Positions 1 to 64,000 of a DNA stretch of 64,000 bases are shown here, piece by piece. Source of the DNA: Paracoccus sp. (in: a-proteobacteria). Lineage in GTDB: Bacteria; Pseudomonadota; Alphaproteobacteria; Rhodobacterales; Rhodobacteraceae. The stretch lies in assembly GCF_030538755.1 (NCBI RefSeq), contig NZ_JAUNTJ010000001.1, forward strand, positions 169,845 through 233,844, in the 5' to 3' direction. Within the stretch, counting starts at the first letter, position 1; each line of letters starts with the position of its first letter. The notes under the pieces are model-generated. The model was not told where the DNA came from. It did no database searches and saw only the letters and a list, made by a program, of their open reading frames with translations. The position numbers and the translations under genes were made by a program.

Positions 1-1
1 C

Positions 2-508
2 CGCCAGCCGCGCAACGCCGGCAAGACCGCCGCGCTGGCCGCAGGTCTGATGCAGGCACGGGGCAGCCATATCCTGCTGCTGGATGCCGACCTGATCGGC
101 CTGACCCACGATCACCTCGGCGCGCTGATCGCCCCGGTCGAACAGGGGCGCGCGCAGGTCGCCATCAGCCTGCGCGGCAATGCCCCGGCGCTGTGGCGGC
201 TGATCGGGCTGGATTACATCTCGGGCGAAAGAGTGCTGCCCCGCGCCCTGATCGAACCGCATATCCCACGCCTGAACAGCCTGCCGCCCTTCGGGTTCGA
301 AGTGTTCCTGAACAGCCTCATCATCCGCGAAAACCTGCCGCTGGCCGTCATCCGCTGGCCCACAGTCGCCAGCCCGCTGAAACATCACAAACATGGCCTG
401 TGGCGCGGGCTGCGCGGCGATGCCGGGATGATTGCCGACATGCTGCGCACCCACGGCCCCGCCACATTGCTGAACCAGATCCACCGGATGCGAGGCCTGC
501 GCAACTGA
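2..508 (+). CDS. Glycosyltransferase family 2 protein, 5'-truncated by the window edge
   Basis: An open frame runs into the window from its left edge and stops at 508, so only the C-terminal ~168 residues are seen. The visible part begins with NAGKTAALAAG and then has the LLLDADL segment, a DxD-type metal and nucleotide-sugar binding strand typical of GT2 enzymes. The rest is a compact C-terminal domain without clear membrane spans. The acceptor and sugar cannot be named. It converges on the CBS-domain gene, with one dispersed repeat in the gap. A short ATG start at 50 is internal and was not chosen because the conserved NAGKT segment lies upstream of it. Confidence 0.75.
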   Translation, partial: RQPRNAGKTAALAAGLMQARGSHILLLDADLIGLTHDHLGALIAPVEQGRAQVAISLRGNAPALWRLIGLDYISGERVLPRALIEPHIPRLNSLPPFGFEVFLNSLIIRENLPLAVIRWPTVASPLKHHKHGLWRGLRGDAGMIADMLRTHGPATLLNQIHRMRGLRN

Positions 509-513
509 CCGCC

Positions 514-546
514 GCTTCCTGTTTGCCCAAATACGCATCTTGGGGC
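514..546 (+). repeat. Dispersed intergenic repeat, copy 1
   Basis: The unit begins GCTTCCTGTTTG and ends CAAATACGCA with two variable bases between, followed by TCTTGGGG. The same unit recurs at about 45.05, 46.8, 49.95 and 55.9 kb, always just outside genes. The core TTTG-CC-CAAA is a partial dyad. Here it lies between two convergent gene ends. Confidence 0.8.
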
Positions 547-563
547 ACGACCGCGCCGCCCGC

Positions 564-962
564 TCACCCCAGCCGCAGCAGATAGGCCAGCAGATCGGCG
601 CGCAGCAAAAGCCCCGCCAACTGCCCGTCCCGCATCACCGGAAAGCTGCGATGCGGATGGTCCAGAAACGCCTGCGCCGCGGTGACGGGATCGGTCGCGG
701 CCTCCAGCGTGACGGGGGTGCGGCTCATCTGATCGGCGACGGTGCCGGACCATTGCCGGTAATAGCTGGCGTTCAGCGCCGGGCGGAAACAGTCTTTCTG
801 CGTCAGCACACCGATCAGCGCGCCCGCGTCATCCACCACCGGCGCGGCGGCAAAGCCCTGATCCAGCATCAGCGCGGCGGCGTCGCGGATCGGCATATCG
901 GCGCTCAGGCGCGGAAAATCGCGGCGCATGATCGTGCCGATGCTGTCGCTGGTCATGGTCAT
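564..962 (-). CDS. CBS-domain protein, last gene of the nqr operon
   Basis: A 132-residue protein made of two CBS motifs (about residues 8-60 and 72-130), a pair that usually forms one adenosine-nucleotide-sensing module. No other domain is attached. The ATG at 962 is chosen because it overlaps the nqrM stop (ATGA) and an AAAGGA Shine-Dalgarno sequence lies 9 nt upstream; a longer frame to 1019 has no such support. Position at the end of the NQR operon and the overlap suggest co-translation, perhaps as an energy-sensing partner, but that role is inference. The ligand is unknown. Confidence 0.8.
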   Translation of the reverse strand: MTMTSDSIGTIMRRDFPRLSADMPIRDAAALMLDQGFAAAPVVDDAGALIGVLTQKDCFRPALNASYYRQWSGTVADQMSRTPVTLEAATDPVTAAQAFLDHPHRSFPVMRDGQLAGLLLRADLLAYLLRLG

Positions 963-1126
963 GGGGGGCTGTCCTTTGTGCGGTTGGGGCAGTCGGTGCA
1001 GCGCAGGCCGGGCACGCAATCCATGCTGCCGCAGGATGTGCTGACCGGGCGGCGGCCAAAGACCAGCCCCAGTGCCAGCCCTCCGGCGGCAAGGGCGATG
1101 ACAAGGATGGCGAACAGGAACTCCAT
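959..1126 (-). CDS. nqrM: NqrM, Na+-NQR maturation protein
   Basis: A 55-residue protein with one N-terminal membrane helix (MEFLFAILVIALAAGGLALG) followed by a short basic turn and four cysteines (TSCGSMDC, LRCTDC). This is the layout of NqrM (DUF539), which is needed to install the iron centre between NqrD and NqrE. It follows apbE by a few bases and overlaps the CBS gene start. Start chosen at the ATG directly before the membrane helix; the frame extends upstream to 1177 but that part overlaps apbE. Its presence argues that the operon encodes an NQR-type rather than Rnf-type complex. Confidence 0.85.
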   Translation of the reverse strand: MEFLFAILVIALAAGGLALGLVFGRRPVSTSCGSMDCVPGLRCTDCPNRTKDSPP

Positions 1127-1130
1127 CGCG

Positions 1131-2099
1131 TCAGGCCAGATGCGCGGCCAGATCGCCGGTTTCCAGACGGCGGCCATCGGCGGTCAGCATCAGCGTGGTC
1201 AGCCCGTGCTGCCGGGCCATGTCCAGCGCCCGCGCCTCGCCCGCCGCGAACAGCGCGGTGGCCCAGCCATCGGCAAAGCGCGCCGAGCGGGCGATGACGC
1301 TGACCTGCGCCAGACCGCCCTGCGCCGGGGTGCCGCTGGCGGGGTCGATGATATGGCTGACCCGCCGCCCGCCCAGATCATAGCCGTTCACACCGCTGCC
1401 CGAAGTCGCCACCGCCATCCCGCCGCGCAGCGCCAGAACCTCGGCGGCTGCGCCGGGGCTGCCCTCGATCGCAACCTGCCATGCCCGGCCAAGGGGGTGC
1501 TGCCCGCCTGCGGCCAGCTCTCCGCCAAGGTCGATCAGCCAATGCGCGCCGCGCCCGGCCATCAGCGCGGCCAGACGGTCCAGCGCGTGGCCCTTGGCGA
1601 TGCCGCACAGATCGGCGGTGGCGCCGGGGGTGGCCTTGGTCACGGTTTGCCCCGTCAGCGTCAGATGCCGCCAGTCGGGCTGCGGGTCGCCCTGCCGGAT
1701 CGGGCCAAAGCCCCAGCGCGCGACCAGCGGCCCGACCGTCGGATCAAAGGCCCCGCCGCTGTCATGCGCCAGCCGCAGCGCAGCGGCCAGAACCTGCGCG
1801 GTGTCGCCGGGCAGATCGCGCGGCCCGGCCCCGGCCATGTTCAGCGCGGTGATGTCGCTGTCGGCCCGCCATGGCGACATCTGCCGGTCGATCCCGGCCA
1901 GCACATCATCCACCGCCGCGTGCAGCCCGGCCAGCGGCGCGGCATCGGGCAGGGTGATGGCCCAACCGCTGCCAAAAGCGCGCCCGGTCAGGCGCTGCGT
2001 CGCCGGGGCACCGGCCAGCAGCGCGGGCGCGGCCAGCATGACGCCCGCCCCGGCGATCAGCGCGCGGCGGCTTGGGCGCAGGGATGCGGTCTGTGTCAT
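1131..2099 (-). CDS. apbE: FAD:protein FMN transferase ApbE
   Basis: Covalently attaches FMN from FAD to threonine residues in proteins such as NqrC. The 322-residue protein begins with a twin-arginine-like signal (SRRALIAGAG followed by a hydrophobic stretch to about residue 32), consistent with export to the periplasm where the NqrC flavin domain lies. Family motifs visible are SPWRADSDI, GGAFDPTVGPLV, DLCGIAKGHALD, WLIDLGGE and the C-terminal SHIIDPASG. It lies four bases after nqrF in the same operon. A dedicated ApbE in an nqr operon is common. Its certain local substrate is NqrC, because NqrB here lacks its flavinylation motif. Confidence 0.93.
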   Translation of the reverse strand: MTQTASLRPSRRALIAGAGVMLAAPALLAGAPATQRLTGRAFGSGWAITLPDAAPLAGLHAAVDDVLAGIDRQMSPWRADSDITALNMAGAGPRDLPGDTAQVLAAALRLAHDSGGAFDPTVGPLVARWGFGPIRQGDPQPDWRHLTLTGQTVTKATPGATADLCGIAKGHALDRLAALMAGRGAHWLIDLGGELAAGGQHPLGRAWQVAIEGSPGAAAEVLALRGGMAVATSGSGVNGYDLGGRRVSHIIDPASGTPAQGGLAQVSVIARSARFADGWATALFAAGEARALDMARQHGLTTLMLTADGRRLETGDLAAHLA

Positions 2100-2103
2100 G
2101 GTC

Positions 2104-3324
2104 TCACGCTCCGAAATCGTCGTTAAAGATCGAGTGCGGCTCGACCCCCAGCCGGGTGAGGGTCGCGAGCACGGCGGAAATCATCACCGGCGGCCCGCAG
2201 AGGTAGTATTCGCAATCCTCGGGTGCCGGATGGCTGGCCAGCGCGCGGCGCACGGTTTCGTGGATAAAGCCGGTCGGCCCGTCCCATTTGTCGCCCGGTG
2301 CCGGTTCGGTCAGCGCCGCCACCCAGCCAAAGTTCGGATGCGCGGCGGCCAGTGCCTGAAACTCGTCCACATAGAACAGATCGGCGGCGGTGCGCGCGCC
2401 ATAGAAATAGCGGATCTTGCGCGCTGTGCCTTGCCCAAGCTGTTCATGGATCATCGCGCGCAGCGGGGCCATGCCGACGCCGCCGCCGATAAAGATCATC
2501 TCGCGGTCGGTCGGCTGGACGTGGAATTCCCCGAACGGGCCGGAAATCCCGGCCTTGTCGCCGGGTTTCAGCGCGAACAGCCAGGACGATACGATGCCGG
2601 GCGGGATCACGCCCTCTTGCCCGGCGGGGGGCACGGCCAGACGGATGTTGAACACGGCGCGGCCCTGATCGGCGGGGCGGTTGGCGATGGAATAGGCGCG
2701 CGTCACCGGCAGGGCGGATTGGCCGCGCAGCCGGTCCCAGCCGGCGGCGGCCCATGCCTCGCGGTGTTCGGGGGCGACCTCGATCCGGGCGAAATCCAGA
2801 TCATAGGGCGGCGCGGTCAGTTGCATAAAGCCGCCAGCGCGGAAATCGAACGGGTAGTCTGGCGGCAGTTCCAGCACCAGTTCGCGGATCAGCGGGGCCA
2901 GCATCCGGTTCGACAGCACCCGGCATTCGGCGCTGCCTGCCGACAGCACACCGCCGCTGACCTGCACATCCACCGGCCCGCGCAGGGTCAGCTGGCAGGC
3001 CAGCCGCACATGATCGCGCCGTTCCGCGCCCGACAGGATGCCGCGCTCGGTGGCCAGCGGGTCGCCCGCGCCCTCGCCCGTGGCGGTAACGCGGCACAGC
3101 CCGCAGGTGCCCGCCCCGCCGCAGCCCGCCGGGATGGCGATGCCCGCGCCATGCAGCACCGGCAACAGCCGGTCGCCGCGCGCGGCGCTGATCTGGTGGC
3201 TGTCGTTCACGGTCACGGTGACGGCACCCTGCGGCACCAGCCGCCTGCGCGCCGCCAGCAGACCCAGCGTCAGCGCCAGCAGCAGCGCGATGATGACCAG
3301 CGTGCCAAGGACGATCTCGGTCAT
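2104..3324 (-). CDS. nqrF: NqrF, NADH-oxidising FAD/2Fe-2S subunit of Na+-NQR
   Basis: Oxidises NADH and feeds electrons into the complex. The 406-residue protein has an N-terminal membrane helix (residues 4-25), a plant-type 2Fe-2S ferredoxin domain with C68, C74, C77 and C110, and a ferredoxin-NADP-reductase-like module with the FAD motif TRAYSIANRP, the nucleotide loop FIGGGVGMAPLRAM and the C-terminal EYYLCGPPVM and DDFGA. All expected cofactor ligands are present, and length matches the family. The ATG overlaps the nqrE stop (ATGA). It is the electron entry subunit for the operon. Confidence 0.95.
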   Translation of the reverse strand: MTEIVLGTLVIIALLLALTLGLLAARRRLVPQGAVTVTVNDSHQISAARGDRLLPVLHGAGIAIPAGCGGAGTCGLCRVTATGEGAGDPLATERGILSGAERRDHVRLACQLTLRGPVDVQVSGGVLSAGSAECRVLSNRMLAPLIRELVLELPPDYPFDFRAGGFMQLTAPPYDLDFARIEVAPEHREAWAAAGWDRLRGQSALPVTRAYSIANRPADQGRAVFNIRLAVPPAGQEGVIPPGIVSSWLFALKPGDKAGISGPFGEFHVQPTDREMIFIGGGVGMAPLRAMIHEQLGQGTARKIRYFYGARTAADLFYVDEFQALAAAHPNFGWVAALTEPAPGDKWDGPTGFIHETVRRALASHPAPEDCEYYLCGPPVMISAVLATLTRLGVEPHSIFNDDFGA

Positions 3325-3932
3325 GGCATCACCACTTGCGCAAAGGACGAAAAGCCCAGCGACATCAGCCCGGTGATGAAAAAGGCGATGCCCAGCCCGC
3401 GCAGACCGCCGGGCAGGTCGGCATAGGCCAGCCGCGCCCGGATCGCCGCCAGCATGACGACCGCCAGCGCAAAGCCCGCGCCGCTGCCCAGCCCGAATAC
3501 CGCGCTTTCGGTCAGGCTATAGCGGCGTTCCACCATGAACAGGCTGCCCGCCAGAATCGCGCATTGCACCGCCAGCAGCGGCAAAAACACCCCGAACGAG
3601 GCATGGATGGCCGGGAACCAGCGGTCCAGCACCATTTCCAGCAATTGCACGCAGGCGGCGATGGTGCCGATAAAGGCGATCAGCGCCAGATAGGACAGGT
3701 CCAGATCGGGCATCCCGGCCCAAGCCCACGCGCCGGGGGCCAGCACGGCGGCATGGATCAGGTGGTTCAGCGGCACCGTGACGCCCAGCACGAACATCAC
3801 CGCCAGCCCCAGCCCGACCGCCGCTTCGACCCGCCGCGACAGCGCCAGAAAGGTGCAAAGCCCCAGAAACAGCGTCAGCGGCATGTTATCGACCAGCGCC
3901 GCGCGCAGGAACAGGGCGAACAGATCGCTCAT
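3321..3932 (-). CDS. nqrE: NqrE, membrane subunit of Na+-NQR
   Basis: A polytopic 203-residue membrane protein that, with NqrD, holds the intramembrane iron centre. C26 (in GLCTFLALS) and C124 (in AVQCAILAGS) are the conserved ligands and are present, as is the family segment SLFMVERRYSLTES. About six hydrophobic segments are visible. Start and stop overlap nqrD and nqrF by four bases, indicating tight translational coupling. Confidence 0.94.
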   Translation of the reverse strand: MSDLFALFLRAALVDNMPLTLFLGLCTFLALSRRVEAAVGLGLAVMFVLGVTVPLNHLIHAAVLAPGAWAWAGMPDLDLSYLALIAFIGTIAACVQLLEMVLDRWFPAIHASFGVFLPLLAVQCAILAGSLFMVERRYSLTESAVFGLGSGAGFALAVVMLAAIRARLAYADLPGGLRGLGIAFFITGLMSLGFSSFAQVVMP

Positions 3933-4588
3933 CTGCGCACCTCGCCGGGGTGCGGGGCGATGGCCTCGGGCGGCTCGATCTGTTCGGGGCGCAGGCTGCG
4001 GATGGCCCAGACCAGCCCGCCCAGCAGGAAAAAGCCGCTGGGGGCCAGCAGCATCAGGTTCAGCGGCGTGAACCAGCCACCGGCTTCGGTCGTGACCAGC
4101 ACCTGCCAGCCCAGCAGATGCCCGGTGCCGAACAGTTCGCGCAACGCGCCGATGGTTATCAGCACCAGCGAATAGCCCAACCCGCTGCCAAGCGCATCGA
4201 CGGCGGAGGGCAGGGGCGGGTTGTGCAGCGCGAAGCCCTCGGTCCGGCCAAGAACAAGGCAGTTGGTGGCGATCAGGCTGACAAAGACCGACAGTTGCTG
4301 GCTGACATCATACAGCCATGCCTGCAACATCTGGTCGATCACGATCACCAGTGATGCAACGATGACGATCTGCACAATCAGCCGGATCGAGCCGGGCACA
4401 TGCCGCCGGATCGTGCTGATGATGACCGCCGCCAGCACCAGCACCACCGTCAGCGAGGCCGACATGGTTAGCGCGGTGGCAACCGAGGTCGTGACCGCCA
4501 GCGCCGAACAGATGCCCAGAATTTGCAGGGTGATCGGGTTTCGGGCGATCAGCGGTTCCGTCAGGATGTGCAGCAGCGGGCGGGCCAT
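3929..4588 (-). CDS. nqrD: NqrD, membrane subunit of Na+-NQR
   Basis: A 219-residue polytopic membrane protein paralogous to NqrE. The conserved iron-site cysteines C27 (LGICSALAVTT) and C110 (ATNCLVLGRTEGFA) are present, followed by GLGYSLVLITIGALRELFG, typical of the family. It lies three bases after nqrC and overlaps nqrE by an ATGA. The C-terminal cytoplasmic tail (RPEQIEPPEAIAP) is somewhat longer than in the Vibrio protein. Together with the intact NqrE cysteines it indicates a normal iron centre in this otherwise unusual complex. Confidence 0.94.
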   Translation of the reverse strand: MARPLLHILTEPLIARNPITLQILGICSALAVTTSVATALTMSASLTVVLVLAAVIISTIRRHVPGSIRLIVQIVIVASLVIVIDQMLQAWLYDVSQQLSVFVSLIATNCLVLGRTEGFALHNPPLPSAVDALGSGLGYSLVLITIGALRELFGTGHLLGWQVLVTTEAGGWFTPLNLMLLAPSGFFLLGGLVWAIRSLRPEQIEPPEAIAPHPGEVRR

Positions 4589-4591
4589 GGC

Positions 4592-5401
4592 CTAGAATTC
4601 CCCGCGGCGGATGGCGTCCAGCAGCGGGCCGTATCCGTTTGGCCCCAGCCAAAAGCGCATCATGTTGGTGATCGCGTTCGAGGTGCGGGTGGCGCCGGTG
4701 ATGCCGTCCACCTCGTATTCGGTGGCGGCGCGGCCCCGCGCCACGGCAAAGCGCACGCTGCCGCGATCATCCAGCGCCGGCAGGCCCGCGAACTGCGCCT
4801 GCCACGCCGGTTCGGTGATCCGCGCGCCAAGGCCGGGGGTTTCCGACTGGCTGGTGATGGTCATGCCGGCGATGTTGCGGGCGTCGCCGCGCAGGGCGAC
4901 CATGGCCTGAATCACCCCGTCATAGCCCGCGCCCGCGACCGGCAGGATCACCAGATCGACCGGCCCGCCCGCCCCCTGACGGGCGATGAAGATCTGTGCG
5001 TAATCCGGGCGGCTGCCCAGACCGGCCAGATCCTGCGCCGGGGTCAGCGCGGTATGGCTGGCGGGGTTGGTCAGCGTATCGGGCAGTGCTTCGGCGGTGA
5101 TGTCGGGGGCGGCGCGGCCGGTGGTCAGATCGACGACGACGGTGGACAGCGCCGCATCGCCCGACTGCGCCAGCAGGTCCGACATGCCGGGGATGGCGGC
5201 GATCAGCGATTCCAGCCGCGCCTGTTGTTCGGCGGCGCGGTTGGCCGTCTGGATCGGGCGCAGCGTCACCGTGGCCGCCGTCACCAGCAGCGCGCAGACG
5301 GCGGCGGTGACAAAGGCGATGGCGACGGTCTTGCCCCGGCTGTCATTGGGCAGCGCCAGCATCCGCCGCCACGCGCTGATCGGGTTCGGATCAAAGGCCA
5401 A
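4592..5401 (-). CDS. nqrC: NqrC, covalent-FMN subunit of Na+-NQR
   Basis: A 269-residue protein with one N-terminal membrane helix (about residues 26-48) and a periplasmic FMN-binding domain. The flavinylation motif DGITGATRTSNAI is present near the C-terminus, and the threonine ending TGAT (about residue 238) is the expected FMN attachment site for ApbE. A TTG at 5401 is taken as start because GGAGG lies seven bases upstream. An in-frame ATG at 5446 lies deep inside nqrB, and another at 5362 would lose part of the amphipathic N-terminus. The start overlaps the nqrB stop. Confidence 0.92.
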   Translation of the reverse strand: MAFDPNPISAWRRMLALPNDSRGKTVAIAFVTAAVCALLVTAATVTLRPIQTANRAAEQQARLESLIAAIPGMSDLLAQSGDAALSTVVVDLTTGRAAPDITAEALPDTLTNPASHTALTPAQDLAGLGSRPDYAQIFIARQGAGGPVDLVILPVAGAGYDGVIQAMVALRGDARNIAGMTITSQSETPGLGARITEPAWQAQFAGLPALDDRGSVRFAVARGRAATEYEVDGITGATRTSNAITNMMRFWLGPNGYGPLLDAIRRGEF

Positions 5402-6179
5402 GGCGTTTCCTCCGGGCGATGCGCCAGAATGCCAGCGCGGTTTCATCCAGCAGCGGTGCCGCCAGCGAGGTCAGCAGCGCCGCCGAAACGGCGATCTGCA
5501 CCGGGTTGCCGCCGGTCCAATGCGCGGCAAAGCCCGCCATCAGCAGGGCAAACAGCCCGCCCGTCAGCCAGCGGCCCAGCCTGGTGGCGGCGCTGGCCAC
5601 CGGGTCGGCCACCAGCATGACCAGCACCACCAGCGCGGCGGTGGCAAAGCTGCCCGCCAGCGGCCAGCCCGCCAGTGCCGCCAGCCCGGCCCCGATCAGC
5701 GCGCCGCCGATCAGCCGGGCGCTGATGACGCCAAAGCCCATGCCGATCAGCGCCGCCGGGATCGCGGCCCAGCCGATCTGCGGGTCGGGCGTGGCCCAAG
5801 GCTCGGCCGGAAAGCCAAAGCTGACAAAGGCCAGCGTCACCGTGGCCGGGTTCAGGATGTTGCGGCCCCAGCCGCCAAAGATCAGCTCCGCCACCACCAC
5901 GCCAAAGCTAACCGACAGCAGCAGCGCGACCGGCCCGATCTGCGGCGGTGCCAGCAGCGCGATGGCAATGGCCGACAGTGCCCCAGCGAACGAAGGCGGC
6001 TGCGCCCGCGCCAGCATGAAGGCCAGATGCCACAGCCCCGCCAGCACCAGCACAAAGACCAGACGCGACAGCACCGCAGGCCCCGCGGCCAGCAGCCATG
6101 TGATGACGATGGGCAGCATCGCCGCGATCAGGATCAGCGCCACGGTTTCGCGCGACCAGATGCCTTTGGTCACGGTCAT
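5391..6179 (-). CDS. nqrB: NqrB-like subunit, short form lacking the flavinylation segment
   Basis: The 262-residue membrane protein aligns with the core of NqrB: FGVVVAELIFGGWGRNILNP (about residues 92-111) matches the conserved loop before the flavin site, and LVADPVASAATRLGRW and SLAAPLLDE match the C-terminal half. From memory Vibrio NqrB is about 415 residues. Here the long N-terminal extension is absent, and after FGFPAE (121-126) the segment that normally carries the SGAT threonine for covalent FMN is missing. No SGAT or TGAT occurs anywhere in the protein. Start and stop overlap neighbours as in a functional operon and the frame is intact, so this looks like a stable variant rather than a pseudogene. 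Confidence 0.85.
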   Translation of the reverse strand: MTVTKGIWSRETVALILIAAMLPIVITWLLAAGPAVLSRLVFVLVLAGLWHLAFMLARAQPPSFAGALSAIAIALLAPPQIGPVALLLSVSFGVVVAELIFGGWGRNILNPATVTLAFVSFGFPAEPWATPDPQIGWAAIPAALIGMGFGVISARLIGGALIGAGLAALAGWPLAGSFATAALVVLVMLVADPVASAATRLGRWLTGGLFALLMAGFAAHWTGGNPVQIAVSAALLTSLAAPLLDETALAFWRIARRKRLGL

Positions 6180-7435
6180 GTCGCGCCCCCCTCGGCTGCG
6201 ATGCGGTCCAGCATTCCGCGCAGCACCGAGGCCAGCGGCGGGTCGGCCTGCGTGACGTAATCGGCCAGCGCAAGGTCTGTTTCCAGCAGCGACAGCACGC
6301 CAAAGCGTTGCGCCGCGTCGTCATCACCCGCCGACAGGGCGCGCAGGAACGGGATGGCGGGCAGGCTGGGGGCCAGCGCCTGTTCCAGCGCGGCGGTGGG
6401 GATCAGCGGCGCGGGGCGCGACATGCGGGCCAGCGCGGCGCGGAACCAGTGCGGCGAGGCTGCCGGGGCCGGGCGCGGCATCACCGTCACCTGACGGTCG
6501 CGCAGAAACAGAAACCGCCCCTCGACCCCGTCCAGCGCGGAACCTGACAGGATCATTGCCGGGCCGGGCTGCATCACCGGCTGCGCCAGCCCGTGCAGGT
6601 CGGCCCCCGGCTGACAGCGCAGCACCCGCTGCCCCGATGCGGCTGGCCCGCCCACCGCCACCATGCGGGTTTCGGGCAGATAGCCACTGGCCAGCAGGGC
6701 ACCGAGGACGGCGACCTCTTGGGCGTCTACCTCCCACACCGGGGCGTCGGGGCGGGCGGGGAATTGCGCGTGGATATGCGTTCCGGCCAGCCCCTGCGGA
6801 TGAAGCGGCCCGGCGGGCAGCACGCGCAGGCGCGGCGTATCGGCCAGCGGCGGGCCGGGCGGCTGGACCAGCAGCAGTGGGCCATCGGTCAGGCCGGCCA
6901 GCGCGGTCAGGCCACGGGCGAAATCGTCCTGGGCATCGCGCAGCGCCATGGCCGGGGGCAGCGCGCCGGGGCGGGTATCATGCGCCATCACGCAGATCGC
7001 CGCCGGGCGGGTGCCGGGCGCGGGAAAGCCGCCAAAGGGCCGCTGCCGCAAGGCCGTCCACAGCCCCGACGCCAGCATCAGCGCCGCCACACCAGCGCCG
7101 CCGTTCACGCGGGCGGTATCAAAGCGGTGCCGGTCGGCCCCCTGATCGCGAAAGAACAGCACATAGCGCAGCACTCGCCCCGGCCCGGTGTCGATCCGCG
7201 CCACCCGCCCGCCCATCGGCGCGGTCACGCACAGGTCGGGGTGGCGGCGGTCGCGCAGGACCGGCTGACCCTGCGCCACCATCTCGCCCTGTTCCACCAG
7301 CGGATCGACGCGGAAATCGGGGGGGAAGCCGGGGCCAAGCGCGGCTTCTTCGGTCAGGGCCGGTTCCGGCTCTGCCAAGGTTGTGGCCGGGCCGCCAAAG
7401 GGCAGGGCCAGACCGCTGCGGAAGGCTGTCGTCAC
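6176..7435 (-). CDS. nqrA: NqrA subunit of Na+-NQR
   Basis: A soluble cytoplasmic subunit of about 419 residues, first gene of the operon. The N-terminus (FRSGLALPFGG) matches the conserved glycine-rich start of the family. Further matches are SGLWTALRQRPFGGFPAP, the HPQGLAGTHIH motif, and the C-terminal FGVLSLLETDLALADYV. The GTG at 7435 is taken as start because AAGGGA lies seven bases upstream; the frame continues to a TTG at 7498, but that would add residues not seen in the family. It faces the multiheme cytochrome gene across a 98-bp gap that must hold both promoters. No strong sigma-70 site was clear on this strand. Confidence 0.92.
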   Translation of the reverse strand: MTTAFRSGLALPFGGPATTLAEPEPALTEEAALGPGFPPDFRVDPLVEQGEMVAQGQPVLRDRRHPDLCVTAPMGGRVARIDTGPGRVLRYVLFFRDQGADRHRFDTARVNGGAGVAALMLASGLWTALRQRPFGGFPAPGTRPAAICVMAHDTRPGALPPAMALRDAQDDFARGLTALAGLTDGPLLLVQPPGPPLADTPRLRVLPAGPLHPQGLAGTHIHAQFPARPDAPVWEVDAQEVAVLGALLASGYLPETRMVAVGGPAASGQRVLRCQPGADLHGLAQPVMQPGPAMILSGSALDGVEGRFLFLRDRQVTVMPRPAPAASPHWFRAALARMSRPAPLIPTAALEQALAPSLPAIPFLRALSAGDDDAAQRFGVLSLLETDLALADYVTQADPPLASVLRGMLDRIAAEGGAT

Positions 7436-7533
7436 GGGCGATCCCTTGGGGTCAGGGTTGTTCAGAGTGGCGTTTTCCGTTACCCTGAAAGTTAGCAAGT
7501 TCGGTCCGGCGCATCAACCTTTGGGGGCGACAC

Positions 7534-8748
7534 GTGAAGACCTTTCCAGCGAAGAAACTGATTGGCGTGACGATTCTGGCGGGGGCGCTGTCTTGGCTGC
7601 CTGTCGCGGCCATGGCGCAAGACGCCGCCGACACGGCCCCCGCGCCCGATGCGGCGGCGGATGCCGAAGCGGCCCCGGCAGTTGATGGGGGCGCGGCCCC
7701 GGCCTACACGCTGCCCAGCGTCGCGCCGCTGAACCCCGAACAGATCAAGATCGGCAATGCTGCCGAAATCGCCGCCTGGGCGCGGTCGGGGCACGCGGAT
7801 GCCGCCTCGCGGTCGTTTACCAATTGGAACGAGGCGGGCACCATCCCCCCCGCCTGCGCCGCCTGCCATTCGGGCGCGGGCTTTCGCGCCTATCACGGGC
7901 TGGACGGCAGCCCCTCTGGCGAGGTGCCGCCGACCCCCGTGGGCGGCGTGATCGACTGCGACACCTGCCACAACCCCGGCATCGGCGACATCCGCGAGGT
8001 GCGCCTGCCGACCGGCGATATGCACCCCGTCCGCGGCGGCGAGGCGTCTTGCGTGGCCTGCCATCAGGGCCGCGCCTCGGGGTCTGCCATTACCGAGGCG
8101 GTGGCCGAAAAGGCCGAGGATCTGCCCAATGCCGACCTGTCCTTTATCAACCCGCATTACGGGACTGCGGCGGCGATGGCGCTGGGCGGCTATGCCGGGC
8201 TGGGCTATGAATATGACGGTAAGTCCTATGAGGGGCGCTTTACCCACGCCCCGCCGGTGCAGACCTGCGCCGCCTGCCACGATCCGCACAGTCTTGAGGT
8301 GGTGCAGGACAGTTGCCAGACCTGCCACGGCGCGGCGGATGCCATGACGATCCGCCTGTCGCGCGCCAGCCATGACGGCAGCGGCGACACCGCCAAGGGC
8401 ATCGGCCATGACATCGCCGCGAATGCCTTTACGCTGAAGCAGGTGATCTTTGATTACGCGCGCGAGGTGGCGGGCACGCCGATGATCTATGACGCCGGGC
8501 GGCACCCCTATTTCTTTGCCGATGCCAATGACGATGGCGTGATCGACGAAGCCGAGGGGGCGCGGGTGGCCTATAACGCCTGGACTCCGCGTTTGCTGAA
8601 GGCGGCGTATAACTGGAAATTCGTCACCTCGGACAAGGGGGCGCATGTGCATAACCCGCATTACGCCCTGCAATTGCTGTATGATTCGACCGAGGATCTG
8701 AGCCGTGCCATGGGTCGTGATTTCGCCGCGATGGGCTGGGCGCGCTAG
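7534..8748 (+). CDS. Periplasmic five-heme c-type cytochrome with an EF-hand loop
   Basis: A 404-residue exported protein: residues 1-29 form a Sec signal ending AMAQ, followed by an Ala/Asp/Pro-rich linker to about residue 58. Five CxxCH heme sites are visible at residues 108, 142, 173, 245 and 261, with extra histidines (87, 164, 208, 238, 280, 292) that could be distal ligands. Residues 330-341 read D-A-N-D-D-G-V-I-D-E-A-E, a complete EF-hand calcium loop. It starts with GTG behind a GGGGGCGA ribosome site and is divergent from nqrA. The exact family is not recognised; it resembles multiheme electron-transfer or respiratory cytochromes. Heme attachment would depend on the ccm genes at 55-58 kb. 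A link to NQR is inferred from position only. Confidence 0.85.
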   Translation: MKTFPAKKLIGVTILAGALSWLPVAAMAQDAADTAPAPDAAADAEAAPAVDGGAAPAYTLPSVAPLNPEQIKIGNAAEIAAWARSGHADAASRSFTNWNEAGTIPPACAACHSGAGFRAYHGLDGSPSGEVPPTPVGGVIDCDTCHNPGIGDIREVRLPTGDMHPVRGGEASCVACHQGRASGSAITEAVAEKAEDLPNADLSFINPHYGTAAAMALGGYAGLGYEYDGKSYEGRFTHAPPVQTCAACHDPHSLEVVQDSCQTCHGAADAMTIRLSRASHDGSGDTAKGIGHDIAANAFTLKQVIFDYAREVAGTPMIYDAGRHPYFFADANDDGVIDEAEGARVAYNAWTPRLLKAAYNWKFVTSDKGAHVHNPHYALQLLYDSTEDLSRAMGRDFAAMGWAR

Positions 8749-8965
8749 GCGGTGAATTTGCCGCGCCCTATTGCGGCGCGCGGGCAGGCAGGGCAAGTTG
8801 GCACCAGCCAGCCTTGAAAGCCAGCCACGATGCTTGGCCTTGCGACGGCGGCTTGGCGGTAATCGGGCGTAGGGGCGGGGCGCTGTTGGTGGACTGAACG
8901 GTCTGCGCCTGCTGGCCGATCCGATCTGCCGCGCCTAGACTGCGGCGATCTGAAAAGGGGGCCGT

Positions 8966-9565
8966 ATGCGCGATATTCCGGCGATGATTCTGGCGGGCGG
9001 CAAATCCAGCCGCATGGGCGGGGGCGACAAGGGGCTGCGGCTGTTGGCGGGGCGGCCGATGCTGGCCCATGTCGCGGCCCGGCTGCGCGGGCAATGCGGG
9101 CCGCTGGCGCTGAATGCGAACGGCGATCCGGCGCGCTTTGCCGGGCTGGGCTTGCCGGTGCTGCCCGATCCGGTGGCGGATCAGCCCGGCCCGCTGGCCG
9201 GAGTGCTGGCCGCGATGGATTGGGCCGCCGGGCTGGGGGCGGTGCGGGTGCTGACGGCGGCGGGCGATACGCCGTTTCTGCCGGGCGATCTGGTGCAGCG
9301 GCTGGCGGATGACGGCGGGCTTGCACTGGCGGCCAGCCGCGACTGCGGGCAGCTGCGGGTGCATCCGGTCTTGGGCCTGTGGCCGGTGGCGCTGCGCGAT
9401 GATCTGCGCGCCGCCATTGGGGCAGGGCAGCGGCGGGTGCAGCTCTGGGCCGAATCGCAGGGCGCGCGGCTGGTGATCTGGGACGTGGCACCGGGGCAGG
9501 GCGACCCGTTTTTCAACGTCAACCGCGCCGAGGATCTGGAACTGGCTGAAAGGCGGTTAAATTAG
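8966..9565 (+). CDS. mobA: Molybdenum cofactor guanylyltransferase MobA
   Basis: Attaches GMP to molybdopterin to give the bis-MGD cofactor. The 199-residue protein has the N-terminal nucleotide-binding signature ILAGGKSSRMGGGDKGL, then NANGDPARF, LPDPVADQPGPLAGVLAAM, TAAGDTPFLP and the C-terminal FFNVNRAEDLELAE, all standard for the family and at normal length. A strong AAAAGGGGG site precedes the ATG. The 217-bp gap upstream contains only a weak GC hairpin (about 8760-8779), so mobA probably has its own promoter. Confidence 0.94.
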   Translation: MRDIPAMILAGGKSSRMGGGDKGLRLLAGRPMLAHVAARLRGQCGPLALNANGDPARFAGLGLPVLPDPVADQPGPLAGVLAAMDWAAGLGAVRVLTAAGDTPFLPGDLVQRLADDGGLALAASRDCGQLRVHPVLGLWPVALRDDLRAAIGAGQRRVQLWAESQGARLVIWDVAPGQGDPFFNVNRAEDLELAERRLN

Positions 9566-9611
9566 CGCGGGAACGTAGCGGAAACATTAACCGATTCGAC
9601 CTGCCTGAAAC

Positions 9612-9656
9612 CGTTGCGCATATTTTTTAATCGTTTGTTTTCAATATCGCGCAACG
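9612..9656. promoter_or_regulatory. AT-rich inverted repeat upstream of the three-gene cassette
   Basis: Arms CGTTGCGC-ATAT and ATAT-C-GCGCAACG pair with a one-base bulge around a T-rich loop of about 20 nt (runs TTTTTTAA and TTTGTTTT). In a very GC-rich genome this AT-rich patch is conspicuous. It sits about 100 bp upstream of the gene at 9757 and could be an operator, a site for a xenogeneic silencer, or a terminator hairpin after mobA. No function can be assigned from sequence. Confidence 0.45.
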
Positions 9657-9756
9657 CGCGATCTGTTTTCCGGTTGATAACCTTTTAGAAACAGAACGGC
9701 TCTCCTGCTTGAAATGCGCAGGCTGTCCGCTGGGGCAACCATAACAGGAGATCGCT

Positions 9757-10203
9757 ATGCTCACCACCGTCGAACTCAAGGGTAATTTCGATCGTCAGGA
9801 CGGGGTGTCCTCTGTTTCGGGGACGCTGATTTTCACGCTGTCGCAACGTGATTTCGATGGATCGAGGGTTATTGAACCGGCGGCGCAGACCGTGCCCCTG
9901 GACGGTGAGGGCGAGTTTTCGGGCGTCAGGCTGTGGCCGAACGAAAGGGGGCGCGTGGGCAGCACCTATCGGGTGGAATATCAAAAGGCCGGTGCTGCCA
10001 AGCCCGATCTGATCGAACCGGCGCTGTTCGTGCCGGAAAGCGCCGGGCCGCTGGATCTGGCCGATCTGCTGCTGATGAACAACATCGCCCGCGAAACCCG
10101 GCTGAACCGGATCATCCCGATCACCGCAGACGTTTTTGCCCAGCGGCAGCAGGCCGGCACGCTGGTCGAGGCGCTGTATCTGGTCGAAGGGGAAGCGGCA
10201 TGA
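9757..10203 (+). CDS. Small tail-fibre-like protein, first gene of a three-gene cassette
   Basis: A 148-residue protein with no signal peptide. The N-terminal ~85 residues alternate polar and hydrophobic beta-strand-like stretches (VSGTLIFTLSQRDFDGS, VPLDGEGEFSGVRLWPNERG, STYRVEYQ). This resembles the small beta domains at the base of phage tail fibres and similar structural proteins. The C-terminal part is helical (LDLADLLLMNNIARETRLN). ACAGGAG lies just before the ATG. Its stop overlaps the start of the next gene (ATGA), so the two are translated together. I do not recognise a named family; the tail-fibre comparison is from pattern, not from a search. Confidence 0.65.
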   Translation: MLTTVELKGNFDRQDGVSSVSGTLIFTLSQRDFDGSRVIEPAAQTVPLDGEGEFSGVRLWPNERGRVGSTYRVEYQKAGAAKPDLIEPALFVPESAGPLDLADLLLMNNIARETRLNRIIPITADVFAQRQQAGTLVEALYLVEGEAA

Positions 10204-13094
10204 GCCTGCAACGCTTTTTCGGGCAATTCGACCGCGCCGTGATCGTGCGCGCGGGGGTGGCGGCGGATGTGGCGCTGCTGCGCGCTGACGGCAGCTCGGT
10301 TCTGCGGCGCGCGGTGGTGCCTTCGGCGCCGGTGGCCGAGGTGGGCGTGGCGCTGTCGGGCGCGGCGCTGCCGGGGGAAACGATCACCGTGGTGCCGGGC
10401 GTCTATGCCGGGTTCCCGGATGTGTCGGTCAGCTATCGCCTGATCCGCGACGGGGTTTCCGAACCGCTGGAGGCGCTGGAGTTCGGCCTGACCGAAGCGG
10501 ATCTGGACCGCAGCATCGAGGTGGTCGAGACGGCGGAAAACCCGCTGGGCACGGCGCAGACCAGCGCCTTGCTGAGCGTGGCGCGGCTGGCTCCGTCGCT
10601 GGTGGTGCCAAGCCATGGCGGCGCGGATGTGGCGACCGATGCCGAACTGCCGCTGGCTCTGGCGGAGCTGTCTGCCGATGGCACCCGCCCGCTGGACTGG
10701 GTGGCCGAGGGCTTGGGCGCGCATGTGGCGATTGCCACCGATGGCGCGGTTCCGGTGCTGCAACTGGTTTCCATGCCCGCCGAGGGCAGCCATGAGGTGG
10801 TGGTGCGCGCCGTCAACGCGGCGGGCGCGGCCGAGGCGCGCTTTGCGCTGACCGTGGCACAGCCGGAAATCCGCGCGCCGGGTCATGTCATGCTGTCGGC
10901 GGCGGATGCGGTGGTGGCGGCGGATGCCGAACTGCCGCGCGTTCTGGCGGTGGTGTCGGCGGACGGATCGGCCCCGCTGGATTGGGCGCTGGAACAGCCG
11001 GGTGATGCCTTTGCGCTGGAACAGGGCGAAGATGGGCTGGAACTGCGCCTGATCGCCATGCCCGATCCGGGCGTGACCACGGTGGCGCTGCGTGCCGCGA
11101 ATGCGGCGGGGATGGCGCGTGCGCTGTTCGACCTGATCGTGACCGAGGCCACCGTTGCGCCGGGGCCGGTGGTTCTGTCGTCGCAGGCCGTGCGCGTGGT
11201 GCCGGATCAGGCGCTGCCGCTGGTGCTGGCGAATGTGGCGGCGGATGGCTCGTCCCCGATGGAATGGGCGGTGACGGGCAGCGAGGCGCTGATCCTGACC
11301 GAGGAAGACGACGTGGTGCAACTGGTGCTGATGGCCATGCCGGAACCGGGCGACCACAGCGTGCAGATCACCGCGAGCAATGCGGCGGGCGTGGCCGAGG
11401 CCGGCTTTACGCTGACCGTGGCGGGCGAGCTGAACCCGCCCGGCACCCTGACGCTGGATGCGGTGATGGCCGAGGTGCAGCCGGACGCCGAACTGCCGCT
11501 GCTGCTGACCACGCTGGTCAGCGATGGCACCGCTCCGCTGGAGTGGTCGCTGATTGGCGCTGACGGATTCTGCGCGCTGGAACCGGCGGGCATGGGCGCG
11601 CGGCTGATGCTGATCGCGATGCCCGGCCCCGGCGATCACGCGGTGCAGATTCAGGTGCGCAACCCGGCAGGCGTGGCCGAGGCGGGCTTTGCGCTGACGG
11701 TTGCCGATCTGGCCGAGGCTGCGCCGGTGCTGCTGTCGCCAGGCGCCGCCGGGATCGGCGTGGACGCGGAACTGCCGCTGCGGCTGGCCGAGGTTTCGGG
11801 CGGCACGGGTGCCGGTTGGGTGCTGAGCGGCGGCGACGGCTTTGCCGAACTGATCGCCACTGACGGGGGTGCCGAACTGGTGCTGGTGGCGATGCCGCAG
11901 GCGGGCCTGTGGCCGCTGCGGGTGCAGTCGGGCACGGCGGGTGCCGATTTCGCGCTGACCGTGACGGCGGCGGTTGTCGCGCCCCCTGCGGTCATGCCGC
12001 TGAAGCTGAGCGCGGGCGAGGCGCGCGAGGTGCGGGCGCTGGACAGTGGCGACATCATCTTTGCGCTGAGCGGAACAGAGCATGACGGCGAATATACCAT
12101 CGCCAGCCACCAGATCGAGGCCGGTCATCCGGTTGTTCTGCGCCTGCCCCAGGTGACGGAATCGCCCGCAGGCACATTTACCGTGACGCGCGACGGGCTG
12201 TATGCCTGGCCCGAGGCGGACCCGGTGTCGGTCTTTGTCGATTGGGAAGTGGACGGCGCTGTGGCCGGGACGGGTGCCAGCTTTACCCGCGACCTGTTGC
12301 AGATGGATGCCGGGATCGACATGGTGGTGCGGTTGGTCAACCTTGCCTCGGTTCAGCAGCAGGCGGATCTGACGCAACGTGTCACCGTGCAGGCCCAAAG
12401 CCTGTTCTCGCCCGAAACCATGCGCTTTAACGCGGGCGAGGGTGATATGATGCGCTGGGACCGCAGCTTTGCGGATGTGCAGCAGGCGCTGGTGATGACG
12501 CGGTTCCGCTTTGACCCACAGGCCGGGACGACCGACTGGCGCGACAGCATGTTCCAGTTCAGCAACAGGTTCCAGATCAACGTATCCAGTGCGACGGGGG
12601 CGCTGCGGGCCTTTCTGCGTGCAGATCAGCCAACGGGCAACGCCACCAGCGGCTTTGCACAGACCTTGCCGATGAATGTTGTTCTGTCCCCCGGTGATCT
12701 GGTCGATGTGATCCTTGGATTGGGGGCATTTGGCCCTGATGGGGCGCGGATGGCCTATTCCACGGCGCGCATCAACAATGGCGAATGGCGGGATGGTGCC
12801 GTGATAAATGTTGGTGATCGTGTCATTCGTGCCGACTTTTCGACCGGCCTGCGTCTGGGCTTTGGCACCGGCAGCGCGCAGGCCCGTGGCAGCCACGATC
12901 TGCATCGCACCGCACTGTGGCTGGGTACTGCCGTCAATCGCGACGAGGCGCGCGAGATCTTTTTCCGCGCTGACGGTGGGCTGAAACAGCCCGAGGTGTC
13001 GCGCACCGTTCTGGGACAGCCGCTGATCGACGTTTATGACGGAGTCAACCACGGCACTGCGGGGGCACCTGATTTCATCACCGATCTGGCATAA
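10200..13094 (+). CDS. Large protein with five tandem Ig-like repeats and a C-terminal beta domain
   Basis: A 964-residue protein without a visible signal peptide. Residues 1-40 form a short head (MSLQRFFGQFDRAVIVRAG), residues ~45-130 resemble a bacterial Ig-like domain (LSGAALPGETITVVPGVYAG), and residues 134 to about 597 hold five units of ~88-96 residues. After that come about 370 residues rich in beta strands (for example MFQFSNRFQINVSS), possibly a carbohydrate-binding or jelly-roll domain. The ATG overlaps the upstream stop. Composition is low in lysine and very alanine/glycine-rich. It could be a tail-fibre-like or surface protein; no secretion signal supports the second. A very long opposite-strand open frame here is a codon-bias shadow. 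Confidence 0.7.
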   Translation: MSLQRFFGQFDRAVIVRAGVAADVALLRADGSSVLRRAVVPSAPVAEVGVALSGAALPGETITVVPGVYAGFPDVSVSYRLIRDGVSEPLEALEFGLTEADLDRSIEVVETAENPLGTAQTSALLSVARLAPSLVVPSHGGADVATDAELPLALAELSADGTRPLDWVAEGLGAHVAIATDGAVPVLQLVSMPAEGSHEVVVRAVNAAGAAEARFALTVAQPEIRAPGHVMLSAADAVVAADAELPRVLAVVSADGSAPLDWALEQPGDAFALEQGEDGLELRLIAMPDPGVTTVALRAANAAGMARALFDLIVTEATVAPGPVVLSSQAVRVVPDQALPLVLANVAADGSSPMEWAVTGSEALILTEEDDVVQLVLMAMPEPGDHSVQITASNAAGVAEAGFTLTVAGELNPPGTLTLDAVMAEVQPDAELPLLLTTLVSDGTAPLEWSLIGADGFCALEPAGMGARLMLIAMPGPGDHAVQIQVRNPAGVAEAGFALTVADLAEAAPVLLSPGAAGIGVDAELPLRLAEVSGGTGAGWVLSGGDGFAELIATDGGAELVLVAMPQAGLWPLRVQSGTAGADFALTVTAAVVAPPAVMPLKLSAGEAREVRALDSGDIIFALSGTEHDGEYTIASHQIEAGHPVVLRLPQVTESPAGTFTVTRDGLYAWPEADPVSVFVDWEVDGAVAGTGASFTRDLLQMDAGIDMVVRLVNLASVQQQADLTQRVTVQAQSLFSPETMRFNAGEGDMMRWDRSFADVQQALVMTRFRFDPQAGTTDWRDSMFQFSNRFQINVSSATGALRAFLRADQPTGNATSGFAQTLPMNVVLSPGDLVDVILGLGAFGPDGARMAYSTARINNGEWRDGAVINVGDRVIRADFSTGLRLGFGTGSAQARGSHDLHRTALWLGTAVNRDEAREIFFRADGGLKQPEVSRTVLGQPLIDVYDGVNHGTAGAPDFITDLA
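10599..11990 (+). repeat. Five tandem Ig-like coding repeats
   Basis: Units start at about 10599, 10887, 11169, 11448 and 11727. Each carries the landmarks DAELPL-LA, a DG-x-PL-W turn, LVLIAMP-PG-H-V and N-AG-AEA-F-LTV. Spacing is 279-288 bp. The fifth unit is shorter and most diverged. DNA identity between units is moderate, so the array looks old rather than recently expanded. Confidence 0.8.
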
Positions 13095-13105
13095 GGGGGC
13101 GGCCC

Positions 13106-15901
13106 GTGACCTATCACATTTCGACCAAAGGGCTGGAAACGGCCCGCAACCTGATCTTTGTCCGCGACGGCGGAAGTGCCGAACCCGAGGCGCATACCGC
13201 CACGGCTGACTTTCTGGGGAACGCCTTTACGCGGCAGGCGAATGTCATGCAGGGACGGTTTGTGCCGCCCCTTATGGTGCGGCAGATTCAGCCTGACTCG
13301 ATCGACCATGACCGCAATATCCTGCATTTCCCGCGCAATAGCATTGGCGGCTGGGACTCTTGGGTCAGCGGTTGGCTGGATGGTGCCGAGGTGGTGGCGT
13401 TCCGTTACGAAAACGGCCGCGCCATACAGGTGGGCAGCACCACGGTGACGCGCAGCGTGGTGCGGCAGGTTAACCCGCTTCACGGCGAAAGGCTGGCGCT
13501 GCCGCCGGGGATGGGCAGCTATCGCTGGTCGCCCGACGAGTGGTGGCGGCGCGGGGGCGTGGTCTGGATCGCGGTTGCGGCGCTGGATGAACAGGGCCAG
13601 CGCGGGCCATGGTCGGCGCCGGTGGCCTTTACCGTCGGCACCGGGCGCGGCGTCAAGGACGCCACTGACCAGGCCACGCTGATCGAGGCAGACAGCTTTC
13701 ACCAGCAGGTGCTGAACCCGGCGCTGCCGGTGCCCGAAGGGCTGTCGGTGACGCCGCAGAACGACAGCCGCACTGCCGAAATCAACTGGACTCCGGTGCC
13801 GGGTCGGCGGCATGTGATCGGCCGGTCCTATGACCCAAGCTTTGAGCAGGTCGAAACGCTGACCGTCGCGGACAGTTCGTTCATGCGGGCAACCGATGTG
13901 TTCACCTTTCGCAAGTCGTTCGACCACCGTTACCGGCGCGAGGATGTTATCACCGACCGCCTGTGGGAAGCCTCGGCTGCGGGGCGGTTCGGGGTTTCGG
14001 GCATTGGCAACCTGGCAGACATGATGCCCGAAGGCGTCAGCTTTGAGTTCATGTCCGACGAGGGTGGCCCCTTCGTCCGGCTGCATGTGGCCGAGGGGCG
14101 CAGCCACACCATTCAAGCTGCGACTCATTCCGGCACCGAAGCATCATGGTATCACGTCCTTGACCCGGCGCGGTCTTACAACATCCATACGGTGATGCGA
14201 GCGGCGGCCCCCACGCAGTTGACGCTGCGGGTGGCAGAGGTGGGCGTCAGCAACATGACGCGCGAGGTCACGACCGAATGGACGGTGCGCGACAACATCT
14301 TTACCCCGACCAGTATGCTGCAATCGCCGGGTGCGCGGATGACGCAGATCGTTGTGCGGGGGCCGGTGCAGCTGGACATACGCCAGATCACCTTTTGCGA
14401 GGCGGGCACCGCGCCCTTTGCCGCCACCGCCGAGGAACGCAAGGTCATGCTGGCCAGTGCCGCCAGCCACATCCGCTTTCACGTTTTTTGCAAGACCAAC
14501 CCCTGGACCTACAGCATGGAGGATTTTCTGGCCGAAACCGGCATCCCTGCGACCAGAGGCTGTTCCTTGCCGCAGCATTTGCGCATCCTGAAAGACCTGC
14601 GCGACAGCCCCGAAGGGCGCGATATGGCGGCGCGTGTCGGGCATTCGATCCTGAACCCGTGGATTCAGGTCGAACCGCCATGGTCGCGCGATCAGGACTG
14701 GCAGATGCTGGGCGGCTATCTGTGTTCGCCTTACGACCCCGCTGCCCCGGACAGCCCGGAACAGCGCGGCGCGGCGCTGCGTGTCAGTCAGGGGCAGATC
14801 AGGCCGTGGCAGGACGAATTCGACAGCATCCGTATCGAGGTCGGCAACGAGCCGTGGAACCGCATAGCGGCGTTCTATACCCTGACCGAAGCGGGCGGCG
14901 TTGGCGGCGGCACCTGGAACGGTGCCCTGCTGGACCGCGCGGCCGAAGGGATCATGGCGGCGCGCGGCTATGACGGCGGCAAGTTCAACTATTATCTGGG
15001 CGGCTGGTCCGTCAGCACGGCGTGGAACACCAGCAGCATCGCGGCCTCGCGTCATGCCGATTACATCGGCTATGCCGATTACAACGGCGGTTGGGACAGC
15101 GGCGTCAGTGAGGCGTATTCGGTCGATAACCCTGTGGCGGTGTTCAAGATGCTGGCCAATACCTCGGTTCAGGCGGGCACGGTTCCGCCACGGCTGCGCA
15201 ACATGGCACGGCTGGTCGATCTGTGCCGCACGGCATCCGAAGGCCGCGCCAAGCCGATCCGCCCGCTGCATTACGAGGCCGGGCCGGGCTATGTCCTGAA
15301 CGGGCTGAACGGCCACTCCGTGACCGCCGAACAGCGCGAAGGGCAGGAACGGCTGATGAAATCGGTGGCGGCGGGCACGGCGACACTGGATGCGTTCCTG
15401 TTCAACGCCGCTGCCGGTATCCACAGCACCAACTTTTTCACGCTGGGCGAGGGCGAGCATTGGAAGGCGCGGGCAAGTTGGGATCGTGGCGGCGCGTTCA
15501 ACCCGCCGTATCAGTGGTTCTGCTTTGCCAACCAGCATCTGACCGGGCGCATCCGGGTCTTGCCGCCGCAGGTCGTGGATGTGCTGCATGACGAGGGTGG
15601 CACGGCGCAGGGCGATGTGGTGCGGGTTTACCTGATCGAGCGTCACAACGGCGAACAGGCGCTGGCCTTTGTCAATGTCGATGCCGAACGCTCGCACGAG
15701 GTCAGGGTGCGCTTGTCGCAGGGCGAAAAACGCTGGACGCGGCATTATATGACCGGGGATCTGCTGGACAGCAACATCACCGCGCAAACCGCCGATACGG
15801 TGTCGATTCTGTCAGAGCAGATGCCCGCAGGCTGGGGCCGCGCGTCGGTGGATGTGACCCTGCCGCCCGGCAAGGCCGAGGTCTATATCGCCGCCGCCTG
15901 A
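13106..15901 (+). CDS. Glycoside-hydrolase-like protein (clan GH-A pattern), third cassette gene
   Basis: A 931-residue protein beginning 11 bp after the repeat protein and lacking a signal peptide. The N-terminal ~430 residues look like beta-rich accessory domains with a fibronectin-like stretch (TAEINWTPVPGRRHVIG). From ~440 a probable TIM barrel follows: IEVGNEPWN places a candidate acid/base Glu at residue 582, and HYEAGPGY places a candidate nucleophile Glu at 724, the NEP/late-Glu arrangement of clan GH-A. A small C-terminal beta domain (ALAFVNVDAERSHEVRVRLS) resembles those following GH39 or GH30 barrels. Substrate unknown. The tail-like upstream genes and missing signal suggest a spike depolymerase or an intracellularly assembled particle, but this is inference. 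A strong terminator follows. Confidence 0.65.
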   Translation: MTYHISTKGLETARNLIFVRDGGSAEPEAHTATADFLGNAFTRQANVMQGRFVPPLMVRQIQPDSIDHDRNILHFPRNSIGGWDSWVSGWLDGAEVVAFRYENGRAIQVGSTTVTRSVVRQVNPLHGERLALPPGMGSYRWSPDEWWRRGGVVWIAVAALDEQGQRGPWSAPVAFTVGTGRGVKDATDQATLIEADSFHQQVLNPALPVPEGLSVTPQNDSRTAEINWTPVPGRRHVIGRSYDPSFEQVETLTVADSSFMRATDVFTFRKSFDHRYRREDVITDRLWEASAAGRFGVSGIGNLADMMPEGVSFEFMSDEGGPFVRLHVAEGRSHTIQAATHSGTEASWYHVLDPARSYNIHTVMRAAAPTQLTLRVAEVGVSNMTREVTTEWTVRDNIFTPTSMLQSPGARMTQIVVRGPVQLDIRQITFCEAGTAPFAATAEERKVMLASAASHIRFHVFCKTNPWTYSMEDFLAETGIPATRGCSLPQHLRILKDLRDSPEGRDMAARVGHSILNPWIQVEPPWSRDQDWQMLGGYLCSPYDPAAPDSPEQRGAALRVSQGQIRPWQDEFDSIRIEVGNEPWNRIAAFYTLTEAGGVGGGTWNGALLDRAAEGIMAARGYDGGKFNYYLGGWSVSTAWNTSSIAASRHADYIGYADYNGGWDSGVSEAYSVDNPVAVFKMLANTSVQAGTVPPRLRNMARLVDLCRTASEGRAKPIRPLHYEAGPGYVLNGLNGHSVTAEQREGQERLMKSVAAGTATLDAFLFNAAAGIHSTNFFTLGEGEHWKARASWDRGGAFNPPYQWFCFANQHLTGRIRVLPPQVVDVLHDEGGTAQGDVVRVYLIERHNGEQALAFVNVDAERSHEVRVRLSQGEKRWTRHYMTGDLLDSNITAQTADTVSILSEQMPAGWGRASVDVTLPPGKAEVYIAAA

Positions 15902-15916
15902 CAACGCTGCCAAAGC

Positions 15917-15942
15917 AAACGCCCCGCAATCGCGGGGCGTTT
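15917..15942. terminator. Rho-independent terminator, bidirectional
   Basis: Arms ACGCCCCGC and GCGGGGCGT flank the loop AATC, with TTTT after the hairpin on the plus strand and A-rich sequence before it for the minus strand. It closes the three-gene cassette and can also stop transcripts arriving from the serralysin gene. Confidence 0.85.
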
Positions 15943-16154
15943 TGCCGTGACAAGGGGGCGGCCTGGGCAGGTAATCGCGAGGCGTTGCGCGTGGTCTGCC
16001 GGATGACGGGCAGGGCAGGTTGCCTTGCCGTGCCCGCCCTGACTGGCACATGCGCGGCGGGCGAGGCGGCGCGGATTTGCCGACGGATGCCGGGCAGGGC
16101 GGCTGTGTCCCCCGTGCCCCGCATCCGCGTTGGCCGGTTTGCCCCCCAAGGCCC

Positions 16155-17930
16155 CTACAGGATCAGCGCGCCGTCGGGCAATGCGCCGAGGTTTTGCAGC
16201 AGGATGGCGAAATCGGCGCGGTTGTCGCCGTTAAGATCCGCGCTTAGCCGCAGGTCGTTTCCTTCCTGCTGGGTGCGCAGTTGGCGCGATCCGCCGGTAA
16301 AGGCCGCGTCGCCGATAAAGGTCAGCCGCAGGGCCGACAGATCCAGCCGGTCCTGCGCGGCGTTGAAGTCGGTGATGACATCGGGCGCGCTGACCCTGGA
16401 ATCGGACAGCGCGCGGAACACGAACAGATCGGCCCCGGCCCCGCCCGTCAGCGTATCCGCCCCGGCCCCGCCGATCAGCGTATCATTGCCCGAACTGCCC
16501 GACAGCAGATCCCTGCCGCTGCCGCCCATCAGGCTGTCATGCCCGGTGCCGCCGTGCAGCGAGTCGTCGCCATCGCCGCCGTGCAGCGTGTCATTGCCCG
16601 CGCCGCCGTTCAGCACATCATTGCCGCTGTCGCCATGCAGCCGGTCGTTGCCATCGCCGCCGCGCAACAGATCACTGCCCGGCCCCCCGTTCAGCGTATC
16701 GTTACCCGCCGCGCCGTTCAGCGTGTCTTTGCCGGCTCCGCCATTCAGAAGATCGTTGCCGGTGCCGCCGTCCAGATGGTCGTCGTTGTTGCCGCCCCAC
16801 AGAACGTCATTGCCATTGCCGCCATACAGGCGGTCGGCGTGGTCGCCCCCGTGCAGCGTGTCGTTGCCATTACCGCCGAACAGGGTGTCGCGCCCACTTT
16901 CGCCATACAGCAGATCATTGCCCGAGCCGCCCTCGATCCGGTCCCAGCCCGAGCCGCTCCGGATGGTATCGTTCCCGCCCACCCCAAGGATGGTGTCGTT
17001 GCCCGCACCGCCCCGGATCAGGTTGGAGGCCCCGTTGGCGGTGATATGGTCATTGCCGCTGCCGGCGAAATAATTCTCGATCACGGTGTCATAGGCGATG
17101 CCCATGATGCCCTTCAGGCCCAGAATGTCGGAAAACTGGTTCTGCCCCAGCCGCACCACCTGATCCTTGGTGTCGCGCGACATGTTGATCGTATCGACCC
17201 CGCCCTGATCGTAGATGGTGAACATGATCGGCTTGCGATAATCGCCCGCCTTGATCCAGTTCGACACGGCCTTGTGAATGCCGGTCGTATTGCTGCCCCA
17301 GCCATAGGTGGTGTTGCCGGTCGCCACGCCGGTCGGCTTGCCATAGATCTGATGGATCGCGATGATGTCGGCAGGCATCGGCGTGACCGCATAGGCATAG
17401 GATGCGTTGATGGTGGGGTTATCGTCCGGCGCGAAATAGGACATGACCGACAATTGCCAACTGTCGTTCGCAAACCAGTTGTCGCGGCCATAGCGCGCCT
17501 GACCGTTGTAAAGCCCGGCGTGCCCCAGACCCAGAGCATGGCCGATTTCATGCACCCATGTCTGCATGTAATAGCTGTTCAGGCTGCTGCCGTAATGCAC
17601 CGACCACCATGAATCGACGTTGATCTCGGCCGAAACCAACCGTCCCGTCGTCGTCATCGTGGATTCGGTATAGGCGCCGCCGCCGAAATCCGTCAGCTTA
17701 ATCGAGGACGAGCCAATAAACCTGCTTGGCGTGAAGGTGATCCCCGAAACCGAGGACCATGCGTCAAGGGCCAGTTTGGCGATCGCTGTTTCCTCGTCCG
17801 AAAGGAACGCGCTGTCAACACTGACCGTTTTTGACGAATCCAGATGCCATTTGCGCGCGATCTGCCCCGTTTCCGCCCAATAGGTCGAGGTCAGATAGGT
17901 TGCAAGCTGTCGCGCGGTCAGTGTTTTCAT
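16155..17930 (-). CDS. Serralysin-type (M10B) RTX metalloprotease
   Basis: A secreted zinc protease of 591 residues. The catalytic motif HEIGHALGLGH spans residues 127-137 and the Met-turn SVMSYF lies at 162-167. From about residue 290 to 490 it has a long run of GGxGxDxLx nonapeptides (calcium-binding beta-roll), followed by the serralysin C-terminal domain (DVITDFNAAQDRLDLSAL), the usual type I secretion signal region. There is no N-terminal Sec signal, as expected. ATG at 17930 is preferred over a TTG nine bases upstream. No type I secretion genes or protease inhibitor gene lie nearby, so export must use a transporter elsewhere. It is transcribed divergently from rmlC. Confidence 0.92.
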   Translation of the reverse strand: MKTLTARQLATYLTSTYWAETGQIARKWHLDSSKTVSVDSAFLSDEETAIAKLALDAWSSVSGITFTPSRFIGSSSIKLTDFGGGAYTESTMTTTGRLVSAEINVDSWWSVHYGSSLNSYYMQTWVHEIGHALGLGHAGLYNGQARYGRDNWFANDSWQLSVMSYFAPDDNPTINASYAYAVTPMPADIIAIHQIYGKPTGVATGNTTYGWGSNTTGIHKAVSNWIKAGDYRKPIMFTIYDQGGVDTINMSRDTKDQVVRLGQNQFSDILGLKGIMGIAYDTVIENYFAGSGNDHITANGASNLIRGGAGNDTILGVGGNDTIRSGSGWDRIEGGSGNDLLYGESGRDTLFGGNGNDTLHGGDHADRLYGGNGNDVLWGGNNDDHLDGGTGNDLLNGGAGKDTLNGAAGNDTLNGGPGSDLLRGGDGNDRLHGDSGNDVLNGGAGNDTLHGGDGDDSLHGGTGHDSLMGGSGRDLLSGSSGNDTLIGGAGADTLTGGAGADLFVFRALSDSRVSAPDVITDFNAAQDRLDLSALRLTFIGDAAFTGGSRQLRTQQEGNDLRLSADLNGDNRADFAILLQNLGALPDGALIL

Positions 17931-18056
17931 ATCGTGCAAAAACCCTGTCTGTGGATGGCAAGACCATATTGCCGCCTAACACGCAGGTCATTCTGCGACA
18001 ACATTGGAAAAACAGCGCATTTGACACAAGACGGACAGACCCCGCCATGCAGAGGG

Positions 18057-18085
18057 GTGACTTGACCACAAGACGGCACTATAAG
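18057..18085 (+). promoter_or_regulatory. Putative sigma-70 promoter for rmlCBDA
   Basis: GTGACT and TATAAG are separated by 17 bp, giving 4/6 and 5/6 matches to the -35 and -10 consensus. The -10 box ends about 30 bp before the rmlC start, and AAGG precedes the ATG. Confidence 0.5.
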
Positions 18086-18115
18086 CGCGGTCGATTGTGA
18101 CGAGTAAGGTCGATA

Positions 18116-18670
18116 ATGCGTATAGAACCAACCGCTATCCCGGATGTTCTGGTCATCACCCCGGCGCGCCACGGCGACGCGCGCGGCTTTTTTTCCGAAA
18201 GCTGGAACCGCCGTGCGCTGGAACAGGCCGGGGTCAGCCTGCCGGAATTCGTGCAGGACAACCATTCGATGTCATCTGCCATCGGCACCTTGCGCGGACT
18301 GCATTATCAGGCCCCGCCCCACGCGCAGGGCAAACTGGTGCGCTGTGGCCGCGGGCGGCTGTTCGATGTGGCGGTGGATGCGCGCATCGGCAGCCCGACC
18401 TATGGGCAGTGGGTGGGCGAGGAACTGTCGTTCGAAAACGGGCGGCAGTTGTGGATTCCGGCCGGGTTCCTGCATGGCTTTGTGACCCGCGAACCGGATA
18501 CCGAGATCGTCTATAAATGCACCGATCACTATAACCGCGATGCCGACGGGGCCGTGCGGTGGGATTCGCTGGGGATCGACTGGGGCGTAGATGCGCCGGT
18601 GCTGTCGGAAAAGGATGCGGCGGCGCCCGCCTTTGCTGACTGGACATCGCCATTCGGGGGGCAGGCATGA
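18116..18670 (+). CDS. rmlC: dTDP-4-dehydrorhamnose 3,5-epimerase RmlC
   Basis: Third step of dTDP-L-rhamnose synthesis, in the cytoplasm. The 184-residue cupin has [13 protein letters not shown], the catalytic-histidine segment [34 protein letters not shown] and [12 protein letters not shown], all standard. First gene of a four-gene operon; its stop overlaps the rmlB start. Rhamnose from this set would feed surface polysaccharide or glycoprotein synthesis; the two glycosyltransferases in the window are possible users, but no link is shown. Confidence 0.95.
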
Positions 18671-19704
18671 AGATTCTGGTAACGGGCGGGGCAGGGTTCA
18701 TCGGCTCGGCCGTGGTGCGGCTGGCGATTGCGCGCGGGCATCAGGTCGTCAATCTCGATGTGCTGACCTATGCGGCCAATCTGGAAAACGTCGCCAGCGT
18801 GGCGGGCGATCCCGGCTATGCCTTTGAACAGGCCGATATTCGCGACCGCGCGGCGCTGGACCGGGTGTTTCAGACCCACCGCCCCGATGCGGTGATGCAC
18901 CTTGCCGCCGAAAGCCATGTGGACCGTTCCATCGACGGGCCGGGCGCGTTCATCGAAACCAATGTGACCGGCACCTATAACCTGCTGGAATCCGCCCGCG
19001 ATTACTGGACGCGCGAGGGCCGGCCCGAGGGGTTCCGCTTTCACCATATCTCGACCGATGAAGTGTTCGGATCGCTTGGCGAGACCGGCCAGTTCACCGA
19101 AACCACGCCCTATGACCCGCGCAGCCCCTATTCGGCGTCCAAGGCGGCCAGCGATCATCTGGTGCGAGCCTGGCACGAAACCTATGGCCTGCCGGTGGTG
19201 CTGACCAATTGTTCCAACAATTACGGCCCGTTCCACTTCCCGGAAAAGCTGGTGCCGGTGGTGATCCTGAACGCGCTGCATGGCCGCCCGATCCCGGTTT
19301 ACGGCGACGGCGGCAACATCCGCGACTGGCTCTATGTCGAGGATCACGCCGATGCGCTGCTGCTGGTGCTGGAAAAGGGCGAAATCGGCCGCAGCTATAA
19401 CATCGGTGGCGAGAATGAGGCCAAGAACATCGACCTTGTGGCGGTGATCTGCGCCCATATGGACGAATTGCACCCCGAAGGCGCGCCGCACAGCAAGCTG
19501 ATTACCTTTGTCAGCGACCGCCCCGGCCACGACCGCCGCTATGCCATCGACCCGACGCGGATTCGGGATGAACTGGGCTGGCGGCCCTCGGTCACCATCT
19601 CTCAGGGGCTGCGCCGCACGGTTGAATGGTATCTGGCCAACCGCGACTGGTGGGAACCGCTGCTGTCGCGCGAAGGTGTGGGCCAGCGGCTGGGCAAGGC
19701 ATGA
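18667..19704 (+). CDS. rmlB: dTDP-glucose 4,6-dehydratase RmlB
   Basis: Extended short-chain dehydrogenase of 345 residues. It has the Rossmann motif [13 protein letters not shown] at the N-terminus, [11 protein letters not shown], the [10 protein letters not shown] segment carrying the catalytic Asp-Glu pair, and [12 protein letters not shown] with the YxxxK pair. The later [11 protein letters not shown] is also typical. Length is normal. ATG overlaps the rmlC stop and the gene is followed by rmlD with another ATGA overlap. Confidence 0.96.
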
Positions 19705-20543
19705 TGCTGGTTTTCGGCAAAACCGGGCAGGTCGCCCGCGAACTGGCCCGCCGCGCGCCGGATGCGCGCTTTCTGGGCCGGGATGACGCCGATCTGACCC
19801 GCCCCGAGGCCTGCCGCGATGCGATCATGGAGCTGTCGCCCTCGGTGGTGGTGAACGCCGCCGCCTATACGGCAGTGGACAAGGCCGAAACCGACGCGGA
19901 TACCGCGATGCTGGTCAATGGCGAGGCGCCGGGCGCGATGGCGCGGGCCTGCGCCGCGCTGGGGGTGCCGTTTCTGCATGTCTCGACCGATTATGTGTTC
20001 GACGGTTCGGGCGAACGTCCGTGGCAACCCGGCGATGCCACCGGCCCCTTGGGCGTTTACGGCGCGACGAAACTGGCGGGCGAAGAAGCCGTGCGCGCCA
20101 GCCGCGCCCGCGCCGCGATCCTGCGCACAAGCTGGGTGTTTTCGGCGCATGGCGCGAATTTCGTGAAAACCATGCTGCGGCTGGGGGCGGAACGCGACCG
20201 GCTGACCATCGTGGCCGACCAGATCGGCGGGCCGACCCCGGCGGCGGCAATTGCCGATGCGTTGGTGTCGATGGCCGGGCAGATGCAGGCGGGCAAGGAC
20301 GGCGGCGTTTACCACTTCTCGGGTGCGCCGGATGTGTCATGGGCCGATTTCGCGCGCGAGATTTTCGCGCAGGCCGGGCTTTCCCCGGTGGTCGAGGATA
20401 TTCCGACCAGCGCCTATCCCACGCCCGCACGCCGTCCGGGCAATTCGCGGATGAATTGCGACAGTCTGCTGGCCGATTTTGGTGTTGCGCGCCCCGACTG
20501 GCGCGCTGGTCTGGCCAAGGTTCTGGCCGAGTTGAAAGGTTAA
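19701..20543 (+). CDS. rmlD: dTDP-4-dehydrorhamnose reductase RmlD
   Basis: Last step of dTDP-rhamnose synthesis. The 280-residue Rossmann protein has [55 protein letters not shown] and [19 protein letters not shown]. The ATG at 19701 overlaps the rmlB stop; a second ATG follows immediately and could equally serve. The frame extends upstream of this but only as overlap with rmlB. Confidence 0.95.
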
Positions 20544-20546
20544 CAC

Positions 20547-21416
20547 ATGCAGCGCAAGGGCATTATTCTGGCAGGCGGTTCGGGCACGCGGCTGTATCCG
20601 ATCACCATGGGCGTGTCGAAACAACTGCTGCCGATCTATGACAAGCCGATGATCTACTATCCGATCTCGGTGCTGATGCTGGCCGGCATCCGCGAGATCG
20701 CGATCATCACCACGCCCGAGGATCAGGCCCAGTTTCAGCGCCTGCTGGGCGATGGGTCGCAATGGGGGCTGCGCTTTGAATGGATCGTGCAACCCAGCCC
20801 CGACGGGCTGGCGCAGGCCTATCTGCTGGCGCGCGATTTTCTGAACGGCGCGCCTTCGGCTATGGTCTTGGGCGATAACATCTTTTTCGGCGTCGGTCTG
20901 GGCAAGATGCTGGCCGAGGCCAGCGCGCAGGAAGCCGGCGGCAAGGTGTTCGGCTATCATGTGGTTGACCCGGAACGCTATGGCGTGGTCGATTTCGATG
21001 CGGACGGGCGGGTGCGCTCGATCATCGAAAAGCCGCCGGTGCCGCCGTCGAACTATGCCGTGACCGGCCTGTATTTCCTCGACGGCACCGCGCCGGAACG
21101 CGCCGCACAGGTGCAACCGTCCGAAAGGGGCGAGCTGGAAATCACCACCTTGCTGGAAAGCTATCTGGCGGATGGCTCGCTGACGGTTGAACTGATGGGG
21201 CGTGGTTATGCCTGGCTGGACACCGGCACCCACGCCAGCCTGCTGGATGCGGGGAATTTCGTGCGCACGCTGGAAAACCGGCAGGGCCTGCAAACCGGCA
21301 GCCCCGACGAGATCGCGTTCCAGCAGGGCTGGATCAGCGCCGATCAGCTGCGCGACCGGGCGGCGAAATTCGCCAAGAACGATTATGGCCGCTATCTGGG
21401 CCGGTTGCTGGGTTAA
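20547..21416 (+). CDS. rmlA: Glucose-1-phosphate thymidylyltransferase RmlA
   Basis: First committed enzyme, makes dTDP-glucose. The 289-residue protein has the nucleotidyltransferase start GIILAGGSGTRLYPIT, SKQLLPIYDKPMIYYP, AMVLGDNIFFG and VEKPP-like IIEKPPVPPSNYAVTGLYF. Three bases separate it from rmlD. It ends directly at the stop of the convergent tetR-family gene, with no intergenic space for a terminator. Confidence 0.96.
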   Translation: MQRKGIILAGGSGTRLYPITMGVSKQLLPIYDKPMIYYPISVLMLAGIREIAIITTPEDQAQFQRLLGDGSQWGLRFEWIVQPSPDGLAQAYLLARDFLNGAPSAMVLGDNIFFGVGLGKMLAEASAQEAGGKVFGYHVVDPERYGVVDFDADGRVRSIIEKPPVPPSNYAVTGLYFLDGTAPERAAQVQPSERGELEITTLLESYLADGSLTVELMGRGYAWLDTGTHASLLDAGNFVRTLENRQGLQTGSPDEIAFQQGWISADQLRDRAAKFAKNDYGRYLGRLLG

Positions 21417-22028
21417 TCAGGCGCGCAGATCGGCGGTCAGGGTTCTGACCAGCGTTGCCGCCTGATCCGGCGCGGGCAGGGCGTCGGTCAGCAGCAGATA
21501 CCACAGCATCGCGATCAGCCGCTGAGCCGCCTGTCGCGGCGACAACGCCGGGTTCAGTTCGCCCCTTTGCTGCGCGCGCGCAAAGATATGGTCCAGATGC
21601 AGCCAGCTTTCCTGCCGCTGCTGTTCCAGCGCCTGCCGGACGGTGGCATCGGTCTGCGCCTCGGCGATCAACAGCCGCAGCAGCGGGGCCAGCGGTTGCT
21701 GCCCGTCGCTGCCGTTCAACTGCCGCAACATGTCGGCCAGATGTGCGGTCAGATCCTGCATCATGTCGCCGCTGTCGGGTTCGGGCAGCGCCGATTTGGC
21801 TCGCGAATACAGCGCCAACAGCAGATGCGCCCGGCTGGGCCACCACCGATAAAGCGTGGCCTTGCCTGCGCGGGCACGGCGCGCGACCGATTCCATCGTC
21901 AGGCTGGCAAAGCCCTGTTCCGCGATGATCTGCATCGCCGCATCCAGAACCGCCGCTTCGGTCGCCGGGTTGCGGCGGGCACCGATCGAGGCGCGCGCTG
22001 TGTCGGCCGGCGAGGTTTGTGCTTGCAT
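21417..22028 (-). CDS. TetR/AcrR-family transcriptional regulator
   Basis: A 203-residue repressor with an N-terminal TetR helix-turn-helix (LDAAMQIIAEQGFASLTMESVARRARAGKATLYRWWPSRA read in two parts, about residues 27-65) and a C-terminal ligand domain. The ATG at 22028 is chosen so that the perfect palindrome at 22051-22071 stays in the upstream region; the frame reaches 22091 but then the palindrome would be coding. It is divergent from a small membrane protein gene across that palindrome, so it probably represses both. Effector unknown. Confidence 0.85.
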   Translation of the reverse strand: MQAQTSPADTARASIGARRNPATEAAVLDAAMQIIAEQGFASLTMESVARRARAGKATLYRWWPSRAHLLLALYSRAKSALPEPDSGDMMQDLTAHLADMLRQLNGSDGQQPLAPLLRLLIAEAQTDATVRQALEQQRQESWLHLDHIFARAQQRGELNPALSPRQAAQRLIAMLWYLLLTDALPAPDQAATLVRTLTADLRA

Positions 22029-22050
22029 ATCGGAACGATCCGTTCTATTA

Positions 22051-22071
22051 ATCGAGACGCGACGTCTCGAT
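22051..22071. promoter_or_regulatory. Perfect palindromic operator for the TetR-family regulator
   Basis: Arms ATCGAGACG and CGTCTCGAT are exact complements around a 3-bp spacer. It lies between the regulator start (22028) and the membrane protein start (22084). A second smaller dyad, GAACG-ATC-CGTTC, lies at 22033-22045. The perfect 9-bp arms in the divergent gap are what is expected of a TetR-type operator. Confidence 0.7.
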
Positions 22072-22083
22072 AGGTGTTTTGCC

Positions 22084-22302
22084 ATGACCACGCCCGCCGC
22101 TCAACCCTCACGTATTCGCTTGGCCCTGCTGGTGTTCGCCTTTGTCTATCCGCTGGTGACGCTGGGGCTGATGGTCCTGATTGCCCTGACGCCGGGCTGG
22201 CCGCTGCCGGTGCGGACGCTGATCTTGGTGCCGCTGGTGGTCTGTGCGATGATCTGGGGGATTATCCCGCTGATCCATCGCCGGTTGCATCACCTGCTGT
22301 AA
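22084..22302 (+). CDS. Small two-helix membrane protein, divergent from the TetR regulator
   Basis: A 72-residue protein with two hydrophobic segments (about residues 11-34 and 42-62), the second ending in IPLIHRRLHHLL. No family is recognised. Its start lies 12 bp from the palindromic operator, so it is the likely regulated target of the neighbouring TetR protein. Its last 41 bp overlap the convergent glycosyltransferase gene. A role as a small membrane stress or efflux-accessory protein is possible but unsupported. Confidence 0.7.
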   Translation: MTTPAAQPSRIRLALLVFAFVYPLVTLGLMVLIALTPGWPLPVRTLILVPLVVCAMIWGIIPLIHRRLHHLL

Positions 22303-23227
22303 CGCACCGCAGTCTCCCCATCGCAGCGGCGGCATATAGCGCGGCGGTGCCTGCGGTTTCGTGGCGGTAAAGTCCCAGCCGCGCCAGCCGCGCCGCCGCC
22401 ACGGGGCCGGGCGCGTGCAGAGCGGCACCGAAATCGTGCAGCACGGCGCGGTTGCGGGCGGTCAGCAGATCGCCCGCCCCGGTCAGCGCCGCGTGATTCG
22501 CCGCCAGCCAGCCGCCGAAACTGCCGTCGAACAGCATGGCCAGCCGCTTGCGTCGGGCGGCGGCGGTGTCGTTGCGCCCCATCTCGTTCGCGCCGTGCTG
22601 ACGGTATTTCAGTACCGGCGTATCGTCTTTGAGGATCGCGCCGCCCGCGCCCGCAATCAGTTGATAGGCCCACCAGTCATGCGACACCACATGTGCCGCC
22701 CGCGCCGCCGCCGCGCCCGCTTGCAGAATTGCGGCAGCGGCGGGGTTGAAGACGCTGGTATTTCCCGCCGTGCAGGCCTGCACCAAAGCATTGCGCAATC
22801 CGAATGGCCGGGCAAAGCGCGGCGATTCGGTCAGCACGTTCAGATCTGCATCGCAGATCAGCGTGCGGGCGGAATAATGCGCCGGGCCGGGCCGGGGCGT
22901 GGTCATCGCCACGGCGCGGTGCAGCTTGTCGGGGTGCCAGTCGTCATCCTGATCGGAAAACGCCAGCCATGCGCCCGGTGCCGCCTGCGCGATCAGGTGC
23001 AGGAAATTCGCGGTCGCCCCCGCGCGCGGGCCGTCGATGATCTGCACCTGCCCCGGCGTGTGGCCGGCGGCGAAACCGGCGATCACCGCGCGCGTATCGT
23101 CGGTCGATCCGTCATCCGAACAGATCAGCCGCCAGTTCCGATGCGTCTGGGCGGCGATGCTGGCCAGTTGCCGGGGCAGGAACGCCGCCCCGTTATAGGT
23201 GGCCATCAGGATCACGATCTGCGGCAT
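22262..23227 (-). CDS. Glycosyltransferase family 2, rhamnosyltransferase-like
   Basis: A 321-residue cytoplasmic GT2 enzyme: ILMATYNGAAFLPRQLASI at the N-terminus, CSDDGSTDDTRAVI for nucleotide binding, AFSDQDDDWHPDKL as the DxD region, and SHDWWAYQL further on. The SDQDD-W-P-KL pattern is common in rhamnosyltransferases. ATG at 23227 has GAAAGGG upstream. It follows fliL by 56 bp on the same strand and lies close to rmlCBDA, so it may use dTDP-rhamnose, possibly on flagellin or surface glycans; both ideas are inference. Confidence 0.85.
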   Translation of the reverse strand: MPQIVILMATYNGAAFLPRQLASIAAQTHRNWRLICSDDGSTDDTRAVIAGFAAGHTPGQVQIIDGPRAGATANFLHLIAQAAPGAWLAFSDQDDDWHPDKLHRAVAMTTPRPGPAHYSARTLICDADLNVLTESPRFARPFGLRNALVQACTAGNTSVFNPAAAAILQAGAAAARAAHVVSHDWWAYQLIAGAGGAILKDDTPVLKYRQHGANEMGRNDTAAARRKRLAMLFDGSFGGWLAANHAALTGAGDLLTARNRAVLHDFGAALHAPGPVAAARLARLGLYRHETAGTAALYAAAAMGRLRCVTAGDATGDGSAG

Positions 23228-23283
23228 CGGCGCCCTTTCGGTTTGCGCGGGTGTGCCATTCCCGCGCCCGCGCCGCAACCGGG

Positions 23284-23796
23284 TCAGACCTCTTTGCGGG
23301 CGATGTCTTCGATCAGGACGGCGTGGACATCCGGCCCGGCCACCCGCTGCGCGGCGTTCAGCAAGGTCGAGCGCAGCGGCTCCAGCCGGGCATCGGCGGT
23401 AAAGTTGCCGTCGAACCCGCCGGTGTTGGCGTGGATCATCAGCGAGCGCAGCAGGGCGTCGCGCAGCCGCGCCTCCATATTTTCGACCTTGGGTCTGCTG
23501 GGGCCAGTCACCTCCAGCGAGACGGTCAGGATCATCATCGAATCGGTCTTGCCGTTGCGCACGATGGGCACAAAGAACTGGTTGGCAAAGCCGAACCACG
23601 CAAGTTCAACCGCTGCCCCCTCGGCGCCGTTTGCGGCGGGGGCTTCGTGCGGGGCGGCGGCGTGGTTCTGGCCCTCATCGTCCGGGGCTGCGGCGGCGGC
23701 ATCGGCCTTGGCCCCGCCGCGCAGCATGTCGCCACCAAAAGCGCCGCCGATGAACGCCACCAGCGGCAGCACCAGCATCAGAATTTTCTTGACCAT
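23284..23796 (-). CDS. fliL: Flagellar basal body-associated protein FliL
   Basis: A 170-residue inner-membrane protein with a single N-terminal helix (ILMLVLPLVAFIGGAFGG), an Ala/Asp-rich linker and a periplasmic FliL domain (WFGFANQFFVPIVRNGKTDSMM, MEARLRDALLRSLM). FliL supports stator function at the flagellar motor. It is the last flagellar gene of the minus-strand cluster, following flgH by nine bases. Confidence 0.85.
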   Translation of the reverse strand: MVKKILMLVLPLVAFIGGAFGGDMLRGGAKADAAAAAPDDEGQNHAAAPHEAPAANGAEGAAVELAWFGFANQFFVPIVRNGKTDSMMILTVSLEVTGPSRPKVENMEARLRDALLRSLMIHANTGGFDGNFTADARLEPLRSTLLNAAQRVAGPDVHAVLIEDIARKEV

Positions 23797-23805
23797 GGCT
23801 GAACC

Positions 23806-24534
23806 TCAATAGGGCAGAACGATGTCGGCCAGTTGCTGGCCATAGCGCGGCTGCTGCACATCGCTGATCTGGCCGCGCCCGCCATAGGAAATCCGCGCGC
23901 CCGCGATGCGGTCATAGGCCACCTCGTTGCGGCGGCTGATGTCTTCGGGGCGGACAAAGCCGCTGACGGTCAGTTCGCGCATCTCGAAGTTCACGCGCAC
24001 CTCTTGCGTGCCCTGAATTTGCAGCACACCGTTGGGCAGGCGGTCCAGCACCGTGGCCGCCACGCGCAGCGTGACCTTATCCCGGCGCGAGATATTGCCG
24101 GTGCCTTTGAAGGTGGACGACGAATCCATATCGACCAGATCGGCCATGGTCGCGCCTTCGGGCAGTTTGCTGTCCAGCCGCTGCGGAATGCCCGCCAGCG
24201 AGGAAATGCCAGCTTCGTCCGAGGCTTTGCGCGACCGGCCGGTGGTGTTCGACATTTCGGCGCGGTCGTCGATCTGGATCACCACCGTCAGAATGTCGCC
24301 GCGCTGCGTCGCGCGGCGATCGCCCACCAGCGAGTTCTGAGAGCTTTCCCACAGCGAGGCGGCGGCCTCGGGGCGGCCGGTGCTGGGGGTGATTTCCAGC
24401 GGCGGATTGGTCATGGCGGCGAATTCGACCGAAGCCTGCGGTTCGGTCATGGTCGGCGGTTTGCCCAGATGGTCGGTGCGCCCGCAGGCGGCCACGGCCA
24501 GCGTCAGGCAGATCAGTTTGATGGCGGTTTTCAC
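23806..24534 (-). CDS. flgH: Flagellar L-ring protein FlgH (lipoprotein)
   Basis: Forms the outer-membrane ring of the flagellar rod. A lipoprotein signal with lipobox LAVAAC is followed by the FlgH domain: SLWESSQNSLVGDRRATQRGDILTV read in parts, FKGTGNISRRDKVTLRVAATV, LPNGVLQIQGTQEVRVNFE and GFVRPEDISRRNEV. GTG at 24534 is preferred because GGAAG precedes it and it leaves a standard signal peptide (VKTAIKLICLTLAVAAC); an ATG at 24552 adds six residues and lacks a ribosome site. Confidence 0.92.
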   Translation of the reverse strand: MKTAIKLICLTLAVAACGRTDHLGKPPTMTEPQASVEFAAMTNPPLEITPSTGRPEAAASLWESSQNSLVGDRRATQRGDILTVVIQIDDRAEMSNTTGRSRKASDEAGISSLAGIPQRLDSKLPEGATMADLVDMDSSSTFKGTGNISRRDKVTLRVAATVLDRLPNGVLQIQGTQEVRVNFEMRELTVSGFVRPEDISRRNEVAYDRIAGARISYGGRGQISDVQQPRYGQQLADIVLPY

Positions 24535-24555
24535 GAGGATTCTTCCATTCATGGA

Positions 24556-24969
24556 TCAGTTGGTGACGGTCACGCTGCCGTCGGGGTTCACGCGCGCGGT
24601 CACGGTGCTGCGCGAGGCGGTGTTCATCACGCGGATCACATCGCCCGCTGCGCCTTCGGACAGGGCGCGGCCCTCGGCCTCGATGCGCAGCGCGCCGCGC
24701 TCATAGGCCAGCCGCACGATCTGGTTGCGGTCCACCAGACGCGGGGCGCGCAGGCCCGAGGCGGTGACGGGGCGGCCTTCGTAGATGGTAAAGCGGGTCT
24801 GCTGCCCGATGGCCTGCCCGGCATCGCTGATGCCGCGCGCGTCGGCGGTGCGGATCAGGTCGGATTCGGAAATCACCGTTCCGGCCGGCAGGGTGCGGGC
24901 GGCGGCCCAGCCTTCGGCCTGCGCCGGGCCGGCAGCGGCCAGCAGGGCGGCAAGGATCAGCCCCCGCAT
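24556..24969 (-). CDS. flgA: Flagellar P-ring assembly chaperone FlgA
   Basis: A 137-residue periplasmic protein with a Sec signal (MRGLILAALLAAAGPAQA) and an SAF/FlgA domain: LPAGTVISESDLIRTADARG, VTASGLRAPRLVDRNQIVRL and the C-terminal VRVMNTASR-like IRVMNTASRSTVTARV. It lacks the N-terminal extra domain of the enterobacterial protein, as is common in alphaproteobacteria. The ATG shares a base with the flgG stop. Confidence 0.9.
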   Translation of the reverse strand: MRGLILAALLAAAGPAQAEGWAAARTLPAGTVISESDLIRTADARGISDAGQAIGQQTRFTIYEGRPVTASGLRAPRLVDRNQIVRLAYERGALRIEAEGRALSEGAAGDVIRVMNTASRSTVTARVNPDGSVTVTN

Positions 24970-25754
24970 CAGCGCACCTGCACCGTTGCGCCCAGCATCT
25001 GGTCGGCGGCGGTGATAACCTTGGAGTTCAGTTCATAGCCACGCTGCGCCTTGATCAGTTCGGTGATTTCACGCACGGCATCGACCGAGCTTTCCTCAAG
25101 ATAGCCCTGCCGCAGCGTGCCCAGACCCTCCAGCCCCGGCGCGGCGACCATTGGGGGGCCGGATGCCATGGTTTCCAGAAACAGGTTCGAGCCGACCGCC
25201 TCTAGCCCCTTTTCGTTCACAAAGCCCGCCAGCGTGATCTGGCCCAGCATCTCCGGTTCGGTCTGGTCGTTGAAATAGGCGTAAACCTCGCCCTGGGCGT
25301 TGATGGCGATGGACCGCGCCTCGGCCGGGATGGTGATGCCCGGCGCGACCTCGTAGCCGTCCGAGGTGACGATCAGCCCCTCGCCCGTGCGTTTCAGCCC
25401 GCCGTCGCGGGTATAGGCGGAAATGCCGGACGGCAGCGTGACCTCCAGATAGCCCAGACCCTCGATGGCCAGATCCAGATCATTGCCGGTATTCGTCAGC
25501 GAACCTTGTTGCAGGTTCACCGTTACGGCGGTCGGGCGCACGCCAAGGCCAAGCTGCACGCCGGCCGGAACGATGGTGCCGTCGGATGCGGTGATGGTGC
25601 CGGGGCGCGTCACCTGCTGATAGGCCAGATCGGCGAATTCGGCGCGGCGGGCATTATAGCCGGTCGTGGACATGTTCGCGAGGTTGTGGGAAATCACATC
25701 GACGCGGGTTTGCTGGGCGCTCATGCCGGTGGCGGCGATTTGCAGGGCTTTCAT
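24969..25754 (-). CDS. flgG: Flagellar distal rod protein FlgG
   Basis: A 261-residue rod protein. N-terminal MKALQIAATGMSAQQTRVDV with NLANMSTTGYNARRAEF, the central GLGYLEVTLPSG, and the C-terminal LEESSVDAVREITELIKAQRGYELNSK are the conserved FlgG landmarks. It follows flgF by about 14 bp and overlaps flgA. The distal rod spans the periplasm and passes the P and L rings. Confidence 0.95.
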   Translation of the reverse strand: MKALQIAATGMSAQQTRVDVISHNLANMSTTGYNARRAEFADLAYQQVTRPGTITASDGTIVPAGVQLGLGVRPTAVTVNLQQGSLTNTGNDLDLAIEGLGYLEVTLPSGISAYTRDGGLKRTGEGLIVTSDGYEVAPGITIPAEARSIAINAQGEVYAYFNDQTEPEMLGQITLAGFVNEKGLEAVGSNLFLETMASGPPMVAAPGLEGLGTLRQGYLEESSVDAVREITELIKAQRGYELNSKVITAADQMLGATVQVR

Positions 25755-25767
25755 AGGGTTAAACCTT

Positions 25768-26484
25768 TCAGCGGCTCATGGCGGTGATGACGTTGCGGAT
25801 GCGCTGATCCTCGCGGTCAAGGAAGGACTGGCCAAGTTCGTAGGCGCGCTGCACCTCGATCATGCGGCTGATTTCCTGCAAGGGGTTGACGTTGGAATCT
25901 TCCAGAAAGCCTTGCAGGATGCGGGGGTTTTCCAGCGGCTCGACCTCGCCCGAAGGGACGAACAGGGTGCCGCCGGTATAGGTGATGTCCTCGCGCGGGG
26001 GTTCGGCAAAGACGCCGATCTGCGCCACCGGCTGGCCGTCGGCGGACACCGTGCCGTCGGGACCGATGGCGATGCGGTCAACGCCGCCGGGGATGGCAAT
26101 CGGGGCCTGCCCTTCGTCCAGCAGGCGATGCCCTTCGGCGTTCATCAGCTCGCCCTCGGGTGACAGCATATAGGCGCCCGCGCGGGTCAGGCGGTTGCCT
26201 TGGGGCGTCTGGACCATGAAAAAGCCCTCGCCCTCGATGGCGACGTCAAAGGTGCCGTTGGTCTGGCTGACGGGCGCGGCGGTCAGATCGACCAGCCGCC
26301 CGCGGGCATTGGCCATCGACAGCGTATCGCCGCGCCGGTCCAGCGCGGTCAGGTGTTCGGAAAAGATCACCCCCTCGCGGCGGAAACCGTTGGTGTTGGC
26401 GTTGGCGATATTGTTGGCGACGGTGCGCATTTCGTTCATCAGACCCGATTGGCGGGTCAGGGTGGCATAGATGGCGTTGTCCAT
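25768..26484 (-). CDS. flgF: Flagellar proximal rod protein FlgF
   Basis: A 238-residue rod protein, paralogous to FlgG. It has MDNAIYATLTRQSGLMNEM, NIANANTNGFRREGVIFSE, IEGEGFFMVQTPQGNRLTRAG and the C-terminal LEDSNVNPLQEISRMIEVQRAYE. Length and motifs match FlgF. It lies three bases downstream of fliQ. Confidence 0.94.
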   Translation of the reverse strand: MDNAIYATLTRQSGLMNEMRTVANNIANANTNGFRREGVIFSEHLTALDRRGDTLSMANARGRLVDLTAAPVSQTNGTFDVAIEGEGFFMVQTPQGNRLTRAGAYMLSPEGELMNAEGHRLLDEGQAPIAIPGGVDRIAIGPDGTVSADGQPVAQIGVFAEPPREDITYTGGTLFVPSGEVEPLENPRILQGFLEDSNVNPLQEISRMIEVQRAYELGQSFLDREDQRIRNVITAMSR

Positions 26485-26487
26485 GGC

Positions 26488-26754
26488 TCAGCTTCCGGCA
26501 ATCAGCGGGATGATCTGCCCGGTGTAGAAATCGGACAGGGCGGTGGTCATAAAGCTCATCGTGACCCAGAAGACGATCAGCATCAGCCCGACCTTGGGCA
26601 CGAAGGTCAGCGTCATTTCCTGAACCGAGGTCAGCGCCTGAAACAGACCGATGATGACACCGGCCACCAACGCCACGATCAGCAGCGGGGCCGAGATGCG
26701 CACCGCCAGCAGCAGCGCCTGACGCATCATGTCAAAGAGGATCGTCTCGTCCAT
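26488..26754 (-). CDS. fliQ: Flagellar export gate protein FliQ
   Basis: An 88-residue inner-membrane component of the flagellar type III export gate, with two hydrophobic helices (LLLAVRISAPLLIVALVAGVI and VGLMLIVFWVTMSFM) separated by the conserved GLFQALTSVQEMTLTFVPK. Start MDETILFDMMRQAL is typical. FliP and FliR are not in this window, so the export apparatus is split across loci. Confidence 0.93.
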   Translation of the reverse strand: MDETILFDMMRQALLLAVRISAPLLIVALVAGVIIGLFQALTSVQEMTLTFVPKVGLMLIVFWVTMSFMTTALSDFYTGQIIPLIAGS

Positions 26755-26764
26755 CGGGGCGGCC

Positions 26765-27055
26765 TTACACCGGCATCCGCAGGATTTCCTGATAGGCCTC
26801 GACCACCTTGTCGCGGATGGCGACGACCGTTTCCAGCGCCAGCTGGGTTTCGGCCAGCGATTGCACCAGATCGTGGGTGTCGGCCTTGCCTGCCATGGTG
26901 GCGGTGGCGGTCTTGTCGGCCTGCTGCATCATCGCGCCGAATTCGTCGGCGGCGTTGCGCAGTTGCGGGGAAACCTGACCTTCTGCCGGGCCATCGGGTG
27001 CGGTGGCGCGGCGGGCGGTGGCATAGGCGTTGGCGGCGTTTACCGTCGTAATCAT
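26765..27055 (-). CDS. fliE: Flagellar hook-basal body adaptor FliE
   Basis: A 96-residue protein joining MS ring and rod. The C-terminal part (THDLVQSLAETQLALETVVA and IRDKVVEAYQEILRMPV) is the conserved FliE signature. It lies between flgC and fliQ, the usual alphaproteobacterial order. Confidence 0.92.
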   Translation of the reverse strand: MITTVNAANAYATARRATAPDGPAEGQVSPQLRNAADEFGAMMQQADKTATATMAGKADTHDLVQSLAETQLALETVVAIRDKVVEAYQEILRMPV

Positions 27056-27066
27056 CTGAAATCCTT

Positions 27067-27456
27067 TCAGCGGCGCAGCAGTTCCAGAAGGGACGATCCC
27101 ATCTGACGTGATTGTTCAAAGGCCCGCAGGTTCGCCTCATAGCTGCGGCTGGCCTCGCGGGAATCGGCGATCTCGACGATCAGGCTGACGTTCGATCCGG
27201 CATAGTATCCGGTCTCGTCCGCCATTGGGTGGGCGGGGTCGAAGACCTGCGGCAGTTCGGTCTGATCCAGCCGGGTGCGCCCCACCTGAACGCCGCCGGT
27301 CGGGCGGCCAAAGCTGACCTGTTCTTCAAAGCTGACCAGCTTGCGGCGATAGCCGGGCGTGTCGGCATTGGCGATGTTTTCGGACACGCGGCGCAGCCGT
27401 TCGGCCTGTGCCTTCATGCCGGATGCGGCCAGTTCTGTGGCGGAGATGCGATCCAT
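27067..27456 (-). CDS. flgC: Flagellar proximal rod protein FlgC
   Basis: A 129-residue rod protein: LAASGMKAQAERLRRVSENI with ANADTPGYRRKLVSFEEQ at the N-terminus and REASRSYEANLRAFEQSRQM at the C-terminus, both standard. Second gene of the minus-strand flagellar operon, three bases after flgB. Confidence 0.94.
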   Translation of the reverse strand: MDRISATELAASGMKAQAERLRRVSENIANADTPGYRRKLVSFEEQVSFGRPTGGVQVGRTRLDQTELPQVFDPAHPMADETGYYAGSNVSLIVEIADSREASRSYEANLRAFEQSRQMGSSLLELLRR

Positions 27457-27459
27457 CGC

Positions 27460-27846
27460 TTAGCCCCGGCCCAGACTGGTGCGCAGCATGTCCAGCCCCG
27501 ATTTGTAGATCCCCAGGGCCAGATCGTGCTGCCGCTTGACCGAGGCCGAGCGCATCATCTCGTCCTCGATGGTGACGGTGTTGCCGTTGGGCGAGGCACC
27601 TTCGGTTTCCGCGATGATACGCGGGCTGCCACCGGACCACAGCGGTGCGGTGATATGGCGCGCACGGGTCGCGTTCATGCCCGAGGTGGACGGCCTGCCA
27701 TAGCTGTCGGCAAACTTTTCCAGATCCTTGGCCTGATAGCCGGGCGTGTCGGCATTGGCGATGTTGCGGGCTGTCACCACCTGTCGGGCCACAGCGTGAT
27801 TCGTCATGGCCCGTGCCATTTTCAACGTCGTAATTCTTTCAAACAC
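27460..27846 (-). CDS. flgB: Flagellar proximal rod protein FlgB
   Basis: A 128-residue rod protein with VARQVVTARNIANADTPGYQ near the N-terminus and the C-terminal VTIEDEMMRSASVKRQHDL. First gene of the operon flgBC-fliE-fliQ-flgFGAH-fliL. It is divergent from fliI; the ~100-bp gap should hold both promoters, but no clear sigma-54, sigma-28 or CtrA site was recognised there. Confidence 0.94.
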   Translation of the reverse strand: MFERITTLKMARAMTNHAVARQVVTARNIANADTPGYQAKDLEKFADSYGRPSTSGMNATRARHITAPLWSGGSPRIIAETEGASPNGNTVTIEDEMMRSASVKRQHDLALGIYKSGLDMLRTSLGRG

Positions 27847-27945
27847 CGAGGCTTCTCCCTGGTTCCGATAAACCCGGTCTTAACCCCGAATGGTTTAGAA
27901 ACCCTTTCGACGCGGCAGAAATTCGCAAGACAGGAGAGTGCTGAG

Positions 27946-29283
27946 ATGGAAAAACTGGAATCTATCGCCACCCGGATCAGGGCCGCGCGTGCGGCCCGCT
28001 ATCATGGGCGCGTGCAGGCGATCCGGGCTGGAACGATCAGTGTCAGCGGGCTGAACGGGCACGCTTCTGTCGGGGATCGTGTTTCGTTTTCAATGCCTTC
28101 CGGGAATGTCGGTGGCGAGGTGATCGGCCTGTCGCAGCGCCATGCCAGCATCCTGCCCGAACGCCATGTCGAGGGGCTGTCGATCGGCGCGCCGACGGAA
28201 CTGCTGTTCGCGCCGACGCTGGCGCCCTGCGAATCATGGATCGGGCGAATCATTGATCCCTTTGGGCAACCGCTGGACGGGCGGGTGTTGCCGCAGGGTC
28301 TGCGACCGATGCCCTATCGCCCCGATGCGCCGCCTGCCGCCCGCCGCCGCCGGCTGGGCGCGCGGCTGGATACCGGGCTGGCGGTGTTCGACACGCTGCT
28401 GCCTATCGTGCAAGGCCAGCGGATCGGCCTGTTCGCCGGCTCGGGTGTGGGTAAATCCACGCTGCTGTCGATGCTGGCCAAGGGGGTGCAGGCCGATGTC
28501 GTGGTGATCGCGATGATCGGCGAACGCGGCCGCGAACTGCGCGAATTCGTGGAAGAAACGCTGGGGCCGCAGGGCATGGCGCGCGCCGTGGTCGTGGCGG
28601 CGACCTCGGACCTGTCGCCCCTGGTGCGGCGGCGCTGTGCCTGGGCGGCAATGACCGTGGCGGAATATTTCCGCGATCAGGGGCGGCATGTGCTGTTTCT
28701 GGCCGATTCGATCACCCGCTTTGCCGAGGCGCATCGCGAAATCGCGCTGGCCGGGGGCGAAGCGCCCAGCTATCGCGGCTTTCCGCCCTCGACCTCGAAC
28801 CTGATTATGGGGCTGGCCGAACGCTCGGGGCCGGGGGTCGAGGGGACGGGCGATATTACCGGCATTTTCAGCGTTCTGGTCGCCGGTTCGGATATGGAGG
28901 AACCCGTGGCCGACATCTTGCGCGGTGTGCTGGATGGCCATGTCGTGCTGGATCGCGCCATCGCCGAGCGCGGGCGGTTTCCGGCGGTGGATGTGGTTCG
29001 GTCGGTGTCGCGGTCTTTGCCGGCGGCGGCCAGTGCGGTGGAAAACGGGCTGATCGCCCATGCCCGCGCGGCAATGGGGGCCTATAGCGAATCCGAACTG
29101 ATGATCCGTGCCGGCCTGTATTCGCCGGGCGCAGACCCCAAGCTGGACGAGGCGGTCAGGCTGTGGCCTCAGCTTGACGAATTCGTGACCCGCCGCACGC
29201 GGAATTGCGCCGACAGTTTTGCCTTGCTGGATCAGTCGCTGCGTCTTTCCGGCCCAGCAAAATCAGCGGTTAGAAAGGCTTGA
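27946..29283 (+). CDS. fliI: Flagellar export ATPase FliI
   Basis: Energises flagellar type III export on the cytoplasmic face. The 445-residue protein has an F1-ATPase-beta-like core: Walker A GSGVGKST at residues 165-172, MIGERGRELREF, the Walker B strand HVLFLADSITRFA and GEAPSYRGFPPSTSNLIMGL. ATG at 27946 is supported by CAGGAGAG upstream; the frame extends 5' but overlaps the opposite-strand flgB region. It stands alone on the plus strand opposite the flagellar operon; its regulator FliH is not seen here. Confidence 0.95.
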   Translation: MEKLESIATRIRAARAARYHGRVQAIRAGTISVSGLNGHASVGDRVSFSMPSGNVGGEVIGLSQRHASILPERHVEGLSIGAPTELLFAPTLAPCESWIGRIIDPFGQPLDGRVLPQGLRPMPYRPDAPPAARRRRLGARLDTGLAVFDTLLPIVQGQRIGLFAGSGVGKSTLLSMLAKGVQADVVVIAMIGERGRELREFVEETLGPQGMARAVVVAATSDLSPLVRRRCAWAAMTVAEYFRDQGRHVLFLADSITRFAEAHREIALAGGEAPSYRGFPPSTSNLIMGLAERSGPGVEGTGDITGIFSVLVAGSDMEEPVADILRGVLDGHVVLDRAIAERGRFPAVDVVRSVSRSLPAAASAVENGLIAHARAAMGAYSESELMIRAGLYSPGADPKLDEAVRLWPQLDEFVTRRTRNCADSFALLDQSLRLSGPAKSAVRKA

Positions 29284-29388
29284 GGCAAATTGGTCAGCCG
29301 GTCTTAATCAATGTTAGACATGGCGGTGCGCCCATTGCGCCGTCAGTGTCTATTTGCAAATGTCCGCCAGCTAAAGAGGAGGCGGGAT

Positions 29389-30120
29389 TTGGCAATCACT
29401 GAGTATTTCATCCGCTATCTTCAACGCCGTGACACGCTTGACGACAAGGCGATCGCGCGTTTGCGGGCGATCCCGACCGAACATGTCATGTTCGGCCCGG
29501 ACGAGGTTATCATCCCGTTCGACCGTCAGGTTCAGCGCAGTTGCATGATGCTGCGCGGCATGTCGGCGCGGTCGCATCAACTGGTCGGCCGCCCCGATGA
29601 TCGCGTGATCACGGCGCTGCATGTGCCGGGCGATTTTGTCGATCTGCATGGCTTTGTTCTGGCGGGGTTGGAACATTCGGTTGTTTCGGTCGGCCCGACC
29701 GAGGTCGAATTTATCAACCACACCGAGCTGACCGAGATCACCGAAACGCATCCGCATCTGACGCGGCTGATGTGGATGTCCACCCTGATCGACGCCGCGA
29801 TCCACCGGCAATGGCTGGTCGCGGCGGCCTCGCTGCGGTCAAGCGCGCATCTGGCGCATCTGCTGTGCGAGATTTACACCCGCCTGAACGCGGTCGGCGC
29901 GGCGGATTCGATGCGCTTTTCCCTGCCGCTGTTGCAGCGGGAACTGGCCGATATTCTTGGTTACTCGCCCATCCATATCAACCGGGCGGTGCGCGACCTG
30001 CGGGATCGCGCGCTGATTCGCTGGCAGGGCACCGAAATCGAGATCCTCGACTGGAACGGCCTGACCCGGCTGGCGCGGTTCGATCCGACCTATCTCGATC
30101 TGGAACGCACGCAGCGGTGA
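29389..30120 (+). CDS. Crp/Fnr-family transcriptional regulator
   Basis: A 243-residue regulator with an N-terminal cyclic-nucleotide-binding-like beta barrel (about residues 30-140) and a C-terminal winged helix containing LPLLQRELADILGYSPIHIN and AVRDLRDRALIRW. The N-terminus lacks the four-cysteine cluster of Fnr, so it is not an oxygen-sensing Fnr of the classic type. TTG at 29389 is chosen because AGAGGAGG lies six bases upstream; an ATG at 29311 has no ribosome site. Ligand and targets are unknown. It lies 105 bp after fliI. Confidence 0.88.
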   Translation: MAITEYFIRYLQRRDTLDDKAIARLRAIPTEHVMFGPDEVIIPFDRQVQRSCMMLRGMSARSHQLVGRPDDRVITALHVPGDFVDLHGFVLAGLEHSVVSVGPTEVEFINHTELTEITETHPHLTRLMWMSTLIDAAIHRQWLVAAASLRSSAHLAHLLCEIYTRLNAVGAADSMRFSLPLLQRELADILGYSPIHINRAVRDLRDRALIRWQGTEIEILDWNGLTRLARFDPTYLDLERTQR

Positions 30121-30885
30121 TTACTGGCACAGCCGCCAGTCGCCGCGCCGCTGTGCCAGATCCAGATGCAGGTGGTCGTCATGCGCCTCGTCTGATCCGG
30201 GGCCAAGAACCGTGGTAAAGAACAGGCAGGCGGTCGCACGGGCCGCGCGCTGAAACGCCATTTCGGGCTGGCCCGACCCTTCGCGCGGCTCGACCGCCAG
30301 ATCGGGGGCATCGGCAAAGGTAAAGGCCATGATGTCCAGCGCATTGCCAAAGGCATGTTCCGACATTCTGCCCGACCCGGCATCGCCGCCAACCCGCCCC
30401 CGGCACTGATAGGTCGATCCCAGCCGGTATCCGCTGATCTGCGGGGCACCGGGCAGGCGTGCGGCGGCGGGGCGCGCGAATTCGCGCGTCCACAGCGCCA
30501 GCGACCGCGCCATTTCGCAGCGCATCGCCGCGCCGCCATGCAGCGTGATGCCGGGCTGAATATCCTGCACCAGAACCGGGCGGTCGATGCCGCAACCGCT
30601 GTTGTCGGGGTCGGTCACGGGAGGCTGTTCCTGATAGCGCACGCCCAGCATCGTCAGCGCCAGCAGACAGGCCGAGTGGTCAAAGTCGCTGGTCGCGAAC
30701 TGCTCGCGCCCCGGTGCGGCAGGCTGCGCCATCGCTGCGGTCTGGGGCGGCTCGGGCGCGGGTTCAGGCGCCGCCTCTGGCCGCGTCGGGGGCCGGGTGT
30801 CTGGTGTCGGCTGGGACGCAGGTTGCGCCACCGCGGCAGAGGCACCCGCCACAGCCGCCGCCAGCACCCAGAGCCGCAACCCCAT
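30121..30885 (-). CDS. Extensin-like C-terminal domain protein
   Basis: A 254-residue exported protein: N-terminal signal (LWVLAAAVAGASAAVAQ), a proline/alanine/glutamate-rich linker to about residue 60, then an extensin-like C-terminal domain with CGIDRPVLVQDI, MSEHAFGNALDIMAF and AHDDHLHLDLA. The SxHxxGxAxD and HDHLH histidines recall D-Ala-D-Ala carboxypeptidase/peptidase M15-like zinc sites. The ATG shares a base with the L,D-transpeptidase stop, so the two are coupled and probably act on peptidoglycan; that role is inference. Convergent with the Crp-like gene with no gap. Confidence 0.85.
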   Translation of the reverse strand: MGLRLWVLAAAVAGASAAVAQPASQPTPDTRPPTRPEAAPEPAPEPPQTAAMAQPAAPGREQFATSDFDHSACLLALTMLGVRYQEQPPVTDPDNSGCGIDRPVLVQDIQPGITLHGGAAMRCEMARSLALWTREFARPAAARLPGAPQISGYRLGSTYQCRGRVGGDAGSGRMSEHAFGNALDIMAFTFADAPDLAVEPREGSGQPEMAFQRAARATACLFFTTVLGPGSDEAHDDHLHLDLAQRRGDWRLCQ

Positions 30886-32066
30886 CACAATCCCCCGGCG
30901 GGCGCGGGAATAATCGTGGTATCTTGCGGCAAGGCATCGCCCAAGGCGCGTGCCAGCGGATCGGCCAGTTCCTCGGTGGTGTTTTCCTGCACCTTGTCCG
31001 CCGCAGTTTCCGCCGCTGCCGTCGTTTCCGTCACCACCGGGGTTTGCGGCACAGCCACGGGCACGGTGACGCCGGTGGCATCGGCGATGGTCACGCCCGG
31101 TTCCAGAAAATGCACGCGCGTCACGCCCGGCTGCACCAGATGCGCCAGCTCGCGCGCATCCCAGTTGGTCAGCCGAACGCAGCCATAGCTCTGGTTGCGG
31201 AACAGTTGCGACGGCGTGGGCGTGCCGTGAATGCCATAGGTCGGCTTGCTGAGGTCGATCCAGACCGTGCCGACCGGCCCGTTCGGCCCCGGCGGCACCA
31301 CCAGCACGCGGTCATTGCTGCCCTGCTGAAAATTCCGCGACGGGTTATAGGTATAGGTCGGGTCCAGCGCCACCGCCCGCACCATCACCTCGCCCGAAGG
31401 CGAGGGCGTGGCATCCGAGCCCACGGTCGCCGGATAATCGGCCAGCATCCGGCCATTGGCATCATAGGCGGCAACGCGGCGGGTCGCCTTGTCGATGTAA
31501 ATATCCGCCACCTTGCCCCGCAGCCGTGGCGCGGGGGCCATCACCCTGATCGTCGCGCCCGGCACCAGATCGACGCCGGGGTTCAGAAAGGCGATGAATC
31601 TTTCGTCCATGTGGAACTGCTCACCCAGCTTTTCGGCGATGCTGGTAAAGCCCATATGGCTCATCTGCGCCTTTTCCGCGTAATCGACCGGGATCGCGTC
31701 CACCAGCCCTTCGGCATCGGCGGCGGTGATGGTATAGTCCTGCGTGACCGGACGTTCGGCATAGGCTTGCAACATGGCCCAGACGGCGTGATCCATGATC
31801 CCGTCCATCGGCAGCCCGGCGCGGCGTTCAAAGGCCTTGATCGCGCTTTCGCTCATCCCGCCCTTGAAACCGTCGATCACACCGGGCGAGGTGCCGCTGC
31901 GGTCCAGCAGAATCTGCACCTTGGCCGTCAGCGCCGACCGCCCCGCAGGCAGATCACCGCCGCCATAGGTCGCGGCCTCGATGTCTGCGGCCGAAAACGG
32001 CACATCCTGCGCCACGGCGGCAGAGGACAGCAACAGGGAACACAGGGCGATCAGACGCAGGGACAT
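30885..32066 (-). CDS. L,D-transpeptidase (YkuD family) with peptidoglycan-binding domain
   Basis: A 393-residue periplasmic enzyme. Signal peptide LIALCSLLLSSAAVAQ; residues ~40-85 form a peptidoglycan-binding fold (VIDGFKGGMSESAIKAFERR); a LysM-like stretch follows near 120-150 (ERFIAFLNPGVDLVPGATI); the YkuD catalytic domain ends with YGIHGTPTPSQLFRNQSYGC and VRLTNWDARELA, giving the H-x(n)-S-x-G-C-V-R motif with the active cysteine. A Thr/Pro/Ala-rich tail of ~60 residues follows. ATG at 32066 with GGAG upstream is clear. It probably makes 3-3 cross-links or anchors proteins. Confidence 0.9.
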   Translation of the reverse strand: MSLRLIALCSLLLSSAAVAQDVPFSAADIEAATYGGGDLPAGRSALTAKVQILLDRSGTSPGVIDGFKGGMSESAIKAFERRAGLPMDGIMDHAVWAMLQAYAERPVTQDYTITAADAEGLVDAIPVDYAEKAQMSHMGFTSIAEKLGEQFHMDERFIAFLNPGVDLVPGATIRVMAPAPRLRGKVADIYIDKATRRVAAYDANGRMLADYPATVGSDATPSPSGEVMVRAVALDPTYTYNPSRNFQQGSNDRVLVVPPGPNGPVGTVWIDLSKPTYGIHGTPTPSQLFRNQSYGCVRLTNWDARELAHLVQPGVTRVHFLEPGVTIADATGVTVPVAVPQTPVVTETTAAAETAADKVQENTTEELADPLARALGDALPQDTTIIPAPAGGL

Positions 32067-32177
32067 GGCGGACTCCGTTCGGTTTGCCCGGTAATGCGGC
32101 TTTCCCGGCACAAGCGCCAGCCCTCGCTGCCCTTGGCGATTCACATTTGCATCAGCGGGATCATGCCGACCCATCTT

Positions 32178-32245
32178 TGGTCCCCAAATATCCCGGGGGG
32201 AAATCCGGCCTTGGCCGGATTGGGGGGCTGGCCCCCCGCGTCGCG
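32178..32245. repeat. Intergenic palindromic block (two adjacent hairpins)
   Basis: The block contains TTTGGTCCCCAAATATCCC, then arms AATCCGGCC/GGCCGGATT with a 2-bp centre (32202-32221), then arms GGGGGG/CCCCCC with loop CTGG (32222-32237). It lies between the L,D-transpeptidase start and the gntR stop. Blocks of this type are common intergenic repeats in Rhodobacterales as I recall. It may terminate the gntR transcript. Confidence 0.55.
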
Positions 32246-32253
32246 GGACGCAA

Positions 32254-32940
32254 TCAGTCTTCGGAAATCAGGCGATGGCCGGGGGGATAGGACTGGCGGG
32301 AATAGGATACCGGCATGGTGTTGGACCAGTTCGTCCGCTCGATGGTCAGCAAGGGGGTGCCGGAGGGCACTTGCAGGCTGCTGGCGGTTTCGGTCCCGGC
32401 GGCTTCGGCCAGAATGCTAAAGCGGCCATGAGTCAGCGCAACATTCCGTGCCAGCCATTCATGCGGCGAGGCGATGGCGAAATTCTCGCACTCGACCGGG
32501 GGCAGGGCGGTCAGGTTCAGCCAGACCGTTTCCGAACAATGCGGCCGGCCATTGGCCAGATACAGCAGCCGCGCCGCCATCACCCGCCGGTCGGGCGCGA
32601 TCTGCAAGGCCAGCGCGACATGTTCGGGCGGGATCACGGTGCCGCATTCCAGCAGGGTATAGCCGTATTCCGCGCCCGTCGCCTCGATTTCCTGACGGAT
32701 GACCGAGATTTCCAGAACCGTCCGCCGCGATGGCGTGGTGGTGACGCGAGTGCCGACCTTGCGGCGGCGCTCCACGATGCCGCTGTCGGCCAGTTCGCGT
32801 AAGGCGCGGTTCACGGTGGCGCGGGCGCAGCCCAGTTCCACCGCCAGTTCCTGTTCGGTCGGGATCAGCTCGCCCGGTGCCCATTTGCCCGAACGGATGC
32901 GGTCCAGCACCTCGGCCCGGACAGATTGCCATGTGTTCAT
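32254..32940 (-). CDS. GntR-family regulator, HutC/UTRA type
   Basis: A 228-residue repressor with an N-terminal winged helix (WAPGELIPTEQELAVELGCA, RATVNRALRELADSGIVERR) and a C-terminal UTRA ligand domain (ending TNTMPVSYSR-like SNTMPVSYSRQSYPPG). HutC-type proteins often bind small carboxylates or sugars. No hut genes lie next to it. The 312-bp gap upstream (to 33252) has the leader frame and promoter described separately. ATG at 32940 is chosen at the typical start of the DNA-binding domain; no strong ribosome site is visible. Confidence 0.86.
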   Translation of the reverse strand: MNTWQSVRAEVLDRIRSGKWAPGELIPTEQELAVELGCARATVNRALRELADSGIVERRRKVGTRVTTTPSRRTVLEISVIRQEIEATGAEYGYTLLECGTVIPPEHVALALQIAPDRRVMAARLLYLANGRPHCSETVWLNLTALPPVECENFAIASPHEWLARNVALTHGRFSILAEAAGTETASSLQVPSGTPLLTIERTNWSNTMPVSYSRQSYPPGHRLISED

Positions 32941-33104
32941 GCGAGGTTTCGGACCATTGGCCTGAACCCCGCGCAATGATCTTGCCACGTCTCCTGGAAT
33001 GCGCGCCATGCAGTTTGGTCTTTTTGCTAAGTATTCCGTTGCAAAGCATAGTGATGTCCTGTTTGCCTGCCGTGAACCTGCCAATATCTACAAGAAAAGC
33101 AGAC

Positions 33105-33133
33105 TTGACAGTTCAGCGATTTTTTGCATTAAA
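33105..33133 (+). promoter_or_regulatory. Putative promoter upstream of the leader peptide and efflux gene
   Basis: An exact TTGACA is followed after 17 bp by ATTAAA, a weak -10. It lies in an AT-rich patch of the 312-bp gap between gntR and the efflux gene and points toward the efflux gene. The rest of the gap shows no other gene. Confidence 0.45.
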
Positions 33134-33143
33134 GAGGTAATAT

Positions 33144-33206
33144 ATGGCGCAGGTTGTATGGGCTGGGCTGGCGCAACTGCACATGCCGGGATTTGCTTTG
33201 CCGTGA
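33144..33206 (+). CDS. Possible 20-residue leader peptide upstream of the efflux gene
   Basis: ATG at 33144 is preceded by AGAGG at a 6-nt spacing and directly follows the TTGACA promoter. The frame codes 20 residues (MAQVVWAGLAQ, then LHMPGFALP) and stops at 33206, 46 bp before the efflux gene. Such short, well-initiated frames ahead of drug-efflux genes often act as regulatory leaders that sense ribosome stalling. There is no direct proof it is translated; a chance frame is possible. Confidence 0.4.
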   Translation: MAQVVWAGLAQLHMPGFALP

Positions 33207-33252
33207 CCGGCTGCTAAGGCTGGCGCAAGTCGTTGATCCGCAGGAAATCCAG

Positions 33253-34455
33253 ATGTCCGCCGTTCCTCCGCCCGCCATGGCAGTCCGGGCCACCGTCTGG
33301 CCGGTGCTGATCGCCATAAGTCTGTGCCATATGGTCAATGACGTGATGCAGTCGCTGCTGTCGGCGATCTATCCGCTGCTTCAGGCGGAATTCAGCCTCA
33401 GCTATGGCCAGATCGGGTTTCTGACCTTTGCCTTTCAGGTCACGGCGTCCTTGCTGCAACCCGTGGTCGGCGCCGTCACCGACCGGCACCCGCAGCCGCG
33501 ATCGCTGGCCCTTGGCATGGCATCGACGCTGGCGGGCGTGCTGCTGCTGGCCTTTGCGGGCAGCTATGCCATGCTGCTGGGCGGGGCGATGCTGATCGGG
33601 ATAGGCAGTTCGGTGTTCCACCCCGAAAGCTCGCGCGTGGCGCGGATCGCTTCCGGCGGCAGGTTCGGCACGGCGCAATCGCTGTTTCAACTGGGCGGCA
33701 ATGCCGGGCAGGCGGCGGGGCCGCTGCTGGCGGCCTTTGTCGTCGTGCCGCTGGGCCGCCCGGCGGTGGCGTGGTTCGCGCTGGCGGCGGCGGTGGGGGT
33801 GATCGTGCTGGCCCGCGTCGGCGCATGGGCCGAAGGCCGCCGCCGCGCCGCTGCCGCCGTGGCGCAGCCGCTGCCCGCCGCCGCGCGCCCGGTCATCATC
33901 CGGGCGCTGATCGTGCTGGCGATTCTGGTCTTTACCAAGAATATCTATACCGCCCTGCTCAGCAGCTATTTCACCTTTTTCACCATCGAGAAATTCGGTC
34001 TGGCCCCGCGTGGCGCGCAGATCATGCTGTTTCTGTTCCTTGGCGGCATGGCGGCGGGGGTGATGCTGGGCGGCATCATCGGCGACCGGATCGGCACGCT
34101 GCGGGTGATCTGGTTTTCCATCCTCGGCGTGCTGCCGTTCACCCTGCTGCTGCCGCATGTGGGGCTGGTGCCGACCGGTGCGCTGGCCTTTGTGATCGGG
34201 CTGATCCTTGCCTCGGCCTTTCCGGCGATCATCGTGTTCGCGCAGGAACTGGTGCCGGGGCGCACCGGGATGATTGCCGGGCTGTTCTTTGGCTTTGCCT
34301 TTGGCATGGGCGGAATTTCGGCGGCGGCGCTGGGGCTGCTGGCGGATGCGCGCGGGCTGATCTTTGTGTTCAACATCTGCTCGGCCCTGCCGGTGCTGGG
34401 GCTGCTGACGGTGCTGCTGCCGCGCCCGGCCGATCTGGTGCAGGGGCGCGGATGA
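33253..34455 (+). CDS. MFS efflux transporter, fosmidomycin-resistance (Fsr) type
   Basis: A 400-residue inner-membrane transporter with about 12 helices. The Fsr-like N-terminal part is clear: SLCHMVNDVMQSLLSAIYPL, LSYGQIGFLTFAFQ, the loop GAVTDRHPQPRSLALGM and GIGSSVFHPESSRVAR. CAGGAAATCC precedes the ATG. It overlaps the next gene by ATGA, giving an odd operon partner (a sulfotransferase/glycosyltransferase fusion). The substrate is probably a drug or small polar compound; the divergent GntR-family gene is its likely regulator, by position only. Confidence 0.88.
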   Translation: MSAVPPPAMAVRATVWPVLIAISLCHMVNDVMQSLLSAIYPLLQAEFSLSYGQIGFLTFAFQVTASLLQPVVGAVTDRHPQPRSLALGMASTLAGVLLLAFAGSYAMLLGGAMLIGIGSSVFHPESSRVARIASGGRFGTAQSLFQLGGNAGQAAGPLLAAFVVVPLGRPAVAWFALAAAVGVIVLARVGAWAEGRRRAAAAVAQPLPAAARPVIIRALIVLAILVFTKNIYTALLSSYFTFFTIEKFGLAPRGAQIMLFLFLGGMAAGVMLGGIIGDRIGTLRVIWFSILGVLPFTLLLPHVGLVPTGALAFVIGLILASAFPAIIVFAQELVPGRTGMIAGLFFGFAFGMGGISAAALGLLADARGLIFVFNICSALPVLGLLTVLLPRPADLVQGRG

Positions 34456-36206
34456 CGGCGCGGCCGGTCTTTTTCCACATCGGTCCCGACTGGACGGGCG
34501 AGGAACGGCTGGTGCAGATGTTCCGGCTGAACGGCCATGCCGCCGCCTGCCACGAGGAAGGCCGGCTGGCCGAAGGCATCGCGCATGCCAAGGCGACCGG
34601 CACCGTGCCGCTGCGGCGTTGGGGCGGGGCGCGTCTGTTTGCCGGGCTGCACCGCATCAACCGGCTGGAGCGCCCGCTGATCGAGGGCTGGCGCGCCTTC
34701 CCCTTTATCGCCGCGCAGCGCCCCGAGGCGGCGTTCATCCTGACCACCCGCGACCCCGAGGGCTGGATCGCCGACCGCCTGTCGCGCCGGGGCGGGGCGG
34801 TGGCGCGGGCCTATGCGCATCATCTGAACTGTGCCGTTTCCGACCTGCCCGAGATCTGGCTGAGCGACTGGAACGACCATCTGGCGGCGGTCGATGGTTT
34901 TTTCGCCCCCGGCGATCCGCGCCTGATCCGGCTGGATCTGGATCGCGAAACGCCGCTGGATCTGGCGCGGCATCTGGCGCCGCTGATCGACCTGCCGCGC
35001 CGCCCGCCGCGCCTGCACTGGCACCCGCCACCTGCGGCGCATGATGCCGGCACGCTGCTGGCTCTGCTGGACGAAGACCGCCCGCCGCAGCTGCGCCCCT
35101 CGCCCCCGCCCGGCATCGGTCTGGCCGAGGATATGGCCGCGTTCTGCCTGCGCGGGCTGGCCCCGGATGCCGCTGTCGGGCTGGCGGGCGTGTCGCCGCT
35201 GTTCGCGCAATGGGACGGCGGCGGGCAGGTGACGCGGCTGGATGGCGCGCCCTGGCCCGTGGCGATCGGTCCGCGCGACCGCGACGGCGCGCCGCGCGCC
35301 TTTGCGCAGCCGGGCCACCACAACAAGCTGGAGCGGGTCGAGGGCGTCATCAACCAGATCCTGTCGCTGGGTCGCCGTGACCCGGTGCGTATCGACATGG
35401 AGGACGGCCGCCGTATCGGCAGCGATCAGGGGCGGCCCATCGGTCAGCCGGTGCTGGCCCATAACCGCCGCAGCGGGGCGCGCAACGTGGTGCTGTGGCC
35501 CTTGCCCGGTTTTCACCAGCCGGGCGGCGCGACCTATGCCCGGCCCGATTGCCCCGACCCGATCCCGTGGGACGAAAAGCAGGATCGCGCGGTCTGGCGC
35601 GGCAATATCTCGGGCCGGGTGGAACCGGAACCGGCGGCGGGCCGCCCCGCCGGGCCGACCTCGCATATCCTGCTGGCGCAACTGGCCGCTGCCGATGATA
35701 CCGCGCGGCAGGCGATGCTGGAGGATCTGCACCGCATCCCCCGCTTTGCCTTTGTGCGCCAGCATATCGACAACCCCGATTTCGACATCGGGCTGGTGCT
35801 GGCATGGTCGCTGCGCCAGCACGCCGACGACCCGTTTCTGGCCCCTCTGATCCGGCCTGCCGCCGGGGCGGGCTATTTCAACCGCTTCCGCTATCAGATT
35901 TCGATGGCGGGTTATGACCACCCGACCGGCTTTCTGAACGCGATCAACCGCCAGTCGGTGCTGCTGTCGGAAATGGACGGGTGGGAGGTGCATTATTCCG
36001 GCCGTTTCCGCCCGTGGGAACATTACATCCCCTTGCAGCGCGGCTGTGCCGACGTGCAGTCCAAGCTGGACTGGGCGCGCGCCAACCCCGCCCGCTGCCG
36101 CGAAATGTCTGCCGCCGCGCGGGCCGAGGTGGCGGCGCTGTCGGCCCCTTGGGTGCAGGCGCGGATGATGGCGCTGATCCTCGACGCGCTGGCGGGGCTG
36201 GGCTAG
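34452..36206 (+). CDS. Sulfotransferase-like / GT90 (CAP10-type) glycosyltransferase fusion
   Basis: A 584-residue two-part protein. Residues 1 to ~190 resemble bacterial sulfotransferase-like proteins (FFHIGPDWTGEERLVQMF, then AAFILTTRDPEGWIADRLSR), but the loop that normally reads K-x-G-T-T for PAPS phosphate binding is replaced by WTGEE, so sulfotransfer activity is doubtful. Residues ~300-584 match the GT90/CAP10 family: W382-RGNISGR, FRYQISMAGYD, SVLLSEMDGWEVHYSGRFRP and WEHYIPLQRGCADVQSKLDW. It probably modifies a cell-surface glycan. ATG overlaps the efflux gene stop. Confidence 0.75.
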   Translation: MTARPVFFHIGPDWTGEERLVQMFRLNGHAAACHEEGRLAEGIAHAKATGTVPLRRWGGARLFAGLHRINRLERPLIEGWRAFPFIAAQRPEAAFILTTRDPEGWIADRLSRRGGAVARAYAHHLNCAVSDLPEIWLSDWNDHLAAVDGFFAPGDPRLIRLDLDRETPLDLARHLAPLIDLPRRPPRLHWHPPPAAHDAGTLLALLDEDRPPQLRPSPPPGIGLAEDMAAFCLRGLAPDAAVGLAGVSPLFAQWDGGGQVTRLDGAPWPVAIGPRDRDGAPRAFAQPGHHNKLERVEGVINQILSLGRRDPVRIDMEDGRRIGSDQGRPIGQPVLAHNRRSGARNVVLWPLPGFHQPGGATYARPDCPDPIPWDEKQDRAVWRGNISGRVEPEPAAGRPAGPTSHILLAQLAAADDTARQAMLEDLHRIPRFAFVRQHIDNPDFDIGLVLAWSLRQHADDPFLAPLIRPAAGAGYFNRFRYQISMAGYDHPTGFLNAINRQSVLLSEMDGWEVHYSGRFRPWEHYIPLQRGCADVQSKLDWARANPARCREMSAAARAEVAALSAPWVQARMMALILDALAGLG

Positions 36207-36215
36207 GCTGCGGGC

Positions 36216-36698
36216 ATGACCACGATCACCGCCCGCCCGATCTCTGCCACGGCCTTTGCGCCCTTTGGCGATCTGCTGACCCCGCGCGCCGCGCCCGACC
36301 GGATGATAAACGCCGGTCGCTGCGAACGGCATCACGCGCTGGCCACCGTTCAGCGCGGCGAGGGCGAGGCGATCATCTCGCTGTTTCGCAGCCAGCCGGT
36401 CAGCCTGCCCTATGTCTGCACCCTGCTGGAACGGCACCCGCTGGGCAGTCAGGCGTTCATGCCGCTGCGCCTGTCGGGGCCGTGGCTGTCGGTGGTCGCG
36501 CCCGATCACGATGGCCGCCCCGGCGCGCCGCTGGCCTTTCTGGTGCCTGCCGATATGGGGGTGAACCTGCGCGCGGGCGTCTGGCACGGGGTGCTGACGC
36601 CGCTGGATCACCCGGCGGATTTTCTGGTCATCGACCGCGACGGCCCCGGCCTCAACCTTCAGGAAGTGGCGATCCCCCCCGTCACCATCACCGCATGA
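36216..36698 (+). CDS. allA: Ureidoglycolate lyase AllA
   Basis: Cleaves ureidoglycolate to glyoxylate and urea in allantoin/purine breakdown. The 160-residue cupin-like protein has FAPFGDLL near the N-terminus, MINAGRCERHHALA, LLERHPLGSQAFMPL, FLVPADMGVNLRAGVWHGVL and VIDRDGPGLNLQEV, matching the family. No other purine genes are adjacent; it sits between the GT90 fusion and rnhB and overlaps the rnhB start. Confidence 0.9.
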   Translation: MTTITARPISATAFAPFGDLLTPRAAPDRMINAGRCERHHALATVQRGEGEAIISLFRSQPVSLPYVCTLLERHPLGSQAFMPLRLSGPWLSVVAPDHDGRPGAPLAFLVPADMGVNLRAGVWHGVLTPLDHPADFLVIDRDGPGLNLQEVAIPPVTITA

Positions 36699-37312
36699 GC
36701 CTGCCCGATTTCACCCATGAAGCCGCCGCCATCGCCGCAGGCCACAGCCGTATCGCCGGGGTGGATGAGGTCGGGCGCGGCCCTTTGGCCGGGCCGGTCA
36801 CGGCGGCGGCGGTGGTGCTGGACCCGGCGAATATTCCGCCCGGCCTGAACGATTCAAAACGGCTGACGGCGGCGCGGCGGCAGGCGCTGGCCGACTGGCT
36901 GCTGGCGAATGCCGATTGCGCCGTTGCCCATGCCGATGTGGCCGAAATCGACGCGCTGAACATCCTGAATGCCGCGCATCTGGCGATGAGCCGCGCGCTG
37001 GCCGGGCTGCGCACACCGCCTGATTTCGCGCTGATCGACGGCAATCGCCTGCCGCGCGACCTGAGCTGCCCGGCGCAGGCGGTGGTCAAGGGCGATGCCC
37101 GCTGCCTGTCGATCGCGGCGGCCTCGATTCTGGCCAAGGTGGTGCGCGACCGGATCATGGTGGATTTGGCGCAACAGCATCCCGGCTATGGCTGGGATGT
37201 GAACGCCGGATACCCGACGCCCGCGCATAAAAAGGCGCTGCTGGATCTGGGCGTGACCCCACACCATAGGCGGTCATTCAAACCTATCCACAACATCTTG
37301 TGGCAAGGGTAA
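36695..37312 (+). CDS. rnhB: Ribonuclease HII
   Basis: Removes ribonucleotides and RNA from RNA-DNA hybrids. The 205-residue protein has the catalytic motif GVDEVGRGPLAGPV (D24, E25), LNDSKRLTAARR, FALIDGNRLP and KGDARCLSIAAASILAKVVR, then GYPTPAHKKAL. ATG overlaps the allA stop. It lies just before ccrM, an arrangement common in alphaproteobacteria. Its last codons include a near-match DnaA box (CTATCCACA). Confidence 0.95.
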   Translation: MSLPDFTHEAAAIAAGHSRIAGVDEVGRGPLAGPVTAAAVVLDPANIPPGLNDSKRLTAARRQALADWLLANADCAVAHADVAEIDALNILNAAHLAMSRALAGLRTPPDFALIDGNRLPRDLSCPAQAVVKGDARCLSIAAASILAKVVRDRIMVDLAQQHPGYGWDVNAGYPTPAHKKALLDLGVTPHHRRSFKPIHNILWQG

Positions 37313-37325
37313 ATATCAACCTGTT

Positions 37326-37377
37326 GATTCAAAAAAGAAATTGACGGCGAATCGTCTGCGACTCATAGTTATCCACA
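37326..37377 (+). promoter_or_regulatory. ccrM promoter with three GANTC sites and a DnaA box
   Basis: GANTC sites lie at 37326-37330 (GATTC), 37349-37353 (GAATC) and 37360-37364 (GACTC). A promoter TTGACG (37341-37346), 17 bp, CATAGT (37364-37369) has the second site in its spacer and the third touching the -10 box. TTATCCACA, an exact DnaA box, follows at 37369-37377. This fits methylation- and replication-linked control of ccrM as known for GcrA/CcrM and DnaA in related bacteria. Confidence 0.7.
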
Positions 37378-37407
37378 GGCAGGCTGGCGCAAGACCGGCG
37401 TGGATAA

Positions 37408-38550
<1,143 letters not shown>

Positions 38551-38604
38551 TATTGGTTTCGCCAGAGTTCCGGCACCGCTAGCCGTGCGGCCGGAACCAA
38601 CTTG

Positions 38605-38639
38605 CCCCGCCATGCCTGTGCGCATGGCGGGGTATTTTT
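38605..38639 (+). terminator. Rho-independent terminator after ccrM
   Basis: Arms CCCCGCCATG and CATGGCGGGG are perfect complements around an 8-nt loop and are followed by TATTTTTCTT. The convergent hxlR gene stops just beyond it. Confidence 0.9.
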
Positions 38640-38646
38640 CTTCGGC

Positions 38647-39042
38647 TCAACCGTCCTGCGCCGCCGGATTGTTCTGGTGATCCTGAATGCGCGGCAGGCT
38701 GGTTTCGATCCAGTCGGCCAATGCGCGCAGCTTGTCCGCGCCTTCGGTCCCCAGCGGGGTCAGGCTGTATTCGACATGCGGCGGCACCACCGGCAGGGCC
38801 TGGCGGCGCACCATGCCATCCTGTTCCAGCCCTTGCAGCGTCTGCGCCAGCATCCGTTCGCTGACCCCGCCGATCATCCGGCGCAGTTCGGAAAACCGCA
38901 GCACCCGCCCCTGCAACGCGATCAGCACCAGCACGCCCCAGCGGCTGGTCATGTGTTTCAGCACCCCGCGCGAGGGGCAGTTGGCGGCCATCAGATCGCC
39001 GCGCGCGATCTGCTCTGACAGGGGGGATGAAACTTTTTTCAT
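38647..39042 (-). CDS. HxlR-family transcriptional regulator
   Basis: A 131-residue winged-helix protein: HMTSRWGVLVLIALQGRVLR, FSELRRMIGGVSERMLAQTL, QGLEQDGMVRRQALP and VEYSLTPLG are the HxlR/MarR-like landmarks. A single cysteine near the N-terminus (C22, in ANCPSRG) matches the redox-sensing cysteine of QorR/YodB-type members. Divergent from an NmrA-like quinone reductase gene, which is the usual target pairing for this subfamily. Confidence 0.9.
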   Translation of the reverse strand: MKKVSSPLSEQIARGDLMAANCPSRGVLKHMTSRWGVLVLIALQGRVLRFSELRRMIGGVSERMLAQTLQGLEQDGMVRRQALPVVPPHVEYSLTPLGTEGADKLRALADWIETSLPRIQDHQNNPAAQDG

Positions 39043-39077
39043 ACTTACATTTTTGTGCGTTCTTACTTTTGGTAAGT
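39043..39077. promoter_or_regulatory. HxlR operator candidates between hxlR and the reductase gene
   Basis: ACTTAC (39043-39048) and GTAAGT (39072-39077) form a 6-bp inverted pair. Inside it CTTAC-TTTTG-GTAAG (39062-39076) forms a tighter one. The block overlaps the hxlR start region and lies ~55 bp before the reductase start, as expected for autoregulation plus control of the neighbour. Confidence 0.55.
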
Positions 39078-39132
39078 GTATGCGTTATCTGCTGTCGCAA
39101 GTCAAACACAGATCAAGGAAACGGAGATTACC

Positions 39133-39978
39133 ATGACCATCGCCATCACCGCCGCAACGGGGCAACTGGGACAGCTTGTCGTCGAAGATCTGCGCCGGCG
39201 TGCGCCGGATGCCGACATCATCGCGCTGGTGCGTTCGCCCGAAAAGGCCGCAGGTCTGGGCGTGCCGGTGCGCGCTGCCGATTATACGCGCCCCGAAACG
39301 CTTGGCGCCGCGCTGCAAGGTGTCGATACGCTGCTGCTGATTTCCTCGAACGAGATCGGTCAGCGCGCCGTGCAGCATCGCAATGTGATCGCCGCCGCCA
39401 AGGCCGCAGGGGTGGGGCGGATCATCTATACCTCGCTGCTGCACGCGGATACGTCGATCCTCGATCTGGCTGGTGAACACCGCGAGACCGAGGCAGAGCT
39501 GCGCGATTCGGGGATTGCCTTCACCATTTTGCGCAACGGCTGGTATAGCGAAAACTACACCGACTCGATCCCGGCGGCGCTGGCGAATGGCGCCTTTGCG
39601 GGCAGTGCGGGCAAAGGGCGCATCTCGTCGGTGCCGCGCCGCGATCTGGCCGAGGCGGCGGCGGTCGTGCTGACCACGCCGGGGCATGAAGGCAAGATCT
39701 ACGAACTGGCCGCCGACGCGCCCTATACGCTGACCGATCTGGCGGCCGAGATCTCGCGCCAGACCGGCCGCGACATCCCCTATGCCGATCTGCCGCAGGC
39801 CGATTATGCCGCTGCGCTGGTGGGTGCCGGCCTGCCCGAAGGGCTGGCGCAGGCGATTGCCGGCTGGGATGCCGCCGCCGCGCAGGACGCGCTGTTCGAC
39901 GACAGCCGCCAGCTTGCGGCGCTGATCGGGCGGCCGACGACCCCGCTGGCGGATGCGGTGCGGGCGGCGCTGGCCTGA
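39133..39978 (+). CDS. NmrA-like NAD(P)H:quinone oxidoreductase (QOR2/YtfG type)
   Basis: A 281-residue Rossmann protein starting IAITAATGQLGQLVVEDL, with LVRSPEKAAGLGVPVRAADY, LISSNEIGQRAVQHRNVI, IAYTSLLHAD-like IIYTSLLHADTSILDLAGEH, and FTILRNGWYSENYTDSIPAA. This matches QOR2-type enzymes that reduce quinones with NADPH. ATG at 39133 has ACGGAG upstream. Divergent from the HxlR gene, which probably derepresses it on exposure to electrophiles or quinones. Confidence 0.87.
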   Translation: MTIAITAATGQLGQLVVEDLRRRAPDADIIALVRSPEKAAGLGVPVRAADYTRPETLGAALQGVDTLLLISSNEIGQRAVQHRNVIAAAKAAGVGRIIYTSLLHADTSILDLAGEHRETEAELRDSGIAFTILRNGWYSENYTDSIPAALANGAFAGSAGKGRISSVPRRDLAEAAAVVLTTPGHEGKIYELAADAPYTLTDLAAEISRQTGRDIPYADLPQADYAAALVGAGLPEGLAQAIAGWDAAAAQDALFDDSRQLAALIGRPTTPLADAVRAALA

Positions 39979-40094
39979 TGTAACGGCAGCGAGGGCGGGG
40001 TATTTTGCGCCCCGCCCCGACCATAAAGCCAGTTTCCCCCGACGCGCCTTGCCTGCCACCCTTTAACGATTCGTTAACAGGTGGCAGGGCTGCC

Positions 40095-40247
40095 GTGAAA
40101 TATCTGTTTGTTCTGCTGACGGCGTTGATGTCGCTGTCCTTTGCCGCCTCTGATGCCTTTGCGCATGGGGGCGGCTGCCGCAAATCCTCGCCTCCGGGGC
40201 AGTGCTGCCATATGGATAACAGCCGCGGCGTGGTTCACTGTCATTAA
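40095..40247 (+). CDS. Small exported Cys/His-rich protein (YHYH-like)
   Basis: A 50-residue protein beginning GTG with a clear Sec signal (YLFVLLTALMSLSFAASDAFA). The mature part is only ~25 residues and contains HGGGC, QCCHMDNSRG and the terminal VVHCH. The GCH...YHCH pattern of YHYH-domain proteins is recognisable in short form. Four cysteines and four histidines suggest metal binding in the periplasm, but this is inference. It ends four bases inside the convergent alkB-like gene. Confidence 0.6.
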   Translation: MKYLFVLLTALMSLSFAASDAFAHGGGCRKSSPPGQCCHMDNSRGVVHCH

Positions 40248-41359
40248 CTGCCGCGCGGTTGTGGCAGGGTGCCCCGGTTATACGGTGTCCAGTCCGCTAT
40301 ATCGGGATAGAACTGCCGCCGCCACGCCCGCACGCGCGGGTTCATCCGCCGCCGCCACAGGGGCGGGATCATCGCCAGAAAGGTCATCGCCGGATAGCCC
40401 ATCGGCAGGGCGGGGGCCTGATCGGAGGTGTAGGTCTGCAACAGCGGATAGCGGCGGTCGGGGCGGAAGTGGTGATCCGAGTGGCGTTGCAGGTTAATCA
40501 GCAGCCAGTTCGAGGCGCGATGATCGGCGTTCCATGAATGATGCGGGCGCACGGGTTCGTAACGCCCCTCGCCCAGATGGCGGCGGGTCAGGCCATAGTG
40601 TTCGACGTAATTGGTCAGCTCCAACTGCCAGATGGCGATGAAGGCCTGCCAGATGAACAGCGCCGCCCCCAGCCAGCCGCCGATCGCAGCGGCCAGCGCG
40701 ATCATCGCCGCTTGCAGCAGGGCATAGCGCCAGAAGGGGTTGCGCCGGTCCCATGGGCTGCGCCCGGCACGGGCCTGCCGCGCCGCCTCGGCCCGCAAGG
40801 CGCTGCGCGGCCCGGTGGTCAGCACACGCCAGAAAAAGCGGTGAAACCCCTCGTTATAGCGGGCGCTGACGGCATCGCGCGGGGTGCCGACCCATGAATG
40901 ATGCACCAGCAGATGCTCGGTGCGGAAATGGCTGTAAAGCGTCGAGGCCAGCAGCAGGTCGCCCAAGGCCCGTTCCCATGCTGGTTTCTGATGCAGCAAT
41001 TCATGGGCATAGACCATGCCGATGGTGCCGGACAGAACGCCGATGCCAAAGAACAGCCCGGTCAGTTCCCAGCCGCTCAGCCGCCCGCTGGCGGCCACGG
41101 CGATACCGGCAAAGATCACCGCGACTTGCAGCGGCGCCCAGATCACGGTGATGGCGCGGTGCCAGAACAGCGCGGCTTCGGGCGTGTCGGGGTCGGGATT
41201 GTCGCGGTTTTGGCCCAGCAGCAGGTCCAGCCCCGTGACCAGATACCAACTGTAAAGCGGCAGGCAGGCCCACCACCAGCCGCCGCGCCACATGGCCCAG
41301 GCGGCCAGGGGCACCAGCAGCAGCGACATCCAGAAGGGCAGGGCGGCGGGGGTTTTCAT
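40244..41359 (-). CDS. alkB: Alkane 1-monooxygenase (AlkB family)
   Basis: A non-heme di-iron membrane hydroxylase of 371 residues with about six hydrophobic helices. The histidine boxes are HELLH, HLLVHH and HSDHH, and the family signature NYVEHYGL is present. These fit AlkB, which oxidises medium-chain alkanes to alcohols using electrons from rubredoxin. No rubredoxin or rubredoxin reductase gene is seen nearby, so the electron donor lies elsewhere. It follows mutY on the same strand by 9 bp. Confidence 0.9.
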   Translation of the reverse strand: MKTPAALPFWMSLLLVPLAAWAMWRGGWWWACLPLYSWYLVTGLDLLLGQNRDNPDPDTPEAALFWHRAITVIWAPLQVAVIFAGIAVAASGRLSGWELTGLFFGIGVLSGTIGMVYAHELLHQKPAWERALGDLLLASTLYSHFRTEHLLVHHSWVGTPRDAVSARYNEGFHRFFWRVLTTGPRSALRAEAARQARAGRSPWDRRNPFWRYALLQAAMIALAAAIGGWLGAALFIWQAFIAIWQLELTNYVEHYGLTRRHLGEGRYEPVRPHHSWNADHRASNWLLINLQRHSDHHFRPDRRYPLLQTYTSDQAPALPMGYPAMTFLAMIPPLWRRRMNPRVRAWRRQFYPDIADWTPYNRGTLPQPRGS

Positions 41360-41368
41360 GTGTGCAGC

Positions 41369-42397
41369 CTAGCCCTTTGCATCCGGCTGTGCCAGCACCC
41401 AGACCTTGCGCATCAGGCCGGGCAAGGCGCCTGCGTCGAAATCACGCAAGGGGATCAGCCCGCCCCGTTCGGGCGGGCCGGTCAGGGTGCCGCGCATCAC
41501 TGTCAGGTTCAGGGTGAAATGGGTGAACACATGCCGCACCTCGCCGATCTTGCGCCAGCCCGCGACGGCGGGGGGCGGCAGGTCCGACCCGTCCCAGCCG
41601 GTCGAGGGGAAGGCCAGCACGCCCCCCAGCAAGCCGCGTTCGGGCCGGGTTTCGGTCAGCACCGCATCGCGCGTCAGCCCGACCCAGACGGTGCCGCTGC
41701 GCTGCGGCTTGGGCGCTTTGGGTGTGCGGCGGGGCAGATCGGCGGCGATGCCCGCCACCCGCGCGGCGCAATGGTGGATCAGCGGGCAGATGCCGCAGGC
41801 GGGGTTGCGCGGGGTGCAGATCGTCGCGCCCAGATCCATCATCGCCTGCGCATAATCGCCGGGGCGCAGCGCCGGGGTCAGGATGGCGGCCAGATCGCGC
41901 AGCTTGGCCTTGGCGGCAGGCAGGGGCGTTTCCACCGCGAACAGCCGCGCCACAACCCGTTCGACATTGCCATCGACCACGGTTTCCGGCTGCTCAAAGG
42001 CAATCGCCGCGATGGCCGCTGCCGTATAGGGACCAATGCCGGGCAGGGCGCGCAGGCCATCGGCGCTGTCGGGAAAGCGCCCCCCCGCCGCCGCAACCGC
42101 CCGCGCGCAGGCGATCAGGTTGCGGGCGCGGGCGTAATAGCCAAGCCCGGCCCATTCGGCCATCACCGCCGCATCCGGGGCCGCCGCCAGATCGTGAACG
42201 GTCGGCCAAAGCGTTGTAAAGCGCAGGAAATAACCCTTTACCGCCGCCACGGTGGTTTGCTGCAACATCACCTCGGACAGCCAGACGCGATACGGATCGG
42301 CCCGCCCGCCGCCCGGTGGCACGCGCCACGGCAGCACGCGGGCGTGGCGGTCATACCAGCCCAGCAAAGCGGTCGCGATCACCGCTGCGTCACGCAT
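41369..42397 (-). CDS. mutY: A/G-specific adenine glycosylase MutY
   Basis: Removes adenine mispaired with 8-oxoguanine. The 342-residue protein has SEVMLQQTTVAAV, the HhH motif LPGIGPYTAAAIAAIA, the catalytic Asp in VVDGNVERVVARL, and four cysteines of the 4Fe-4S cluster (CTPRNPACGICPLIHHC). A NUDIX-like C-terminal domain (GLLGGVLAFPSTGW, VRHVFTHFTLNL) recognises oxoG. Divergent from the DUF721 gene. Confidence 0.95.
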   Translation of the reverse strand: MRDAAVIATALLGWYDRHARVLPWRVPPGGGRADPYRVWLSEVMLQQTTVAAVKGYFLRFTTLWPTVHDLAAAPDAAVMAEWAGLGYYARARNLIACARAVAAAGGRFPDSADGLRALPGIGPYTAAAIAAIAFEQPETVVDGNVERVVARLFAVETPLPAAKAKLRDLAAILTPALRPGDYAQAMMDLGATICTPRNPACGICPLIHHCAARVAGIAADLPRRTPKAPKPQRSGTVWVGLTRDAVLTETRPERGLLGGVLAFPSTGWDGSDLPPPAVAGWRKIGEVRHVFTHFTLNLTVMRGTLTGPPERGGLIPLRDFDAGALPGLMRKVWVLAQPDAKG

Positions 42398-42483
42398 AAT
42401 TCAGCCATGTTGCGCCTGCTTGCACTTTCATCCTGCCGTCTGCGCTTTTAATGAAAAGACATTGCTTAACCCTTAAGGCACCC

Positions 42484-43017
42484 ATGTCCCGCGTGAAAGA
42501 CAGCACCAGCGCCACCCCGCCCCGCCGCAAGCGCGGGTTCGAGGCTGCGGCCAGCCTGTTGTCGCGGCAGGTGCAGCGCGCGGCCGAGGGGCGCGGCTTT
42601 GCCGTATCGCGCCTGCTGACCCAATGGGCGGAAATCGCGGGCGCTGATCTTGCCGCGCTGGCCCGGCCGGTGCGGATCACCCATGGCAAGGGCGGATTCG
42701 GGGCGACGCTGGTGCTGTTGACCTCTGGTCCCGCCGCGCCGCTGGTGCAGATGCGGGCCGAGGATCTGCGCGCCCGCGTCAATGCCTGTTATGGTTATAA
42801 CGCGGTGCAGCGCATCTCGATCACGCAATCCGCGCCGCAGGGCTTTGCCGAGGGCGCGGCCCCCTTTGCCCATGCGCCGCCCCAGCCGCGCGGACCCGAT
42901 GCCGCCACGCTGGCGCGCGCCGAAACCGTGGCGCAACAGTTTGCAGACCCGGCCCTTGCTGCGGCAATGGCGCGCCTGACCCTTAATCACGCTGACAGAT
43001 TGTCGCGCAAATCCTGA
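42484..43017 (+). CDS. DUF721 family protein (DciA-like)
   Basis: A 177-residue protein. The N-terminal half carries the DUF721 pattern (FEAAASLLSRQVQRAAEGRG, SRLLTQWAEIAGADLAALAR) and the C-terminal half is alanine-rich and probably unstructured. DciA proteins assist loading of the replicative helicase in bacteria lacking DnaC. ATG at 42484 is preferred over 42451 because AAGG precedes it. Gene order mutY / DUF721 / dsbA-like is a familiar alphaproteobacterial neighbourhood. Confidence 0.8.
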   Translation: MSRVKDSTSATPPRRKRGFEAAASLLSRQVQRAAEGRGFAVSRLLTQWAEIAGADLAALARPVRITHGKGGFGATLVLLTSGPAAPLVQMRAEDLRARVNACYGYNAVQRISITQSAPQGFAEGAAPFAHAPPQPRGPDAATLARAETVAQQFADPALAAAMARLTLNHADRLSRKS

Positions 43018-43028
43018 AAGGACATTTC

Positions 43029-43667
43029 ATGCTGATTCGTTCCACCCTGACCGCGCTTGCGCTGGTCTTTGCCGGTCCTGCCCTTGCCCAAGAGACCGCC
43101 CCGGCGACCGAACAGGCTGCCCCCGCGACCCTGCCCGACATCTATCTGGGGGCCGAGGATGCGCCGGTGACGATCTATGAATATGCCAGCTTTACCTGCG
43201 GTCATTGCGCGGCGTTCCACAACGACAACTTTCCCAGGCTGAAGGCGGAATATATCGATACCGGCAAGGTGCGCTTTGCACAGCGCGATGTCTATTTCGA
43301 CGCCGTGGGCCTGTGGGCCGGGATTCTGGCGCGCTGCGGCGGCGATGACAAATATTATGCCGTGTCCGACATGCTGTTCGAAGAACAAAGAACCTGGCTG
43401 TCCAGCCAGTCGGGCGACGATATTGCCGCGAACCTGCGCAAGATCGGCCTGAAAGCCGGCATGACCGAAGACCAGATGAACGCCTGCTGGGACGATACCG
43501 CCAAGGTCGAACAACTGGTTTCCACCTTCCAGACCAATGCCACCGCCGACGGGATCAACGCCACCCCGACCTTTATGATCGCGGGCGAACAGGTGCCGAA
43601 TCAGTCGTGGGACAACCTGAAGGGTATCATCGACGCCAAACTGGCCGAGGCAGGCGCGGCGAACTGA
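43029..43667 (+). CDS. DsbA-family thiol oxidoreductase
   Basis: A 212-residue periplasmic protein with a Sec signal (LTALALVFAGPALAQ), an acidic/Ala linker, and a thioredoxin-like fold of the DsbA group (PVTIYEYASFTCGHCAAFHN). The active-site motif is CGHC. The cis-proline loop is ATPTFMIAGEQVP. Family members of this kind introduce or isomerise disulfides; the CGHC dipeptide is closer to DsbA/DsbG-like than to DsbD. Begins 11 bp after the DUF721 gene. Confidence 0.88.
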   Translation: MLIRSTLTALALVFAGPALAQETAPATEQAAPATLPDIYLGAEDAPVTIYEYASFTCGHCAAFHNDNFPRLKAEYIDTGKVRFAQRDVYFDAVGLWAGILARCGGDDKYYAVSDMLFEEQRTWLSSQSGDDIAANLRKIGLKAGMTEDQMNACWDDTAKVEQLVSTFQTNATADGINATPTFMIAGEQVPNQSWDNLKGIIDAKLAEAGAAN

Positions 43668-43678
43668 TGATCTGATCC

Positions 43679-43706
43679 GGTCAGGGCGCAGCATGACGCC
43701 CTGACC
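43679..43706. terminator. Hairpin between convergent dsbA-like and gst genes
   Basis: Arms GGTCAGGGCG and CGCCCTGACC are perfect 10-bp complements around an 8-nt loop. There is no T-run on either strand, so it may act as a rho-assisted or processing hairpin. It lies between two gene ends. Confidence 0.6.
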
Positions 43707-43721
43707 ATCCGCAGCGGTGGC

Positions 43722-44438
43722 TCAGTCAGGGTTTGCCGGAATCAGCAGCCCACGCTGCACCGCCGGACGCGCAAGGAACCGTTCCTGCCAGCGGGCGACA
43801 TGGGCGAAATCGTCCAGCCCCACCTGTTCTGCCGCGTCATAGCCCGTGCGCAGATTGCGCACCCAGGGGCCGATGGCGATGTCCGCGATGGAATAATCCC
43901 CCGCGATCCAGTCGCGTTCTGCCAGTTGCCCGTCGATTACGCCCAGAATCCGGCGGCTTTCGGCGTAATACCGCTCACGCGGGCGGGGGTCCTGGATCTC
44001 GCGGCCCTTGTAGCGGTGGAAAAACCCAAGCTGCCCGAACATCGGCCCGACCCCGCCGACCTGAAACATCAGCCATTGCAGCACCTGATAGCGCGCCGCC
44101 CCGGCAGCAGGCAGAAACCGCTGATACTTGTCAGCCAGATAGATCAGGATCGCCCCCGATTCCCACAAGCCCATCGGTGCCCCGTCCGGCCCGTCAGGAT
44201 CAAGAATTGCTGGTATCTTGTTGTTCGGATTAAGGCTGAGAAACTCGGGCGTCATCTGGTCGGCAGGGTCGCCGATGCTGATGCGATGAACGTCATAAGG
44301 GACGCCCAGTTCCTCCAGCATGATCGACACCTTGACCCCGTTGGGCGTCGCCAGCGAATAAAGCTGGATCACATCGGGCCGTTTCGGCGGCCAGCGCCGG
44401 GTGATGGGGAAGCCTTGCAGGCCGGTTGTTTCAGACAT
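43722..44438 (-). CDS. Glutathione S-transferase family protein (YfcG/YghU-like)
   Basis: A 238-residue cytosolic GST. The thioredoxin-fold half has IQLYSLATPNGVKVSIMLEE and SLNPNNKIPAILDPDG with GLWESGAILIYLADKY; the all-helical half follows with WIAGDYSIADIAIGPWV. The N-terminal TPNGxKV motif is characteristic of the YfcG/YghU disulfide-bond reductases rather than classical GSTs. ATG at 44438 has AGAGAAAG upstream. Confidence 0.88.
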   Translation of the reverse strand: MSETTGLQGFPITRRWPPKRPDVIQLYSLATPNGVKVSIMLEELGVPYDVHRISIGDPADQMTPEFLSLNPNNKIPAILDPDGPDGAPMGLWESGAILIYLADKYQRFLPAAGAARYQVLQWLMFQVGGVGPMFGQLGFFHRYKGREIQDPRPRERYYAESRRILGVIDGQLAERDWIAGDYSIADIAIGPWVRNLRTGYDAAEQVGLDDFAHVARWQERFLARPAVQRGLLIPANPD

Positions 44439-44530
44439 GCGGTTCACTTTCTCTGGTTGGCGGAATTTAACGATTGTGTTATTGGCCCGCCCGCAACGTT
44501 AGCGCGTAACAGGAATCTAGGACAAAACTC

Positions 44531-44965
44531 ATGATCCAAGAATTTAAGGACTTCATCGCCAAGGGCAATGTCATGGACATGGCCGTTGGTATCATCATCG
44601 GTGCGGCCTTCACCGCCATCGTGACCTCGCTGGTCAGCGACCTCATCAACCCGGTCATCGGCCTGATTACCGGCGGGATTGATTTCTCGAACCTGTTCAT
44701 CAACCTGACCTCGACCGACTATGCCTCGCTGAAAGCGGCGCAGGATGCGGGCGCGGCCGTGTTCGCCTATGGCTCGTTCATCACCGCCGTCATCAACTTC
44801 CTCATCATCGCCTTTGTCGTGTTCCTGCTGGTCAAAGGGGTGAACCGGATCAAGGACGCCGCCTCGGCCAAAGAAGAAGTGCCCGGCGCCCCCGAAGGCC
44901 CGACCCAGGAAGAACTGCTGGCCCAGATCCGCGATCTGCTGGCCGACCGTGGCACCCGCGTCTGA
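44531..44965 (+). CDS. mscL: Large-conductance mechanosensitive channel MscL
   Basis: Opens under membrane tension to release solutes on osmotic downshock. The 144-residue protein has [20 protein letters not shown], the first helix [20 protein letters not shown], the second helix [20 protein letters not shown], and a cytoplasmic helix at the C-terminus ([14 protein letters not shown]). All fit the family. A terminator follows. Confidence 0.96.
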
Positions 44966-44986
44966 TTTTCAGACTGGTTTATACGG

Positions 44987-45021
44987 AAAGGGCGCACCCC
45001 GCTGCGGGCGCGCCCTTTTTT
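44987..45021 (+). terminator. Rho-independent terminator after mscL
   Basis: Arms AAAGGGCGC and GCGCCCTTT flank a GC-rich loop with internal pairing, followed by TTTTTT. Confidence 0.85.
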
Positions 45022-45040
45022 CATGCGGATCGCCCCAAGG

Positions 45041-45097
45041 TGCGTATTTGACCAAACAGGAAGCGGCGCGGGTTGTTTCCTGTTTGTCTAAATACGC
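45041..45097. repeat. Dispersed repeat, copies 2 and 3 as an inverted pair
   Basis: A minus-oriented copy (TGCGTATTTG-AC-CAAACAGGAAGC, 45041-45064) faces a plus-oriented copy (TTTCCTGTTTG-TC-TAAATACGCA, 45076-45097). Together they can form a hairpin with ~22-bp imperfect arms. It lies between mscL and the end of ald. The flanking CCCCAAGG extends the match to copy 1. Confidence 0.8.
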
Positions 45098-45114
45098 AAA
45101 GAAAGCGGCGCGGA

Positions 45115-46233
45115 TCACTGGGCCAGAAGCTCGTCTGGTGTCACGGCCTGAATCCCAAGCGCCTCGCCTGCCGGGGGCGAGGTCAGCCGCCCGTCATGCG
45201 TCGAAAGCCCGGCGCGCAGATGCGGGTCATCGGTGATGGCGCTGCGCCAGCCTTTCCCGGCCAGAGCCAGCACAAAGGGCAGGGTGGCATTGCCAAGTGC
45301 CTGCGTCGAGGTGCGCGCCACCGCGCCCGGCATATTGGCGACGCAGTAATGGATGATGCCATCCACCTCGTAGATCGGGTTTTGATGCGTGGTCGGGCGC
45401 GACGTTTCAAAGCAGCCGCCCTGATCTATCGCCACATCCACCAGCGCCGCGCCGGGCTGCATCAGGTCAAGCTGTGCCCGTGTCACCAGCTTGGGGGCTG
45501 CCGCGCCGGGGATCAGCACCGCGCCGATGACCATATCTGCGGTTGGCAACAGGTCGGTAACGGCGGCGACGGATGAATATTGCGTGGTCAGCTTGCCCAT
45601 GAACACATCGTCCAGATAGGACAGGCGCGGCAGCGAGCGATCCAGCACGGTGACATTCGCTCCCATCCCCACGGCCACCCGCGCCGCCGCCGTGCCCACG
45701 ACTCCGCCGCCGATGATAACCACCCGTGCGGGCCGCACGCCCGGCACACCGCCCAACAGCACTCCGCGCCCGCCATTGGCCTTTTGCAGCGCCCATGCCC
45801 CGACCTGAGGCGCCAGCCGCCCCGCCACCTCGGACATGGGGGCCAGCAAGGGCAGGCCGCCGCGCGCATCGGTCACGGTTTCATAGGCGATGGCTGTGAC
45901 GCCCGATTGCAGCAGGTCGCGGGTCTGATCGGGGTCGGGTGCAAGGTGCAGATAGGTAAACAGCACCTGCCCGCGCCGCAGCATCGCGCGTTCTGCCGCC
46001 TGCGGCTCCTTGACCTTGACGATCAGTTCCGCCGCATCAAACACCGCCGCCGCATCCGGGGCGATTTGCGCGCCTGCCGTGCGATAGGCATCGTCGTCAA
46101 AGCCCGCGCCCAGACCCGCGCCCGTTTCGATCAGCACCTGATGACCGTGGGCCACCACTTCGGCCACGGCGGCAGGGGTCAGACCGACGCGAAATTCCTG
46201 CGGCTTGATTTCCTTGGGGCATCCGATCTTCAT
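45115..46233 (-). CDS. ald: Alanine dehydrogenase
   Basis: Interconverts L-alanine and pyruvate with NAD. The 372-residue protein starts [20 protein letters not shown], has the catalytic Lys in LIVKVKEPQ and the His in YLHLAPD, the NAD loop [20 protein letters not shown], and [21 protein letters not shown] at 46233 has GGAGGACAGG upstream. Divergent from an Lrp/AsnC regulator, the standard arrangement for control of ald by alanine. Confidence 0.95.
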
Positions 46234-46345
46234 CCTGTCCTCCGCCTTGGCGATGCTTGCTCTGACATTCCATGTTGCGAGGGGCGCCGCCCGGATGCAA
46301 GATCGTTGCGCCGGGACGTTTGCCGCCCGGCAGTTCCGGGCAGCC

Positions 46346-46804
46346 ATGGACCTTGACGCAACAGACCGCCGCATCCTGACCCTGCTTCAGCGCGAGGGGC
46401 GGATCACCAATGCCGATCTGGCCGCCCGTGTGAACCTGTCGGCCAGTGCCTGCCATCGCCGGGTGGAACGCCTGGAACAATCCGGCCTGATCCGCGCCTA
46501 TGTCGCCCTGCTGGATGAGCGCAAACTGGGCCGCCCGACGCTGGTTTTCGTGGAAATCACCCTGTCCGGTCAGGCTGACGAAGTGCTTGAGGCGTTTGAA
46601 CGCGCCGTCCGCACCATCCCCGATGTGCTGGAATGTCACCTGATGGCGGGGACAGCCGATTATCTGCTGAAAATCGTCGCGCAAGACACCGATGATTTCG
46701 CCCGCATCCACCGCCAGCACCTGACCCGCCTGCCGGGGGTGGCACAGATGCAGTCCTCTTTCGCGCTGCGGACCGTGCAGCAAACGACGGCGCTGCCGGT
46801 GTAA
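46346..46804 (+). CDS. Lrp/AsnC-family regulator, likely controlling ald
   Basis: A 152-residue regulator with an N-terminal helix-turn-helix (LDATDRRILTLLQREGRITN, ADLAARVNLSASACHRRVER) and a C-terminal RAM domain (VFVEITLSGQADEVLEAFER, CHLMAGTADYLLKIVAQD). ATG at 46346. The 112-bp gap to ald should contain its binding sites, but no unambiguous repeat was picked out there. Position supports regulation of ald, as for AldR/PutR-type relatives. Confidence 0.9.
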   Translation: MDLDATDRRILTLLQREGRITNADLAARVNLSASACHRRVERLEQSGLIRAYVALLDERKLGRPTLVFVEITLSGQADEVLEAFERAVRTIPDVLECHLMAGTADYLLKIVAQDTDDFARIHRQHLTRLPGVAQMQSSFALRTVQQTTALPV

Positions 46805-46805
46805 C

Positions 46806-46840
46806 GCTTCCTGTTTGTTCAAATACGCATCTTTGGGCGC
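46806..46840 (+). repeat. Dispersed repeat, copy 4
   Basis: GCTTCCTGTTTG-TT-CAAATACGCA, then TCTTTGGGCGC. It begins one base after the lrp stop codon and precedes the rpsU terminator. Confidence 0.8.
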
Positions 46841-46853
46841 AGCCGCACAAAAG

Positions 46854-46884
46854 AAAACCCCCGCAGCCGCGCCACGGGGGTTTC
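46854..46884 (-). terminator. Rho-independent terminator after rpsU
   Basis: On the minus strand AAACCCCCG pairs with CGGGGGTTT around a GC-rich loop and is followed by TCTTTT. It lies ~20 bp past the rpsU stop. Confidence 0.85.
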
Positions 46885-46906
46885 AAACCTTACAAGGTTC
46901 GCTGTC

Positions 46907-47113
46907 TTACAGCGCGCCTTCGCGCTGGGCCTTTTTACGGGCCAGCTTGCGGGCACGGCGGACGGCCTCGGCCTTTTCACGGGCTTTCTTGACCGACGGT
47001 TTCTCGAAATGCTGCCGAAGCTTCATCTCGCGGAACACGCCTTCACGCTGAAGCTTTTTCTTCAGTGCGCGGAGCGCCTGTTCGACGTTATTATCACGAA
47101 CGTTGACCTGCAT
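46907..47113 (-). CDS. rpsU: 30S ribosomal protein S21
   Basis: A 68-residue basic protein: [40 protein letters not shown] and a lysine/arginine-rich helical tail ([20 protein letters not shown]). This is the normal S21 sequence pattern and length for alphaproteobacteria. It contacts 16S rRNA near the mRNA-binding site. Divergent from the COQ9 gene, with AAGGTGGTGACAACC upstream as ribosome site. Confidence 0.96.
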
Positions 47114-47210
47114 GTGGTTGTCACCACCTTCCTAGGTTAGAGTTGCAAAGATTGCAGGAACCGTTCTTCTATCAGCAACGCGCCCGCCTGTCCAGTGACC
47201 GAGGAAAACC

Positions 47211-47873
47211 ATGACCCAGACAGATGCCCTGATCGACGCCGCCCTGATCCATGTCCCGTTCGAGGGGATGAACGACCGCGCCCTGACCGCCGGGGCGCGC
47301 GATCTGGGGATCGCGCCGGAACTGGCGCGGGTGCTGGTGCCGATGGGCGGGGCCGGGCTGGCCGCCAGCCTGCACCGACGCGGCGATGCCGCGCTGGCGC
47401 GTTGGCTGGCCGATACCCCGCCGCAGGGCCGGTTCCGCGACAAGGTGGCGGCGGCGGTCTGGCACCGGCTGGAATTGTCCGACCGCGAGCTGGTGCGCGC
47501 AGCGTCTGCCACGCTGGCGCTGCCGCAGAATGCGGCACTGGCGGCGCGGTTGATGTGGGAAACGGCGGATACGATCTGGACCGGGCTGGGCGACAGCTCT
47601 GACGATGTGAACTGGTATTCGAAACGCGCGATTCTGGCAGGCGTCCACAGCGCGGCAGCACTGTATTGGCTGGGCGACGACAGCGAGGGCGGGCACGACA
47701 CCCGCGCCTTTATCGACCGCCGGATCGACGGGGTGATGCGGTTCGAAAAGATCAAGGCCGCAGCGCGCAAGGTGCCCGGCGTGGCGATGCTGGCCGATCT
47801 GGCCACCGGCTGGGTCCGCGCGCCGCAAGGACCTGCCGATCTGCCGGGCCGCGCGCAGGGGGGCAAGGCATGA
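47211..47873 (+). CDS. COQ9-family protein (ubiquinone biosynthesis)
   Basis: A 220-residue protein with a TetR-like helical fold without DNA-binding function. Landmarks are DAALIHVPFEGMNDRALTAG, LSDRELVRAASATLALPQNA, TADTIWTGLGDSSDDVNWYS, KRAILAGVHSAAALYWLGDD and FIDRRIDGVMRFEKIKA. COQ9 proteins bind lipids and present ubiquinone precursors to COQ7. Its stop overlaps the following quinone oxidoreductase gene, a common pairing. Confidence 0.9.
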   Translation: MTQTDALIDAALIHVPFEGMNDRALTAGARDLGIAPELARVLVPMGGAGLAASLHRRGDAALARWLADTPPQGRFRDKVAAAVWHRLELSDRELVRAASATLALPQNAALAARLMWETADTIWTGLGDSSDDVNWYSKRAILAGVHSAAALYWLGDDSEGGHDTRAFIDRRIDGVMRFEKIKAAARKVPGVAMLADLATGWVRAPQGPADLPGRAQGGKA

Positions 47874-48865
47874 GCATGATCCCCGACGCCATGAACGCCA
47901 TCGAGATCGCCGAACCCGGCGGCCCTCAGGCTCTGCGCCCCGCCCGCCGCCCGGTGCCGGTGCCCGCCAACGACCAGATCCTGATCCGCATCGCCTATGC
48001 CGGGGTGAACCGTCCCGATGTGCTGCAACGGCAGGGGGCCTATCGCGCCCCGCCCGGCGCATCCGACCTGCCGGGGCTAGAGGCTGCGGGCGAAGTCGTC
48101 GGCCTTGGCGCAGGCGTCACCCGCTGGCGCAAGGGCGACCGGGTGACGGCGCTGCTGCCCGGCGGCGGCTATGCGGAATATGCGGTCTGCCATCAGGATC
48201 ACGCCTTGCCGGTGCCGCAGGGGCTGACGCTGCAACAGGCGGCCTGCCTGCCGGAAACCGCCTTTACCGTCTGGTCCACCGTGGTCATGCGCGGCGGCCT
48301 GCGCGCGGGCGAGCGGTTTCTGGTCCACGGCGGCTCGTCGGGGATCGGCACCATGGCCATCCAGATCGCCCACAGCCTTGGCGCGCGGGTCTTTGCCACC
48401 GCCGGATCGCCCGAAAAATGCGCCGCCTGCGCTGAACTGGGGGCCACGGCGATCAATTACCGCGATCAGGATTTCGTCGCGGCCCTGACCGAGCAGGGTG
48501 GGGCCGATCTGATCCTCGATATGGTTGGCGGCAGCTATATCCCGCGCAATATCAAGGCACTGGCCGATGATGGGCGGCTGGTCTTCATCGCCTTTCTGGA
48601 TGGGGCCAAGGCGGAACTGAACTTTGCCCAGATCATGCTGCGCCGCCTGACCGTGACCGGCGCAACCTTGCGTCCGCAATCCGATCTGGCCAAGGCCGCC
48701 ATTGCGGCAGAACTGCGCGACCGGCTGTGGCCCAAGGTCGAATCCGGCGCGGTCAGAGTGCTGATCGACAGCGAATTCGCCCTGACCGACGCCGCGCAGG
48801 CGCATCGCCGCATGGAAAGCAGCGAACATATCGGCAAGATCGTGCTGCGCGTCGCCGGCGACTGA
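47870..48865 (+). CDS. NAD(P)H quinone oxidoreductase, zinc-independent MDR family (PIG3-like)
   Basis: A 331-residue medium-chain dehydrogenase/reductase: IAYAGVNRPDVLQRQGAYRA, PGLEAAGEVVGLGAGVTRWR, PETAFTVWSTVVMRGGLRAG, HGGSSGIGTMAIQIAHSLGA and ATAGSPEKCAACAELGA. The zinc-ligand set of alcohol dehydrogenases is absent. PIG3-type members reduce quinones with NADPH. It overlaps the COQ9 gene by ATGA, so the two are coupled. A second ATG two codons downstream could also be used. Confidence 0.87.
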   Translation: MSMIPDAMNAIEIAEPGGPQALRPARRPVPVPANDQILIRIAYAGVNRPDVLQRQGAYRAPPGASDLPGLEAAGEVVGLGAGVTRWRKGDRVTALLPGGGYAEYAVCHQDHALPVPQGLTLQQAACLPETAFTVWSTVVMRGGLRAGERFLVHGGSSGIGTMAIQIAHSLGARVFATAGSPEKCAACAELGATAINYRDQDFVAALTEQGGADLILDMVGGSYIPRNIKALADDGRLVFIAFLDGAKAELNFAQIMLRRLTVTGATLRPQSDLAKAAIAAELRDRLWPKVESGAVRVLIDSEFALTDAAQAHRRMESSEHIGKIVLRVAGD

Positions 48866-48921
48866 GGCTGGCCAAACCGGCACCGCGCCGCTAAAACCCG
48901 CGTTTTGCCCAAGGAAACCCC

Positions 48922-49905
48922 ATGGACCCGCGCGCGCCCTTGCTGTCCGTCGCCCCGATGATGGACTGGACCGACCGGCTGTGCCGGGGCTTTCACCGGC
49001 TGATGTCGCGCCGGGCCTTGCTCTATACCGAAATGGTGACAGCGCCTGCAGTGATCCATGGCGACCGGGCGCGGCTGCTGGATTACGACGCCGCCGAACA
49101 CCCGCTGGCGCTGCAACTGGGCGGATCAGACCCGGCGCAACTGCGCGACGCAACGCGGATCGCGCAGGATTGGGGCTATGACGAAATCAACCTGAACGTC
49201 GGCTGCCCCAGCGACCGGGTGCAATCGGGCTGCTTTGGCGCGGTGCTGATGAAAAACCCGGCGCTGGTGGCCGATTGCGTGACCGCGATGCAGGCCGTCA
49301 GCCGCGCTGAAATCACGGTGAAATGCCGCATCGGCGTGGATGACCAAAGCCCGGATCAGGTGCTGCCCGCATTTCTGGAAACCATGCAATCCGCAGGCGT
49401 GCGGCGGCTGACGATCCACGCCCGCAAAGCATGGCTGCAAGGCCTGTCGCCCCGCGAAAACCGCGACATCCCGCCGCTGGATTATCCGCTGGTCCATGCG
49501 ATGAAGGCAGCGTTTCCGGGGCTGCACCTGTCGATCAACGGCGGCATCGGCACTCTGGATCAGGCGCGCGATCATCTGGCGGTGATGGACGGGGTGATGA
49601 TCGGGCGCGCGGCCTATCACCAGCCATGGGATATTCTGGGCACGGCGGATGCGCTGTGGGGCGACGCGCCGCCCTTTGCCCACCCGGCGCAGGTGGCGCA
49701 GGCCATGCGCCCGCGGATCACAGCGCATCTGGCCGCGGGCGGGCGGCTGCATCAGATCACCCGACACATGCTGGGCCTGTTCCACGGCCTGCCCGGCGCG
49801 CGCGGCTGGAAACGCAGCCTGTCAGAGGGCGCGTCCAAAGGCGGGATCGAGGTCTATGACGCCGCGCTGGCCGCCGTCACACCAGCCGGGCACCCCGCCC
49901 CGTAA
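48922..49905 (+). CDS. dusA: tRNA-dihydrouridine(20/20a) synthase DusA
   Basis: Reduces U20/U20a of tRNA with FMN. The 327-residue TIM-barrel protein starts with LLSVAPMMDWTDRLCRGFHR, then LYTEMVTAPAVIHGDR, ALQLGGSDPAQL, the catalytic-Cys segment INLNVGCPSDRVQSGCFGAV, VKCRIGVDDQ and TIHARKAWLQGLSPRENRD. The ending RSLSEGASK matches DusA. Length is normal. Confidence 0.95.
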   Translation: MDPRAPLLSVAPMMDWTDRLCRGFHRLMSRRALLYTEMVTAPAVIHGDRARLLDYDAAEHPLALQLGGSDPAQLRDATRIAQDWGYDEINLNVGCPSDRVQSGCFGAVLMKNPALVADCVTAMQAVSRAEITVKCRIGVDDQSPDQVLPAFLETMQSAGVRRLTIHARKAWLQGLSPRENRDIPPLDYPLVHAMKAAFPGLHLSINGGIGTLDQARDHLAVMDGVMIGRAAYHQPWDILGTADALWGDAPPFAHPAQVAQAMRPRITAHLAAGGRLHQITRHMLGLFHGLPGARGWKRSLSEGASKGGIEVYDAALAAVTPAGHPAP

Positions 49906-49941
49906 CGCCCAAACGACCCCGCCTGCGGAAAACCGCGCCCG

Positions 49942-49975
49942 GCTTCCTGTTTGCCCAAATACGCACCTTCGGGCG
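49942..49975 (+). repeat. Dispersed repeat, copy 5
   Basis: GCTTCCTGTTTG-CC-CAAATACGCA, then CCTTCGGGCGC. It is the only conspicuous element in the 162-bp gap between dusA and the tauE-like gene. Confidence 0.8.
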
Positions 49976-50067
49976 CAACCGTCTCATCCGGCACGACAAG
50001 CCTCTGGCAAGGGCTGGCCAAGCCGCCGCCGACAGCCTAGGACAACCCAACCCACAAGGAGAGCGCG

Positions 50068-50874
50068 ATGTCCGACCTGATCCTGCCCATTCTGACCCTG
50101 ATCTTCACCGGCGCCTTTGCCGGAGTGCTGGCCGGATTGCTGGGGGTGGGCGGCGGCATCATTCTGGTGCCGGCCTTTGTCTATATCTTTACCGCTGCGG
50201 GATATGACGGGCCGCAACTGATGCAGATGTGTCTGGCGACCTCGCTGGCGACGATCATCGTCACCTCGATCCGGTCGGTGCTGGCACATCACCGCAAGGG
50301 CGCGGTGGACTGGGCGGTGCTGAAGGGCTGGGCGCCCGCCATTGCCATCGGCGCGCTGGTCGGGGCGCTGACGGTTTCGGCGCTGCGCACGCAAACGCTG
50401 GTGCTGATCTTTGGTGTGCTGGTCTTTGTGATCGCGACCTATATGGCGGTGTCCAGGCCGGGGTGGCGGCTGGCCGGGCAGATGCCCACCGGCGTGTCGC
50501 GCGCGGGCTTTGGGCTGTTTACCGGCTTTGTCTCGGTGCTGCTGGGGATCGGCGGCGGGTCGATCGGCGTGCCGCTGATGACGCTGCATGGCCGGGCGAT
50601 CCATCAGGCGGTGGCGACAGCGGCGGGCTTTGGCGTCATCATCGCCGTGCCCTCGGTGCTGCTGTTCCTGTTCATGCCGATGGAGAACGCGCCGCCGCTG
50701 ACGCTGGGTTCGGTGAACCTGCTGGCCTTTGGCCTGACCATCGCCATGACGCTGATAACCGCCCCCTGGGGGGCGGCATTGGCACATCGCACCGACCCGG
50801 TGCGGCTGAAACGCTATTTCGCGTTTTTCCTGATGCTGGTGGCGCTGAACATGCTGCGCAAGGCGCTGATCTAG
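50068..50874 (+). CDS. Sulfite exporter TauE/SafE family membrane protein
   Basis: A 268-residue membrane protein with about eight helices in two related halves, each with the glycine-rich signature (GVLAGLLGVGGGIILVPAFV in the first, GFVSVLLGIGGGSIGVPLM in the second). AAGGAGAGCG precedes the ATG. Substrate may be sulfite, sulfonate or another anion and cannot be fixed from sequence. Its TAG stop overlaps the convergent mazG stop. Confidence 0.88.
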   Translation: MSDLILPILTLIFTGAFAGVLAGLLGVGGGIILVPAFVYIFTAAGYDGPQLMQMCLATSLATIIVTSIRSVLAHHRKGAVDWAVLKGWAPAIAIGALVGALTVSALRTQTLVLIFGVLVFVIATYMAVSRPGWRLAGQMPTGVSRAGFGLFTGFVSVLLGIGGGSIGVPLMTLHGRAIHQAVATAAGFGVIIAVPSVLLFLFMPMENAPPLTLGSVNLLAFGLTIAMTLITAPWGAALAHRTDPVRLKRYFAFFLMLVALNMLRKALI

Positions 50875-51677
50875 CCGCGCTCGGCCGCCTTGGCGGCGTT
50901 CCACAGCGCGTCCATCTCGGCCAGATCGCTATCGGCAGGCGTGCGGCCCTGCGCGGCCAGCGTGGCCTCGATGGCGGCAAAGCGGCGGGTGAATTTCGCA
51001 TTGGCCGCGCGCAGCGCCTGTTCCGGGTCAATGTCCAGATGGCGGGCCAGATTGGCCATGACGAACAGCAGATCGCCAAATTCCTCGGCCATCGCGTCGG
51101 GGCCAAGACTGTCGCGCGCCTCGACCAGTTCGGCGGTTTCCTCGGAAATCTTTTCCAGAACATCCGCCGCGCCCGGCCAGTCAAAGCCCACCCGCGCGGC
51201 GCGGTTTTGCAGCTTCACGGCGCGGGTCAGGGCGGGCAGGCCCATGGCTACGCCATCCAGCACCCCCTTGGCCTGCCCCGAGGCGCGCTCGGCGGCCTTG
51301 ATGGTTTCCCAATCCTTGACCTGTTGCGCGGCGGATTTGTCGCGGCTTTCGTCGCCATAGATATGCGGATGGCGGGCGATCAGCTTGTCCGAAATGGCCC
51401 GCGCGCAATCGGCGAAATCGAACCTGCCCTGTTCCGCTGCAATCTGGGCGTGAAACACCACCTGCAACAGCAGATCGCCCAATTCGCCGGGCAGTTCATC
51501 CCATGCCTGCCGGTCGATGGCGTCGGCGACCTCATAGGCTTCTTCAATCGTATAGGGCGCGATCGAGGCGAAATCCTGTTCGATGTCCCACGGGCAGCCC
51601 CGGTCGGGGTCGCGCAGCTCGGCCATGATGCCGATCAGCCGCTGGATCTGCTGCTGCGCCTGAGTCTGTTCGGTCAT
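50871..51677 (-). CDS. mazG: Nucleoside triphosphate pyrophosphohydrolase MazG
   Basis: Hydrolyses NTPs to NMPs and PPi. The 268-residue protein contains two MazG domains: the first with LRDPDRGCPWDIEQDFASIA and the EEAYEVADAI metal-binding helix followed by ELPGELGDLLLQVVFHAQIA, the second with VGFDWPGAADVLEKISEETA and MAEEFGDLLFVMANLARHL. ATG at 51677. Length and domain order match chromosomal MazG. Confidence 0.94.
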   Translation of the reverse strand: MTEQTQAQQQIQRLIGIMAELRDPDRGCPWDIEQDFASIAPYTIEEAYEVADAIDRQAWDELPGELGDLLLQVVFHAQIAAEQGRFDFADCARAISDKLIARHPHIYGDESRDKSAAQQVKDWETIKAAERASGQAKGVLDGVAMGLPALTRAVKLQNRAARVGFDWPGAADVLEKISEETAELVEARDSLGPDAMAEEFGDLLFVMANLARHLDIDPEQALRAANAKFTRRFAAIEATLAAQGRTPADSDLAEMDALWNAAKAAERG

Positions 51678-51744
51678 CGGATGCCCCCTGTTGCCCGCCT
51701 GATGCCTGCCACAGCACCGCGTCCAAGTCCATCGGCTGCGCGGC

Positions 51745-51764
51745 CTGTCACGACGGGGTGACAG
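51745..51764. promoter_or_regulatory. Inverted repeat upstream of yajC
   Basis: CTGTCAC and GTGACAG are exact complements around a 6-bp spacer. It lies in the 195-bp divergent gap between mazG and yajC, about 110 bp before yajC. It could be an operator or an RNA hairpin; the controlling protein is unknown. Confidence 0.4.
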
Positions 51765-51872
51765 ACGCGGGGTTTCCTTGCTATTGCCGCGCGCCGCGTT
51801 TAGGGTCCGCGCGGATTCTGTTGAGGGCCGGGCCGCTGGTGCCAGCCCCGTCCCATACCGAAAGGACCGTAT

Positions 51873-52205
51873 ATGTTCGTCACCCCCGCTTATGCTCAGG
51901 CCGCAGGTCAGGGCGGCGCCGGCGCTGCCTTCGCGCAGTTCATTCCGCTGATCCTGATTTTTGTCATCATGTATTTCCTGATGATCCGCCCCCAGCAAAA
52001 GCGGCTGCGCGAACATCGCGACATGGTGGCGACGCTGAAAAAAGGCGATCAGGTGGTGACTGCGGGCGGCCTGGTCGGCAAGGTTACATCCGTGCGCGAC
52101 GACGAACTTGAGGTCGAGATCGCGACCGGCGTCAAGGTGCGCGTGGTGCGCTCGACGATTTCCCAGGTCGTGAACCGGACTGCTCCGGTCGCCGCCAACA
52201 GCTGA
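51873..52205 (+). CDS. yajC: Preprotein translocase subunit YajC
   Basis: A 110-residue inner-membrane protein with a single helix (FIPLILIFVIMYFLMIRPQQ) and a cytoplasmic domain (KRLREHRDMVATLKKGDQVV, TAGGLVGKVTSVRDDELEVE). It partners SecDF. A short Ala/Gly-rich leader precedes the helix. First gene of the yajC-secD-secF set, with CGAAAGGACC upstream. Confidence 0.95.
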   Translation: MFVTPAYAQAAGQGGAGAAFAQFIPLILIFVIMYFLMIRPQQKRLREHRDMVATLKKGDQVVTAGGLVGKVTSVRDDELEVEIATGVKVRVVRSTISQVVNRTAPVAANS

Positions 52206-52230
52206 TTTAGTTTAAGGGGCGCCGCCCGCC

Positions 52231-53898
52231 ATGCTTCAGATCGACCGCTGGAAGCGCATCGTCATTTTCGGCATTTGCGCGCTTGGGTTTCTATTTGCCG
52301 CACCGAACCTGTTTTACAGCCGGGTCGAGGCGCGCAACGACGCCGCCGTGGCGATCGAACGGGCAGGGGGCGCATCGACGCCCGAGGAACAGGCCGCGCT
52401 GGCGGGCTGGCCCCGCTGGCTGCCGCGCGGGCTGGTCAGCCTTGGGCTGGACCTGCGCGGTGGCGCGCATCTGCTGGGCGAGGTTCACACCGACGAGGTG
52501 TATAAATCGCGCATGGATTCGCTGTGGCCGGAACTGCGCCGCGTGCTGACCGAACAGCGGGCCACCATCGGCGGCATCCGCCGCGTGCCCGCCCCTGACG
52601 GCGTGCTGCGCATCGAGGTGGAAAACCCCGACCAGATGCAGGCGGCGGTCACGGCGGCGCGGACGCTGGCCAACCCCATCGCCTCGCTGACCGGGGCAGG
52701 GCAGTCGGATCTGGCGGTTTCGGCGCAGGGCAATGTCCTGACCGTGCAACTGTCCGATGCCGAAAAGCGGCTGACCGACGACCGCACCATCCAGCAAAGT
52801 CTGGAAATCGTCCGCCGCCGCGTGGACGAGGTGGGCACCCGCGAACCCACCATCACCCGGCAGGGCGAAAACCGCATCGTGATTCAGGTGCCCGGCATCG
52901 GCTCGGCCGAGGAGCTTAAGGCGCTGATCGGCACCACGGCCAAGCTGACCTTCAACCCGGTCATCGGCACCGGCGTCGATGCCGCCGCCCGCCCCGGCCC
53001 CGGCAACATGATCGCGGCCGATGCGGAAAATCCGAACCTTTTCTATATGCTGGAAGAAACGCCTGTCGTGACGGGCGAACAACTGACCGACGCCATGCCG
53101 GGCACCGACCAGAACGGCGCGCCCTCGGTCGATTTCCGGTTCAATCCGCAAGGCGCGCGGGCCTTTGGCTCTTATACCGCGGCCAATGTCGGCCAGCCCT
53201 TCGCCATCGTGCTGGACGGGCAGGTGATTTCCGCCCCGGTGATCCGGCAGGCGATCACCGGCGGGTCGGGGCAGATTTCCGGCAGCATGAACTATGACGA
53301 GGCGAACCGGCTGGCGGTGCTGCTGCGCGCCGGCGCGCTGCCGGCGCAGATGACCTTTCTGGAAGAACGCACCATCGGTCCCGAACTGGGCCGCGACAGT
53401 ATCGAGGCCGGACGCCTTGGCGCCATGGTCGGCACTGTCGGCGTGATCGCCTATGTCATTGCCAGCTATGGCCTGTTCGGGGTGTTCGCCTCGGTTGCGC
53501 TGGTGGTGAATATCGTGTTGATTCTGGCGGTGATGTCGCTGATGGGGGCGACGCTGACCCTGCCGGGGATCGCCGGGATCGTGCTGACCGTGGGCATGGC
53601 CGTCGATGCCAACGTCATCATCTTCGAGCGCATCCGTGAAGAATTACGCAACGGCAAGCGGGTCGCCAGTGCGATCAGCAACGGCTTCAGCGAAGCGATG
53701 AGCGCGATCATCGACGCCAACGTGACCACCTTCATTGCCGGTATGGTGATGTTCTTTCTGGGGTCCGGTCCGGTCAAGGGCTTTGCCGTGACGCTGACCA
53801 TCGGGCTTGTCACCTCGGTCTTTACGGCGATCTTCCTGACGCGCCTGCTGATCGTGATCTGGCTGGAACGCCGCCGTCCCAAAGAACTGATCCTGTAA
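52231..53898 (+). CDS. secD: Protein translocase subunit SecD
   Basis: Uses the proton gradient to pull exported proteins on the periplasmic side. The 555-residue protein has an N-terminal helix (IVIFGICALGFLFAAPNLF), the conserved LVSLGLDLRGGAHLLGEV, a large periplasmic domain with VDEVGTREPTITRQGENRI, IVLDGQVISAPVIRQAITGG, and five C-terminal helices containing TVGMAVDANVIIFERIREEL. It lies 25 bp after yajC. Confidence 0.96.
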   Translation: MLQIDRWKRIVIFGICALGFLFAAPNLFYSRVEARNDAAVAIERAGGASTPEEQAALAGWPRWLPRGLVSLGLDLRGGAHLLGEVHTDEVYKSRMDSLWPELRRVLTEQRATIGGIRRVPAPDGVLRIEVENPDQMQAAVTAARTLANPIASLTGAGQSDLAVSAQGNVLTVQLSDAEKRLTDDRTIQQSLEIVRRRVDEVGTREPTITRQGENRIVIQVPGIGSAEELKALIGTTAKLTFNPVIGTGVDAAARPGPGNMIAADAENPNLFYMLEETPVVTGEQLTDAMPGTDQNGAPSVDFRFNPQGARAFGSYTAANVGQPFAIVLDGQVISAPVIRQAITGGSGQISGSMNYDEANRLAVLLRAGALPAQMTFLEERTIGPELGRDSIEAGRLGAMVGTVGVIAYVIASYGLFGVFASVALVVNIVLILAVMSLMGATLTLPGIAGIVLTVGMAVDANVIIFERIREELRNGKRVASAISNGFSEAMSAIIDANVTTFIAGMVMFFLGSGPVKGFAVTLTIGLVTSVFTAIFLTRLLIVIWLERRRPKELIL

Positions 53899-53910
53899 GG
53901 GGAAACACTG

Positions 53911-54885
53911 ATGGCCTTTCGTCTCAAGATTGTCCCCGAAGTCACGCATATCAACTTTTTCCGTTGGCAGTGGCTGACCTTTGGTCTGTCTGCCGTGCTG
54001 ATGGTTGCCTCGGTGATCGTGACGCTGACCATGGGGCTGAACTTTGGCATCGACTTTCGCGGCGGCACCACGATCCGCGCCGAAAGCAACACCGCCTTTG
54101 ATGTCGGCGAATACCGGCAGGTGCTGGGCGGGCTGGATCTGGGCGATGTCGCCATCACCGAGGTGTTCGACCCCACCTTCGGCCCCGACCGGCATGTGGC
54201 GCAAATCCGCATCGGCACCACAAGCGAGACCGGATCGGTCACACCCGAGGAGTTGAACATCATCGAAGCCGCCCTGAAAGAGGTGGACCCGGCGGTGCGC
54301 TTTACCGCCGTGGAATCGGTCGGCCCCAAGGTCTCGAACGAACTGATTATGACCGCGTTCAAGGCCGTGGGGGCGGCGACCATCGCCATTCTGATCTATA
54401 TCTGGCTGCGGTTCGAATGGCAGTTCGCCATCGGTGCGGTGGTGGCGCTGGTCCATGACGTGCTGCTGACCATCGGGCTGTTTTCGCTGTTCCAGATCAG
54501 GTTCGACCTGACGACCATCGCCGCGCTGCTGACGATTCTGGGCTATTCGGTGAACGATACCGTGGTGGTGTTCGACCGGCTGCGGGAAAACCTGATTAAA
54601 TACAAAACCACGCCGCTGATCGACCTGATGAACCTGACCGTCAACGAAACCCTGTCGCGCACGGTGATGACGGCGGTGACAACGGCCATCGCACTGATCG
54701 CGCTGATCGTGCTGGGCGGCGACGTGATCCGGGGCTTTGTGTTCGCGATGCTGTGGGGCGTAACGGTGGGGTGCTATTCCACCATTTATGTCGCCAAGAA
54801 CATCGTGCTGTGGACTGGCGTCAAGCGCGACTGGTCGAAAAAGCCGGTCGAGGATGGCGCGGCAAGGTTCCGGGACGCGCCCTGA
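53911..54885 (+). CDS. secF: Protein translocase subunit SecF
   Basis: Partner of SecD, 324 residues with six helices. MGLNFGIDFRGGTTI near the N-terminus, then AVVALVHDVLLTIGLFSLFQ, LLTILGYSVNDTVVVFDRLR and TVNETLSRTVMTAVTTAIAL are the conserved elements. It begins 12 bp after secD. Its TGA overlaps the ATG of the following Mth938-like gene. Confidence 0.96.
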   Translation: MAFRLKIVPEVTHINFFRWQWLTFGLSAVLMVASVIVTLTMGLNFGIDFRGGTTIRAESNTAFDVGEYRQVLGGLDLGDVAITEVFDPTFGPDRHVAQIRIGTTSETGSVTPEELNIIEAALKEVDPAVRFTAVESVGPKVSNELIMTAFKAVGAATIAILIYIWLRFEWQFAIGAVVALVHDVLLTIGLFSLFQIRFDLTTIAALLTILGYSVNDTVVVFDRLRENLIKYKTTPLIDLMNLTVNETLSRTVMTAVTTAIALIALIVLGGDVIRGFVFAMLWGVTVGCYSTIYVAKNIVLWTGVKRDWSKKPVEDGAARFRDAP

Positions 54886-55238
54886 TGCAGATCCAGCCCA
54901 CCGATTACCAAGGGGCTGTTTCGGTCGATGGCTATGGGCCGGGGTTCTTTCGTGTCGATGGGCAGGTGCTGAACGGCCCGGTTCTGGTCACGGCGACGGG
55001 CGCGCAGCCCTGGGGCGGGCTGGATGATGCGGCCCCGCTGGCCGCTTTGGCGGGTTCGGTTGATGTGCTGTTCATCGGCATGGGCGCACAGATCGCCCCC
55101 GCGCCGCGCGATCTGGTGCAACGGCTGGAAACAGCGGGGGTGATGGTCGAACCCATGACCACCCCCGCCGCCGCCCGCACCTATAACGTCACCCTGTCCG
55201 AGGGCCGCCGGGTTGCCTGCGCGCTGATCCCGGTATGA
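54885..55238 (+). CDS. Mth938-like domain protein
   Basis: A 117-residue protein with the Mth938/NDUFAF3 fold pattern: [20 protein letters not shown], a central [20 protein letters not shown] and [36 protein letters not shown]. The biochemical function of bacterial members is not settled; mitochondrial relatives assist complex I assembly. It is wedged between secF and ccmA with base-sharing overlaps at both ends, a position it also holds in related Rhodobacterales as I recall. Confidence 0.85.
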
Positions 55239-55864
55239 GCCTGCTGACCGTCACCGATCTGGCGGTTGCCCGCGGCGGGATGCGCGCGGTCGAAGGCGTC
55301 AGCTTTGCCCTGTCGGCGGGCGAGGCGCTGATCCTGCGCGGCCCGAACGGAGTCGGCAAAACCACCCTGCTGCGGACGCTCGCCGGATTGCAGCCGCCGG
55401 TCGAGGGCCAGATCACTATGCCACCGGATGCCGTGGCCTATGCGGCCCATTCCGACGGGCTGAAATCGACGCTGACGGTGGCCGAAAACCTGACTTTCTG
55501 GGCGCGGATCTTTGGCTCGGGCTATATCGAGGATGCCGTGGCGGCGATGAATCTGCCCGGCCTGACCGATCGCGCGGCGGGCAGCCTGTCGGCAGGGCAA
55601 AAGCGTCGGCTTGGGCTGGCGCGGCTGATCGTGACCGGCCGCCCGCTGTGGATTCTGGACGAACCGACCGTATCGCTGGACGCCGATTCGGTCGCCCTGT
55701 TTGCCAATGCCGTGCGCTGTCATCTGGGGCAGGGCGGAGCGGCGCTGATGGCGACTCATATCGACCTTGGCCTGCCCGATGCGCGGGTGCTGGACCTCGG
55801 CCCGTTCCGCGCCCGCCCCGGCCGCACCGCCGCGCCCGCCGGCTTTAACGAGGCGTTTGCGTGA
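55235..55864 (+). CDS. ccmA: Heme exporter ATP-binding protein CcmA
   Basis: ATPase of the CcmABC(D) complex in cytochrome c maturation, releasing heme-loaded CcmE. The 209-residue ABC protein has Walker [12 protein letters not shown], the signature [14 protein letters not shown], Walker [14 protein letters not shown] and the late His in [12 protein letters not shown] overlaps the previous stop. The gap to ccmB is longer than elsewhere in the operon and holds an inverted pair of dispersed repeats. Confidence 0.95.
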
Positions 55865-55876
55865 TGGCCGTTTTCA

Positions 55877-55931
55877 TGCGTATTTATGCAAACAGGAAAC
55901 ACCTGCCGCTTCCTGTTTGTCCAAATACGCA
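55877..55931. repeat. Dispersed repeat, copies 6 and 7 as an inverted pair inside the ccm operon
   Basis: A minus-oriented copy (TGCGTATTTA-TG-CAAACAGGAA, 55877-55899) faces a plus-oriented copy (GCTTCCTGTTTG-TC-CAAATACGCA, 55908-55931). The transcript can fold into a long hairpin with ~22-bp arms and a short loop between ccmA and ccmB. Confidence 0.82.
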
Positions 55932-55952
55932 TTCAACCGTGCAGGAAGCGCC

Positions 55953-56609
55953 ATGATTGCCCTGTTACGCCGTGACCTTATTCTGGCGACGCGGGCGGGC
56001 GGCGGATTTGGCCTTGGGCTGGCGTTTTTTCTGATCCTTTGCACGCTGGTTCCCTTTGGCGTCGGGCCGGGGGGCGGCACCTTGTCGCTGATCGCGCCGG
56101 GTATCCTGTGGGTCGGGGCGCTGCTGGCCTGCCTTTTGTCGCTGGACCGCATCTTTGCGCTGGATCACGAGGATGGCAGCCTTGATCTGCTGGCCACGGC
56201 GCCGATTCCGCTGGAAGGCGTCGTCGTGGTCAAGGCTCTGGCGCATTGGCTGACCACCGGCCTGCCGCTGGTGCTGGCCGCGCCGCTGTTCGGGGTGCTG
56301 CTGCATTTGCCGGCACAGGCCGTCGCGCCGCTGGTGATCTCGATGCTGGTCGGCACGCCGGCCTTGTCGATGCTGGGCGCGTTCGGGGCGGCGGTGACGG
56401 TTGGGTTGCGGCGCGGCGGCTTGCTGTTGTCACTGCTGGTTCTGCCGCTGTATATCCCGACGCTGATCTTTGGTGCCGAGGTGATCCGCCGCGGGGCAGA
56501 GGGCGGGCTGATCGCCACGCCGCTGGCATTTCTGGGGGGCATTACCGCCGCCAGCCTGGCGCTGATACCTTTCGCCGCAGCCGCCGCGCTGCGGGTCAAT
56601 CTGAAGTGA
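55953..56609 (+). CDS. ccmB: Heme exporter membrane protein CcmB
   Basis: A 218-residue polytopic membrane protein with about six helices: ALLRRDLILATRAGGGFGLG at the N-terminus, LLSLDRIFALDHEDGSLDLL, TGLPLVLAAPLFGVLLHLPA and LVLPLYIPTLIFGAEVIRRG are typical. GCAGGAAG precedes the ATG at 55953. Works with CcmA and CcmC. The frame continues 5' through the repeat pair but that part has no family match. Confidence 0.94.
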   Translation: MIALLRRDLILATRAGGGFGLGLAFFLILCTLVPFGVGPGGGTLSLIAPGILWVGALLACLLSLDRIFALDHEDGSLDLLATAPIPLEGVVVVKALAHWLTTGLPLVLAAPLFGVLLHLPAQAVAPLVISMLVGTPALSMLGAFGAAVTVGLRRGGLLLSLLVLPLYIPTLIFGAEVIRRGAEGGLIATPLAFLGGITAASLALIPFAAAAALRVNLK

Positions 56610-56651
56610 GCGAGGCTTGAGCTGCCCCGGTCCGCACGGTAGGGAATTGAC

Positions 56652-57377
56652 ATGTCGATCTGGGAATACGCCAACCCCGTCAAGTTCATGCGCACATCCG
56701 ATGTGGTGCTGCCATGGGTCGCTGCCGCCGCTGCGCTGTCGGTGGCGGGCGGGCTGATCTGGGGCTTTCTGACGCCCGAGGATTACAAGCAGGGATCGAC
56801 CGTCAAGATCATCTTTCTGCATGTGCCTGCCGCGATGATGGCGATCAATATCTGGGTGATGATGCTGGTTGCCTCGCTGATCTGGATCATCCGCCGCCAC
56901 CACGTCAGCGCGCTGGCCGCCAAGGCCGCCGCCCCCATCGGCGCGGTGATGACGCTGATTGCGCTGGCTACCGGGGCGATCTGGGGCCAGCCGATGTGGG
57001 GGACATGGTGGGAATGGGACCCGCGCCTGACCTCGTTCCTGATTCTGTTCCTGTTCTATGTCGGCTATATGGCGCTGTGGTCGGCGGTCGAAGACCCCGA
57101 CAGCGCTGCCGATCTGACCGGGGTTCTGTGCCTTGTCGGCTCGGTCTTTGCGCTGTTGTCGCGCTATGCGGTGAACTTTTGGAACCAGGGGCTGCATCAG
57201 GGCGCCAGCCTGTCGGTTGCCCCCGGCGAACGGATGAGCGCGGTTTACCGCTATCCCCTGTATCTGACGATGCTGGGCTTTTTCCTGCTGTTCGTCACCT
57301 TGCTGCTGATCCGCACCCGGACCGAAATTCGCCGTCGCCGTCTGGCGGCCCTGCAAGCGCGGGAGGCGCGTTACTGA
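56652..57377 (+). CDS. ccmC: Heme-handling protein CcmC
   Basis: Transfers heme to CcmE in the periplasm. The 241-residue membrane protein has six helices, KIIFLHVPAAMMAINIWVMM, the tryptophan-rich WWD motif WGTWWEWDPRLTSF, and FWNQGLHQGASLSV with conserved heme-ligand histidines. AGGGAATTG precedes the ATG. Its stop shares a base with the ccmD start. Confidence 0.95.
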   Translation: MSIWEYANPVKFMRTSDVVLPWVAAAAALSVAGGLIWGFLTPEDYKQGSTVKIIFLHVPAAMMAINIWVMMLVASLIWIIRRHHVSALAAKAAAPIGAVMTLIALATGAIWGQPMWGTWWEWDPRLTSFLILFLFYVGYMALWSAVEDPDSAADLTGVLCLVGSVFALLSRYAVNFWNQGLHQGASLSVAPGERMSAVYRYPLYLTMLGFFLLFVTLLLIRTRTEIRRRRLAALQAREARY

Positions 57378-57523
57378 TGATTGAACTGGGCAAATACGCC
57401 ACCACCGTTCTGGCCGCTTATGGCATATCCGTTGCGCTGCTGATCGGGATCGTCTGGCAGACCGTTGCCGCCAATGCCCGCGCCCGCGCCGCGCTGGCCG
57501 CGCAGGAGAACCGCAATGGCTAA
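57377..57523 (+). CDS. ccmD: Heme exporter small protein CcmD
   Basis: A 48-residue single-helix membrane protein (ELGKYATTVLAAYGISVALL) with a short charged tail (NARARAALAAQENRNG). CcmD stabilises the CcmABC complex and helps release holo-CcmE. It overlaps both ccmC (one base) and ccmG (eight bases). Recognised by position, length and the AAYG motif. Confidence 0.9.
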   Translation: MIELGKYATTVLAAYGISVALLIGIVWQTVAANARARAALAAQENRNG

Positions 57524-58055
57524 GGTCTCGCCGATGATGCTGCTGCCGCCCGCGATCTTTGCCGGGCTGGCGGCCTTGTTTCTGTGGGGCATGGGCCGCG
57601 ACGATCCGAATGCGCTGCCCTCGGCCTTTATCGGCCAGCCCGCGCCGGAGTTGCCGCAGACGACCCTGCCCGGCAAGACGCAGTTGACCGATGAGATGCT
57701 GCGCCAGCCCGGCGTCAAGCTGGTGAACTTTTGGGCCAGCTGGTGTCCGCCCTGCCGCGCCGAACATCCGACGCTGACCGAACTGGCCAAGACCATCCCC
57801 GTCTATGGCATCGACCTGAAAGACCCCGAGGCGAACGCCCTGCGTTTTCTGGAACAGGACGGCGATCCGTTCCACGCGATGGCCACCGATCCGAACGGGC
57901 GCGGGGCCATCGAATGGGGCGTGACCGCCCCGCCCGAGACCTTTATTCTGGATAGCGAGGGGCGGATTTTGTATCGCCACGCCGGCCCCCTGATCCGCGA
58001 GGATTATACCCAGCGGTTCCTGCCGCAACTGGAAAAGGCAATGGCGGCGGAATAG
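57516..58055 (+). CDS. ccmG: Cytochrome c biogenesis thioredoxin CcmG (DsbE/HelX)
   Basis: Keeps apocytochrome cysteines reduced for heme attachment. The 179-residue protein has an N-terminal membrane anchor (MMLLPPAIFAGLAALFLWGM), then a thioredoxin domain with VNFWASWCPPCRAEHPTL, active site WCPPC, and the family segment GAIEWGVTAPPETFILDSEG. Last gene of the ccmABCDG operon. CcmE, CcmF and CcmH are not in this window. Confidence 0.95.
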   Translation: MAKVSPMMLLPPAIFAGLAALFLWGMGRDDPNALPSAFIGQPAPELPQTTLPGKTQLTDEMLRQPGVKLVNFWASWCPPCRAEHPTLTELAKTIPVYGIDLKDPEANALRFLEQDGDPFHAMATDPNGRGAIEWGVTAPPETFILDSEGRILYRHAGPLIREDYTQRFLPQLEKAMAAE

Positions 58056-58087
58056 GGGCGATCTGGCCGGCCGCTGTCTGACAGCGA

Positions 58088-59269
58088 TTAAACGGCCAAG
58101 GCCCGTCCGGCGGCATGGCCGGATGCCCATGCCCATTGAAAGTTATACCCGCCCAGCCAGCCGGTCACATCGACGCATTCGCCGATGAAGAACAGCCCCG
58201 GAGTGCTGCGGGCCTGCATGGTTTTCGCGTCCAGATCGCGGGTGTCGATGCCGCCCAGTGTCACCTCGGCGGTGCGATAGCCCTCGGTCCCGACCGGGGT
58301 GATCTGCCAGCGATGGATGCGCGCGGCCAGCCGGTCCAGCGCGGTGTTGGGCTGATCGGCCAGACGGGCGGCGGCAAGGCCGGTTTCGGCGGCGATGGCT
58401 TGGGCCAGTCGCTCGGGCAGGTGGTGGGCCAATGCCGTTGCCACCTGCATTCGGCCCGCCCGCCCACGCTGCGTTTTCAGGTCGGCGGCAATGTCATGGC
58501 CGGGGAGCAGGTCGATGCTCAGCCCCTCGCCCGGTTGCCAATAGTTCGAGATTTGCAGGATCAGCGGCCCCGACAGCCCGCGATGTGTGAACAGCAGCGC
58601 ATCGGTAAAACCTGCGCCGCTGTGGCGGATCGCGGCATCGGTCGCCACCCCGGCCAGCGGGCGGCTGGCCTCCAGATCCTGCTGCGCAAAGGTCAGCGGC
58701 ACCAGCCCCGCGCGCGTGTCGGTGACGCGCAGCCCGAACTGCCGCGCCAGATCATAGGCCAGCCCGGTGGCACCCATCTTGGGGATGGATTTGCCGCCGG
58801 TCGCCACCACCAGCCGCGCCGCCGTGGCCGTGCCGCGCGTGGTCTGGATGCGGAAGCCGCCCGTGTCATGGCTGACCGGCCCGATGCCGGTCTCCAGCCA
58901 CAGGTCTGCCCCGGTGGCGCGGCGCAGCAGCATATCGGTGATCTGCGTGGCCTTGCCGTCGCAGAAAAGCTGCCCTTGCGTCTTTTCATGCCAGGCGATC
59001 CCGGCGCGATCCACCAGCGTCACGAATTCCTGCGGCCGGAACCCCGCAAGGGCCGAAGCGCAGAATCGCCGGTTTTCCGACAGAAACCTGTCATGCGAGG
59101 TGGCGAGGTTGGTAAAGTTGCACCGCCCCCCGCCCGAGATGCGAATCTTTTCCCCCGGCGCGCGCGCATGGTCGATCACCAGCACCCGCAACCCGCGCTG
59201 CACCGCTGTTCCGGCGCAAAACAGCCCCGCGGCCCCCGCGCCAAGTATCGCTACATCCCAATCAGCCAT
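58088..59269 (-). CDS. NAD(P)/FAD-dependent oxidoreductase, HI0933/YhiN (TIGR03862-like) family
   Basis: A 393-residue flavoprotein: N-terminal FAD motif VAILGAGAAGLFCAGTAVQR, ISGGGRCNFTNL, ATGGKSIPKMGATGLAYDLA and the C-terminal GLFFIGECVDVTGWLGGYNF with QWAWASGHAAGRA. These are the landmarks of this flavoprotein family, whose substrate is unknown in most members (some relatives reduce bile acids). Convergent with ccmG. Annotated elsewhere also as BaiN/RdsA-like. Confidence 0.88.
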   Translation of the reverse strand: MADWDVAILGAGAAGLFCAGTAVQRGLRVLVIDHARAPGEKIRISGGGRCNFTNLATSHDRFLSENRRFCASALAGFRPQEFVTLVDRAGIAWHEKTQGQLFCDGKATQITDMLLRRATGADLWLETGIGPVSHDTGGFRIQTTRGTATAARLVVATGGKSIPKMGATGLAYDLARQFGLRVTDTRAGLVPLTFAQQDLEASRPLAGVATDAAIRHSGAGFTDALLFTHRGLSGPLILQISNYWQPGEGLSIDLLPGHDIAADLKTQRGRAGRMQVATALAHHLPERLAQAIAAETGLAAARLADQPNTALDRLAARIHRWQITPVGTEGYRTAEVTLGGIDTRDLDAKTMQARSTPGLFFIGECVDVTGWLGGYNFQWAWASGHAAGRALAV

Positions 59270-59330
59270 GCCCGCGCATAGCCCCTGCGCGATGTGGCAG
59301 CAAGTCTGTCAAATTCGTCCTATTTTGGGC

Positions 59331-59359
59331 TTGCACCCCCCGATCACCCCCGCTAAAAG
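59331..59359 (+). promoter_or_regulatory. Promoter of tRNA-Gln
   Basis: TTGCAC, 17 bp, TAAAAG: 4/6 or better matches at both boxes with ideal spacing, ending 12 bp before the tRNA 5' end. Confidence 0.65.
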
Positions 59360-59371
59360 CGCCTCCACTGC

Positions 59372-59446
59372 TGGGGCGTGGCCAAGTGGTAAGGCATCGG
59401 TTTTTGGTACCGTGTACCGTAGGTTCGAATCCTACCGCCCCAGCCA
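59372..59446 (+). tRNA. tRNA-Gln (anticodon TTG)
   Basis: Acceptor arms TGGGGCG and CGCCCCA pair perfectly, followed by discriminator G and an encoded CCA. The anticodon stem CGGT/ACCG closes the loop TTTTGGT, giving anticodon TTG. The T arm GTAGG-TTCGAAT-CCTAC is canonical. Broken mobile-element genes begin shortly after it. Confidence 0.95.
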
Positions 59447-59569
59447 GTCTACTTTATCGGTGGAAATGCCAGCCATTCCCAATGGCTTAGTCGGTATGTT
59501 GATACAATTGCCTCAAGCAGATTTATGGGGCCTGACGCTAGGTCTACGCAATAGCGCGGATCAATCAAG

Positions 59570-59770
59570 AGTGCCCGCGCCTTCGCGCCCCCTCGATCCG
59601 TGGCGATGAACCGCTCCAGCATGGGCACGATCATGCCTGACGGGCTGGCCGTTCTCGCAGGCCAGCACAACGGCATAGGCGACCAGATCGCGGTGAAGCG
59701 GCGCAGGCAGTTCCACCGTCACCTTGACGAGCTTGTTGTCGGGCAGCGGGCCGAGTTTCCGTTTCGTCAT
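59570..59770 (-). pseudogene. Broken DUF2274 gene of a conjugative trb module
   Basis: AGGAGG precedes an ATG at 59770 and the frame begins TKRKLGPLPDNKLVKVTVEL then PAPLHRDLVAYAVVLA, the usual start of the small DUF2274 protein found after trbI. Around 59635 the match jumps to another frame (PSGMIVPMLERFIATDRGGA), showing a frameshift with a small deletion. The original C-terminus is replaced by unrelated sequence. Non-functional remnant. Confidence 0.75.
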
Positions 59771-59772
59771 GG

Positions 59773-60200
59773 TCAACCTCCTGCCGCGTCTAACACAAGG
59801 TCGCGGGTCACGATGATCCTGACCGGGAAGCCGGGCCGGATGGTGAGCGTCGGCGCAACCTGCAACTGGCGCTGGACGATCTGCTGGCCCGCCTGATTGA
59901 CAATAACAATATCCTGTGGCCCATCGCGGATGGCACGAATAAGCCGGTCTTCGTCGCTGGTCGCAAGCTCTGTGCCCATGCCAAGCAGCGTGGACAGCCC
60001 TGCGGCCTTCATCAGATCCTGCCAGTGATAATCGACGCCATTCTCAAGACCGGCGTAGCCGCTGGCGTCTGCGCCCGGCAGGTGCTCCAGAACGGTGGAA
60101 CGGCCCGCCCGGCAGGATCACGAGCAGCGAACCGGTGAGGCTGTCATATACGTTCTTCGTCACCTGCACGGCGATCTGGCCCGGAAGGTTGGAACGGATG
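59773..60200 (-). pseudogene. trbI: trbI fragment (C-terminal part, frameshifted)
   Basis: The C-terminal ~120 residues of a TrbI/VirB10-type conjugation protein: PGADASGYAGLENGVDYHWQ, DLMKAAGLSTLLGMGTELAT and QIVQRQLQVAPTLTIRPGFP then VRIIVTRDLVLDAAGG. Further upstream QVTKNVYDSLTGSLLVI is in another frame with an internal deletion. The N-terminal membrane anchor and most of the gene are gone. It is followed directly by the DUF2274 remnant, the natural trb order. Confidence 0.8.
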
Positions 60201-60336
60201 TTCGGGCTTCCTGCGGGTGGGAACGCCGCCCTTGCCCTCGTCCTTGTCCTGCCTGAAGCATTTCGGTTTGAACTTGGATCGCAAGGGATTCCCATGACGG
60301 TTGATCTGTGATTCGTCGTGTTCAGGAAGGTGTGTC

Positions 60337-61172
60337 ATGTCAGCACCATTCCCATCTGCGCTGCGGGTGCGTTTTCAGAGGCTTATTGAAGAATGGTCAA
60401 GTGGCGTGCGGCGGCATTGCGCCTGAGGGTGTCGCCTGCCACGGGCGCACGGTGGCACATCGGTGAGGACCATTGGCCATGCAGGAGCAGCGCCGCAGGG
60501 ACCTCTGCGCGGCAGGGAAGGCTTGCTCCGCATCAGGCGTTCCTCGAAGAGTTGATCGCTCAGGACCCCGGCATCACACTCTTCGAGCTGCGCGATGCGC
60601 TTGCCGATGCAGAGGGCGTTCAGGTCCATCACGCCTCCATCGCCAATCTGCTGTCACGGCTCGGATTCACATACCAAAAAGTCGCTGGTTGCCGCTGAAC
60701 GCCGTCGCGCCAAGGTCAGACAACAGCGCGCAGACGGGTTCAGACATCGGCTTTCTGCCATTGCAACATTACCTGATCGCGTTGTTTTCATTTATGAAAC
60801 AGCGATTGAGGCATGCAGGGCTGACGCAGGACGCGCGGATTGCGCCGTAGGTCATCAAGGGCGCGATGGATGGTCACGCCGCCGCCGCCGACATCCGTGA
60901 AGTGCCGATCCCCAAGATCGCCCCCGGAACCGTTGTCATTCTTGATAACCTTGCGACCCATCGGAACAAGAATGCCGCGCAGGCACGGCACGACTGCGGC
61001 TGCCGGTTCCTCTACCTCGTCTGATCTGAACCCCATAGAGCAAGCCTGCTCAAAGCTGAAAGCCCACCTGCGACGGATCGGGGCAAGAACCTTCACCGAG
61101 GTCTCGACGCCATCGGCGCAATCTGCAATCTCTACAAATGACGGCAAGGCCGCAGGATATGCCTCTGGTTAA
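60337..61172 (+). pseudogene. Degenerate IS630-family transposase
   Basis: Transposase segments appear in changing frames: MSAPFPSALRVRFQRLIEEW, RAAALRLRVSPATGARW, HQAFLEELIAQDPGITLFEL with ASIANLLSRLGFTYQK, then AERRRAKVRQQRADGFRHRL and RVVFIYETAIEA, and finally GTVVILDNLATHRNK. At least three frameshifts, an internal deletion after the first catalytic region (FIYET in place of FIDET) and a stop near DPNPIEQ mark it as dead. Clear terminal inverted repeats were not seen. Confidence 0.85.
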
Positions 61173-61189
61173 TGTCGAAATGATTTAAG

Positions 61190-61857
61190 ATGCGCAGCTG
61201 TCGCGAACAGGCGAAGCGCGAGAAGTGGAAGGTCGTCGGAACCTGCAAGGATGCGGTATTTGTGGTGCGAGCATAATCCTTCGGTCCGGCATCCAGACAC
61301 TCTTGCAGGGCGCGCAAGCAGGCCAGTTCGACATAATGTTGACCGAGACTCTGGACCGCATTTCGCGCGACCAGGCCGATGTGGCGACGCTGTTCAAGCG
61401 CCTGTAGTTCGCCGGCGTTCCCATCGTCACGCTGGCCGAAGGGGAAATCAGCGAATTGCATGTGGGCCTCAAGGGCACGATGAACGCGCTGTTCCTCAAG
61501 ACCTCGCCGCCAAGACGCATCGCGGCATCCGTGGCCGCGTTGAGGACGGCAACTCGGGTACGCTGGAAGCCCGCAAGATCGAATTGCCCGACCAACTTGC
61601 CGACATTCCCGAGGATGCGTCGGACCTGCTGCCGAGTGCTACTGCAATTTATGCGAAGAAGGGCGCGGCGCTGACCACCGCTCTTGTTAAGCCCGAGGAG
61701 CGACCGCAGGCAGTTGCCGCCTTGCGGATGCCGATCAAGAAGATTGTGCTCACGCCAGGCCCGGAACGGGGGAAATCCACGCCACGCTGCATGGCGAATT
61801 GCGCAGGATCATCGGATGGATGGGGCGACAGGCCATTGGAAAGACCTGCAAAATAAC
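61190..61857 (+). pseudogene. Degenerate serine recombinase (resolvase family)
   Basis: Pieces of a large serine recombinase lie in several frames: REKWKVVGTCKDA, GASIILRSGIQTLLQGAQAG, LTETLDRISRDQADVATLFK, an in-frame TAG, FAGVPIVTLAEGEISELHVG, LKGTMNALFLK, KTHRGIRGRVEDG fused directly to the distal LEARKIELPDQLADIPEDAS, and a last shift near PGPERG. The 5' end with the catalytic serine is missing where the IS630 remnant abuts, and the central part is deleted. Confidence 0.82.
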
Positions 61858-61883
61858 AAGCCCGCCGTTGGTGTGGCGGGTTT
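61858..61883. terminator. Rho-independent terminator after cobQ
   Basis: Arms AAGCCCGCC and GGCGGGTTT flank an 8-nt loop. On the minus strand CTTGTTATTTT follows the hairpin, ~40 bp past the cobQ stop; on the plus strand TTTGTT follows, so it also ends read-through from the pseudogenes. Confidence 0.8.
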
Positions 61884-61923
61884 GTTGGTCTCAATGGTTG
61901 CGGGGGCGGGATGCCGATGGCGG

Positions 61924-63360
61924 CTATTGGGCCAGCGACAGGATGGCGTCCACCTGCAAATGTTGTTCCAGATGGTCTGTCAGTGCGTCGAGGGCGGCTT
62001 CGACCCCGGTATCGAAGCTGACGGTGGCGGCGGTGCCAAAGCGCGACAGGAAGGCGGCGCGAAAGCGGTCGTCGGTAAAGATTCCGTGCAGGTAGGTGCC
62101 CATGACGCGGCCATCGGGGCTGATTGCGCCGTCCGGTTCGGGGATATGGGCAAAGGGGCGCGCGCAGTCGGGGCCAGAGCTGCGGCCCATGTGGATTTCG
62201 TATCCGCTGACGGGCTGGCCGAGCGCGGTGCCGGTGGCGCGGGTCAGGCGCTTGTCGCCGGCCATGTCGGTGCTGGCGTTCAGCAGGCCCAGCCCGGCGC
62301 TGTTGCCCGGCGGGCCGTCGTGGCCGTGGGGGTCGCGGATGGTGTGGCCCAGCATCTGATAGCCTCCGCAGATGCCCAGCACATGGCCGCCGCGCCGGTA
62401 ATGGGCGATCAGGTCCACGTCCCAGCCTTGCTCGCGCAGAAAGTCGAGGTCTCCGCGGGTGGATTTGCTGCCGGGGATGATGACCAGCGCCGCGTCGGCG
62501 GGGAGCGGCTGGCCGGGGCGCAGCATGGTCAGGCGCACGCCGGGTTCGGCGGCCAGCGGGTCGAGGTCGTCGAAATTGGCGATGCGCGACAGGCCGAGGC
62601 ACACGATATGCAGCGCGCCGTCGCGGGGCAGGGGGCGGATGTCGGCGGCGTCCTCGGCGGGCAGGCGGGCGGCTGCGGGCAGCCAGGGGATCAGGCCCAG
62701 AGCGGGCCAGCCGGTGCGGTTCTCGATCATGCGATAGCCGTCGGCGAACAGGGCGGGGTCGCCGCGGAACTTGTTGACAAGAAAGCCGCGGATCATGGCG
62801 GCGTCCTGCGGGTCAAGCACGGCCTGCGTGCCGACCAGTTGCGCGATGACCCCGCCCCGGTCGATGTCGCCGGTCAGGATCACCGGCACATCGGCGGCGC
62901 GGGCAAAGCCCATGTTGGCGATGTCGCGCGGGCGCAGGTTGATTTCCGCCGGGCTGCCCGCGCCCTCGACGATGACCAGATCATGCGCCGCGCGCAGCCG
63001 GGCAAAGCTGTCCAGCACCGCGCCCATCAGTTGCGGTTTCAGCGCGGCATAGTCGCGCGCCTGCGCGCGGGCGATGGCGCGGCCCTGCACCACCACCTGC
63101 GCGCCGGTGTCGGTTTCGGGTTTCAGCAGGACCGGGTTCATGTCGGTGATCGGCTGAATTCCGGCGGCGCGGGCCTGTAATGCCTGCGCGCGGCCGATCT
63201 CGCCTCCGTCTGCCGTGACAGCGGCGTTGTTCGACATGTTTTGCGGCTTGAACGGCGCGACCGACAGGCCGCGACGCCGGGCGATCCGGCACAATCCTGC
63301 GACCAGCAGCGATTTGCCGACATTCGAGCCGGTTCCCTGAATCATGATCGCGCCGCGCAT
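61924..63360 (-). CDS. cobQ: Cobyric acid synthase CobQ
   Basis: Amidates four side chains of adenosylcobyrinic a,c-diamide in cobalamin synthesis. The 478-residue protein has an N-terminal dethiobiotin-synthetase-like domain ([40 protein letters not shown]) and a C-terminal class I amidotransferase domain with the nucleophile Cys in [11 protein letters not shown] and [12 protein letters not shown] at 63360 has GGGGGAG upstream; the frame runs further 5' into secG territory and was cut there. No other cobalamin genes are in the window. Confidence 0.95.
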
Positions 63361-63432
63361 GGCTCCCCCAGACTTGCTTTCATCGGTTTGGATGAGTAGA
63401 TAGCCACGTCCGCAAATGAAAGGCCGCTGACC

Positions 63433-63909
63433 GTGCAAAACGTCGTCCTGACGATTCATCTGATCCTTGCCGTGCTGCTGACCGGCGTGGTGCTGTTGCA
63501 ACGGTCCGAAGGTGGCGGCCTTGGTATGGGCGGCGGCGGCGGTGGTGGCGGCGTGATGACGGGCCGTCAGGCGGCCAATGCCCTGACGCGGCTGACCTGG
63601 ATTTTCGGGATCGCGCTGTTCTGCACCTCGGTCGCGCTGACGGTGATTGCCGCGCGCGAATCGTCTGGCGGATCGGTGCTGGATCGCTTTGGCGGTGCCG
63701 GCGCGCCTGCGCCGGCCAGCGGCAACCTGCCGCAATTGCCGACCTATGCGCCGCCGCCCGGCGCGGGGCAGCCGGTGACGCCGCCCGCACCCGATGCCGC
63801 CGTTACGCCTGCGGCGGATGCGCCCGCGGTTGTCGAACCTGTCGCACTGCCCGCCCCGGTCGAGGGCAGCGCGACCGCGCCTGAGGTGCCCCCGGCACCG
63901 GCCAACTAA
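63433..63909 (+). CDS. secG: Preprotein translocase subunit SecG
   Basis: A 158-residue inner-membrane protein: two helices ([20 protein letters not shown] and [20 protein letters not shown]) linked by the conserved [14 protein letters not shown] loop with the [11 protein letters not shown] segment. The last ~80 residues are a Pro/Ala/Val-rich, probably disordered extension, which makes the protein about twice the usual minimal SecG length. GTG start at 63433. Divergent from cobQ across 72 bp. Confidence 0.93.
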
Positions 63910-63925
63910 GGCCACCACATATCGA

Positions 63926-63942
63926 GGCGGCGATCTGCCGCC
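63926..63942 (+). terminator. Short hairpin after secG
   Basis: GGCGGC and GCCGCC pair around GATCT. No T-run follows, so termination here is uncertain. The remaining bases to 64000 are non-coding sequence, probably upstream of the next gene. Confidence 0.35.
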
Positions 63943-64000
63943 CTGCCTTGGCTTGCGGTCCGTTGCCGGATCGGGACGAATCGGTTATAGCCATAGTCCC

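Follow-up and report, generated by a model that had tools for sequence, protein, structure and literature searches.

Where do the electrons of a complex of the Na+-NQR type go if its NqrB subunit has no segment for the covalent FMN? The question is raised by an operon in the window analysed here, which is the whole 64,000-nucleotide stretch of DNA, taken from an alphaproteobacterial assembly of 3.0 Mb that is 86.8% complete. A sequence-only reading of the window had pointed to a 262-residue NqrB that displays the FGGWGRNILNP loop and a C-terminal ADPV segment and has no [ST]GAT motif, and the open reading frame (ORF) at 5391-6179 on the minus strand encodes just such a protein. The window closely resembles a Paracoccus MAG, with 98% identity in NqrB.

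The operon lies on the minus strand in the order nqrA, short nqrB, nqrC, nqrD, nqrE, nqrF, apbE, an nqrM-like gene, and a gene encoding a CBS-domain protein. All six homologous subunits are present as an nqrABCDEF operon; NqrD, NqrE, and NqrF score above the NCBIfam equivalog cut-offs, and NqrA, NqrB, and NqrC match below theirs. Annotation calls clusters of this kind ordinary Na+-NQR and names the short NqrB RnfD. A gene encoding complex I 49-kDa subunit is also present in the genome.

Losses in NqrB

The Pfam family PF03116 matches the NqrB of the window with an E-value of 3.8e-16, but in profile columns 16-141 of 296 only. When 36 short NqrBs were aligned with 17 canonical ones, profile against profile (Prob 100, E 5e-48, 260 columns), a gap of 44 residues was found after residue 131 of the short protein, at about nt 5786/5787. 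The 36 rows are the window and 35 others; L002, L005, and L007 were left out as near copies, and L045, L048, L056, and L057 as over-long, truncated, or broken. The gap corresponds to residues ~225-272 of Vibrio NqrB and includes Thr236, the Thr of [ST]GAT that carries FMN. This residue is therefore absent, and it is so in 36/36 aligned short NqrBs, which bears out the missing FMN segment noticed from the sequence alone. Seen from the other side, each canonical NqrB among the matches listed gave two separate hits to the short profile, some 50 residues apart, and one-piece short types were seen in at least five genomes of one family among the phylum matches listed (one of these, G994, with a stop).

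A few simple ways of explaining the gap away could be rejected. Strings of the [ST]GAT type, which might provide an alternative flavinylation site, occur only in L007 and L051, at unrelated positions, and the NqrB of the window has none. No second full-length nqrB was found; the genome has one PF03116 gene only, a result that is not absolute in an 86.8% complete assembly. A sequencing deletion at about 5.8 kb is ruled out since each of the 36 aligned proteins is short and has the same gap.

The protein has also lost the known quinone site. It begins at about Vibrio residue 44, and the N-terminal helices (~1-43), which make up the binding site for quinone and inhibitors (PMC9325719; PMC10643135; PMC12174285), are missing. 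The loop between TM1 and TM2 is 40 residues shorter (Vibrio 73-122 region), and nine residues at Vibrio ~322-330 and four scattered ones are gone as well. Position 157 of the quinone site is Glu in 17/17 canonical and 0/36 short NqrBs, position 159 is Phe in 17/17 and 1/36, and N156 has disappeared too.

The riboflavin ligands have fared differently. In the window's clade (21 rows) they are almost all kept, with N200 in 21/21, N203 in 16/21, A205 in 21/21, and D346 in 20/21. Several are mostly lost in the 15 rows here called the outer lineages, which are not a single clade in the tree (N200 2/15, N203 4/15). The F338/F342 gate is lost in the window's clade and shows the opposite pattern to the riboflavin ligands in the outer lineages, while the equivalent of D397, a residue implicated in Na+ uptake, is kept in all 36 short proteins.

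The kept ligands allow for a complex that is still an NADH:quinone oxidoreductase, only shortened: the FMN of NqrC would enter the vacated pocket of NqrB and reduce riboflavin, the quinone site would be rearranged, and the cytochrome discussed below would be an extra branch. An NqrC-type FMN approaching the non-covalent flavin site of an FMN-less NqrB-like domain has indeed been modelled for Nqr/Rnf-like complexes (PMC11334425). However, such a route would have to do without the known site (the N-terminal helices, E157, F159, N156, and the NqrA segment described below), the ligands it depends on are mostly lost outside the window's clade, and the link to the cytochrome is left unexplained. We regard it as rather unlikely.

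The Matching Deletion in NqrA

The nqrA ORF is found at 6176-7498 on the minus strand, with a start that, judged by eye, probably lies near 7435. Short-type and canonical NqrA can be aligned over their full length (E 6e-135), and the sole long deletion in the short type is one of 22 residues, at ~nt 6428 in the window; the other gaps are one to four residues long. Alignment via the PDB places the 22 residues at Vibrio NqrA ~344-366. In the structure, residues 330-379 of NqrA are intertwined with residues 34-53 of NqrB (PMC9325719), so NqrA and NqrB have lost parts that touch each other. The paired losses would suit excision of the quinone module better than decay at random.

Distribution and Stability of the Variant

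Matches to the short NqrB were obtained in 76 of the 295 genomes of the window's family, and 36 of these carry the short type as assigned from the extent of the match and the fetched loci. The other 40 show partial matches with 25-35% identity in frames mostly of at least 400 residues, and were taken as canonical. In two genomes, G099 and G125, an operon with a short NqrB coexists with a canonical one, and both canonical operons were fetched. Among 385 genomes sampled from the class, the window-like type is found in two, the window's own and G294. A third genome, G409 from another family of the class, carries a more divergent short type; this NqrB is matched in one piece by the short profile and in two by the canonical one. 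In its locus (L115) nqrC, nqrD, nqrE, nqrF, apbE, nqrM, and the CBS gene follow the short nqrB, and a tetraheme cytochrome gene is found upstream, past an alanine dehydrogenase gene. No nqrA was found in this 18-kb stretch, and in G286 the fetched locus (L068) contained no NQR ORF. Among named organisms the short type was seen in Paracoccus, Celeribacter, Shinella, a Rhizobiales bacterium, Nitratireductor, and Pseudooceanicola, with four on plasmids. On plasmid pShin-01 of Shinella sp. HZN7 (L069) the cluster is situated among genes of the glycine betaine transport, ectoine catabolism, and aromatic-ring-hydroxylating dioxygenase types.

In a tree of NqrDEF (54 rows), 41 short-type and 13 canonical rows are split by a branch with an SH-aLRT value of 100 and a combined length of 0.78. 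The tree was made by a quick method and came with warnings that the letter composition of several rows was uneven and that one row, L063, was long. With the occurrence in many genera, this branch, and the loss of the quinone site as well as the FMN segment, the proposal that the NQR is a stable variant whose terminal electron path is altered is well supported. As an interpretation of the locus it was only partly sufficient: the altered path stands, while the loss of the quinone site, the loss in NqrA, and the cytochrome as a conserved partner had not been part of it.

That the frame is not decaying had been argued from its overlap with both neighbours. A start codon of nqrB overlapping the nqrA stop by 4 nt is available in 37 of 38 readable loci (L061 differs), which speaks against decay. 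The overlap on the nqrC side is smaller than the ORF list suggests, as the true start of nqrC (4592-5446, minus strand) is, by eye, probably downstream of 5446. Visibly decayed short-type clusters with interrupted frames do exist (L057 in G013 and L084 in G994), and they are what one might cite in favour of a degenerating operon or an assembly artefact. Against this stand the same deletion in 36/36 rows, the conserved overlaps and ligands, and the branch with SH-aLRT 100, and we give degeneration or artefact practically no credence.

The Path from NADH to NqrC

At the level of sequence, the outward path is conserved. It comprises the 2Fe-2S cluster and the FAD and NAD sites of NqrF, the 2Fe-2S site shared by NqrD and NqrE, the ligands of the covalent FMN in NqrC, and the maturases ApbE and NqrM-like protein. 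The return path, in turn, is cut at three points, namely the FMN segment of NqrB, its N-terminal quinone-site helices along with E157/F159, and a portion of the stretch of NqrA by which these helices are embraced.

The cysteine ligands C27 and C110 of NqrD (3929-4588, minus strand) are conserved in 40 short-type rows (position 110 is C in all but one, which has X). C26 and C124 of NqrE (3321-3932, minus strand) are conserved in 39, as are C68, C74, C77, and C110 of NqrF (2104-3324, minus strand), a protein with ferredoxin-like 2Fe-2S, FAD, and NADH domains. The acidic residue D131 of NqrD, taken as Vibrio D133, is kept in 38 rows, the other two being gaps, and E99 of NqrE, taken as Vibrio E95, in 39. 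The counts for these three subunits omit L048, L056, and L057. NqrC has the flavinylation motif DGITGAT (T253 of the ORF). Of 40 aligned short-type NqrCs, 39 carry Thr at the flavinylated position, and the exception, L042, has Ser there. The earlier statement that NqrC, NqrD, and NqrE keep their ligands was thus correct and can be extended to NqrF.

Downstream of nqrF are genes for the putative maturases. apbE (1131-2099, minus strand) encodes an FAD:protein FMN transferase. The nqrM-like gene (959-1126, minus strand), located between apbE and the CBS gene, encodes 55 amino acids, with four Cys and a single hydrophobic stretch. An ORF of this kind is present in 35/42 short-type loci, three of the seven misses being at contig edges, and also on two named plasmids; homologues are labelled 'hypothetical' in two plasmid annotations. 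A Pfam search with single NqrM-like sequences gave no match. However, a profile built from 37 short-type small ORFs, with no canonical ones included, matched a four-Cys ORF in three of four canonical loci (L064-L066, not L067) with E-values of 5.5e-12 to 7.4e-14 in a search space of 787 small ORFs. The small four-Cys ORFs beside canonical nqr operons are, given their position, probably NqrM. NqrM has been reported to be required for the intramembrane 2Fe-2S cluster (PMC12174285). The CBS-domain gene (564-962, minus strand) is the last in the conserved operon, and its likely ATG overlaps the stop of the nqrM-like gene by 4 nt.

A Pentaheme Cytochrome and Its Two Partners

Divergent to nqrA is a gene on the plus strand (7534-8748) that encodes a cytochrome of the c type. 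The protein has five CxxCH motifs, five further invariant His, and, judged by eye, an export signal. In 52 aligned cytochromes all five CxxCH His are kept and exactly five other His are invariant, so that the protein would have five bis-His hemes and serve as an electron carrier. One of the cytochrome alignments (A3) took 28 of the 36 intact cytochromes. A sequence search of the PDB gave only marginal matches to di-haem peroxidases, the best with E 0.043. Beyond the cytochrome gene lies mobA (molybdenum cofactor guanylyltransferase, 8966-9565, plus strand), which among the mapped loci is seen only in the Paracoccus MAG loci L002 and L003.

When the short NqrB was followed into other genomes, which include Shinella and Nitratireductor besides the 36 of the family, the pentaheme cytochrome was found to adjoin nqrA in 36/42 fetched short-type loci. 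It is divergent in 35 of these, and the 36th is the broken L057. Of the six loci with no adjoining pentaheme gene, L048 and L056 stop at contig ends and L007 has no readable nqrA. Its place is taken by a divergent EB_dh-type cytochrome in L052 and by a tetraheme one, likewise divergent, in L054, and in L050 no multiheme ORF was found in the 7.4 kb upstream of nqrA. At the genome level the cytochrome is present in 33/36 short-type genomes (G012 by a weak match only) vs. 14/259 others (Fisher 3.6e-29); the genomes are related, so that Fisher values overstate their independence. Among 308 genomes in the class sample it is found only in the window's own and in G294.

The cytochrome also occurs in 15 loci with no NQR. 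They come from 14 genomes and from G047, where the cytochrome is present in a second copy and both kinds of locus are found together. At 11 of the 15 (L095, L098-L106, and L109) a ferric-reductase-like NAD(P)H oxidoreductase gene is divergent to that of the cytochrome. The ferric-reductase, FAD, and NAD domains (PF01794, PF08022, and PF00175) were found in 9/9 scanned, and the other two were assigned by homology. The 42 NQR loci gave no such gene, the only matches being weak ones to NqrF, and the remaining four NQR-less loci display no recognised membrane partner. Two unrelated NAD(P)H-driven transmembrane modules thus alternate beside one cytochrome. Oxidoreductases of the ferric-reductase/NOX type work outward, and this exchange of modules is the strongest argument for electrons flowing outward, from NAD(P)H to the cytochrome. 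No paper was found on the pair of ferric-reductase-like oxidoreductase and pentaheme cytochrome. On the Defluviimonas plasmid NZ_CP156080.1 (L113) the cytochrome gene has two-component systems and a PepSY/DUF2271/ApbE cluster in its vicinity, and the latter might be a third module.

The flow might also be inward, with the periplasmic cytochrome collecting electrons and an ion gradient driving the reduction of NAD+. RNF-type chains can reverse (PMC12174285), a decaheme cytochrome of Desulfovibrio has been proposed to feed Rnf (PMC4841214), and an Na+/H+ exchanger often adjoins the cluster. Even so, the alternative partner of the cytochrome in 11/15 loci belongs to an outward-working class, and inward flow is considered unlikely.

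A link to nitrous-oxide respiration was tested with a negative result, NosZ being associated neither with the short NqrB (11/36 vs. 66/259, p 0.55) nor with the cytochrome (15/47 vs. 62/248, p 0.37). In the window's genome, contig C7 encodes two more FMN_bind frames of ~800 amino acids, probably of the NosR/NirI type, and a NosZ fragment.

A Proposed Electron Route

The complex is probably an NADH:periplasmic-cytochrome oxidoreductase, a half-circuit NQR, rather than an NADH:quinone oxidoreductase. Electrons would pass from NADH via NqrF, the NqrDE pair, and NqrC to a cytochrome c. The reduced FMN of NqrC would hand them to a periplasmic multiheme cytochrome c, which in most lineages would be the pentaheme protein encoded divergently next to nqrA, while NqrB may serve as a membrane scaffold and possibly as an ion path. 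A purely outward path needs no riboflavin ligands, and their almost complete retention in the window's clade therefore counts against the proposal. So do L050, which has a short NqrB and no multiheme ORF found, and the 4/15 cytochrome-only loci that are partnerless. That two genes lie side by side is no proof that electrons pass between their products, nor of the direction. A search for a terminal acceptor gave none; NosZ was tested and showed no association. If the half-circuit is real, about one in eight of the sampled family genomes (36/295) is predicted to possess an unrecognised outlet for electrons from NADH to the periplasm.

Sodium and Regulation

An Na+/H+ exchanger gene is situated beside the cytochrome or the CBS end in 13/42 NQR loci (L035, L039-L041, L043, L044, L051, L053, L056, L057, and L060-L062), or 14 if the other contig of G159 (L110) is counted. 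Twelve are directly adjacent or overlap by open frame, and the one in L057 is 433 nt away. The 15 NQR-less cytochrome loci have none (Fisher 0.012, related genomes). One member was checked with Pfam (PF00999) and the rest were identified by homology; the background estimate assumes six exchangers per genome. The neighbouring exchanger hints that this form of NQR may be coupled to Na+, whereas the sequence-only reading had suggested that Na+ pumping was perhaps lost. The kept equivalents of D397, NqrD D133, and NqrE E95, with an exchanger in a third of the clusters, would if anything point toward Na+ pumping, while the loss of the F338/F342 gate of NqrB in the window's clade has the opposite sign.

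The literature is divided as to whether Na+ passes through NqrB/RnfD or through the NqrDE/RnfAE pair (PMC12174285). Among the ion pumps of bacteria NQR is a major one. The short form has lost the FMN, the quinone site, and, in the window's clade, the proposed gate of NqrB, yet keeps NqrDE and NqrC. Whether this form moves Na+ would help to separate the two models. A tentative extension of the outward route is a quinone-independent redox Na+ pump, in which NqrDE exports electrons to the periplasmic cytochrome and carries Na+ out in a near-electroneutral process. NqrB would then be dispensable for the redox chemistry, and Na+ would be carried in NqrDE and not in NqrB.

Upstream of nqrA, a TTGA-N6-TCAA palindrome is found in 14/40 loci, compared to 0.22 in shuffled sequences (maximum 2) and about 1.1 expected from the whole-locus rate. 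We take it to be a form of FNR/CRP-family box. It is also found in 6/11 of the ferric-reductase-type loci, a count with no shuffle control. Three of the 14 loci belong to the window's clade, and the window itself has no box; a dyad search of those window-clade promoters that have no TTGA-N6-TCAA box gave nothing above shuffles. These boxes and the CBS-domain gene within the operon might suggest a regulatory or protective role, for instance that periplasmic redox proteins are held reduced at low oxygen, with no respiratory function. Such a role is compatible with the half-circuit and differs from it only in purpose. Given the scarcity of boxes in the window's clade and their absence from the window, it is judged very unlikely.

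Comparison with Known Systems

The literature search revealed no paper shown to describe an NQR with a short NqrB, with thin coverage of subscription journals; in the accessible text of a paper on NQR evolution (PMC4014512) the words 'truncated' and 'deletion' do not occur. The complex thus seems to be a variant for which we found no published description, of an otherwise known kind of NQR. It shares with the Na+-NQR of Vibrio cholerae six homologous subunits in the same order, the ligands of NqrF, NqrD, NqrE, and NqrC, ApbE, and an NqrM-like maturase. It differs in that NqrB has neither FMN-Thr236, the N-terminal quinone helices, nor E157/F159, that NqrA is 22 amino acids shorter, and that a divergent multiheme cytochrome and a CBS gene have been added.

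The two-subunit Nqr/Rnf-like systems also combine an NqrB-like domain that has no flavinylation site with an NqrC-like flavinylated protein, and they have been suggested to transfer electrons in one direction only, from NAD(P)H to acceptors outside the cytosol (PMC8238504; PMC11334425). In these systems, which are described primarily from Actinobacteria and the candidate phyla radiation, PF03116 is fused to the NAD-binding domain PF00175 and electrons exit via the NqrB side. In the short-NqrB complex NqrB and NqrF are separate proteins, the six subunits are kept with NqrB trimmed, and the outward side would be NqrF-DE-C, the opposite half.

Multiheme c-type cytochromes are likewise found with RNF, as MmcA in Methanosarcina acetivorans and DhcA in Desulfovibrio (PMC12174285; PMC4841214), but RNF contains RnfB and RnfC where the operon of the window has NqrF and NqrA. 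Covalent FMN is listed for the RnfDs compared in a review table (PMC12174285). The ferric-reductase/NOX-type oxidoreductases, finally, are encoded divergently to the same cytochrome family in 11/15 NQR-less loci. They are, however, unrelated single-chain membrane flavoproteins, with no NQR subunits and no apbE found beside them.
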